Part shown: positions 1 through 49,051 of the stretch, piece after piece
Layout: every line of letters begins with the position of its first letter
Numbering within the stretch: the stretch's first letter is position 1
DNA from: Deltaproteobacteria bacterium
GTDB lineage: Bacteria > Myxococcota_A > Polyangia > Haliangiales > Haliangiaceae
DNA length: 49,051 nt
NCBI GenBank assembly: GCA_025353585.1
Contig: JANXOM010000421.1
Location: forward strand, 1 to 49,051
Reading direction: 5' to 3'
Notes under the pieces: generated by a model
What the model was told of the DNA's origin: nothing
Database searches by the model: none
What the model saw: the letters and a program-made list of their open reading frames with translations, nothing else
Translations under genes and position numbers: made by a program

Positions 1-594
1 GCGCTGATCGCAGGGCCGTTCGACGGGGTCGTCGTGACGAGCCGGCGCGTGGCGGCGGCGCTCGCGGAGGCGGCGGGCGCGTGCGGCGTGCCGCTGCCGG
101 CGGTGTGGGCCGTCGGCGAGGCGACGCGAGCCGCGCTCGCGGGCGCGGGGATCGCGGCGCGGTGCATCGTCGGCGTGCGCGATGGCGCGGAGCTGGGACG
201 CGCGCTCGTGGCGGCGGGGCCACGACAGCGGGCGCTGGTGCCGCGGGCGGAGGACGGGCGCGAGGAGCTGGTGGCGACCCTGCGGGCGGCGGGCTGGGAT
301 GTGGCGGAGGTCATCGCGTACCGGACCGTGGCTATCGCGGCGACGGATCCGGCGCGCGCGCGCGGTGCGGCGTTGCTCGCGACAGGCGAGGCGGCGGTGT
401 GCTGCGTGTTCGCGCCGTCGCAGGTCGCGGCGCTCGGCGGCGCGGTCTCGGCGGCGACGGGGTGGGTCGCGATCGGCGAGACGACGGCGGCGGCGCTGCG
501 CGCGGCGGGCGCGGGGCGGGTGGCCGTGGCCGACGCACCGACGCCGGAGGGAATAGCCAAGGCCGCGGGAGCGGTGTATCGATCTGAACCGTGA
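1..594 (+). CDS. hemD: Uroporphyrinogen-III synthase, 5'-truncated by window edge
   Basis: Cyclises hydroxymethylbilane to uroporphyrinogen III in cytosolic tetrapyrrole synthesis. The frame is open from base 1 and reads [10 protein letters not shown] just upstream of the first in-window GTG (34), which matches the family's 'D.vvFTS' strand, so the true start lies outside the window. Other family-like segments are [32 protein letters not shown] and [14 protein letters not shown] near the C-terminus. HemD is a poorly conserved family, but the direct overlap with hemB (GTGA, 4 bp) supports the call. Probably co-transcribed with hemB. Confidence 0.85.
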
Positions 595-1571
595 ACTACC
601 CTGACTACCGTCCGCGCCGGATGCGGCGCACCGAGACGTTGCGCCGCATGGTTCGCGAGACGCGGCTGTCCGTCGACGACTTCGTCTACCCGCTCTTCGT
701 GGTGCCGGGCGCCGGCGTCGAGAAGCCGATCAGCTCGCTGCCCGGGCAGTTCAACTTCTCCGTCGACAAGGCGGTCGAGGCGGCGAAGCGCACGTGGGAC
801 CTCGGCATCCCGGCCGTGATGCTGTTCGGCATCCCCGAGCACAAGGACCCGGTCGGCTCCGAGGCGTGGAAGGACGGCGGCATCGTCCAGAAGGCGATCC
901 GCGCGATCAAGAAGGCCACGCCGGACCTCGTGGTCATGGCGGACGCGTGCTTCTGCGAGTACACGGACCACGGGCACTGCGGCGTGCTGAACAAGGGCGA
1001 GCTCGACAACGACGCGTCGCTCGAGAACCTGGCCCGCGCGGTCGTGAGCTACGCGAAGGCGGGCGCGGACGTGGTAGCGCCGAGCGGCATGCTCGACGGG
1101 TTCGTGGGCGCGTGCCGCGAGAGCCTCGACGAGCAGGGCTTCGATCAGACGGTGATCCTCGCGTACTCGGCGAAGTACGCCTCGGCGTACTACGGGCCGT
1201 TCCGCGACGCGGTCGAGTCGGCGCCGACGAGCGGCGATCGCCGCGGGCACCAGATGGACTACGGCAACGTCGCGGAGGCGGTGCGCGAGGTCTCGATGGA
1301 CGTGGCGGAGGGCGCGGACATCGTGATGGTGAAGCCGGCGCTCGCGTACCTGGACGTCATCCGCGCGGTCGGCGACGAGGTGAACATGCCGCTGTGCGCG
1401 TACGCGGTGAGCGGCGAGTACGCGATGATCGAGGCGGCCGCGATCAACGGCTGGATCGACCGCGACCGCGTGGTGCTCGAGACGCTGACGGCGATCCGCC
1501 GCGCCGGCGCCGACATGATCATCACGTATCACGCGCCGCACGCGGCGAAGCTGCTGGCGAAGTCGCGGTAA
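591..1571 (+). CDS. hemB: Porphobilinogen synthase (delta-aminolevulinate dehydratase)
   Basis: Condenses two 5-aminolevulinate molecules to porphobilinogen, an early step of haem and corrinoid synthesis. The 326 aa are full length for the family. Metal-site cysteines C120, C122 and C130 lie in [14 protein letters not shown], the zinc-type arrangement rather than the Asp-rich magnesium type. The two active-site lysines are in [14 protein letters not shown] (K195) and VMVKPA (K248, Schiff base). The GTG start overlaps the hemD stop by 4 bp, so translational coupling is likely. The next gene starts on the last base of its TAA. Confidence 0.97.
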
Positions 1572-1798
1572 TGGCGATCGTCTACAAGTTCGTCGAGCTG
1601 ATGATCGTGACGGACGAGACGATCGAGACCACGGTGAACGCGTGGGTCAAGCAGGGCTGGCAGTGGGACGGCATCCGGTTCGTGGTCACCGAGTCCTCGC
1701 GCCGGCCCGGCATGGCCTTCGTGTCCTTCGTGCGCGAAGCGCCCGCCGACGCCGACGCCCCCTCGCCCCGCCCCAAGCCGCGCCTCGTCACCGACTAG
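1571..1798 (+). CDS. Small DUF4177-like protein
   Basis: A 75-aa protein whose ATG shares a base with the hemB stop (TAATG), so it is probably translationally coupled to hemB. The first 55 residues (YKFVELMIV...VNAWVKQGWQWDGIRFVV...FVSFVRE) have the pattern of DUF4177: a strand, an amphipathic helix with a 'GW' turn, then two strands. The last 20 residues are Pro/Ala/Asp-rich and probably disordered. Function is unknown. The family assignment rests on pattern only. Its TAG stop abuts the first copy of the 24-bp mobile repeat. Confidence 0.6.
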   Translation: MAIVYKFVELMIVTDETIETTVNAWVKQGWQWDGIRFVVTESSRRPGMAFVSFVREAPADADAPSPRPKPRLVTD

Positions 1799-1887
1799 GG
1801 GACGGAGTCAAAGTTGTCAAGCAGTGGGGACAACTGACCCCGTAATGTTTCAGCTACTTACCCGGGGACGGAGTCAAAGTTGTCAAG
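1798..1887 (+). repeat. 24-bp repeat pair, left end of RAYT element
   Basis: Two identical direct copies (1798-1821 and 1864-1887) whose starts are 66 bp apart. The spacer contains the imperfect palindrome GGGGACAACTGACCCC. The first base of copy 1 is the last base of the preceding gene's TAG. Copy 2 lies inside the 3' end of the transposase frame and encodes part of its C-terminus. Confidence 0.9.
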
Positions 1888-2804
1888 CGGGCGCACGCGA
1901 GGGTGACCGCCGCCCCGACCACCGGATCCGCGGCGCGCGCGGCCAACAGCGAGCCAGCCTGACGGGTAAGTCCGAGCGCGGCTGACACCTCGGCGATCGT
2001 CAGCCCTAGCGCCATGCCCGTCCGGATCGCGATCTGGCGCGCCCGCACGAGCGGCACCGTCTTCGACCGCGCGCGCGTCGCGAACTGCTCGGACGGCACC
2101 TTCACGATGTCCTCCACCACCGCGAGGACGGCGCCGACCTGCGGCCGCACGCGCGCGCCCACACGCGCGACGAGCGCAAACTCCGCGGGGTCCGCGAGCG
2201 ACGTCGCGACCTCCACGCCACCGAGGCGATGGGCCGCTCGACGCACACCGGCGATCGATGGGTAATTCAGGTCTGGCCCGACGCCCTGCACCCAATCATC
2301 GAAGCCGTCGCGTGCGACCCCGCAGCGCCGGAGTCCATCGTCGACATCGAGCCACCGCGGCACTGGCGCCTCGCCGATGTACGCGCCGTGACTCGTCCAG
2401 TCGCTGGCCCGCGCGGTCGACGTGACGTGGACGCGCACCGGGTTCCAGTGGATGTACGCGATCAGTCGCGCCTCGTGCGCCGGGCGCGTGGCCCAGAGCT
2501 TCGGTCGGTCCGCGAAGATCGGCCCGAGGCGGCCGCGCCGGCGGTTGAGCCAGAGCGCAAACGGCGAGTGCGTGCGCTTGAGCCATGACCCGAGATCGGT
2601 GGTGCCGGCGACCATCGCCAGGTGGATGTGGTTGCTCATCAACGCGTACGCGAGGCAGCGCCAGTCGGTGACCTCGAGCGCGCGGCCGAGCCGGTGGAGG
2701 TACATCGCTCGCTCGACGTCGTCGCGGAACTCCCAGGCGCGATCGACGAAGCGAGAGATGACGTGGTGGACGACGGTGAACTTGATGTTGCGAGGGGGGC
2801 GCAT
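1854..2804 (-). CDS. REP-associated tyrosine transposase (Y1_Tnp, HUH family)
   Basis: A single-strand DNA transposase of the IS200/RAYT group, 316 aa from the ATG at 2804. The frame is open to a TTG at 2849 inside the flanking repeat, but homology-like sequence begins at MRPPRNIKFTVVHHVISR. The HUH motif is in ALMSNHIHLAMV (H59, H61). The catalytic Tyr is in LIAYIHWNPVRV (Y117), the usual 'Y...NPVRA' context. After residue about 200 there is an extra helical region (RARQIAIRTGMALGLTIAEVSAALG...) resembling a DnaA-C-type helix-turn-helix, seen in some RAYTs. The last residues are encoded by the inner left repeat copy. It probably mobilises the flanking repeats; activity is not proven. Confidence 0.9.
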   Translation of the reverse strand: MRPPRNIKFTVVHHVISRFVDRAWEFRDDVERAMYLHRLGRALEVTDWRCLAYALMSNHIHLAMVAGTTDLGSWLKRTHSPFALWLNRRRGRLGPIFADRPKLWATRPAHEARLIAYIHWNPVRVHVTSTARASDWTSHGAYIGEAPVPRWLDVDDGLRRCGVARDGFDDWVQGVGPDLNYPSIAGVRRAAHRLGGVEVATSLADPAEFALVARVGARVRPQVGAVLAVVEDIVKVPSEQFATRARSKTVPLVRARQIAIRTGMALGLTIAEVSAALGLTRQAGSLLAARAADPVVGAAVTLACARLTTLTPSPGK

Positions 2805-2841
2805 CCGGCTCGTATCGGCCAGGGCGCCGCGCGGTTGCTCA

Positions 2842-2930
2842 CTTGACAACTTTGACTCCGTCCCCAGCTAAGCAGTTGAAATCGCGAGGGAACGGTAGAC
2901 CCCAGACTTGACAACTTTGACTCCGTCCCC
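2842..2930 (-). repeat. 24-bp repeat pair, right end of RAYT element
   Basis: Two identical copies in inverted orientation relative to the left pair (2842-2865 and 2907-2930), starts 65 bp apart. The spacer, read on the minus strand, starts TCTGGGGTC like the spacer at 16674 but its palindrome has decayed. The outer copy lies 10 bp downstream of the stop codon of the minus-strand kinase gene (2941). Confidence 0.9.
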
Positions 2931-2940
2931 GTGGGCGGCG

Positions 2941-5367
2941 TCAGCGGACGGGAGCGTGGGCGGCGCGGAAGGCGGCGAGGACGCGGGCGGCGCGGGCGGC
3001 GACCTCGGAGCGGATCGGGGCGAAGCGGGGCAGGTGCACGAGCGGGTGCAAGAGCGGGCACGCGTCGAGCCAGACAATGTCCATCAGGCCCATGAGGGCT
3101 GCCTGCGCCAGCGTGTCCAGCGCGGGCTGGACGCGACCGGCGCTCAGCGCCACCTCGGTCAAGAGCTGCAGCGCCATGAGCTGCTGGCGCCGGGGGCGGT
3201 CGGGGCTGTCGAAGTGCACGAGGAACGCGCGCCACGCGTCGTGGTCGAACATCGTCGGGTCATGGGTGATGCTCGTGACGAACTCGTAGATCTGCCCGCC
3301 GTTCTCGCCCATCCGCGGCACGAACCGCGCCGCTGCGCGCATCATCGCGGCGGGCTCGCCGCGCCACGCCGCCATCCGGGTCTCGATGACCGAGCCGAGC
3401 TGCATCACCGATGGGTCGCGGTCGGTCACGAGCGGGGCCACGCGCGCGGCCGCGCTCGCGTAGTCGCCGGACAGCGCGTCGAGCCGGGCGAGGTCTGTCG
3501 CGATGATGTTGGCGCGCCCCGGATCGAGCCCGAGCGCCGTCTCGAAGTGCCCGCGCGCCGCCGCGAAGCTCTCGACCTCCACCAGCATGCGCGCCACCGA
3601 CTCGTGGACCGGCGCGCTCATCGGCGCCCGCGCGAGCGCCGTCGCCAGATCGACCGCGGCCGCCTCGGCGTGCCCGCAGTTGAGCTTGTAGATGCCTCCG
3701 GCGAGCAGCGCCTCGCCGTGCCCTGTCGCGAGCCCGCGCTCCATCGCCGCGCGCGCGCGGGGCGCGAACTTGGCCTCGGCCGTCATCACCCACGCCTGCA
3801 CGTTCGCCAGCGCGCGCGATGCGAGGATCTGGTCGTTGTCGGGCGCGAACTCCGCGGCGCGGTCGAGCAACTCCGCGGCCGCGGCGGCGTGCACACCCCA
3901 GAATCGCCGCAGCTCGGCGCGCGCGCGCAAGTACAGGTCGACGGCGCGTGGGTCGATCGAGCGCGCCGCGCCGGTCGCCCGGGTGGAGAGCGCCTGCGCG
4001 ATGCCGCGCGCCAGCTCGTCGGCGACCGTCAGGATCGCGGCCTCGGCGCAGTCGACCCGGTGCGCCCACACCTGGAACCCGTCGGTAACCGAGATGAGCC
4101 GCGCCGTCACGCGCAGCCCCCTCGCCGTCCGCCGCAGCGCGATCGTCGCGACGTGATCCACCTCGAGCTGACGCCCGATCTCGCGCGGATCTGGCGCGTG
4201 CAGCGAGCGCACGAGCCCCGCCGGTCGCACGCGGACACTGCTCGATGACAGGCTGTCGATGACGTCGTCGAGCACACCATCGGCCAGGTACTCGTCCCCG
4301 GCCGCGCACGCGACGGGCAGCACCGCGAGCGAGCTCGCGTGCGAGGCAGGCGTCGGCACCGGCGTCGGTGTGAGCCCGACAGGCGACGGCGCCACGCTCG
4401 CGTGGGACCCACGCGCGATCGCCGCGCCGACCGCCTGCGCGTCCGCGCCGAGCGCATCGGCGACCGCGCGCGCGCTCGCGGGTCGGGCGCCCGGCTCGAG
4501 CGCCAGGCACCGCCCCACCAGCTCGACGAACGCGGCCGGCACGTCCGCGATCAGCGGCCGCATCGGCTGCGTCACCTGCGCCACCGCGATCGTGATCGCG
4601 TTCTCGCCGAGCCACGGCCGCGCCCCGGTCGCGAGCTCGTAGAGCATCACGCCGAGGGAGAACAGATCCGAGCGCGCCTCGACCTCGCCCCCGTTGAGCT
4701 GCTCCGGCGACATGTAGCGCGGCGTCCCGATCATCGCGCCGACCTGTGTCACGTGCGCGTCGTCGAGGCTGCGCGCGATGCCGAAGTCGCTGATCACCGC
4801 GCGCTCCGTGTCCCGCTCGATCAGCACGTTGTCCGGCTTCAGGTCGCGGTGCACCACGCCCGCTGCGTGTGCGGCCGCGAGCCCCTCGCACAGCTGGCGC
4901 GCGATCGGGGCGAGCTGATGCCACGGCAGCCGCGGCCCGTGCTGCGCGAGCGAGCGCCCCGCGACGAGCTCCATCGTCAAGAACTTCACGCCCGCGTGCT
5001 CGCCGATGTCGAACATGCGCGCGACATTCCGGTGCTGGATGCGCCGCGTCAGCTTCACCTCGCGGCGAAACCGCTCGATCGCCTCGTCGGAGAGCCCGTC
5101 GCGCAGCACCTTCAGGGCGATCTCCTCGCCGAGCTCCGTGTCGAGCGCGGCGTACACGCGCCCCATGCCGCCGCCGCCGAGCCAGCGCACGAGGCGATAG
5201 CGCCCCGCGATCAGCTCGGGCAGAGGGCCGGCCGCGCCGCTCAGCGTCGGGGCGCCGGTGCCGGCGACCGTGTCGTCCTCGCCACCTGACAAGCAGGCCA
5301 AGCGTACCGCGAAACGGTCAGATCCGTCGGGCGTGCGCAGCCCAGCCGAGCTCGCCGTACAGCGCAC
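2941..5367 (-). CDS. Ser/Thr protein kinase with TolB-like and TPR regions
   Basis: A Hanks-type kinase, 808 aa from the GTG at 5367. That start overlaps the upstream gene by 50 bp and conserved sequence starts only near residue 53, so a TTG at 5292 (residue 26) is a credible alternative. Kinase domain about 55-310: P-loop LGGGGMG, K86 (ALK), HRDLKPDN (173-180), SDFGIAR, GTPRYMSPEQ. A Pro/Thr linker follows. Residues 346-460 (SLAVLPV...YLADGVLDDVI...GFQVWAHRVD) match the TolB-like region often found next to adenylate cyclases or kinases. The remainder is Ala-rich helical TPR. There is no transmembrane segment between kinase and TolB-like region, so it is probably cytosolic. Last gene of a minus-strand run with the two upstream genes. 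Confidence 0.93.
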   Translation of the reverse strand: MRCTASSAGLRTPDGSDRFAVRLACLSGGEDDTVAGTGAPTLSGAAGPLPELIAGRYRLVRWLGGGGMGRVYAALDTELGEEIALKVLRDGLSDEAIERFRREVKLTRRIQHRNVARMFDIGEHAGVKFLTMELVAGRSLAQHGPRLPWHQLAPIARQLCEGLAAAHAAGVVHRDLKPDNVLIERDTERAVISDFGIARSLDDAHVTQVGAMIGTPRYMSPEQLNGGEVEARSDLFSLGVMLYELATGARPWLGENAITIAVAQVTQPMRPLIADVPAAFVELVGRCLALEPGARPASARAVADALGADAQAVGAAIARGSHASVAPSPVGLTPTPVPTPASHASSLAVLPVACAAGDEYLADGVLDDVIDSLSSSSVRVRPAGLVRSLHAPDPREIGRQLEVDHVATIALRRTARGLRVTARLISVTDGFQVWAHRVDCAEAAILTVADELARGIAQALSTRATGAARSIDPRAVDLYLRARAELRRFWGVHAAAAAELLDRAAEFAPDNDQILASRALANVQAWVMTAEAKFAPRARAAMERGLATGHGEALLAGGIYKLNCGHAEAAAVDLATALARAPMSAPVHESVARMLVEVESFAAARGHFETALGLDPGRANIIATDLARLDALSGDYASAAARVAPLVTDRDPSVMQLGSVIETRMAAWRGEPAAMMRAAARFVPRMGENGGQIYEFVTSITHDPTMFDHDAWRAFLVHFDSPDRPRRQQLMALQLLTEVALSAGRVQPALDTLAQAALMGLMDIVWLDACPLLHPLVHLPRFAPIRSEVAARAARVLAAFRAAHAPVR

Positions 5368-6892
5368 GCAGCGCGGCCACCACGCGTGCCCGCGGCTCGG
5401 GCTCGTAGACCTGGTGCAGCGCGCGCACGAACATCCGCTCCGCGACGAGCCGATCCGGCTCGGCCGCCGCGGCCGCGAACAGCGCCTCGCCCGCGAGCCC
5501 GCCCCGCGTGACCCCGTGCGCGGCCATGAACCACGCCGGCGCCACGTCCGGCGGATGCTCGTCGAGGAACGTCACGAACAGGCCGAGCCGCCGCAGCACG
5601 ACCTGCACCTGCTCCGCTACCTGCGCGTGCAGCACCCGCACGAGCGCCGTCTCGAACGTCGCGCCCAGCCACGTGAGGCCGGGCTCGTCGTGCTGGAAGT
5701 GCACGAGCGCGGGCGGCCCACCCGCAGGTGGGTACAGGTAGAGCCCGGTCTGATTGCCATCGCGATCGTCGAACAGCGTCACGAAGCTCGGGTCGATGGA
5801 CACGCCCACGTTCGCCGCTTCCGCGCTCGGCTCGAACACCCCGAGCGGCCAGCACCATCCCGAGCGCGTCACCATTTGCTCGAGCAGCGGCGACGGCGGA
5901 TAGCCGAGCGTCGCGAGCACCGCCAGCCCCGCCGGGGCCGGCGCCGCCGGGGCGCGCGTTTCCGGATCCACCATCGGCGTGCGCGGCGGCAACGCGCTCG
6001 CCTCCACGACGAGCGGCGCAGGCGTGCCCGCGCCGGCTGCGCGCTCCGCCGCCTTCACCAGCCGATCGCCGACGATGTAGACGGTCTCACCCTTCGCGAA
6101 GCGCGCCGCCTCCGCCGCGTCCGCGCAGCGAAAATTGAACATCCGCCGGCTTCGCTGCTCGGTCAACGACACGAACCGCGTCACGATGCTGCGCACGAGA
6201 CACTCGCTGTCGTCGGCGCTCGCGTTGGTAAGCGGCGCGAGCTCGAGCGTCACGTCGCCCGTCTGCGCCGCCAGCTCCGCGCGCGCCAGCGTCACGGTCT
6301 CGTTCACCTCGAGCCGCTCGCCGTGCTGCCGCGTCAGGGTTTGGCACGTCATCACGACGTGCGTGTCCGTCAGCACGACGCTGGTCGGCGTGCTCGGCAG
6401 CGGCACGCGCACCCACGCGCCGCCGCGCGGGATGTAGTGCAGCACGCCGCCGGGCGGGTCGCGCCGCAGGACCTCCGTAACGGCCGCCGCGTCGCCCCTC
6501 ACCGCGAGGCGGGCGCCCGCCACGGCGTCGCTGACGGGCGCGAACGCCGCGAGGATCGTCGCCGCCCCGAGATCCACGATCGCGCACCCGCGCTCCGTCC
6601 GCAGCGCCACGAGGTCGCCGCCGTCGGCGACCACGTCCACCGGCTCGCCGATGACCTCGAGCGCCACACCGCCCCGCCGCCGCGTCGTCACCGGGTGCCC
6701 GGCCTCGCCGCCGACCGTGATCACCACGCCACCGACCTCGAGCGGCACCAGGATCGGCACCGCCTCCGCGCTGATCCCGAGCGCCTGCGCGCGCACGGCC
6801 GTCCCCCGCGCCCGCTCGTATGCCGTCGGCACCACCGCGTGCGTGCCCGCCGGCAGGGCCTCCCGTCGCTCGCCATGCACGCGCATCACCAT
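5318..6892 (-). CDS. Unknown protein, C-terminal part SUKH-like
   Basis: A 524-aa protein with no recognised family over most of its length. Residues 1-270 are rich in short Val/Thr/Gly strands, as in a beta-propeller or beta-sandwich. Around residues 355-420, SFVTLFDDRDGNQTGLYLY...VHFQHDEP...LGATFETAL has the look of an SMI1/KNR4 (SUKH) fold: a Gly-Asn after an acidic turn, a strand, 'H..E', then a helix 'SFeeFL'. SUKH proteins are often immunity or regulatory proteins; here that is only a pattern match. The ATG is 3 bp after the acyltransferase stop, so the two are probably co-transcribed. No signal peptide is seen. Confidence 0.8.
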   Translation of the reverse strand: MVMRVHGERREALPAGTHAVVPTAYERARGTAVRAQALGISAEAVPILVPLEVGGVVITVGGEAGHPVTTRRRGGVALEVIGEPVDVVADGGDLVALRTERGCAIVDLGAATILAAFAPVSDAVAGARLAVRGDAAAVTEVLRRDPPGGVLHYIPRGGAWVRVPLPSTPTSVVLTDTHVVMTCQTLTRQHGERLEVNETVTLARAELAAQTGDVTLELAPLTNASADDSECLVRSIVTRFVSLTEQRSRRMFNFRCADAAEAARFAKGETVYIVGDRLVKAAERAAGAGTPAPLVVEASALPPRTPMVDPETRAPAAPAPAGLAVLATLGYPPSPLLEQMVTRSGWCWPLGVFEPSAEAANVGVSIDPSFVTLFDDRDGNQTGLYLYPPAGGPPALVHFQHDEPGLTWLGATFETALVRVLHAQVAEQVQVVLRRLGLFVTFLDEHPPDVAPAWFMAAHGVTRGGLAGEALFAAAAAEPDRLVAERMFVRALHQVYEPEPRARVVAALRALYGELGWAAHARRI

Positions 6893-6895
6893 AAC

Positions 6896-7798
6896 TCAGC
6901 CCTCGCGCGCATACAGCTTGCCGACGACGCCGCGGTTCGCGATCCACCGCGGATCCTCGACCGTGATCCGCCCTGCCATCACGTCTGCCCGCAGCTCCTT
7001 CTCGCGGTCCGTCAGGGCCGCGATCGCCGCCATGAACCGGTCCGCCGCCTTCTTGTACAAGGTCGGCCGCGGCTTCTCGGCCAGCAGGTCGCTGTAGTCC
7101 ACCGGCTTGCCGAACACCGCGATCACCGCGCGCGACTTGCGCGCCTCGCTCGTGAAGTTCGCCTTCACGTCGGAGAGGAACGAGTTGCCGAGCCCGTGGA
7201 TGAACAGCGGCAGCACCGTCGGCTTCGCCAGGAGCGCGAGCTTCCCCACGCCCGGCTGTGCCTTGAGGAACGTGTACGGATCCGGATCTTTGTTCCGCGT
7301 GCCTTCCGGGTGCATGCCCACGATGCTCCCGCGCTCCTGCAGGAATCGCGTCATCGTGTCGAGGGCGTCGTCGTTGAGCTGCCGCCGCTCGGTCTGCCGA
7401 TAGATCGGCGGGTACATCGAGCCGCCGGCCGCGAAGAAGTTCACGAACATCCCGAGCGGGTGGTCGTAGAAGAAGTTGCTCCGCACCGGGAAATACAGCC
7501 GCTTCGCCCACGGCACCGGACCCATGTAGCAGGCGAGCAGGAGCGAGTAGAGATCGAAGAAGCTGCGGTGGTTCGAGACCATGAGGACGCCCCGGTCGGG
7601 GGTCATGCCCATCAGGTCGTCGAGGCCGTCGGCCAGGATCCGGTGGGCCAGGATCGGCCGCACCCACACGTAGGCGACGCCGCGCAGGACCCGGTTCTGG
7701 ATCCACTTCCCCCGCGGGTCCTCGTTGCCCTTCTTGCCGACCCACAGGGCGAGGCGCTCGAACGGGTTGAGCGGGGCGGCCTCCGGCGGGGCAGACAT
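6896..7798 (-). CDS. 1-acyl-sn-glycerol-3-phosphate acyltransferase family protein
   Basis: A PlsC-type membrane-associated acyltransferase, probably of phospholipid synthesis, 300 aa from the ATG at 7798. A GTG at 7825 would add nine residues without support. The HX4D catalytic motif is in VLMVSNHRSFFD. The second block is GMHPEGTRNKDPDPYTFLK (EGTR, phosphate binding). The third is KPTVLPLFIHGLGNSF. The N-terminal region, about 80 residues, is longer than in minimal PlsC. First gene of the minus-strand run, divergent from nuoE; the roughly 110 bp between them should hold both promoters. The acyl acceptor cannot be read from the sequence. Confidence 0.9.
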   Translation of the reverse strand: MSAPPEAAPLNPFERLALWVGKKGNEDPRGKWIQNRVLRGVAYVWVRPILAHRILADGLDDLMGMTPDRGVLMVSNHRSFFDLYSLLLACYMGPVPWAKRLYFPVRSNFFYDHPLGMFVNFFAAGGSMYPPIYRQTERRQLNDDALDTMTRFLQERGSIVGMHPEGTRNKDPDPYTFLKAQPGVGKLALLAKPTVLPLFIHGLGNSFLSDVKANFTSEARKSRAVIAVFGKPVDYSDLLAEKPRPTLYKKAADRFMAAIAALTDREKELRADVMAGRITVEDPRWIANRGVVGKLYAREG

Positions 7799-7911
7799 CC
7801 GCGACGACTTACCACGATCCCCCACGCCCTTTTCATGTCCCGTGCCGATTGACGCGTCCGGCCCTGCCGCCTATTTTCCGCCCGCTCGCCCCGAGCAAAG
7901 GCAACCACCCG

Positions 7912-8418
7912 ATGTCACTCGAATTCTCTGCCGACGCCACGCGCAAGATCGGCGCGTTGTGCGAGCGCTACGTCGTGTCGGGCACGAAGAAGCCGGTGGT
8001 CCTGGCCGCGCTTCACCTCGCGCAAAAAGAGTTCGGCGCGCTGACCGACGATGCGCTCCGGCTCGTCGCGGCCACGCTCGACCTCCCGTACGCCCACGTC
8101 TATGGCGTCGCGACCTTCTACACGATGTTCCGCCGCACGCCGGGCGGGACCCAGACCATCCGCGTCTGCACGAACATCTCGTGCATGCTGCGCGGCGGCT
8201 ACGAGGTCCTGGGCGCGTTCGAGACGCAGCTCGGCCTCAAGAAGGGCGAGTCCAACAAAGACTTCACGCTCGTCGAGGAGGAGTGCATCGCCGCCTGTGC
8301 GAACGCGCCCTGCGCGATCGTCGGCACGAAGTACCTGCTCGATATCGTCCCTTCGAAGGTCGGCTCGATCATCGAGGAGCTCAAGCGCGATCCACACCCC
8401 GAGTCGGAGGTCGTCTAG
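7912..8418 (+). CDS. nuoE: NADH-quinone oxidoreductase subunit E
   Basis: The 24-kDa subunit of the NADH-input module of complex I, carrying the N1a [2Fe-2S] cluster. 168 aa, thioredoxin-like. The four ligands are C86 and C91 (VCTNISC) and C125 and C129 (ECIAAC). The start is set at the ATG at 7912, followed by the usual N-terminal SADATRKI helix. The frame is open upstream to 7849, but that part is not family-like, and AAAGG lies 10-14 bp before 7912. It leads an operon nuoE-F-J-K-L-M-N; the next ATG follows its TAG directly. Confidence 0.96.
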   Translation: MSLEFSADATRKIGALCERYVVSGTKKPVVLAALHLAQKEFGALTDDALRLVAATLDLPYAHVYGVATFYTMFRRTPGGTQTIRVCTNISCMLRGGYEVLGAFETQLGLKKGESNKDFTLVEEECIAACANAPCAIVGTKYLLDIVPSKVGSIIEELKRDPHPESEVV

Positions 8419-9750
<1,332 letters not shown>

Positions 9751-9756
9751 GTCTTC

Positions 9757-10601
<845 letters not shown>

Positions 10602-10602
<1 letters not shown>

Positions 10603-10922
10603 TGGGCGACCTCGTCTTCGATATTGGCTACGGCCACTTCCTGGTGCTCGCCGCGGTCCTCTTCGTGATCGGCATGGCGGGCGTCCTCATCCGGCGCAAC
10701 GCGCTCATCATCCTGATGAGCGTGGAGCTGATGCTCAACGCCGCGAACATGACCCTGCTCGCGTTCTCGCGCATGTGGGGTGACCTGTCCGCGCACACGT
10801 TCGCGCTGATCGTCATCGCGGTCGCGGCAGCCGAGGCCGCGGTCGGTCTCGCGATCGTCGTCGCGGTGTTCCGCGGCCGGCGCAACGTCGACGTCGACCG
10901 CCTGACGGCGCTGAGGCACTAA
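10602..10922 (+). CDS. nuoK: NADH-quinone oxidoreductase subunit K
   Basis: A small three-helix membrane subunit (ND4L equivalent), 106 aa. Helices are at HFLVLAAVLFVIGMAGVLI, ALIILMSVELMLNAANMTLLAF and TFALIVIAVAAAEAAVGLAIVVAVF. The conserved proton-path glutamates are in MSVELMLNA and AAAEAAVGLA. The ATG overlaps the nuoJ stop; nuoL starts 4 bp after its TAA. Confidence 0.97.
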
Positions 10923-10925
10923 GAG

Positions 10926-13526
<2,601 letters not shown>

Positions 13527-13528
13527 CC

Positions 13529-15180
<1,652 letters not shown>

Positions 15181-15184
<4 letters not shown>

Positions 15185-16650
15185 GCTTCGAAGCGGGAGA
15201 CCTCGGCTGGCTCGTTCCGTACCTGATCCTCGCGGTCGTCGGCATGGTGCTGGTGCTCGCGGAGGCCTTCTTCAAGGGCCGTGATCACACGTCGCTGGCG
15301 GGGCTCGCCGTCGCGGGCTGCGTGGCCTCGGGCGTCGCCTCCATCGTGCTCGTGCGGCAGCTCGCCGGCTCCGAGCAGCACATGCTGCTCGGCTCGATGC
15401 TCGTCGCCGATCGCACGAGCTACGTGCTGTCGGCGCTGTTCGCGTTCACCACGGCGGCCTGCGCGCTGATCTCGCCCGCGCACCAGAAGGAGCACGGCTG
15501 GAAGATCGGCGAGTACTACGGCGTCCTGCTGCTCTCGGCGTCCGGTTGCGTGATGCTCGCCCACGCCGCGAACATGGTCACCGTGTTCCTCGGCATCGAG
15601 ACGATGTCGATCGGCGTGTACGTCATGACGGCGATGCGGCGCCGCTCGCGGCGCGGCAACGAGGCCGCGATGAAGTACTTCCTCATCGGCGCGTTCGCGA
15701 CCGGCTTTCTCATGTACGGTATGGCGCTCATCTACGGCGCCTCCGGCACGCTGTCGCTCGTGGAGATGCCGGCCGCGATCGCCCGCACGCACAACCCGGG
15801 CCTCGTCATCGCGGGCGGCTTCCTGCTGGTCGTCGCGTTCGGCTTCAAGGTCGCCGCGGTGCCGTTCCACATGTGGGCCCCCGATGCCTACGAGGGCGCG
15901 CCGACGCCGGTCACCGGCTTCATGGCCGCCGCCGTCAAGTCGGCCGCCATCGCCGCGATGATCCGCGTGTTCGGCACGGCGCTCGGCGGCGACATCACGC
16001 CGTTCGGCGCGCTCGGCTGGGCGAGCCCGCTGGTCGTCATCGCCGCGATCACGATCACCATCGGCAACATCACGGCGGTCCGGCAGGACAACGTGAAGCG
16101 CATGCTCGCGTACTCGTCGATCTCGCACGCGGGCGTCCTGCTCGTGGGCGTGTGCGCGATGGGCCTCGGCTCGAGCAGCGCGCAGGCGAGCCTCGTGTAC
16201 TACCTCATCGCGTACAGCGTCGCGACGATGGGCGTGTTCGCCGTCGTCTCGTACGTCGGCTCGCGCGGCCGCGAGCGGCTGCTGGTCGACGACTGGGGCG
16301 GGCTCGCGAGCCAGCACCCCGGCGCGGCCCTCGCGATGACGATCTGCCTGCTCTCGTTCGGCGGCATGCCGCCGACCGGCGGCTTCTTCGCGAAGTTCTA
16401 CCTGTTCAAGTCCGCGATGGACGTCTACAGCGGCCAGCTGCTCTGGGTCGTGGTCATCGGCGTCGTCAACTCGGCGATCAGCATCTACTACTACCTGCGC
16501 ATCGTGACCGCGATGTACTTCCGCGACTCGACCCAGCCGATGGCCCCGACGCGCTCCGCCGGCCTCCTCTTCGTCATGGCCGCGTGTCCGCTGCTTGTCC
16601 TCGAGCTCGGCCTCATGCCCGGCTTCTGGCTCAAGCTCATCGGCGGCTAG
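15181..16650 (+). CDS. nuoN: NADH-quinone oxidoreductase subunit N
   Basis: The third antiporter-like subunit (ND2 equivalent), 489 aa. Family segments: GIETMSIGVYVMTA, KVAAVPFHMWAPDAYEGAPTPVTGFMA, AYSSISHAGVLLVGV and GMPPTGGFFAKFYLF. The ATG at 15181 overlaps the nuoM stop by 4 bp; the frame is open far upstream but only as a shadow of nuoM. Last gene of the run. Its TAG is directly followed by a mobile 24-bp repeat, whose first G is the G of the stop. Confidence 0.97.
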
Positions 16651-16738
16651 GGGACGGTGTCAAAGTTGTCAAGTCTGGGGTCAACTGACCCCGAGCGATC
16701 TCCAGCACTTACCTGGGGACGGAGTCAAAGTTGTCAAG
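16650..16738 (+). repeat. Stand-alone 24-bp repeat pair (no transposase)
   Basis: Copies at 16650-16673 and 16715-16738, starts 65 bp apart, same orientation and spacing as the left end of the RAYT element. The first copy has one substitution (GGTGTC for GGAGTC); the second is identical to the element's copies. The spacer contains a perfect palindromic arm pair GGGGTCA/TGACCCC. It begins on the nuoN stop codon and ends 19 bp before the malQ ATG. It looks like a non-autonomous relative moved by the transposase. Confidence 0.88.
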
Positions 16739-16757
16739 CGCAGGCCACGCGCCGCCC

Positions 16758-18857
16758 ATGAGCGCACTCCACGATCTCGCGCGCGCGGCCGGCGTCGATC
16801 CGTCGTACCTCGGCCATCGCGGCGCGGTCGTGACGTCGAGTGACGAGGCGCTGGTGGGGATGCTGCGTATGCTCGGACCGCACCTCGGGTTCGAGCTGTC
16901 GAGCACGGACGGCGGGGCGATCTATTCCGCGCACGCCGCGCTGGACCGTGCGCGCTGGGCGGAGCGGGTGCCGCCCGTCGTCGTTGGCTGGAACGGCACG
17001 ATCGAGGTCCCGATCCGCACGCGCGCCGACATCGACGGCGACTGGGAGCTCGCGATCACGACGGAGAGCGGCGCGCAGCACGCGGCGCACGGCCGGCTGT
17101 TCGCGCTGTCGCCGGACTCGCACGTCGAGCGCGACGGCGCCATCTACTGCATCCGCCGCGCGCGCGTGCACGTCGGCGAGCTCGGCTACCACGCGGTGCG
17201 CTGGCAGGTCGGAGGCGACGGAGGCGAGGCAATGGCGATCGCGGCGCCCGAGCGCGCGTCCGGCGGGCCGGGAGAGGGCGCGCGGCGCTGGGGCGTGTTC
17301 GCGCCGGTCTACGGGCTCGCGGATCCCTCGGGGTCGGGGCAGGCCGGCGACCTCGGCACGCTCCGCACGCTCTTCGAGCAAGTCGCGCGCCGCGGCGGCA
17401 GCTACGTCGCGACGCTGCCGATCCTCGCGCAGTTCCTCGACGAGAACTACGCCTTCTCGCCGTACTCGCCGGCGAGCCGCATGTTCTGGAACGAGCTCTA
17501 CCTCGACCTGCGCGCGCTCGCGGGCGAGGCCGGCGCGCGGGCGTCCACCGTGCCGGTGTCGCTGGTGCCGCCCCCCGTCATCCCGGGCTCCGCGATCGAC
17601 TACCGCTCCCAGTACGCGTGGCGTCGCCGCGCGCTCGACGCGCTCGCGCCCGCGCTGCTCGCGTCGCGCGGAGCGGAGATCGATGCGTGGGCGAAGACGA
17701 CGAGCGTCTACGACTACGCGATGTTCCGCGCGTTCGGCGAGGTCGCGCGCACGGGCTGGCGCAGCTGGGCGCCCGCGCGGCGCGACGCAGGCCCGGTGGC
17801 GCGCACGCGGGAGGCGGCGATCGCGGCGGGCGCCGATGCCGCGCGGCTCGATGTCCACGTGGTGGCGCAGTGGGCGATGCAGCAGCAACTCGAGGCCCTC
17901 GCGGGGGCGACGCCGGTCGGCCTGTATCTGGACCTGCCAGTCGGCGTGTCGTGCGATGCGTACGAGGTCTGGCGCTTCCGCGATCAGTTCTTGCTCGATG
18001 CGTCGGCGGGCGCGCCGCCCGATCCGCTGTTCCTCGGCGGGCAGAACTGGGGCCTCCCGCCGCTCGCGCCGATCGCGCAGCAGCGGGATCACTACCGCTA
18101 CGTCATCGCGTGCATCCGCCACCACATGCGCGTGGCGGGGATGCTTCGCATCGACCACGTGATGGGGCTGTTCCGCCTGTACTGCGTGGTGGCCGGGCGC
18201 CCGGCGACGGACGGCGTGTACCTGCGCTTCGCGTGGGACGAGATGATGGCGATCCTCGCGCTCGAGTCGTCGCGAGCGACGTGCGCGCTCGTCGGCGAGG
18301 ACCTCGGCACGGTGCCGGAGGGCGTGCGCCCCGCGATGGCGAAGCACGGCATGTTCCGCACGCACGTCGGACAATGGCACCTGCCGCTGCGCGTCGGGCA
18401 GGCGCCAGAGGCGTCGCCCGGCGAGTCGGTGGCGAGCCTCAACACGCACGACATGCCGACGTTCGCGGGCTGGTGGGGCGGCGGTGACATCCGCGATCAG
18501 CAGGACCTCGGCTTGATCGACGCGGCGACGGAGCACAAACAGCTGATCGAGCGCGACGGGCAGCGCGGGGCGTTGCTCGCCTTCGCGGGCGTGACGGGCC
18601 GCGACACGCTGACGGACGTCGAGCGCGCGATGGTGGCGGCGACGGCGGATCTGGCGCGGGGGCCGGCGGAGATCGTGCTCGTGTCGCTCGATGACCTGAC
18701 GCTCGAGCCGATGCCGCACAACGTGCCGGGGACCGTCCACGAGCGGGCGAACTGGCAGCGCCGGATCGCCCGGTGGGCGGACGCGCTGGGACCCGCGGCG
18801 CCGCCGGCCGCGGAGGCGGCGCTGGCCGTCGTCATCGCAGCGCGGCCACGCTCGTAG
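16758..18857 (+). CDS. malQ: 4-alpha-glucanotransferase (amylomaltase), GH77
   Basis: Transfers glucan chains between alpha-1,4-glucans (glycogen or maltodextrin metabolism, cytosolic). 699 aa from the ATG at 16758; the frame extends to 16731 inside the repeat, but that part is not credible. Residues 1-170 include a carbohydrate-binding-like N-domain, as in the long bacterial MalQ type. The GH77 barrel follows: RWGVFAPVYGL, ENYAFSPYSPASRMFWNELYLDL, then nucleophile D466 (MLRIDHVMGLFR), acid/base E514 (GEDLGTVP) and stabiliser D565 (NTHDMPT). Its promoter must overlap or follow the mobile repeat, or it reads through from nuoN. Confidence 0.95.
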   Translation: MSALHDLARAAGVDPSYLGHRGAVVTSSDEALVGMLRMLGPHLGFELSSTDGGAIYSAHAALDRARWAERVPPVVVGWNGTIEVPIRTRADIDGDWELAITTESGAQHAAHGRLFALSPDSHVERDGAIYCIRRARVHVGELGYHAVRWQVGGDGGEAMAIAAPERASGGPGEGARRWGVFAPVYGLADPSGSGQAGDLGTLRTLFEQVARRGGSYVATLPILAQFLDENYAFSPYSPASRMFWNELYLDLRALAGEAGARASTVPVSLVPPPVIPGSAIDYRSQYAWRRRALDALAPALLASRGAEIDAWAKTTSVYDYAMFRAFGEVARTGWRSWAPARRDAGPVARTREAAIAAGADAARLDVHVVAQWAMQQQLEALAGATPVGLYLDLPVGVSCDAYEVWRFRDQFLLDASAGAPPDPLFLGGQNWGLPPLAPIAQQRDHYRYVIACIRHHMRVAGMLRIDHVMGLFRLYCVVAGRPATDGVYLRFAWDEMMAILALESSRATCALVGEDLGTVPEGVRPAMAKHGMFRTHVGQWHLPLRVGQAPEASPGESVASLNTHDMPTFAGWWGGGDIRDQQDLGLIDAATEHKQLIERDGQRGALLAFAGVTGRDTLTDVERAMVAATADLARGPAEIVLVSLDDLTLEPMPHNVPGTVHERANWQRRIARWADALGPAAPPAAEAALAVVIAARPRS

Positions 18858-18894
18858 GGTGAAATAGGGCCCGGCCGGCGAGCGTCATTCAGGC

Positions 18895-19239
18895 ATGCAT
18901 GTGCCGTGTGTTCGCTGCGGGCATCTCGTGTTGACGAGACGCGCGGAGGCGGTCGGCGCGGGCTACCGGTGCGATCTGTGCTCGACGATCGCGATCGGCG
19001 AGGACAAAGCGCGCGAGCCGTCCGGGCGCGTCGCGGCGCGCCGCGCGGTGGGCGGCGGGCTCGCGTGCGTGGCGGTCGTGCCGGCGCTCGCGCTCGCGGG
19101 ACTCTCCCCGTCGGCGGCGGTGCTGACGGGGGTGCTGGCGGTCGGCGCGATCGCAACGGTGCTGCTCGCACACGTCGCGGCCCCGGCGCGGAAGCAACGG
19201 GCGCCGGTGACGCGGAAATCCGTACCGCGCTCGACGTAA
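18895..19239 (+). CDS. Small zinc-ribbon protein with two membrane helices
   Basis: A 114-aa protein of unknown function. Residues 5-30 hold CVRC...CDLC, a likely zinc ribbon. Two hydrophobic helices follow (GGGLACVAVVPALALAGL and AAVLTGVLAVGAIATVLLAHVAA) and then a basic tail. The ATG at 18895 is used because the first Cys pair starts at residue 5. It sits 37 bp after malQ on the same strand. The composition is coding-like and the Cys pattern is convincing, but no named family is recognised. Confidence 0.6.
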   Translation: MHVPCVRCGHLVLTRRAEAVGAGYRCDLCSTIAIGEDKAREPSGRVAARRAVGGGLACVAVVPALALAGLSPSAAVLTGVLAVGAIATVLLAHVAAPARKQRAPVTRKSVPRST

Positions 19240-19252
19240 AGCGGTCGTGCTA

Positions 19253-20249
<997 letters not shown>

Positions 20250-20305
20250 CGAGCCCGTCCGCCGAGAACCGTCGGCGCGTCCGGCGCGCGTGCTAGCGTT
20301 CGAGC

Positions 20306-20791
20306 GTGACCTCGCGCTGGCTCGTGTCGCTGATCGTGCTGGGGCTCGCCTCCCCGCCGGCCGCGCGCGCCGAGGGCCAGGTCGTCGAGGTCGAGGTCGG
20401 CCAGACCGTCGAGCTCGAGACGGGCTACGCCCGCGGGCTCCTCTGCGATGACCTCACCATCATCGACGCCGACCTGCGCAACAAGACCGACGAGACGAAC
20501 GCGCTCTACCTGACGGGCAAGGCCACCGGCACGACCCTGTGCCGCGTCGGCACCGACGCCCTCCACATCCGCTTCCTGTTCGACGTCCACGTGGTGGCCG
20601 CGAGGTCGCGCCCGGCCCCACCGCCGCCGCCTCCGAAGCCGCGTCGAGACATCGATGGGGGAGGCCCGCTCGGCGCGGGGCGTAGCCTGTCAAACGTCGA
20701 GGTCGCGTCGCGCGAGACTCGCGTGCAGGCCCCCGCGGACGCCGAGTCGCGGGTGAAGTGGATCGGCGAACCCGGTGACCAGTCGAGGTGA
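20306..20791 (+). CDS. Exported protein resembling pilus-formation/secretin N-domain
   Basis: 161 aa. The signal peptide is MTSRWLVSLIVLGLASPPAARA. Residues 24-98 (VVEVEVGQTVELETGYARGLLCDDLTI...YLTGKATGTTLCRVG...IRFLFDVHVV) follow the strand pattern of the 'pilus formation protein N-terminal' domain at the front of CpaC-type secretins: a G.t..l strand, then 'v.l.G...G.T.l'. It lacks the secretin itself. A polyproline stretch (PPPPPPKP) and a charged tail end the protein. It may be a periplasmic accessory of a Tad or type-II-like system, but no such genes are in the window. GTG start at 20306. Confidence 0.65.
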   Translation: MTSRWLVSLIVLGLASPPAARAEGQVVEVEVGQTVELETGYARGLLCDDLTIIDADLRNKTDETNALYLTGKATGTTLCRVGTDALHIRFLFDVHVVAARSRPAPPPPPPKPRRDIDGGGPLGAGRSLSNVEVASRETRVQAPADAESRVKWIGEPGDQSR

Positions 20792-21209
20792 TGCGATATC
20801 GCGAGCGCTCGTGCGCGAGGGCGCGGCGCGGCGCGGCGCAGTCCGCTACCGGGCGTACCGGACGAGTACGCAACATAGCCAGCGCGTGCGATGCGACGTG
20901 AGAGCGAGTCACATCAAGTGTCGCCGTGTCCGGACCACGCGGACCTCATCTCCAACGCATGAACGGTTTCCCGATGTTCAGCGTCGCGTACCTCGCGCCG
21001 TGCGCGACGTTCTGGACCCAACACCGCGTGGCGCGCCGGTGCAGGGGCGACCGAGCGCCGGGAGCAGCCGCTGATGTTTCCCGGCGACGCCCCGACCGAG
21101 ACCGAGTCCTCGCGGGGCGATCGCCTCCGTACAGCGCCGGCGGCGGCGCCGACAAGCCGATCGACGGGGGCCGCGATGGCTTTGCGGTCTCCGAGCGCCC
21201 GGCTTCGCG
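20792..21209. other. Gene-free stretch with no convincing feature
   Basis: About 420 bp between the exported protein and the acetyltransferase gene. Short open frames exist on both strands but none shows family-like sequence, a plausible start with SD, or normal codon use. It has runs of alternating GCG/CGG and no clear hairpin-plus-T terminator. It may carry promoter or decayed sequence. Confidence 0.5.
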
Positions 21210-21710
21210 CTAGATCCAGTAGCGACAGACGCGGGCGTCGGCGTGGGGACGGATGTCATCGAGGACGCCGCCGGCGCGTTCGATGGTCCTGCGCGAGCCG
21301 AGGTTGGTCTCGACGCACGTGACCAGCGCACGCGGGATCCCGCGCGCGCGTGCGTGCGCCACGCAGCCGCGCAAGATCGCGGTCGCCACGCCGCGCCGGC
21401 GCGCCAAAGGCACCACGCCGAACCCGAGGTGACCGCCGCGCTCGAGGAGCTCGGGCGTGACCCGGTGCCGGACCGTTCCTCGTCCGACGATCCGGTCGCC
21501 CTCGAACGCAGCGAGGAGCGTGTTCTGGACCCGACCGCTGGGCACGTCCACGCCGCCTCGCACCAGCCGCGAGCGCGCCAGGAACGACGCATAGTCCGCG
21601 CCGGGCGCGTAGCCGAACGCGAACGACCACGCCGGATCCACCGCGGCAAACTCCGCGATCGCCCGGTCGAGCGCCGCCTGGTCTCCCTCTTCCAGCTCGC
21701 GCAAGGTCAT
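21210..21710 (-). CDS. GNAT-family N-acetyltransferase
   Basis: 166 aa, acetyl-CoA dependent; substrate unknown. The core strand and pyrophosphate loop are in HLGFGVVPLARRRGVATAILR (the R-x-x-G-x-A/G loop as RRRGVA), followed by the helix GCVAHARARG and the strand RALVTCVETNLGSRRTIERAGG, the usual 'N..s.rviek.Gf' motif B. ATG start at 21710. It stands alone 137 bp downstream of the ClpN-ClpS gene on the same strand. Confidence 0.88.
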   Translation of the reverse strand: MTLRELEEGDQAALDRAIAEFAAVDPAWSFAFGYAPGADYASFLARSRLVRGGVDVPSGRVQNTLLAAFEGDRIVGRGTVRHRVTPELLERGGHLGFGVVPLARRRGVATAILRGCVAHARARGIPRALVTCVETNLGSRRTIERAGGVLDDIRPHADARVCRYWI

Positions 21711-21801
21711 TCGGGGGGCTCCTCGCAGTGTAGCAAGAGCGCCGGCTCCGATGCTGCGTCCGAAGGCCGGACGATGGGGTTCATGCGACAGGCTCGAGCG
21801 A

Positions 21802-21835
21802 GAAGCGCAACGGGTAGTCTGTCTGCGTGCGCTTC
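21802..21835. other. Short inverted repeat downstream of ClpN-ClpS gene
   Basis: Perfect 8-bp arms GAAGCGCA (21802-21809) and TGCGCTTC (21828-21835) lie just past the minus-strand stop codon at 21848. There is no T-run, so it is at best a weak intrinsic terminator or a processing hairpin. Confidence 0.35.
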
Positions 21836-21847
21836 GCGGGTCGCCTT

Positions 21848-22537
21848 TTACACCTTCTTCAGCGCCACCTCGTGCGCATACGTGCCGACCACGGCGCGGC
21901 CCTCCGCGGTGACTCGATCCGCCAGTGCCGCGGCCTCGCCAGCGTCTTTCTCGAAGAAGCGCACCAGCAGCGAGACCGCGACCGCCACCGGCGTGAAGTC
22001 ATCGTCGTGCGCCACGACGTTCCACAGGGTCGCCGTCACCGGCGCGGGGGAGCGGACGAGCCAGGCGCGCGGCAACGGGACGAGCTCGCGCATGCGCGAC
22101 CGTGGCGCGGGCTTACGGATCCCGTGCGCGAGGAAGTTCCTGACATCGAGCGGTTCGACGAAGCTCGCGAGCAGACCGCGCCCGCCGGGCCCCCGACTCT
22201 GCAGCAACCTGTACTGGAACAGATCGGCGAGCGTGATCTCCGGTTTGCCCATGGCCGCGAACAGCTCGCGGAGCGGCGTGAGGAACCGCTTCTTGGGCTT
22301 CGCGAAGATCAGGCCGGGCCGCAGGATCGCGAGCAGCTTCGCGCGCAGCCCGTCGACATCCGCGCCCGCCGCGACGAGCACGGCATGACCCCGCGCGTCG
22401 TCGATCACCGCGAGGAGCCAGTGCTCCAGCAACGGCTCGACATGGCCGAGCTCGGCCGCCAACGCCCGGGCCCGCGTGCGGATCGCCGCGACCTCGCGCG
22501 ACGGCCGCACGGCCGCCTTGTCGATCGGCTCTCCCAC
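21848..22537 (-). CDS. ClpN-ClpS fusion protein (putative Clp adaptor)
   Basis: 229 aa. Residues about 20-140 resemble the Clp N-terminal repeat domain of ClpA/ClpC: RALAAELGHVEPLLEHWLLAVI, matching 'A.....gh.yi..EHLLLaL', then a second copy about 85-135. Residues 168-229 match the ClpS fold: LWNVVAHDDDFTPVAVAVSLLVRFF...AEGRAVVGTYAHEVALKKV. By alignment with E. coli ClpS, N34 is replaced by D178 and H66 by T210, while the DDxTP turn is kept. Those two residues contact the N-degron amino group, so substrate choice may differ. GTG start at 22537, 27 bp after the typA stop, same strand, so probably co-transcribed. Function is inferred. Confidence 0.8.
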   Translation of the reverse strand: MGEPIDKAAVRPSREVAAIRTRARALAAELGHVEPLLEHWLLAVIDDARGHAVLVAAGADVDGLRAKLLAILRPGLIFAKPKKRFLTPLRELFAAMGKPEITLADLFQYRLLQSRGPGGRGLLASFVEPLDVRNFLAHGIRKPAPRSRMRELVPLPRAWLVRSPAPVTATLWNVVAHDDDFTPVAVAVSLLVRFFEKDAGEAAALADRVTAEGRAVVGTYAHEVALKKV

Positions 22538-22564
22538 TCACCGCCTCCGCAAGCGGCTGGCTAA

Positions 22565-24403
<1,839 letters not shown>

Positions 24404-24568
24404 GACGTGACCTCGTTCGACTTCAGTCGGTTACAGAACGGCTCGGGGGCGTACAGGCGGCGGTCTATATCAGTCACGGCCTCGCCCGGCAATGCCCCTG
24501 ACGCGATGGGCCGCGATGGGCCACGCCCGGGGAGGATTCCTCGGCTCAGCCGTGCTACTTGCAGAGGC

Positions 24569-26014
24569 GTGCGGTGGGCCTGGTCCGGCATCCTGGTCGC
24601 GGCGCTGGCGGCCGCGTGTGGCGCCCCTGACGCGCCTGTGGCGCCTGCAGGGCACGACGACGCGGGTTTGGGCCACGCCGGCCCGGCCGACGGGACGCTC
24701 GCCGAGCTGCCGCCGCTCGCCCTGGGGCTCTCCGCGCTCGAGGGCTTCGCATGGCGCAAGCGAGCGGGCCAACCCGCCTTCAATCTCGCGCGGAAGGCGG
24801 AGGACAAGAATGACTGGCGTCACGTCGCCGAGGCCTGTGGGCAGGCGCTGGCGGCCGATCCCGGGCACCTCGAGGCGGCGTGGCTGCTGGCGGTCGCGCT
24901 CGGCAGGCAGGGCGCGCCGCCGGCCGAGATCCTCGCCCCGCTGACGGTCGCGGTCGCCGGAGACTTCGGTAAGTGGGGCCCGGCGTCGCTCGAGCAACCC
25001 GCGCTCGCAGCGTTCCTGGCCACCCCCTCGGGAGCCGCCTGGCAGCGCCGGATCGCTCTCGATGCCCCGCGCTACGCCGCCGCGCTCTCGGGAGCGCTGC
25101 TCGTGACGAGCGGCGCCGAGCTCTACGCGTACGAAGCGCGCGCGCCGCGCTGGTACCGCCTCACGCGCACGTACGGCGCCGTGGTCGGGGCGCTCGCCGT
25201 GCCTGACTCGCCGCTCGTTTACTACGTCACGTCGCGGGCGCACCGGCTCCAGGTCGGCGTCGTGGATCTCACGCGCGGCCACAGCTCGCGCCCGCAGGAG
25301 CTCGGCAGCGCCGGGCCGTTCACGCTGGCGCACACGCGCGGCCCGGTCGCGCCGGGCGCATGGATAGGCGGCGGCGCGCCCCACGCCACGACCTGGCGCC
25401 AGCTCGACGACGACGGCTTCCTGCACCCGCTGCCTCCGAGGTCGACGCGGCCCGGTGGCCCGTGGCTCGAGATGGCGGGCAAGAGCACGCGCGTGCACCG
25501 CCTGCCCGTCGCCGACGTCACCGCCGACTGGGACGACCGCGGGCTCGCGAGCGCGATCCGCCTCGGCAAGACGAGCCGCGTCGTCACCGTGCCAACGGGA
25601 CAGATCGACGGTGACACGGTCGAATGGTCGCCGGACGGAACGCACCTCGCGCTCGTCGCGGTGCTCGACGAGCACTGCACGCCAGGCGCGGCGGCCGCGG
25701 CGGCGTTCGTCGTGGATGCCGCGACCGGCACGCTGCAGGAGGTCGAGCGCGCGACGGGTGGCCTCTCCGTCGCGTGGATCGGCGAGCGTCGGCTCGCGGT
25801 GGCGGGGGATCGGGGCGTGTCCATGGTCGACCTCGGCGGCGGGGCCCCCGTCCCGCTGGCCGGCGCGACCGATCTCCTCGCGCGCAAGCGCCGGCCGCGC
25901 TGCACGCCGGACGAGGGGCCGGTCGGCGATGAACCGACCGAGCCGGACGAGAGCGAGAGCGAGCCAACGAGCCCGGCGAGCGACGCCGCTGTCACGCCCG
26001 GTGACGCCCGGTGA
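24569..26014 (+). CDS. Lipoprotein with TPR-like N-part and WD40/PD40-like propeller segments
   Basis: 481 aa of unknown function. The GTG at 24569 gives a signal ending in lipobox LAAAC (Cys17), which is why this start is preferred over the far longer open frame. Residues 60-130 (FNLARKAEDKNDWRHVAEACGQALAADPGHLEAAWLLAVALG) form a TPR-like pair. From about 150, repeated strand units appear (LLVTSGAELYAYEA, VEWSPDGTHLALVAVL, VAWIGERRLAVAG), as in beta-propellers. The end is Glu/Pro/Ser-rich, probably disordered. Probably an outer- or inner-membrane-anchored periplasmic protein. Confidence 0.75.
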   Translation: MRWAWSGILVAALAAACGAPDAPVAPAGHDDAGLGHAGPADGTLAELPPLALGLSALEGFAWRKRAGQPAFNLARKAEDKNDWRHVAEACGQALAADPGHLEAAWLLAVALGRQGAPPAEILAPLTVAVAGDFGKWGPASLEQPALAAFLATPSGAAWQRRIALDAPRYAAALSGALLVTSGAELYAYEARAPRWYRLTRTYGAVVGALAVPDSPLVYYVTSRAHRLQVGVVDLTRGHSSRPQELGSAGPFTLAHTRGPVAPGAWIGGGAPHATTWRQLDDDGFLHPLPPRSTRPGGPWLEMAGKSTRVHRLPVADVTADWDDRGLASAIRLGKTSRVVTVPTGQIDGDTVEWSPDGTHLALVAVLDEHCTPGAAAAAAFVVDAATGTLQEVERATGGLSVAWIGERRLAVAGDRGVSMVDLGGGAPVPLAGATDLLARKRRPRCTPDEGPVGDEPTEPDESESEPTSPASDAAVTPGDAR

Positions 26015-26161
26015 GGCTCCACCGCCGATCCGACACGGACTTGGACGAGCGATCAGGTACTTGGCGGCGACGATCCGTCAGCGCTGCCTGACACTGCCAG
26101 CGTGGTTCCGAGCACTTGCGACGCTCCGCGGCGTGGCACGAGCGATGCTTTACACCTGCTC

Positions 26162-26593
26162 ATGAAGAACCTCCGCCAGGCGGTCACCGCCGGGCTCAAC
26201 GGCGTGGTGTCGACAGGCGTCGACGTCGGCTCGCTGGTGCTTCTCCACGGCGTCATGCACGTGCCGGTCGCGGCGGCGGCGTTCGGCGCCAGCGCGGTGG
26301 GCGGCGTGACGAACTTTGTCATGAACAAGTACATCGCGTTTCAGGACCACTCGAAGGTCACGAAGCGCCAGCTGGCGCGGTTCGGCGCCGTCGCGCTCGT
26401 GACGGCGTGCATGCTCGCGCTGCTGATGCAGGTCATCGCGGTCTGGCTCGGCGTCCAGTACATCGTCGCGAAGCTCATCTGCGCGGCGATCGTGTTCTTC
26501 GTCTGGACCTACCCGGCGCAGCGCAAGCTCGTGTTCAAGAAGCCGAGCAGCAGGGCCGGCGCCAGCGCCAGTCACTCGTTCGCGCACGCCTAG
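26162..26593 (+). CDS. GtrA-like four-helix membrane protein
   Basis: 143 aa. Four hydrophobic helices with GtrA-family landmarks: a first helix ending in 'STGVDVGSLVLLH', then FGASAVGGVTNFVMNKYIAFQ (the usual 'a...i....nFllnr.wvF') and the final ICAAIVFFVWTYPAQRKLVF. GtrA proteins are thought to move undecaprenyl-phosphate-linked sugars across the inner membrane. A GT2 synthase follows 74 bp downstream, the classic GtrA/GtrB arrangement. The ATG at 26162 is chosen because the first helix follows at once; the longer frame upstream has no family match. Confidence 0.88.
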   Translation: MKNLRQAVTAGLNGVVSTGVDVGSLVLLHGVMHVPVAAAAFGASAVGGVTNFVMNKYIAFQDHSKVTKRQLARFGAVALVTACMLALLMQVIAVWLGVQYIVAKLICAAIVFFVWTYPAQRKLVFKKPSSRAGASASHSFAHA

Positions 26594-26667
26594 CCCGGCA
26601 TCGAAATTCATCGCGCGACCCGAAATCGCGCCCGCGTTCCCGGTCTGTCCCACCTCAGGAGTCAGTC

Positions 26668-27444
26668 ATGTCCACGCTCGTCCCGTTCATCGACCTCTCG
26701 ATCATCGTCCCCGCGTACAACGAGGAACTCCGCATCACGCCGACGCTCGCCCGCCTGCACGGGTACCTCTCCGCGCAGCCGCTGCGCTACGAGATCCTGG
26801 TCGTCGACGATGGCTCGCGCGACGGCACCTGCGCGCTGATCGAGAAGACGGCCGAGACGATGCCGAACCTTCGCCTCGTCCGGCAGATGCCGAACCGCGG
26901 CAAGGGCGCCGCCGTCCGCCTCGGCATGCTCGCGGCGCGCGGCCAGATCCGCGTGATGTGCGACGCCGATGGCTCGATGCCGCCGGAGCAGCTCCCCGCG
27001 CTCCTCGCCCCGATCCACGCGTGCACGGCCGCCGTGTCGATCGGCTCGCGCTACGCGCCGGGCGCGAAGACCGACGTCAAGCAGCCGATGTACCGCGTCC
27101 TGTGGAGCCGCCTCGCGAACAAGGTCATCCAGCGCTCGCTCGTCCCCGGCGTTCGCGACACGCAGTGCGGCTTCAAGGCGTTCACGGCCGAGGCGGCGCG
27201 CGACCTGTTCTCCGTGGCGCGCATCGACGGGTGGGCGTTCGACCTCGAGATCCTCGCGCTCGCGAAGCGCCGCGGCTACGGCGTGACGGAGATCGGCGTC
27301 GAGTGGAGCGACGATGGCCGCTCGCGCGTGAACCCGCTCGTCGACATGTGGAAGGTCGTGCGCGAGGCGGTCACGATCCGCCGCAACCTCCGCCACGGCG
27401 TCTACGACCAGATCCACGCGCTACCCGCCCGCGCCGCGGCGTGA
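26668..27444 (+). CDS. Glycosyltransferase family 2, dolichyl-phosphate-mannose-synthase-like
   Basis: 258 aa, inverting GT-A fold. LSIIVPAYNEELRI is the first strand, ILVVDDGSRDGT the nucleotide-binding loop, RGKGAAVRLGM the next helix, MCDADGSMPP the DxD motif, and TQCGFKAFTAEAARDLF the DPM-specific block. There is no C-terminal transmembrane segment, so it is a soluble or peripheral type. Paired with the GtrA gene it probably charges a polyprenyl phosphate with a hexose for cell-surface glycosylation. SD-like CAGGAG lies about 10 bp before the ATG at 26668. Confidence 0.93.
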   Translation: MSTLVPFIDLSIIVPAYNEELRITPTLARLHGYLSAQPLRYEILVVDDGSRDGTCALIEKTAETMPNLRLVRQMPNRGKGAAVRLGMLAARGQIRVMCDADGSMPPEQLPALLAPIHACTAAVSIGSRYAPGAKTDVKQPMYRVLWSRLANKVIQRSLVPGVRDTQCGFKAFTAEAARDLFSVARIDGWAFDLEILALAKRRGYGVTEIGVEWSDDGRSRVNPLVDMWKVVREAVTIRRNLRHGVYDQIHALPARAAA

Positions 27445-27466
27445 TACAGCTGGGCCGCTGATCGTC

Positions 27467-27832
<366 letters not shown>

Positions 27833-27954
27833 GGCGCTCGGTCTATTTGTATCGGCGGCCCGCCTCCTGGCGCGGACGCGGAGGACGTGCACGCGTCGTT
27901 GCGGCCAGGAGCATCAGCCCTCGCGCTCTTGATTCGGTGTTAACGTGGCCCCTC

Positions 27955-29289
27955 ATGGATCAGCGGTCGCCGGTGCACGAGATCGTGAACGGGTTGTGGC
28001 GGTCGCTGCACATGCTCGGCTCCACGGCGGCGACCCACGATGTCGAGGCGTGGGGATTCTCGATCCACGCGGCGCTCTCGGCCAGCGGGCGCGAGTTCCA
28101 TAACCACGAGCACGTGATGGATATCGCCAGCGAGGGCGATCCGCTCGAGGTGATCGCCGCGCTCTATCACGATGCTGTCTACATCCAGGTCGACCTCGGG
28201 CCGCCGCCGTCGATGCGCGCCGAGCTCGAGGGGCTCATCGTCTCGGAGCCCGCCGGCTGGCGCGTGCTGCCGGGCGCGGCCGGTCTCGCCACGCAGGACG
28301 TGCTCGGCGTGTTCGGGCGCCAGGTCGGCGACGTGGTGATGCCGACGGGGGGGCTCAACGAGTTCGCGTCGGCGCTCGTGGCGAGCGTGCAGCTCGCGTC
28401 GGCGCTCACGCGCGAGCAGCGCATCGCGGTGTCCGCGTGCATCGAGCAGACGATCCCGTTTCGCGTCGACCCCGTGCCGGAGCTGCGCGCGCGCATCGCG
28501 AAGCTCGGCATCGAGGGGAAGGAGCTCGAGGACACGGTGTGCCGCGCGGTTCGGCTCGGCAACCGCGACGTAGAGAACTTCTCGGACAACGAGCCCGCGC
28601 GCTTCCTCGACAACACGTGGAAGCTCCTGCCGGAGAGCAACCCCGCGCTGCACTCGCCGCTCGTCTACACCGTGCGCGACTACCGCATCGCGCTGCAAAA
28701 CATGGAGGCGTTCCTCGCGTGGCTCCCTGCCGATCGCGTGTTTCACACGTGGGGCAACGAGCCGGCGCCGCAGATCCACGCGCGGCGCGTCGCGCGGACA
28801 ACCGGCAACCTCGAGCTCGCCGTCCGCTACCTGCGCGCGAAGCTGTACTCGATCGCGCTCGTCGAGGCCGTGGCGGCGGCGACGGGCGGCGATGTCCCGC
28901 TCGACTACTTCATGGGCCCCAAGCCGATGCAGGCGACGTCGAAGGCCAAGCGCATCGAGCACTTCTTCCCGCAGCTTCCGGTCGCCCCGGATCTCGACAA
29001 GCCACTCCACCGGCTCCTCGAGGAAGGTCGCGCGTCGGAGTCGAGCTTCGACACGGGGCCCTCGCCGGTCGGCGCGTTCCTGCACGCCTGCGTCGGCGAC
29101 GCGGCGGTCATGAAGGGCGTCGACAGCGCGCGCAAGTGGTGGGCGGGCGGTACGGACGTCAACACGTTCCTCTCGTCGCAACCGGCGAAGCCCGCGGCCG
29201 CGATCGCGCGCGCCGCCGGGAACATCATCGAAACGCGCCGGGACCGGCTGTTCTCGCTGGCCGAGCGCCTCGAGCGCGGCCTCGGTTGA
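27955..29289 (+). CDS. HD-superfamily-like hydrolase with large unknown C-terminal part
   Basis: 444 aa. Near residues 43-70, REFHNHEHVMDIA...ALYHDAVY has the spaced His and His-Asp pattern of HD metal-dependent phosphohydrolases of the COG4339 type (H.xH.HV and LYHDAVY). A further Asp/Glu-rich helix set (FASALVASVQLASALTREQRIAVSACIEQTIPFR) fits the rest of that helical core. Residues 220-444 are helical with no recognised family. The ATG at 27955 is the first good start after rnpB. Substrate unknown; a nucleotide or ppGpp-like substrate would be speculation. Confidence 0.78.
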   Translation: MDQRSPVHEIVNGLWRSLHMLGSTAATHDVEAWGFSIHAALSASGREFHNHEHVMDIASEGDPLEVIAALYHDAVYIQVDLGPPPSMRAELEGLIVSEPAGWRVLPGAAGLATQDVLGVFGRQVGDVVMPTGGLNEFASALVASVQLASALTREQRIAVSACIEQTIPFRVDPVPELRARIAKLGIEGKELEDTVCRAVRLGNRDVENFSDNEPARFLDNTWKLLPESNPALHSPLVYTVRDYRIALQNMEAFLAWLPADRVFHTWGNEPAPQIHARRVARTTGNLELAVRYLRAKLYSIALVEAVAAATGGDVPLDYFMGPKPMQATSKAKRIEHFFPQLPVAPDLDKPLHRLLEEGRASESSFDTGPSPVGAFLHACVGDAAVMKGVDSARKWWAGGTDVNTFLSSQPAKPAAAIARAAGNIIETRRDRLFSLAERLERGLG

Positions 29290-29800
29290 GAGCGGTCGTC
29301 GCGGTGCTCGCGCCTGGCGGCGAGCGGCACCAAGCCCGAGCCTGTCGAGCTCGCCACGCTCGGTCACGTCAGCCCGCCGACGGCGGACGCGGCGTACGTG
29401 TACGTCGCGCAGGTCGCCGACGGCACGGCGAGCATCGCGCGCATCCCGGCCGGCGGCGGCAGCGCGGCGGCCCTGTTCACGGACACGGGCGTCGCCTCCG
29501 GCCTGCTGCTCGACGGTGGTCAGCTCTACTCGGTGGCCTCCGATGGCCACGGCGATCGCACCGCGCGCATCTTCACCGCGCCCCCGACCGGCGGCCCCCC
29601 GCGGGAGCTCGGGCCGTTCACGGGCGCGCTCGGTCGGCTCGCCGCCGACGCGCGATGGTGCCGAGCGCGCCCGCGCGCGACTACACGGAGGACCGCGACG
29701 AGAAGTCGATCGTCGTCGGCCGGATGCGATCCCGCGCTGCGCGGCAGGGCGACTCGAAGCGCGCGGTGCTCCGGCCGAGCCGCTGTAGCGCGGTTGCGGG

Positions 29801-29804
<4 letters not shown>
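29287..29804 (+). pseudogene. Decayed beta-propeller lipoprotein remnant
   Basis: After the HD-type gene the plus strand reads TTG-RAVVAVLAP in one frame, then shifts to LAASGTKPEPVELATLGHV followed by AAYVYVAQVADGTASIARI, which is propeller-like (repeated strand with DG turns). After about 29655 another frame reads DYTEDRDEKSIVVG. At least two frame changes break what looks like a lipoprotein propeller related to the gene at 24569. No single open frame covers it. Confidence 0.45.
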
Positions 29805-30556
<752 letters not shown>

Positions 30557-30580
30557 GCTAACTGCCTTTCGTTGTCACCG

Positions 30581-30654
<74 letters not shown>

Positions 30655-30790
30655 GGCGTCGTGAAGTGCCACCTGTTGTGGACCACCGCACGCAGCGCGA
30701 GGGGAACGTATCAGGTTCGGAAATTAGGACAATACCTGCGAGGCAACTTGCCCGCTGCGATGAGCGAGTCGTCCGGTTATAGTTGGGACG

Positions 30791-31612
30791 ATGAATGTAG
30801 CTAACGTGGCTCGGGTGCTCGCGGTGACAGGGGCGTGCTTCGCAGCCGTGGGCTCGGCGACGTCCAACACGACTCAGCCGGCGACGACCGATCCGACCCA
30901 GGCGCAGTTCGAAGCGGCGAGCGGCGGCGCGAACGGCACCGGCACGACGCCGCCCGCGGCGCGCCAGATGGAAGCGACGCGCGCGCTCGGCCTGTGGCGC
31001 TCGACGTTCGGCGCGGTGAAGATCGAGGCGGACCAGACGCGCGGCGGCCTCCAGGCCGGCAGCGTCCAGGGCATCTGGATCTATCAGCGCCAGGGGCGCC
31101 AGGTGATCGGCGATTTCGGCGGGCAGCTTCGCGGCAATGTTTTGCAGTTCCACTGGCGCGAGCCCGGGCAGCAGCCGACGGACGCGCCGCTCGTCGGCGA
31201 TGGCTACCTCGTGTTCGAGCCGGGCGGGCGGCAGTACTCGGGCCGCTGGTGGAGCGAGCGCCACGATCGCCAGGGCGACTGGAACGGCTGGCGGCAGGAC
31301 GGCCAGCGCGGCGGTCAGCCCGAGGGCGTCGAGGGGGGCGAGCAGGGCCAGCCGGCGCAGAACGGCGCGTATCCGGCGGGGCAGCCGTATCCGCCGCAGG
31401 GCCAGCCGTATCCGCCGCAGGGCCAGCCCTATCCGCAGCCGCAGCAGGGCCAGCCGTACTATCCGCCGCAGGGGCAGCCGCAGCCGTACCAGCCGCCGCC
31501 GCAGCCCTACCAGCCGCAGCCGTACCAGCCGCAGCCATACCAGCCGCAGCCGTACCAGCCGCCGCCGCCGCAGCAGCCGCCGCCGCAGCCGCCCCAGCGC
31601 GGCTACTACTGA
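30791..31612 (+). CDS. Exported protein with Pro/Gln/Tyr-rich repeat tail
   Basis: 273 aa. The N-terminal hydrophobic segment (ARVLAVTGACFAAVGSA) looks like a signal peptide. Residues 65-165 (LGLWRSTFGAVKIE...VQGIWIYQ...VIGDFGGQLRGNVLQFHWRE...GYLVFEPGGRQYSGRWWSE) form a strand-rich domain in which 'G.w....g' units repeat, as in a small barrel family common among secreted proteins. The last 85 residues are PYPPQGQ and PYQPQ repeats, probably unfolded and possibly cell-wall or matrix contacting. The gene ends 13 bp before a large hairpin shared with dapF. Confidence 0.75.
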   Translation: MNVANVARVLAVTGACFAAVGSATSNTTQPATTDPTQAQFEAASGGANGTGTTPPAARQMEATRALGLWRSTFGAVKIEADQTRGGLQAGSVQGIWIYQRQGRQVIGDFGGQLRGNVLQFHWREPGQQPTDAPLVGDGYLVFEPGGRQYSGRWWSERHDRQGDWNGWRQDGQRGGQPEGVEGGEQGQPAQNGAYPAGQPYPPQGQPYPPQGQPYPQPQQGQPYYPPQGQPQPYQPPPQPYQPQPYQPQPYQPQPYQPPPPQQPPPQPPQRGYY

Positions 31613-31625
31613 CCGGCGTCCACCC

Positions 31626-31733
31626 GGATTAACCGCCAAGCCGCCAAGCCAGAGCCAAGTTCAGAAGTCTGAGGGCAAAGCCCGTCAAACCTCTGACCTT
31701 GGCTCTGGCTTGGCGCTCCTGGCGGCTGGGTGG

Positions 31734-31740
<7 letters not shown>
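31626..31740. repeat. 115-bp inverted-repeat (REPIN/MITE-like) hairpin element
   Basis: The outer arms GGATTAACC (31626-31634) and GGTTAATCC (31732-31740) are perfect complements. The inner arms GCCAAGCCAGAGCCAAG (31643-31659) and its complement (31698-31714) pair over 17 bp. A small GGGC-AAA-GCCC hairpin sits in the loop (31673-31683). It lies between two convergent genes and contains the dapF stop codon (TAA in TTAATCC read backwards). It could act as a two-way terminator as well as being a mobile repeat. Confidence 0.85.
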
Positions 31741-32671
<931 letters not shown>

Positions 32672-32675
<4 letters not shown>

Positions 32676-33412
32676 GGCGTCGCGGGGGCCGGCGTCGGGT
32701 TAGCCGGCGCAGGCGCGGGCGCGGGCGGCGCGGCGGGAGCCGCAGCCTTGGGCGCGGGAGCTTTCTCGATGGGCGCCTTCGCGGCGCTCCCGGCGGTCGG
32801 TGCCGCGGCGGGCGACTTGGCGGCGCTGCCGGTGGCGGGGGCGGGGAGTGGGGTCTCGACCGGCGTGGCCTTGGCGGCGCTGCCCGCGGCCGGCGTGGCC
32901 TTGGCGGCGTTGCCCGCGGCCGGCGTGACCGCGGCGGCGGAGCCCGGCGTGACGACGGCGGCGGAGCCCGTCTCGAGCGGGGCGATCGCGCTGTCCGAAC
33001 CGGCGGGGGTCATCATCGTCGGCGTGACCGGCGTGACCATCGAGGCCGAGCCGGCGTTCGAGCCCTGCGCGGCCGAGCCAGCGCCGGAGCCCTTCTTGTT
33101 GAGGACGGCGTCCTTCGCCTCTTCCTTCTGCGACGCGAGCTCCTCCTGCTCCTTGCCGAACTTCTCGAGCTCGTCGGCCGAGTTGTGGCTCGCGAGGAAC
33201 GCCAGGATCATCGAGGTGGCCATGAACACGATGCCCGCCGTGGCGGTCAGGCGCTTGAGGAACGACGAGGCGCCGCCGCCGCCGAACACCGTCGCCGCGT
33301 TGCCGCCGCCGAACGCGCCACCCATGCCGCCGCCCTTGCCCGACTGCAGGAGCACCGTGAGCATCAGAAACAGGCACACGATGACGTGCAGGATCGTGAG
33401 GAGCGTCGACAT
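32672..33412 (-). CDS. secG: Preprotein translocase subunit SecG with very long C-terminal tail
   Basis: A small SecYEG channel subunit, inner membrane. The family part is residues 1-75: LLTILHVIVCLFLMLTVLLQSGKGGGMGGAFGGG, then FLKRLTATAGIVFMATSMILAF. A charged coiled-coil-like stretch (DELEKFGKEQEELASQKEEAKD) and about 140 residues of Ala/Pro/Gly low complexity follow, for 246 aa in total against 75-130 usually. The tail would be on the side reached after two helices (periplasm, if topology is normal). ATG at 33412, divergent by 58 bp from the WD40 kinase gene. dapF follows with a 4-bp overlap. Confidence 0.95.
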
Positions 33413-33470
33413 GCGGACATAGCTCTACCCCAACCCCTCAGGCGTCGCAATCGCTAGGTATATTGGATGC

Positions 33471-36400
33471 GTGGACGAGGGCCCCCCTGGGAACCGGCCC
33501 GGCCCGGCCGGGGTCGGCCTGGACGCGACCGTGGCCGCGGTCCCGGACGCGTCGGCGCGCACGATCGCGGCCGGTCGTCAGCCCTCCGCGAGCTCGCCGA
33601 GCCCCAACCCGCTGGCGGCGGTCCAGGCCGCGGCGGATCTCCCGGTGGTCGATGCCGCGCACTACGAGATGCTCGAGGAGCACGCCCGGGGCGGCCTCGG
33701 GCGCATCGTCCGGGCGCGCGACCGCCGGACCGGCCGGCTCGTGGCCATCAAGGAGATGCTCGGCGACGACGACGCCGCCGCGCGCCGCTTCGCGCAGGAG
33801 GCGATGATCACCGCGAACCTCCAGCACCCGGCGATCGTGCCGGTCTACGAGCTGGGGCGCTGGGCCACGGGCGCGCCGTTCTACGCGATGAAGCTCGTCG
33901 CGGGGACGTCGTTCGAGCAGGCGGTGCGCGGCGCCGAGCTCGGGGATCGGCTCGCGCGGCTGCCGGTGATCGTGTCGGTCGCCGAGGCGCTGGCGTACGC
34001 GCACGCGCGGCACGTGATCCACCGGGACCTCAAGCCGGCGAACGTGCTCGTCGGCGCGTACGGCGAGACCGTCGTCATCGACTGGGGGCTCGCGAAGGTC
34101 GTGGGCGGCCCGGAGCTGCCGGACGCGCTCGCCGCGATCACGCTCGCGCCCGCGGTGGCGCCGCCGGACCACGCGTCGCTCGTGCTCGCCGCGTCGGTCA
34201 GCGATCAGACGATGGCGGGCGCCCTCATGGGGACGCCGGCGTACATGCCGCCGGAGCAGGCGCTCGGCGAGGCCGTCGACGAGCGCGCCGATGTCTACGC
34301 GATCGGCGCGATGCTGTACTTCCTCGTCGCGGGCGCGGCGCCGTTCGCCGACAAGAAGCCGACGGACCTCGCGACGCTGCTCGCCCTCGCCGCGACCGCC
34401 GGCCCGACGCCGCTCGCCCAGCTCGCCCCGACGGCGCCGCCGGACCTGGTGGCGATCGCGGCGAAGGCGATGGCGCGGAAGCCGGCCGATCGGTACCGCA
34501 GCGCGCAGGAGCTCGCGGACGATCTCCGCCGCTACACGACGGGGCAGCTCGTCGCCGCGCATCGGTACGATCTGCGCGCGCTCGTCGGGCGCTGGCTGCG
34601 GCGGCACCGCGCGCCGGTCACGGTCGCGGCGGTGCTCCTGACGGTGCTCGTGGTCGGCGGCGTGATGAGCGTGCAGCGCATCGTCGCCGGGCGCGCCGCC
34701 GCCGTCACGGCCATGGACCAGGCCAAGGACGCCGAGGGCCGCGCGATGCGCGAGATGGACGGCTCGCGAAAGAGCCTCGCGACGGCGCTCTATCAGAAGG
34801 GCCGCGTCGCCGAAAATGGCAAGGAGTGGGCGCGGGCCGCGATGTACTACGCGGCGGCGCGACTCAAGACGGACTCGCCAGAGGCGCGGTGGGCGGCGGG
34901 CTACAGCGAGGCGCGCGCGCTGTTCCCGCAGGCGCGTCACCTCGGGCACGCGGCGTGGGTGCACGCGGCGGCGTTCTCGCAGGACGGCGCGCGGGTCGCG
35001 ACCGTCGACGACGCCGGCCAGCTGCGCGTGTGGTCACCGCGCGACGGTGCGCTGATCGCGGAGCGTAAGCTCGGCACGAAGGCGCTCTATGCCGTGACGT
35101 TCGCGCCCGACGGCGAGCTCGCGGCCGTCGGTGACGAGGGCATCATCTGGCGGCTCGCGCCGGATCTCTCGACGACCACCGAGCTGCGCGGGCACACGGG
35201 CCGCGTCTGGTCCCTCGCGTACGCGCCCGCCGGCGGCACGCTCGCGTCGGGCGGCGAGGACGCGACGGTCCGGCTGTGGCGGCTCGCCGCCGGCACGAGT
35301 CGCGTGCTGACCGCGCACACGCAGCGCGTGTACTGCGTGGCGTGGGCGCCCGATGGCGCGCACCTCGCCAGCTCGAGCGACGACCGGCGCGCGTGGCTCT
35401 GGGACGCCGCGACAGGCAAGGGCGCGCAGCTCGGCGCCCACGTGGCCGGCGGCATCCGCGTCGCCGTGTTCCTGCCGAAGGGCGACGAGGTCGTGACCGC
35501 GGGCTGGGACAGCGAGGTCTACGTGTGGCGCATCGGCGAGGCCGCGCCGGTGCAAGCGTGGGCGGAGACGATGAGCATCCATGGCGCGGCGCTCTCGACG
35601 GACGGCACGGTGCTGATGTCCGGCGGCGATGGCGACGTCGTCCACGCGTGGGAGATCAGCACGCACCAGCTCGTCACCGTGCTCGCGGCGCCAGGCGGGC
35701 AGACCAGCACGGTCGTATTCAGCGCGGACGGCCGCTGGGTCGTGACGGCCGGCAAGGACGGGATCCCGGTGGTGTGGGACGCGCAGGCGCTGCACCGGCT
35801 GGTCGCGGTTGGCCATCGGTTCTCCGTCGATCGCACGAGCTTCGCGCCGAGCGGCACGTACTTCGTCACGGGCTCGAACGCCGAGCACGCGATCCGCGCG
35901 TGGGGCACGGCGACGGGCCACGAGCTCGTTCACATCGCGACGACCGCGGCGTGCGGCGACGGCGTGGTCGCCCTCGGCGAGACCGAGATCGCGTCGGCGT
36001 GCGAGGACGGCACGCTGCGGCGCTGGGACCTGACCGGGCGCGAGACGGCGCGGCTCGAGACGGACGTGTGGCTGCGCACGACATGGGTCTCGCCCGACGG
36101 CAAGACGCTCGCGGCGGGGCACATGCGCGGGCGGCTCGCGCTGATCGACGTGGCGAGCTGGACGGTGATCGTCGAGAAGACGCTGCACACGCATCAGATC
36201 TACGGCGTGGAGCTGCGCGCCGACGGGCGCCTCCTGACGACGGGCCTCGATAGCCACACGCGGGTGTGGCGGGGGCGCGAGCTGCAGCCCGAGCTCGACA
36301 TCGATCTCACCGAGCACGACGGCCTGCTGTCCGCGGCGTGGTCGCCGGATGGCTCGCAGATCGCGTCGGGCGCCGAGGATGGCACCCTCGCCGTGTGGGA

Positions 36401-36926
36401 CGTGGGCCGGCACGCGTGGTTCGATCACGGACGCGGCGAGCACGTCGCGAAGCTCGGGACCGTGTGGCGCATCGTCTACGAGCCGGACGGCGCGCGGGCC
36501 TTCACCGTGACCGAGGACGGGCTCGTGCGCGTCTGGGATCCGACGACCTGGGCGGTGCCGGGGCCCACGGACGTCCTCGACGCGGGTGAGGGCGCGGCGC
36601 AGTCCCTCGCCATCACGCCCGACGGTACGACGCTCGCGGTCGGGCATCGCGACGGCGCGATCGTGCTGTGGGATCTGGCGAAGCGGGCGATCCGCTCGCG
36701 GATCGGCGGCCGCACGCGCGACCACGGCTCGTGCGCCGACCTCGCGACGGCGGCGTGGGTCGATCCGGGGCACCGCGAGCTCGTGACGGCGGCCTGCGCG
36801 GACGATCCGGGGACCTACGCGGCCCGCCTGGCCGCTCGCACGCACCAGCGGATCGACGACGACGTGGACGCGCGCTGGGATTGGGAGCCGCGCCCGATCG
36901 CTACGTCGACGTCCGCGCCGCCTTGA
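33471..36926 (+). CDS. Membrane Ser/Thr kinase with WD40 repeat domain
   Basis: 1151 aa. Cytosolic kinase domain about 65-355: ARGGLG, K94 (AIKEM), HRDLKPAN (184-191), IDWGLAK (DWG in place of DFG, frequent in this bacterial group), GTPAYMPPEQ. One transmembrane helix is at 382-400 (VTVAAVLLTVLVVGGVMS), then a short coiled coil. From about 485 to the end are roughly 14 WD40 units (GHTGRVWSLAYAPAGGTLASGGEDATVRLW and similar), enough for two propellers outside the inner membrane. It probably senses an external or periplasmic partner. GTG start. Its last 26 bp overlap the end of tpiA on the other strand, and it lies between tpiA and secG. Confidence 0.95.
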   Translation: MDEGPPGNRPGPAGVGLDATVAAVPDASARTIAAGRQPSASSPSPNPLAAVQAAADLPVVDAAHYEMLEEHARGGLGRIVRARDRRTGRLVAIKEMLGDDDAAARRFAQEAMITANLQHPAIVPVYELGRWATGAPFYAMKLVAGTSFEQAVRGAELGDRLARLPVIVSVAEALAYAHARHVIHRDLKPANVLVGAYGETVVIDWGLAKVVGGPELPDALAAITLAPAVAPPDHASLVLAASVSDQTMAGALMGTPAYMPPEQALGEAVDERADVYAIGAMLYFLVAGAAPFADKKPTDLATLLALAATAGPTPLAQLAPTAPPDLVAIAAKAMARKPADRYRSAQELADDLRRYTTGQLVAAHRYDLRALVGRWLRRHRAPVTVAAVLLTVLVVGGVMSVQRIVAGRAAAVTAMDQAKDAEGRAMREMDGSRKSLATALYQKGRVAENGKEWARAAMYYAAARLKTDSPEARWAAGYSEARALFPQARHLGHAAWVHAAAFSQDGARVATVDDAGQLRVWSPRDGALIAERKLGTKALYAVTFAPDGELAAVGDEGIIWRLAPDLSTTTELRGHTGRVWSLAYAPAGGTLASGGEDATVRLWRLAAGTSRVLTAHTQRVYCVAWAPDGAHLASSSDDRRAWLWDAATGKGAQLGAHVAGGIRVAVFLPKGDEVVTAGWDSEVYVWRIGEAAPVQAWAETMSIHGAALSTDGTVLMSGGDGDVVHAWEISTHQLVTVLAAPGGQTSTVVFSADGRWVVTAGKDGIPVVWDAQALHRLVAVGHRFSVDRTSFAPSGTYFVTGSNAEHAIRAWGTATGHELVHIATTAACGDGVVALGETEIASACEDGTLRRWDLTGRETARLETDVWLRTTWVSPDGKTLAAGHMRGRLALIDVASWTVIVEKTLHTHQIYGVELRADGRLLTTGLDSHTRVWRGRELQPELDIDLTEHDGLLSAAWSPDGSQIASGAEDGTLAVWDVGRHAWFDHGRGEHVAKLGTVWRIVYEPDGARAFTVTEDGLVRVWDPTTWAVPGPTDVLDAGEGAAQSLAITPDGTTLAVGHRDGAIVLWDLAKRAIRSRIGGRTRDHGSCADLATAAWVDPGHRELVTAACADDPGTYAARLAARTHQRIDDDVDARWDWEPRPIATSTSAPP

Positions 36927-37674
36927 CGATGGCGATGAAGTCCGCGGCGTCGAGCGACGCACCGCCGACGAGCGCGCCGTCGATGTCGGGCTCGGCGATG
37001 AGCGCCTCGGCGTTGCTCGGCTTGACGGAGCCGCCGTACTGGATGCGGACGGCCTCCGCGATCGGGGGGCCGAGCTTCTCGGCGAGGCGCCGGCGGATGT
37101 GCGCGTGGACCTCCTGCGCCTGCGCGGGCGTGGCCGTGCGGCCGGTGCCGATCGCCCAGACGGGCTCGTAGGCGATGACGAGCTTCGAGGCGAGGTCGAC
37201 CTTCGTGGCCGCGACGTCGGCGATCGCCTCGGCGAGCTGCTCGTCGATGACGGCGAGGGTCCGGCCCGCGTCGCGCTCCGCGAGGTGCTCTCCGATGCAG
37301 ACGATCGCGCCGAGGCCGGCCCGCAGGACCGAGCACGCCTTCTTGCCGACGTGATCGCTCGTATCGCCGAAGAACTGGCGGCGCTCGCTGTGGCCGACGA
37401 TCGCCCACGCGGCGCCCGCGTCCGCGATCAGCGGGGCCGAGACCTCGCCGGTGTACGCGCCGGTGGCCTCCCAGTAGGCGTCCTGCGCGCAGGTCGCGAT
37501 GTGCGTGCCCTCGAGCCGCTTCGCGACGCTGTGGAGCGCGGTGAACACGGGGGCGACGCCGACCTGCACGCCCTTGACGGCGGCGAGCTGGTTCTTGAGG
37601 TCGGTGACGAGCGCGAGCGACTCCGCGATGTTCTTGTGCAGCTTCCAGTTGCCGACGACGAAGGGCGTGCGCAT
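36901..37674 (-). CDS. tpiA: Triosephosphate isomerase
   Basis: Interconverts dihydroxyacetone phosphate and glyceraldehyde 3-phosphate (glycolysis/gluconeogenesis, cytosol). 257 aa from the ATG at 37674; the six residues upstream in the open frame are not family-like. Catalytic residues: K11 (GNWKLHKN), H95 (AIVGHSERR), E170 (IAYEPVWAIGTG, before the flexible loop). YGGSVKPSNA is the phosphate-binding loop. It overlaps the convergent kinase gene by 26 bp. secG, its usual downstream neighbour, lies in the same direction but 3.5 kb further on. Confidence 0.98.
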   Translation of the reverse strand: MRTPFVVGNWKLHKNIAESLALVTDLKNQLAAVKGVQVGVAPVFTALHSVAKRLEGTHIATCAQDAYWEATGAYTGEVSAPLIADAGAAWAIVGHSERRQFFGDTSDHVGKKACSVLRAGLGAIVCIGEHLAERDAGRTLAVIDEQLAEAIADVAATKVDLASKLVIAYEPVWAIGTGRTATPAQAQEVHAHIRRRLAEKLGPPIAEAVRIQYGGSVKPSNAEALIAEPDIDGALVGGASLDAADFIAIVKAARTST

Positions 37675-37710
37675 CGCCGGCAGTAGTACCACGCGGCCTG
37701 CGGCAGGGAG

Positions 37711-39182
37711 TCAGCGGCGGATCTCGAACCAGAACGCGGTGACGCCGTCGGCGCACGTGACGCCGCATCCCCCGCCGTGGGCGAGCGCGACGGAGCGGAC
37801 GATCGCGAGGCCGAGGCCCGAGCCACCATCGGCGGCGCGCGTCGAGTAGAAACGATCCCACACGCGGAGGCGGGCGGCGTCGGACAGGGCGGGCCCGCGG
37901 TTCGCGACGGTCAGGCGCACGGCGTCGCCGCGCGGGTCGACGGCCACGCGCACGGTCGAGCCCGTGGCGGCGTGCTGGCACGCGTTCGCCAGGAGGTTGT
38001 CGAGGGCGGAGGCGAGGGCCGTCGTGCGGCCGGGCGCGATCAGGTTCGCGCGCGCGGGGGGGCGAGCTCGACGGGCACAGGCCACGGGCGCGCGGCGGCT
38101 TCGGCGGCGAGCGCGCCGACGTCGACGGGCAGCGGCGTGCCGCGGTCGTCCTCCACGCGCGCGAGCTCGAGGAGGCGCGAGACGAGGCGATCGAGGCGCA
38201 GGGTGTCGTCCTCGATCATCGCGAGGAAGCGGTCGCGCGCGACCGGCTCGTCGGCCGCGCCATCGCGCAGCAGCTCCGCCGCGCCGCGGATGCCGGCGAG
38301 CGGCGTCTTGAACTCGTGGCTGATGTCGGCGGCGAGCGAGCGGGCGTCGCGGGCGCGGCGCTCGAGCTCGTCGGTCATGGCGCCGACGGCGCGCGCGAGC
38401 TGCCCGATCTCGTCGCGGCGGGCGGCGAGGCGCTCGTCGGCGGGCTCGGGCGCGGAGGGGCCGCGCGCGGCGATGCGCTGGGCCCGGCGCGTGAGGCGGC
38501 CGAGCGGGCGCGCGATGGTGGTGGCGAGGAGGAGCGTGATGAGCGCGGTGATGCCGATGGTGGAGAGCAGCACGCGGAACATCCACTGGCGGAGGTGGAT
38601 GAGCTGGAGCTTCACGTCGCGCGTGGAGCGGGTGATATAGACGGCGCCGGTGACGTGGTGGGTGGCCGGATCCACGATCGGCACGGCCACGAACAGGTAG
38701 ACGAGATCCATCGACGACCGGTCGTAGTCGCGGCTCGCGACGGGGCCGCTCGGACCGGTGCCGCCCCAGAGGCGGGTGGCGGCGCCGTAGTGGCCGGCAA
38801 GCGCGCGCACGATCTCGGGGCGCGTGGCGACGGGCGTGGCCTCGGGCGGGCCGTTGTGCGAGTCGGCGATGACGACACCCTTCGGGTCGAGGACGCGGAT
38901 GCGCGTGCGGGTGTCGCGGGCGATGACGTCGAGCGGGGCGCCGCGGGGCTGCAGCGTGCGCACGAGCTGCGCCTGGTGGATCATGTCGGCCTCGAGCGCG
39001 GCGAGGAGCTGCGACTCGTGCATGCGCGCGAACACGATGCCGACGATCGGGACGGCGGCGACGATGACGTTGATCAGCAGCAGCCGGTAGCGGATGCGCG
39101 CGAGGTGGCGGACGACGGCGCCGAGCCAGCGCCCGCCACCGCCGTCGGTCGGGTTAGCCCTGGCCGCGATATCCGACGCCAT
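37711..39182 (-). pseudogene. Sensor histidine kinase gene interrupted by a frameshift
   Basis: From the ATG at 39182 the frame runs to a stop at 38040 and gives the sensor half. It has a transmembrane helix ([21 protein letters not shown]), a periplasmic region of about 165 aa, a second helix ([21 protein letters not shown]), HAMP, and HisKA with [11 protein letters not shown]. The ATPase half (LDNLLANACQHA N-box; DGGSGLGLAIVRSVALAHGG G2 box; end FWFEIRR) lies in another frame down to 37711. Adding one base at the seven-G run 38056-38062 joins them into 490 aa. It pairs with the response regulator immediately upstream (29-bp overlap). Either a sequencing error or a real recent loss. Confidence 0.85.
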
Positions 39183-39840
39183 GCACCGTCTCGATGACCG
39201 GCGCGCCGGCCGAGGCGAGCTTCGCGCGCAGGTTGCGGATGTGGGTGTCGATCGTGCGGGCGGTGATGTGGTGGTCGTCGCCGTAGGCCGCGGCGATCAG
39301 CTGCGCCCGGCTCAGCACGCGGCCGCTGTGCTCGGCGAGGGCGGCGAGGAGGCGGAGCTCGGTGGCGGTCACGGCGAGCGGGGCGCCGCTGACACGGACC
39401 TCGTGGCGGTCGCGGTCGATGGCGACGCCGCCGATGGCGAGCGGCGGGCGCGGCGGCAGAGGCGCGGCCCCGGCGGTGCTCCCGGGCGCGGCGCGGCGGA
39501 GGACGGCGGCGACGCGGGCGACGAGCTCGCGCGGAGAGAACGGCTTGGCGAGGTAGTCGTCGGCGCCGTACTCGAGCCCGAGCACGCGGTCGAGCTCCTC
39601 GCCACGCGACGACAGGAACACGATCGGCACCTGGCCGCGGAGGCGGCGGCAGACGGAGAGCCCATCGAGCTCGGGCATGAGGACGTCGAGGACGACGAGC
39701 TCGATCCCGCCGCGCGCGACCCGCTCGAGCGCCGCGACGCCATCGGTCGCGAGCTCCACGGTATGGCCGGCCTTGGCGAGGGCGAACCGTGCCACTTCGC
39801 GACGGTGAGCGTCATCGTCGACGACGAGGATCGAGGCCAT
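39154..39840 (-). CDS. OmpR/PhoB-family response regulator
   Basis: 228 aa. Receiver domain: acidic pocket VVDDD (8-10), phosphoacceptor D52 ([12 protein letters not shown]), K99 ([12 protein letters not shown]). A linker follows, then a winged-helix DNA-binding domain about 128-228 with [20 protein letters not shown] and [13 protein letters not shown], ending in [11 protein letters not shown] at 39840. It is the first gene of the pair with the histidine kinase. Target genes cannot be read here. If the kinase is really broken, the regulator may be orphaned. Confidence 0.96.
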
Positions 39841-39949
39841 ACGGGGACGGAAACGCGCGAGAACCCGCGTCTATTTCCCGGACACGCGGCCGGCGGGCGG
39901 GTTGCGAGGCTCGGTTGAACCGACATGTGCGAGCGCCTGCGCGGCGCTC

Positions 39950-40095
39950 ACCGCAGAGTCGTGGAGCGCGCAGAGAGTGAGGAGCAGATCGAGAGGGGTT
40001 GATCCCAGAGCACCGGCGGTTGCGGCCGCCGGCGCCGGCGAATCAACCCCTCCCATGCTGCTCCTCACTCTCTGCGCGCTCGGCGTCTCTGCGGT
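39950..40095. repeat. 146-bp inverted-repeat hairpin element of a second family
   Basis: Arms pair in three perfect blocks: ACCGCAGAG (39950-39958) with CTCTGCGGT (40087-40095); 24 bp (39964-39987 with 40058-40081); and GAGGGGTTGAT (39993-40003) with ATCAACCCCTC (40042-40052). The centre is a GC-rich CCGG-type palindrome. The CGCAGAG motif appears twice in each arm. It fills the gap between the response-regulator start and the dabA stop and ends 10 bp beyond that stop. It may terminate dabA transcription. The open frames through it are not genes. Confidence 0.88.
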
Positions 40096-40104
40096 AAGCG
40101 TCGC

Positions 40105-42528
40105 CTACGCCGGGACCGGCTTCCACCCGGCGGACCGGCGGGCGGCGAGGGTGCGCGTGCCGGCGTCGAGCTGGAAGAGGTGCAGCCACTCGTTGTCGAC
40201 GAGCTCGCGCACCTTGGCGTGGGTCGCGAGGACGCCGTCGATCGAGGCCTGCGAGGCTTCGATGAACACGGCCAGCCGCAGGGGAACGTGCACCCACTTC
40301 TCGCCGTCGTGCAGCGACTGCAGGGACAGGCCGATCCGCAGGTCGCCGCCGTTGCCCTCGAACACGCCGAGGTGACCGCCCACGATGTTGTGGAGCACCT
40401 TGTTGCCGCAGCCGTAGCGCGCGTTGTCGACGGTGGACGCGTAGTACTGGAAGTTGATCCAGTGGGCCACGACCATCGGGCCCGTCATGATCCCCTCGAG
40501 GATCGCGTGATCGGCGTCCTCCTCGGCGCGGTAGTCGTGCAGGAACACGCGGCCCTCGAGATCGAGGTGCCGGCTGCGCTCGCGCGGCGCGATGATGAAC
40601 GCGGCGTTCCCGGCGAGCCCCCACTCGGGGCGCACCTCGGCCCAGTTACGCGCGCGCTTCACCACGGCGTCGAGCAGCTTCGCGTCGGACAGGTCGGCGA
40701 GGTCGAGCCGGGGCGCCCGGGCGCGCCGCGTCGCGGTGCTCGCCCGTTCGAGCACGGCCCACGCGTCGGCGAGGTCGGCGCGGTGCGTCTCGCTGCCGGC
40801 CTCGGCGAACACGGTCACCTGGTCGGTGGTCGTGTTGTGGAGCGCCCCGGCGAACAAGGTCGTCGCGGGCACCTCGATCCCGCGCGCGGCGAGCCCGGCG
40901 CGGACGCCCGCGTCGTTGAGGAGCGCGGCCGCCGCCCGGGCGTTCACGTCGCCCGGCTGCCCGTTGCACGCGCCGCAATCGAGGCCCGCCGCGTAGGCGT
41001 TGTTCTTCGTCTCGCTGCCGTGCCCGACGAGCAGCACGAGCCGCGCGAAGCCGCGCGTCAGCCCGATCGTCCGCAAGAACGCCGCCGCGATCTCGCACCG
41101 CTGGTCGACCGTGACCGGCGCGCCGGCCACGTCGCTCGTGAGCCGCGGCAGGAGCGCCTGGTACTCGTGCGGGGTCAGCCCGGCGTGGTCGGGGTGGTTC
41201 GCGGGGTGCTTGTCCGAGCGGAAGCCGTCGCGGAAGAGGTTGCGCGCGAAGAACAGCCCGACCGCATCGACGTACGCGAAGCTCGACAGTGAGCTCGACT
41301 TGAACACCTTCCACGCGTTGGCCGCATCGAGGCGCGCGCGCCGTTTTGCCTCGAGGCCCTGCGGCACGCCCGTGTCCGTGATGACGTACGACGGGGCCAC
41401 GAGCGCGGGGAGCTGCGGCCGCGCCTCGTCGGCCGCGAGCTGCTTGTACTCGATGGGTAACCCGAAGAACCCGGCCACGCCGAGCGTCTGGATGCCCTCG
41501 CCCTGGGCCTCGAGGGCGCGCCGGAACACCTCCGAGCGCACGTCGAGGCAGAACGCGGCCTGCAGCCGGGGCGCGGCGGGCCGCGCCGCATCGAAGCCCG
41601 CCGGCAGCTTCGGGCGCAGCCGGGCGAGCCACGCGATCTCGACCGCGCGCTGCAGGAGCCAGTCGTCGGAGCGCACGAGCCGCGCGGCGCGATCGATCGC
41701 CGGCCAGCTCGTCATCGCGAGCCGCCACTCGGCGCGGATCGTCTCGTCGCTCGCCGTGAACAGGATCCACTCCCAGCCGAGGCGGATCGCGAGGAGCTCG
41801 CGGATGTGGTCGTCGTCTGTGCCGCCGATGCGCGCCGTCCAGCGGAGGTAGGCGCACCACGACGCCCAGCCGTTGACGTCGAGGAGCAGCGCCGACATGT
41901 AGCGCTCCTGCTCGGCGGCGGGGATGCCGAGGTCGGTGCACGCGAGCGCGATCATCTCGTCGGCCGTCTTCGGCAGCTTGGCCGCCGTCGCGCGGTAGCC
42001 GTGGAGCTGCATGAACAGGTACGGCCCCTGGTCGCTCTGCGCCTGGAGCCGCCAGCTCGTGTAGAACCCGCCCTCGCGGACGCCGTTGATCTGCGCCTGG
42101 CCGTCGTCGAAGTACGACGCGCAGAAGCGGCTCATGCGCTCCATCACGAACTCGGGCCACGTCACCTCGTGCTCGCGGTGGCGCAGCGCCTCCATCGTGG
42201 ACACGACGAGCGGCCGCTGCGCGGGGCTGGGCTCGCCGCTCCAGAACAGCGCCGTGAGCTCGTCCTCGGTGACGTCGGCGCCGCTCTCCGCGATGGCCTC
42301 GCGCAGGTGCTCGGAGCCGAACCGGCCCGCCCGCCACTCCTGCGCGTACCACTTGCGCGGCATGAGGAGGCGCGCGCCCGAGAGCGCGGCCAGCTCGCCC
42401 GCGACCTCCGCGAGCGGCTTGTGGGTGAGCGGCCAGAACGGGTTCAGCGCGATGAAGCGGTCGAGCGGCCAGGTCGGCGCGATCCGCGCGCAGGCGCGAT
42501 CGGCCGTCTCCTTGAGCGGGTCGGTCAC
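40105..42528 (-). CDS. dabA: DabA, carbonic-anhydrase-like subunit of inorganic carbon pump (DUF2309)
   Basis: Peripheral cytosolic subunit of the DAB system, thought to hydrate CO2 to bicarbonate one-way, driven by cation flow through DabB. 807 aa, family length. The zinc site known in Halothiobacillus (Cys, Asp, His, Cys) is kept: C327 and D329 in FCLDVRSEV, H503 in VGHGSETKNN and C518 in LDCGACNG, with the same 15-residue His-to-Cys spacing. Other family stretches: FIALNPFWPL, FVMERMSRFCASYF and WINFQYYASTVDNARYGCGNKVLHNI. It overlaps dabB by 4 bp. Physiological role in this likely heterotroph is inferred: bicarbonate supply for carboxylases at low CO2. Confidence 0.96.
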   Translation of the reverse strand: MTDPLKETADRACARIAPTWPLDRFIALNPFWPLTHKPLAEVAGELAALSGARLLMPRKWYAQEWRAGRFGSEHLREAIAESGADVTEDELTALFWSGEPSPAQRPLVVSTMEALRHREHEVTWPEFVMERMSRFCASYFDDGQAQINGVREGGFYTSWRLQAQSDQGPYLFMQLHGYRATAAKLPKTADEMIALACTDLGIPAAEQERYMSALLLDVNGWASWCAYLRWTARIGGTDDDHIRELLAIRLGWEWILFTASDETIRAEWRLAMTSWPAIDRAARLVRSDDWLLQRAVEIAWLARLRPKLPAGFDAARPAAPRLQAAFCLDVRSEVFRRALEAQGEGIQTLGVAGFFGLPIEYKQLAADEARPQLPALVAPSYVITDTGVPQGLEAKRRARLDAANAWKVFKSSSLSSFAYVDAVGLFFARNLFRDGFRSDKHPANHPDHAGLTPHEYQALLPRLTSDVAGAPVTVDQRCEIAAAFLRTIGLTRGFARLVLLVGHGSETKNNAYAAGLDCGACNGQPGDVNARAAAALLNDAGVRAGLAARGIEVPATTLFAGALHNTTTDQVTVFAEAGSETHRADLADAWAVLERASTATRRARAPRLDLADLSDAKLLDAVVKRARNWAEVRPEWGLAGNAAFIIAPRERSRHLDLEGRVFLHDYRAEEDADHAILEGIMTGPMVVAHWINFQYYASTVDNARYGCGNKVLHNIVGGHLGVFEGNGGDLRIGLSLQSLHDGEKWVHVPLRLAVFIEASQASIDGVLATHAKVRELVDNEWLHLFQLDAGTRTLAARRSAGWKPVPA

Positions 42529-44093
42529 TGGAGCCCCGGCGGCCAGAGGCGGAACGTCACGCGGGTGAACCAGTCATCGATGTAGAGGCCGCTCAGCAGG
42601 TGCGGATGGAGCCAGTTGGCGAACCAGCCGTTCGGGCTCGTCTGCAGGATCGACTGCGCCACGAACAGGAACACGAGGCCATCGACGACGATCGACCACT
42701 TGAGGTCCGACGTGCCGCCGGTGCCGTCGACCCATGGCGCGAGGAGATCGAAGACCACGTGCCACCCGAAGTAGGCCGCCGTGGCGGCGAGGGCGAACAG
42801 CACCGCGAGGCCGAACACGCGATAGCCGGCGGCGAGCGCGCGGCCGAGCATCGGCGCGAAGCTGAGGGCGAGCACCAGCGCGAGCGAGCGCGTCGCGGTG
42901 GAGAGCTGGTCGAGCGGCAGGAGGGTCGGCACGTAGAGCGGGACGAGGACGGCGCCCACGACGAGCGCGCCCGCGAAGAGGTGCCAGATGCGCACGCGCG
43001 GCGTGTGGACGAGGTGGGCCGCGCGCCACTGCTGCACGACGGAGCCCGCGCTGAGGAACGTGTGGGCCTTGTAGAGCGAGTGCGCGAGGAGGTGCATGAG
43101 GGCGAGGTGCCATGCGCCGAGGCCGCACTGCACCAGCATGAAGCCCATCTGGCCGATCGTGGACCACGCCAGGACGCCCTTGATCGCGAGGCGCGTGGTC
43201 ATCACGAGCGACGCCACGATCGTCGTGAAGAGCCCGACGCCGAGGAGCATGCCCTGCGCGATCCACGCGTGGAACATGAACGGCGCGAGCCGGATCATGA
43301 CGAAGCCGCCGATGTTCACGACGCCGGCGTGCAGCATCGCGGACACCGGCGTCGGCGCCTCCATCACCTGCAGGATCCAGCCGTGGAACGGGATCTGCGC
43401 GGTCTTGAGGATGACGCCGAACGCGAGCAAGACGCTCGCGACGTGCAGCGTGGGCGAGAGGTCGGCGTGCGACGCCGCGAACGCGTTCACGACGTCGATG
43501 CGCAGCGAGCCGACCTCGGGGCCGATGAACACGAGCGACGAGACGAAGCACGCATCGGCGAGCCGGCTCAGCAGGAACTTCTTGTGGGCGACGATGACGG
43601 CCTGGCGGCGCGTCCGGTAGAACGTCAGGAGCTGGTGGAGGCCCACGTCCGTCGCGAACCACGCGACCACGAGGACGGCGAGGTGGTTCGACGTCACGAG
43701 GACGGTCACCGACGCGATCGTGAGGAGGAGCGAGCGCGAGTAGCGGTCGAGCTCGCGTTGCCCGGCGAGGTACGTGCGCGAGTAGCGGACCACCACGACC
43801 GCGAGCGTGGACACGAGCACGAACATGGCGCCCGAGACCACGTCGAGCTGGACGACGTCGTTGAGCACCGCGTCGGGGCGGATGACGCGCGGGTCGTAGC
43901 CGAGCCACGACAGCACCGGGCGGAGGATGACGGCGAGGTACGCGAGCGTCGCCGTCAGCATCGTCACGACCGACGCGACGGTCAGGAATCGCGACCGGCG
44001 CCGCGAGATGAGGAACGCGGCGATGAAGAGGCAAGCGGGGACGAGCGCGGCGAGGATCAGCGGCAAGAAGGAGAGGAGCTCGTCCGTCGCCAT
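42525..44093 (-). CDS. dabB: DabB, NuoL-like membrane subunit of inorganic carbon pump
   Basis: 522 aa, about 14 hydrophobic helices, antiporter-like fold as in NuoL/MrpA. Family sites: GLHQLLTFYRTRRQAVIVAHKKFL, QIPFHGWILQVMEAPTPVSAMLHAGVVN, AWSTIGQMGFMLVQCG and HLLAHSLYKAHTFLSAG. It lacks the long lateral helix of NuoL. Placed directly before dabA with a 4-bp overlap it is DabB, the cation-conducting partner, not a stray complex I subunit. ATG at 44093, 19 bp after the stop of the unknown gene upstream, so it may belong to a longer transcript. Confidence 0.95.
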   Translation of the reverse strand: MATDELLSFLPLILAALVPACLFIAAFLISRRRSRFLTVASVVTMLTATLAYLAVILRPVLSWLGYDPRVIRPDAVLNDVVQLDVVSGAMFVLVSTLAVVVVRYSRTYLAGQRELDRYSRSLLLTIASVTVLVTSNHLAVLVVAWFATDVGLHQLLTFYRTRRQAVIVAHKKFLLSRLADACFVSSLVFIGPEVGSLRIDVVNAFAASHADLSPTLHVASVLLAFGVILKTAQIPFHGWILQVMEAPTPVSAMLHAGVVNIGGFVMIRLAPFMFHAWIAQGMLLGVGLFTTIVASLVMTTRLAIKGVLAWSTIGQMGFMLVQCGLGAWHLALMHLLAHSLYKAHTFLSAGSVVQQWRAAHLVHTPRVRIWHLFAGALVVGAVLVPLYVPTLLPLDQLSTATRSLALVLALSFAPMLGRALAAGYRVFGLAVLFALAATAAYFGWHVVFDLLAPWVDGTGGTSDLKWSIVVDGLVFLFVAQSILQTSPNGWFANWLHPHLLSGLYIDDWFTRVTFRLWPPGLQ

Positions 44094-44112
44094 GCCGGCG
44101 ACAGCTTACACG

Positions 44113-44742
44113 TCAGGCGACGTCGAGGCCCGCGTGGTGGTCGGCAAGCTCCGCGAGGGCGTCGACGCGGGCGACCAGCTCGCACACGAGCTCCACGGAG
44201 GCCGCGGCGAGATCGGGCTGGACGCGCACGAGCTCGACCTGGGTCGCGAGCTGGGCCGTCAGCTCGGTCACCTCGTCCAGCGCGCCGCGGTAGCGATCGC
44301 GGAGCGCGGATAGCTGGCGGATCGCGCCGACGCGCTGGCGAGCCGAGGTGGCGGCGGCGGAGGCGCCGCGGGCCATCAGCGCGGCGGCGTGGGCCTCGAT
44401 GCGCTCGGGCGCGAGCTCGGGCCGCACGAGGAGCGTATCGAGCTCGGCGTGGCGGCGGGCCGCGTCGCGCAGGCGGCGGAGGAGCTCGCGCGCGGCGTCG
44501 GGGCCGGGAAGCGTGCTCGCGAGGGGGGAGGCGGCGGCGCGGGCGAGCGCGTCGGCGAGCGCGGCCTCGCGCGCATCGGCTGGGCGCGACGGCCCGCCGA
44601 GCAGCATGAACGGCGCGTACATCGGCCACAGCCCCACCATCAGCAGCGAGTCGAGGGCGCCGAGGCCACGGCCGAGCGCGACGACGGCGGCGAGGCCCGC
44701 GCCGATCGCGGCGTACAGGCAGCCGATCGCCTGGACGCTCAT
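44113..44742 (-). CDS. Unknown membrane-anchored coiled-coil protein
   Basis: 209 aa. Two N-terminal hydrophobic helices (IGCLYAAIGAGLAAVVALG and LDSLLMVGLWPMYAPFMLLGG) precede about 160 residues of Ala/Arg/Leu-rich helix with coiled-coil character, which probably faces the cytosol. No family recognised. The ATG at 44742 overlaps the upstream gene's stop as ATGA. The long open frame further upstream belongs to other genes' shadows. Third of three small membrane genes leading into dabB. Confidence 0.75.
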   Translation of the reverse strand: MSVQAIGCLYAAIGAGLAAVVALGRGLGALDSLLMVGLWPMYAPFMLLGGPSRPADAREAALADALARAAASPLASTLPGPDAARELLRRLRDAARRHAELDTLLVRPELAPERIEAHAAALMARGASAAATSARQRVGAIRQLSALRDRYRGALDEVTELTAQLATQVELVRVQPDLAAASVELVCELVARVDALAELADHHAGLDVA

Positions 44743-45497
44743 CGTCCGTCCTCGCGCGAGGAGTCGGCGAACACGCCCTGGGCCGACGAGAACGTCGTGG
44801 AGATGGAGTCGACGAGGCTGCCCTCCACGTCGCGTACGAACACGATGTTCGTCGCGCGCGGGCGCACGAGGTAGGGTCGCAGCGCCCAGGCGAGCTGGCC
44901 GCCGACGAGCGCGAAGACCGTGCACAGGCCGAGCAGCGCGGCGAGGCGCCCGGGGCCGCCCTCGGCGGTGATCGACGCGCTGATGATGCGCAGGCTGGCG
45001 AAGCCGCTGACGGCGAACACGCCGACGACCATCAGGATCATGTCGTGGTACGGGACCTCGACGGCGCGGCAGAGGAGCAGGAGCGGCGTCGACGCGACGA
45101 GCAGGAGCGAGCCGAACGCGAGCGCGGTCATCACGAGCGCCAGATCCGCGGCGAGGCGGGCCCGGCGGCCGAGCGCGACGCCGACGGCCGTCAGCGCGGG
45201 GGCGGAGAGCGCGGCCGTGCCGAGCAGGACGAGCGGCAGCTTGACCGCGGCGTACGCGATCTGCACGCCGCCGCGGTAGCTCCCGAGCGCCGCGCCGACG
45301 ATGGCGCAGGCGATGGCGAGCGTCACGACCATGGTGCGCATGAGCGGGACGAGCTCGACCCCGGCGCGGATCCGCGCGAGCAGCGTGGGGCGGTCGCGGA
45401 GGAGCTGGTCGATGGTGGCGAGGCCGTCGCGCGGGGCGACGCGCCGGCCGGGGGTGTGGTCGGGGACGGCGGCGGGGAAGCCCGCGACCGCGATCAC
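44739..45497 (-). CDS. Unknown six-helix membrane protein
   Basis: 252 aa. After a hydrophilic N-terminus (TIDQLLRDRPTLLARIRAGVEL) there are about six helices: TMVVTLAIACAIVGAALGSY, LPLVLLGTAALSAPALTAVG, DLALVMTALAFGSLLLVAS, MILMVVGVFAVSGFASL and LLGLCTVFALVGGQLAWALR among them. The 'GSYRGG.Q..YAAVKLPLVLLGT' segment recalls an unnamed membrane-protein family seen in planctomycetes and myxobacteria; this is from memory and uncertain. It ends with a soluble segment (RPRATNIVFVRDVEGSLVDSI). The GTG start overlaps the preceding stop (GTGA) and the next ATG overlaps its own stop. Confidence 0.78.
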   Translation of the reverse strand: MIAVAGFPAAVPDHTPGRRVAPRDGLATIDQLLRDRPTLLARIRAGVELVPLMRTMVVTLAIACAIVGAALGSYRGGVQIAYAAVKLPLVLLGTAALSAPALTAVGVALGRRARLAADLALVMTALAFGSLLLVASTPLLLLCRAVEVPYHDMILMVVGVFAVSGFASLRIISASITAEGGPGRLAALLGLCTVFALVGGQLAWALRPYLVRPRATNIVFVRDVEGSLVDSISTTFSSAQGVFADSSREDGR

Positions 45498-46096
45498 GAC
45501 AGCACCTCGTGGGCGAGCTCGACCCAGAGGCGGCCGGCGATGCCGAGCGTGGCGGCGGACCAGCCGAGGAACACGAGCGCACGGCCCGGCGCGGGGAGCG
45601 TCCCGGCGGCGAGCTCGGCCGCGAGGCGGCGCAGGCCGATCAGCGCCGCGGCGACGACAGCGGCGGTGGTGACAGCGATGGTCGTGCCCGTCGAGACCGA
45701 CGACAGCGCGAGGAACGCGGTCGGGAGCAGCAGGCCGGCGAGCGCGATGCCGAACGCGCCGAGGGCCGCGCCGAACGCGCGGACCATGGCGGCGAGGGTG
45801 GGCGCGGGCTCCGCTCCGCCGGTCGCGGCGGTGGCGATGTAGAGGGCGGGGCTCGTCGCAGCCACGACGCCGAACGCGATCGCGGGGACGGCGAGCATCG
45901 GCGACGGATCGTGCGACAGCGTCATCAGGATCGCGCCGAGGGCGGCGGGCGCGGCGACGGCGATGGCGAGGGCGGCCGTGCGTGGGAGGGGGAGCGGAGA
46001 GACGGCGGGGCGCGGGCTCGGGAGGACCAGACGCGGAGAGAGCGGGGGCAGGGGCACCGGATGGGGTGCGGTGGGCTCGAGCTGGATTTCGGACAT
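45494..46096 (-). CDS. Unknown multi-helix membrane protein
   Basis: 200 aa from the ATG at 46096; the open frame adds five residues to 46111. The first 45 residues are Pro-rich and unstructured (APHPVPLPPLSPRLVLPSPRP). Five or so helices follow, e.g. TAALAIAVAAPAALGAILMTL, AAMVRAFGAALGAFGIALAGLLL and TTIAVTTAAVVAAALIGL. No family recognised. It leads a tightly overlapping run of five minus-strand genes ending in dabB-dabA, so its job may be linked to that pump. Confidence 0.72.
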   Translation of the reverse strand: MSEIQLEPTAPHPVPLPPLSPRLVLPSPRPAVSPLPLPRTAALAIAVAAPAALGAILMTLSHDPSPMLAVPAIAFGVVAATSPALYIATAATGGAEPAPTLAAMVRAFGAALGAFGIALAGLLLPTAFLALSSVSTGTTIAVTTAAVVAAALIGLRRLAAELAAGTLPAPGRALVFLGWSAATLGIAGRLWVELAHEVLS

Positions 46097-46373
46097 GCCG
46101 AAGCAAAGCATCCGGTCGTGCAGCGCTGGCCGAGGGGCCGTGGAGGCGTGGTCAACGATGTGTGGAGAACCTGCGCAGACGTCAGGCGAGCGGCCAGAGG
46201 CGCGGCGTGCCGCGGGCTCGCAGCGCGGCCGGCAACGGGAGCTCGGCGATGGCGAGGCCGGCGTGCGCGAACACGAGCGCGGTCGGCGTCGCGGTCACGC
46301 GCCGCGGGTCCTCGCCGACCACGAGCGTCGCGAGCCCGGCGCGAGCCGCCGGCTCCTCCGCCGCGCGTGCCGC
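46097..46373. other. Intergenic stretch with an in-frame coding-like extension of the kinase gene
   Basis: On the minus strand, the 64 codons after the stop of the GGDEF-kinase gene (46371 down to the next stop at 46182-46184) stay open in the same frame. They read like protein: LATLVVGEDPRRV, ATPTALVFAHAGLAIAEL, TPRLWPLA. No good separate start exists except an internal GTG. Towards 46100 nothing is recognised; the promoter of the membrane-gene run should lie there. Confidence 0.4.
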
Positions 46374-49051
46374 TCAGCGCATCCAGGTCAGGCGGAAGGC
46401 GCACGTCTCGCTCGCGTTCACGTGCCGGCACTGCGTGTGGGCCGCGCCGACCGCGGTCGCGCCCGTCAGCTCCACGATGCGCTCGAGCTCCGCGCCCACC
46501 ATCGCGCAGACATCCGCCGACCCCGACGAGCCGAGCATCACCAGATCGGCGCTGCCATGGTCGACCTGGACCTCGACCTCGCCCCAGTCGTGGTACCGCG
46601 TCCAGAACGACGGCAGCGCCGCGAGCACCGTCTCCGCCGGGACGCTCGTCGGGTCCGCGCCGAACAGCCGCGAGAACGTCGCGCTCATCGTCCCGCGCCC
46701 CACCTTGCGCGGCACGAGGCCGTTCGGCATCACCGTCCGCGCGTGGTCGAGCGAGATCACGAGGTCGCGCAGGTCGATCCAGCCGAGCGGCGCCAGCGTC
46801 GGCGACATCGCGGCCGCGAGCTCCGGCATCGTGGTCCCGATCTTGGCCATCCCGCTCTCGCCGAGCTGGTGCTGCAGGATCTTCGAGAGCACGCGCAGGT
46901 GCGCCGCCCGCACCTTGCCGACGATCTCCGACGGCTTCGCCGGCACCATCGGGTGGGTCCGCCCTGCGAACGCGGCCACGAACTTCACCTGATCTTCGGC
47001 GGTCAGGCCCGTCGTTGGCTCGAGCAACGACTCGGCCGCCTTGACCGGATCCTCGATGACGGGCGGCGGGCGCGGCGGCAGCTGCGTGTTCCCGAGGCGC
47101 TCGAGCGCGCGGCCGAGCGCGATGGCGAACGTCGAGGCGGAGGCCCAGCGCTTCTTCGCCACCGGCAAGAGCGCCTTCGCGAGCACCGCGTCGACCGCCT
47201 CGGAGAGGCCCGGCCGGAGCTTGCTCGGCGGCACGAGCGTGTCGTTGAGCTGCCGCTGTACGATCTGTGGCGCGGGGCCGCTGCCGAACGGCGGTCGACC
47301 GGTCAGCATGCAGTAGACGGTCGCCGCGAGGCCGTAGACATCCGTCGTCGGGCCGCCGGCCTGCTCCAGGAACGACTCGGGCGCCGCGAAGCCCGGCGTG
47401 CCGGCCGCGTCGCGCTGATCGCCCGCCTTCTGCGCCACGCCGACATCGACGAGCACCGCGCGGTCCCGCTCGCGATCGAGCAGGATGTTCGCCGGCTTCA
47501 CGTCGCGATGGATCACGCCGATCGCGTGCATCGCGTCGAGCGCGTCGCCGATCTCCAGCGTGATCTGCGCGGCGGCCAGGATCGGGAACCACTCCTTGCG
47601 CTCGAGCGTCGAACGCAGGACCTCGGAGAGCGGCTGGCCCTCGACGAGCTCCATGACGAAGTACACGTCGCCCGCGTGCTCGCCGAGCGCGTAGACCTGG
47701 ACGAGGTTCTCGTGGTGCAGCGACGCGAGCAGGCCCGCCTCGGCGCGGAACCGCGACACGAGATCGCGATCGCTCGCGAGGTCGCTGCGGAGCACCTTGA
47801 TCGCCACGGGGCGGTTCAGGCCGAGATCCTCGCCGCGATACACGACGCCCATCGCGCCGCGCGAGAGCTCGTGGACCACGCGGTACGTGCCGCCGACGAT
47901 GGTCCCGGCCGACAGCGTGCCGGTGTCCGCCGACCAGCTGTCGTCGACGGGGCGCTCGGCCGGATCGACGATGTGGACCTGTCCGATCGGGGCCGTGCGC
48001 AGCGCGCTGTAGCACCGCGCCATCGCCGCCTCGCCGCTGCGCTCGCCGCCCGCGATCTCGGTGATGACGGCGCGGATCTGGATCGGCAGCGACGTGGCGT
48101 CATCGATCTTGATCGGCTCGCCCTGCACGACCGTGATGAGCTTCCGGACCACGAGCGCCGCCTGCGCCGAGTCCGCCCCGACGAGGAGGATCGACAGCTC
48201 GTCACCGCCGAGGCGCCCGAGGGGGTCGTTGCCCCGGACCGCGCCGCGGAGCCGCCCCGCCGTCTGCGCGAGCACGTCGTCGCCGACCTTGTGGCCGTGG
48301 GCGAGGTTGATCTTGCGCAGGCCGACGACGTCGACCACGCACAGCGTGAGCTTCTCGTCGCGCCGGCCCGCGGCCGCGACCTCGTGGGCGATCGTCTGCT
48401 CGAACGCGCCGCGCGTCATCGCGGCCGTGAGCGGGTCGTGCAGGCTCGAGGCGAGCAGGCGCTCGCCCTCGGCGACGAGGCGGCGGTGGCTCGATAGCCA
48501 CGACAGCTCGCGCGTCAGCCGCGTGGCGAGGGCCTTCAGATCCGTGCGCTCGGCGGCGCTGAAGCGGCGCGCCGTGTCCGACACGATCGCCACGAGCCCC
48601 GAGACCTCCGTCGGGCTCGAGCGGAGCGCGTCGGCGATGACCGCGCGCGGGTGAGCGCCGCCGGTGATCACGGTCCCGGCGGACGCGGCGGCGATCCGCG
48701 CGGCGGCCGCGACCTGCACGCGATAGCCCTCGCTCGGCCCGACGCGCGCGGCGGTCGGCGCCATCTGGTTGCCGTCCTTCCACCACACGATGCAGTCGTG
48801 CGCGGTGAAGCCGGTCGCGACGGCGAGGAGCGTCTCGGCCGCGTTGCCCGTGAGATCGACGAGCGACGTGGCGATGAGGCCGCGGGCGCGCGCGAGGTCG
48901 AAGTCATGCGCGATCGGCTCGCTGTTGACGACGGCGGACAGCGAGTCCAGCGTGACGGGCAGGAGCATGACGCCGGCCGCGCCCGCGCCGGCCGCCGCGC
49001 CGGCCACGCGCGCCGCGTTCTGCGCATCGCCGACGATCCACCGGGGGGCGC
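46374..49051 (-). CDS. GGDEF-Ser/Thr kinase fusion, 5' end beyond window
   Basis: The frame is open to the window edge, and the sequence upstream of the first in-window GTG (49007) reads PRWIVGDAQNAARV. With AGVMLLPVTLDSL next to it, this recalls the end of a receiver domain, so the gene is partial. Residue numbers from 49007: GAF-like about 35-170; GGDEF about 180-345 with GGDEL (267-271) and I-site RGND (258-261) exactly five residues before it; kinase about 373-640 with RGAMG, K404, HRDVKPAN and DVG instead of DFG; C-terminal about 700-877 domain ending TQCRHVNASETCAFRLTW, like the myxobacterial DUF2378/V4R-type regions. It probably couples c-di-GMP synthesis to protein phosphorylation. 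Confidence 0.92.
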   Translation of the reverse strand, partial: APRWIVGDAQNAARVAGAAAGAGAAGVMLLPVTLDSLSAVVNSEPIAHDFDLARARGLIATSLVDLTGNAAETLLAVATGFTAHDCIVWWKDGNQMAPTAARVGPSEGYRVQVAAAARIAAASAGTVITGGAHPRAVIADALRSSPTEVSGLVAIVSDTARRFSAAERTDLKALATRLTRELSWLSSHRRLVAEGERLLASSLHDPLTAAMTRGAFEQTIAHEVAAAGRRDEKLTLCVVDVVGLRKINLAHGHKVGDDVLAQTAGRLRGAVRGNDPLGRLGGDELSILLVGADSAQAALVVRKLITVVQGEPIKIDDATSLPIQIRAVITEIAGGERSGEAAMARCYSALRTAPIGQVHIVDPAERPVDDSWSADTGTLSAGTIVGGTYRVVHELSRGAMGVVYRGEDLGLNRPVAIKVLRSDLASDRDLVSRFRAEAGLLASLHHENLVQVYALGEHAGDVYFVMELVEGQPLSEVLRSTLERKEWFPILAAAQITLEIGDALDAMHAIGVIHRDVKPANILLDRERDRAVLVDVGVAQKAGDQRDAAGTPGFAAPESFLEQAGGPTTDVYGLAATVYCMLTGRPPFGSGPAPQIVQRQLNDTLVPPSKLRPGLSEAVDAVLAKALLPVAKKRWASASTFAIALGRALERLGNTQLPPRPPPVIEDPVKAAESLLEPTTGLTAEDQVKFVAAFAGRTHPMVPAKPSEIVGKVRAAHLRVLSKILQHQLGESGMAKIGTTMPELAAAMSPTLAPLGWIDLRDLVISLDHARTVMPNGLVPRKVGRGTMSATFSRLFGADPTSVPAETVLAALPSFWTRYHDWGEVEVQVDHGSADLVMLGSSGSADVCAMVGAELERIVELTGATAVGAAHTQCRHVNASETCAFRLTWMR

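Follow-up and report, generated by a model that had tools for sequence, protein, structure and literature searches.

A likely TIRYT-type transposase element and its genome-wide family of head-to-tail repeat doublets in a Deltaproteobacteria bacterium

RAYT-like transposases with long inverted repeats and the element at 1798-2930

RAYT-like genes flanked by long inverted repeats starting with GGGG were named TIRYT, or TIRtrons, by Di Nocera 2013 (PMC3733652), where, in the accessible part of the text, they comprise an HUH/Y1 gene whose 3' end may be overlapped by a repeat, and where some of the TIRs form genome-wide families with many members in dimers or clusters. That text does not settle whether the repeats are spread by TIRYTs. 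This little-studied type corresponds to subclass 2.1 of the TnpA-REP proteins (Quentin 2018, PMC6006769), described there as long RAYT-like proteins with C-terminal helix-turn-helix matches (Bac_DnaA_C, HTH_23, HTH_28) and no adjoining classic REP; no genome-wide repeat population is reported for it in the accessible text. Of the papers searched, these two alone use the words TIRYT or TIRtron. The classic GTAG REPs carry a GT[AG]G tag 5' of a stable hairpin, and head-to-tail dimers are, as far as the text of PMC3733652 goes, absent or rare in most of their families. They form REPINs, inverted, hairpin-forming pairs of short repeats around a more variable spacer, proposed to spread as a unit and linked to a specific transposase (Bertels and Rainey 2011, PMC3116915, in the text available); in P. 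fluorescens SBW25, 93% of 430 REP doublets are inverted (PMC3116915). A 2021 study of REP recognition (PMC8266576) states that evidence for mobility of tnpA-REP genes is lacking, and the word TIR does not occur in its available text.

The window considered here is the whole stretch of 49,051 nucleotides, and at 1798-2930 it contains four exact copies of the 24-mer GGGGACGGAGTCAAAGTTGTCAAG (R) around a Y1/HUH transposase gene, in the order R-R>...<R-R. The inward-facing head-to-tail pairs that the initial annotation had described around this gene are thus borne out. The features of the element, with those of a further doublet in the window, are as follows.

1798..1821, + strand: outer left repeat R, 24 nt, exact copy
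1822..1863, + strand: left spacer, with block GGGGACAACTGACCCC at 1826-1841, then a tail ending CTTACCC
1854..2804, - strand: transposase gene, probably TIRYT-type Y1/HUH, 316 aa from an ATG; a TTG at 2849 is a possible alternative start that would lengthen the protein
1864..1887, + strand: inner left repeat R, within the 3' end of the transposase gene; spacing to the outer left R 66 bp
1875..2147, - strand: C-terminal helical domain (about residues 220-310), DnaA DNA-binding-domain-like by its 3pvp match, placed by the predicted helices
2454..2456, - strand: Tyr117, likely catalytic, invariant in 61/61
2622..2630, - strand: HUH motif His59-Ile60-His61, both His invariant in 11 relatives
2805..2836, - strand: promoter-like leader AAC-N16-CGATA preceding the ATG, from a comparison of 11 transposase leaders
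2842..2865, - strand: inner right repeat R, exact copy
2866..2906, - strand: right spacer, with altered block GGGGTCTACCGTTCCC
2907..2930, - strand: outer right repeat R; spacing to the inner right R 65 bp; the kinase stop lies 10 bp further out
16650..16738, + strand: lone doublet of 89 bp (R, spacer, R), located where a proton-antiporter-family gene has its stop codon; not at the syntenic site of sister genomes

The first G of the outer left repeat (1798) completes the TAG stop of the upstream gene. The transposase gene had been thought to end inside a repeat copy; in fact its reading frame crosses the inner copy (1864-1887) from end to end and reaches its TAG stop in the spacer, at 1854-1856. 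The further doublet of the window consists of copies at 16650-16673 (1 mismatch) and 16715-16738, both on the + strand, and not one of 100 dinucleotide shuffles of the window contained even a single match to the 24-mer. A search of positions 1200-3600 against Rfam at the gathering threshold matched nothing.

The ATG at 2804 is the likely start of the transposase rather than the TTG at 2849, since in ten relatives an ATG occupies the corresponding position behind a conserved leader. Given the start codons chosen for these 11 transposases, the motif AAC-N-CGA[TC]A stands just before the ATG in all of them, with a spacer of 16 nucleotides in ten and 15 in one. From its sequence the leader AAC-N16-CGA[TC]A is promoter-like, which would make the mRNA almost leaderless, and in the window (2805-2836) as in the ten relatives we take it to resemble an ECF-type promoter.

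On its own the protein finds no Pfam family, and its sole NCBIfam match is REP_Tyr_transpos, at 28 bits against a cutoff of 80; among the 11 aligned members Y1_Tnp is found in 9 at E values up to 0.1 (best 1.3e-5), and some, the window protein not among them, show weak helix-turn-helix or Bac_DnaA_C matches. A profile search against PDB sequences gave weak matches only, with no Y1 transposase among them, and a phage search gave none; the plasmid search returned 8 records, all below 60% identity and none covering 80%. AlphaFold modelling from 11 sequences gave a poor result (pLDDT 57.5), and the model used here was built from 61 sequences, with a mean pLDDT of 92.6 and pTM of 0.82; the alignment holds 61 of 85 candidates (the 11 close ones and 50 of 74), the other 24 having been dropped by hand, nearly all for length. 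In this alignment H61 is invariant and H59 is present in at least 90%, and Tyr117 is presumably the catalytic residue, by analogy with the Y1 family. The best solved relative of the model is the REP transposase 4er8 (E 8e-7, target TM 0.70), followed by the IS200/IS605 TnpA structures (2vjv, 2xma), with which it shares the HUH/Y1 catalytic fold, whereas the additional C-terminal domain and the inverted doublets set it apart. To our knowledge, IS200/IS605 elements have no inverted doublet ends. The model also matches the DNA-binding domain of M. tuberculosis DnaA (3pvp; E 9e-3, probability 1.00, target TM 0.77), a match that is not strong by itself because Thg1-like proteins, unlikely relatives, reach similar E values. 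As modelled, the transposase combines an HUH fold resembling that of REP transposases with a part resembling the DnaA DNA-binding domain, and it is plausible that this C-terminal domain would read the repeat R as a linear sequence; we claim no likeness of R to DnaA boxes.

These features likely place the element in the TIRYT/TIRtron class (subclass 2.1 by its described features), outside the GTAG REP-RAYT systems. The HUH motif with a catalytic-type Tyr and the long terminal inverted repeats of non-GTAG type are those of TIRYTs, and the C-terminal HTH/DnaA_C-like trait of subclass 2.1 is represented by the 3pvp match. The motif GGGGWSAS, given for some though not all TIRs in the available text of PMC3733652, agrees with GGGGACGG here at 7 of 8 positions and differs at position 7. 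The view that a RAYT-like transposase has its own genome-wide repeat family stands, with 66 copies, whereas the suggestion that this kind of system was uncharacterised does not, in the light of what the accessible parts of PMC3733652 and PMC6006769 describe; relative to the latter, the 66 copies and the modelled C-terminal fold are additions.

The doublet as a unit and its population in one genome

The source genome (G000; 8.0 Mb in 437 contigs, 89.9% complete) contains 66 copies of the 24-mer at up to 3 mismatches, against 0 for the reversed-pattern control, and all 66 fall into 33 head-to-tail doublets spaced 65 or 66 bp, 20 further sites having been fetched for inspection; no lone copy was found at this threshold. 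The initial annotation had proposed just such a genome-wide count, with clustering at about 65 bp, as its check. Two of the doublets are those of the window element, 12 form six mini-elements and 19 are singles, the latter comprising 9 lone doublets and 10 in five distant pairs.

Inward-facing mini-elements: C14, C96, C103, C136, C331, C426; the inner gap carries a TTGTCCG...CGGAC-like hairpin and the centres are similar
Lone doublets: C83, C97 (the one at 16650), C129, C134, C182, C228, C273, C365, C414
Distant doublet pairs around some 650-1120 bp of other sequence: C167, C210, C291, C424, C437

That the distant pairs enclose transposed cargo was considered and rejected for C167, C210, C424 and C437, each of which has an ordinary host gene inside (by Pfam, in these four: a GNAT acetyltransferase, queG, a phosphopantetheinyl transferase and an RNA methyltransferase). 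Since queG is syntenic in sister genomes, its doublet pair looks like two separate insertions.

The repeats of the 33 doublets are nearly uniform: the 24-mer is matched exactly by 22 of the outer and 29 of the inner copies, and pairwise identity is 97% among outer and 99% among inner repeats, as against 59% among spacers (65% within the first spacer type). The spacer block GGGG...CCCC is complete in 21 spacers, altered in 6 and replaced by other sequence in 6 (hand count), while in the spacer tail two T are invariant in 33/33 and other positions are conserved less. A spacer hairpin as the conserved signal was considered and is not supported. In 18 distinct blocks from the 27 first-type spacers, the 6 others being excluded, 108 of 126 cells are paired against 105.5 +/- 2.4 in shuffles, a level that 1029 of the 5000 shuffles attained; RNAalifold, applied to 20 of the 33 units, gave 12 pairs, none preserved by changes on both sides; and DNA folding of 5 units was no better than shuffles (z -1.34 to 1.07). 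The spacer palindrome of the initial annotation thus exists as a frequent block, and its role as the recognised feature is not supported; in those same 20 and 5 units folding gives no stable hairpin, in agreement with the annotation's remark that the repeat is unlike a classic hairpin REP.

This bears on the possibility that the locus is a classic REP-RAYT system, of the GTAG type that forms REPINs, with a degenerate repeat. The 4er8 and REP_Tyr_transpos matches would suit such a system, yet R contains neither GTAG nor GTGG, lacks a stable hairpin, and occurs head to tail in 33 of 33 doublets where REPINs are inverted; the C-terminal domain and the GGGG-starting inverted repeats suit TIRYT instead. 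We regard this possibility as hardly probable at all. What is shared with REPINs is the proposal of a short-repeat doublet with a more variable spacer as the spreading unit, linked to a specific transposase.

Another alternative is an ordinary insertion sequence, whose internal deletions gave rise to MITEs and whose remnants are the single doublets. Mini-elements with inward-facing ends and a similar centre are what such an origin would leave, and the absence of the whole element at its syntenic site in G001 and G015 is compatible with it. The transposase, however, is single copy (the 4 protein matches in G000 are itself and three at 52-53% identity), while single doublets make up 19 of 33, and a spacing of 65 or 66 bp in all 33 doublets is unlike remnants. 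Moreover, 5 of the 6 mini-elements have one ordinary end and one end with a second spacer type that is absent from the window element (in C96 both ends are ordinary), so that they are not simple deletions of it. An ordinary insertion sequence is accordingly, in our estimation, very unlikely.

Syntenic sites without the element and the polarity of doublets at gene ends

The window element and three single doublets are present in G000 and absent at the syntenic sites of its congeners. In G001 the ALAD gene and its small neighbour adjoin the kinase, with 49 bp between the matched parts and the 1133-bp element absent; ALAD and kinase are likewise adjacent without the element in G015, a less clean site because the end of ALAD is altered and the small gene is not seen, and in the remaining sisters the genes are far apart, on separate contigs or not comparable. 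At the 16650 site, for which 11 sisters were aligned, at least five (G003, G004, G005, G006, G015) have both flanks close together and no doublet. The doublet to the left of queG is absent in 9 of 9 sisters aligned, and in G000 the upstream gene now terminates inside it; to the right of queG, where the reading comes from match gaps alone, G004, G014 and G015 leave no room for a doublet. As the sisters are without any copy of the 24-mer, the evidence rests on intact flanks, and the upstream flanks, about 76-86% identical to the sisters, are too diverged for the exact target or junction to be read.

Doublets are also oriented with respect to genes. With flanking genes called from third-position GC and an open frame, without annotation, 39 of 42 singles have their GGGG end turned towards a gene's 3' end: 18/19 in family A (the 24-mer R; the exception is the left doublet of C167, hand count), 6/7 in a second family of the same genome (B) and 15/16 in G012. 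The values for B and G012 come from 16 and 20 regions at listed places, nearly all chosen for holding doublets; they exclude mini-elements, along with two units in which a flank was not called, and include in family B one doubtful gene call (L287), whose frame continues for 669 bp. Restricting the comparison to neighbours reading in the same direction leaves 10/10 in A, 3/4 in B and 10/10 in G012, in total 23/24 (one-sided binomial 1.5e-6). The stop of the gene faced in this way ends within 2 bases of the repeat start in 7/18 singles of A, 2/6 of B and 11/15 of G012 (hand count). In G012, 10 of 25 outer ends read TA/GGGACG (the slash marks the repeat start), the repeat completing a TAG stop, in comparison with a frequency of 0.4% for TA before GG in the flanks; repeat-completed TAG stops number 3/33 in A and 0/26 in B. 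For GTAG REPs, too, both a location near gene 3' ends and the supply of TAG are reported in the text of PMC3733652. The fixed polarity of the direct doublets may stem from target choice or from selection, and insertion sites inspected by eye revealed no strict motif. We also observed, post hoc, that at family A ends 10 of the 12 genes reading into the GGGG end of a doublet share a single frame, which stops at base 49 and gives a GTESKLSS-type tail.

Such placement might also be expected if the transposase were a domesticated regulator, with the doublets serving as host gene-end sites (transcription or mRNA 3'-end signals) that the C-terminal domain binds and that, having spread at an earlier time, are now immobile and retained for their function. 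A near-invariant repeat with variable spacers, the strong polarity to gene 3' ends and the single-copy transposase would all fit such a role. Against it stand the lack of conserved structure (20 units without a change kept on both sides, 5 units folding like shuffles), the occurrence of doublets in 1 of the 16 genomes of the genus searched, sisters that lack sites at the same genes, and, in 61 relatives, an invariant catalytic His and Tyr with the other His nearly so. We consider this reading unlikely.

We judge it probable that the locus is a TIRYT-type element, in which a single-copy HUH/Y1 transposase with a DnaA-like domain is flanked by doublets of its 24-nt recognition repeat, and that it operates according to a working model of five steps. 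The transposase would be made from its own promoter-like leader. Its C-terminal domain would recognise the linear repeat, and the HUH domain, judging from the fold and the family, would nick single-stranded DNA at the doublet. The spreading unit would mainly be the 89-bp doublet R-spacer-R and less often the inward-facing doublet pair seen as a mini-element. Doublets are observed at gene ends or just past them, with the GGGG end towards the gene 3' end. Finally, the observed pattern of nearly identical repeats and drifting spacers could reflect recognition of intact repeats only. The underlying sequence observations are firm; movement of doublets and element by the transposase is, we infer, the best-supported mechanism.

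More tentatively, and with rather less than even confidence, we propose that the direct doublet is a replicative unit distinct from the REPIN, copied and inserted with fixed polarity at gene 3' ends by an HUH transposase that reads a linear repeat by way of a DnaA-type domain, and that within one transposase clade the geometry of the unit switches between direct doublets (G000, G012) and inverted pairs at a fixed distance (G029). The orientation of TIR dimers, a fixed head-to-tail doublet, its polarity and evidence from sites lacking it are not described for TIRs in the accessible text of PMC3733652, and among the titles and abstract beginnings listed from the openly accessible RAYT, REPIN and domesticated-transposase literature none concerns this arrangement. 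The fixed head-to-tail doublet as an inserted unit, together with its gene-end polarity, is thus apparently new, and the two impose sharp, testable constraints on how RAYT-like enzymes choose and insert DNA.

Repeat families and unit geometry among relatives

At up to 2 mismatches the 24-mer is found in none of 143 other relatives, 15 of them of the same genus, and so only in G000 among 144 genomes, while a protein match to the transposase (E <=0.001) occurs in 49 of the 144, G000 included; the closest named genomes bearing it are assemblies labelled Myxococcales, Kofleriaceae or Deltaproteobacteria. Absence of the repeat elsewhere in its genome, or equal abundance in genomes lacking the transposase, had been named in the initial annotation as what would refute its reading. 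Neither holds, the repeat being genome-wide and absent from the 143 relatives, but with one carrier genome going with this transposase is indistinguishable from being private to this species.

Two paralogous transposases of G000 (C315, C432; 53% identity) have the same layout with other repeat cores. Head-to-tail doublets flank 8 of the 11 close transposases, on one side or on both, and in 6 the spacing is equal to within 1 bp at both ends.

Spacing at both ends (bp): A 65/66, B 66/66, C 65/65, G013 60/61, G008 61/61, G012 56/56
Spacing at the upstream end only (bp): G003 60; G001 61, where the inner copy has 6/23 mismatches, the limit used
Irregular or single layouts: G004, 35 upstream and 67 + 32 downstream; G028 and G029, single repeats

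Transposase and repeat distances over these 11 members show no correlation. Mantel tests of repeat-transposase co-evolution (Spearman, 3000 permutations per test) gave a rho of -0.01 for the whole protein (p 0.54), 0.03 for its N part (p 0.44) and 0.05 for its C part (p 0.40).

A degenerate pattern for the repeat class, whose reversed control gives a total of 3 matches over the 30 genomes of the family, finds 124 in G000, 81 in G012, 66 in G029, 33 in G028, 10 in G004, 9 in G007, 6 in G009, 3 in G013 and a single one in each of G014, G024 and G018, the remaining 19 having none; by their sequence the matches in G024 and G018 look like chance. The repeats of G001, G003 and G008 fall outside this pattern, which was built from transposase flanks, and these numbers leave their genome-wide copies uncounted; for both reasons a Fisher test (p 0.0003) is partly circular, and we do not rely on it. 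G007 and G009 carry class repeats, and no transposase of matching type was found in either, which counts against strict co-occurrence. A second class pattern gives 174 repeats in G000 (control 0), and among those listed family B has 66-bp doublets and mini-elements. G000, which combines three related transposases with as many repeat families and has dozens of doublets along with syntenic sites that lack them, amounts to a compact natural test of whether such enzymes spread their repeats.

The geometry of the unit varies within the clade: the same-strand doublets listed for G012 are 56 bp apart (57 in one), whereas in G029 (e.g. C54:71020-71085) 42 of the 66 class repeats lie in inverted pairs exactly 44 bp apart (hand count), a REPIN-like geometry in contrast to the direct doublets of G000 and G012. 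In G028 most copies are single, and there are some inverted pairs whose distances vary. G029 and G012 consequently allow unit geometry to be compared within one clade.

Repeats of other kinds adjoin further Y1 genes. The third match in G000 (C152) is a shorter protein next to hairpin repeats of another type; this fourth Y1 protein of the genome stands beside 47-nt repeats (L054:2089-2135, 3111-3204) whose two hairpins are TGTCCG..CGGACA and GGGCCAGG.CCC, so that a type resembling classic REPs is present in the same genome. Likewise, other Y1 genes in G009 (L064) and G005 (L065) lie beside hairpin repeats of the GGGGTCGGACCCC or TGTCCG type, which belong to a different repeat class.
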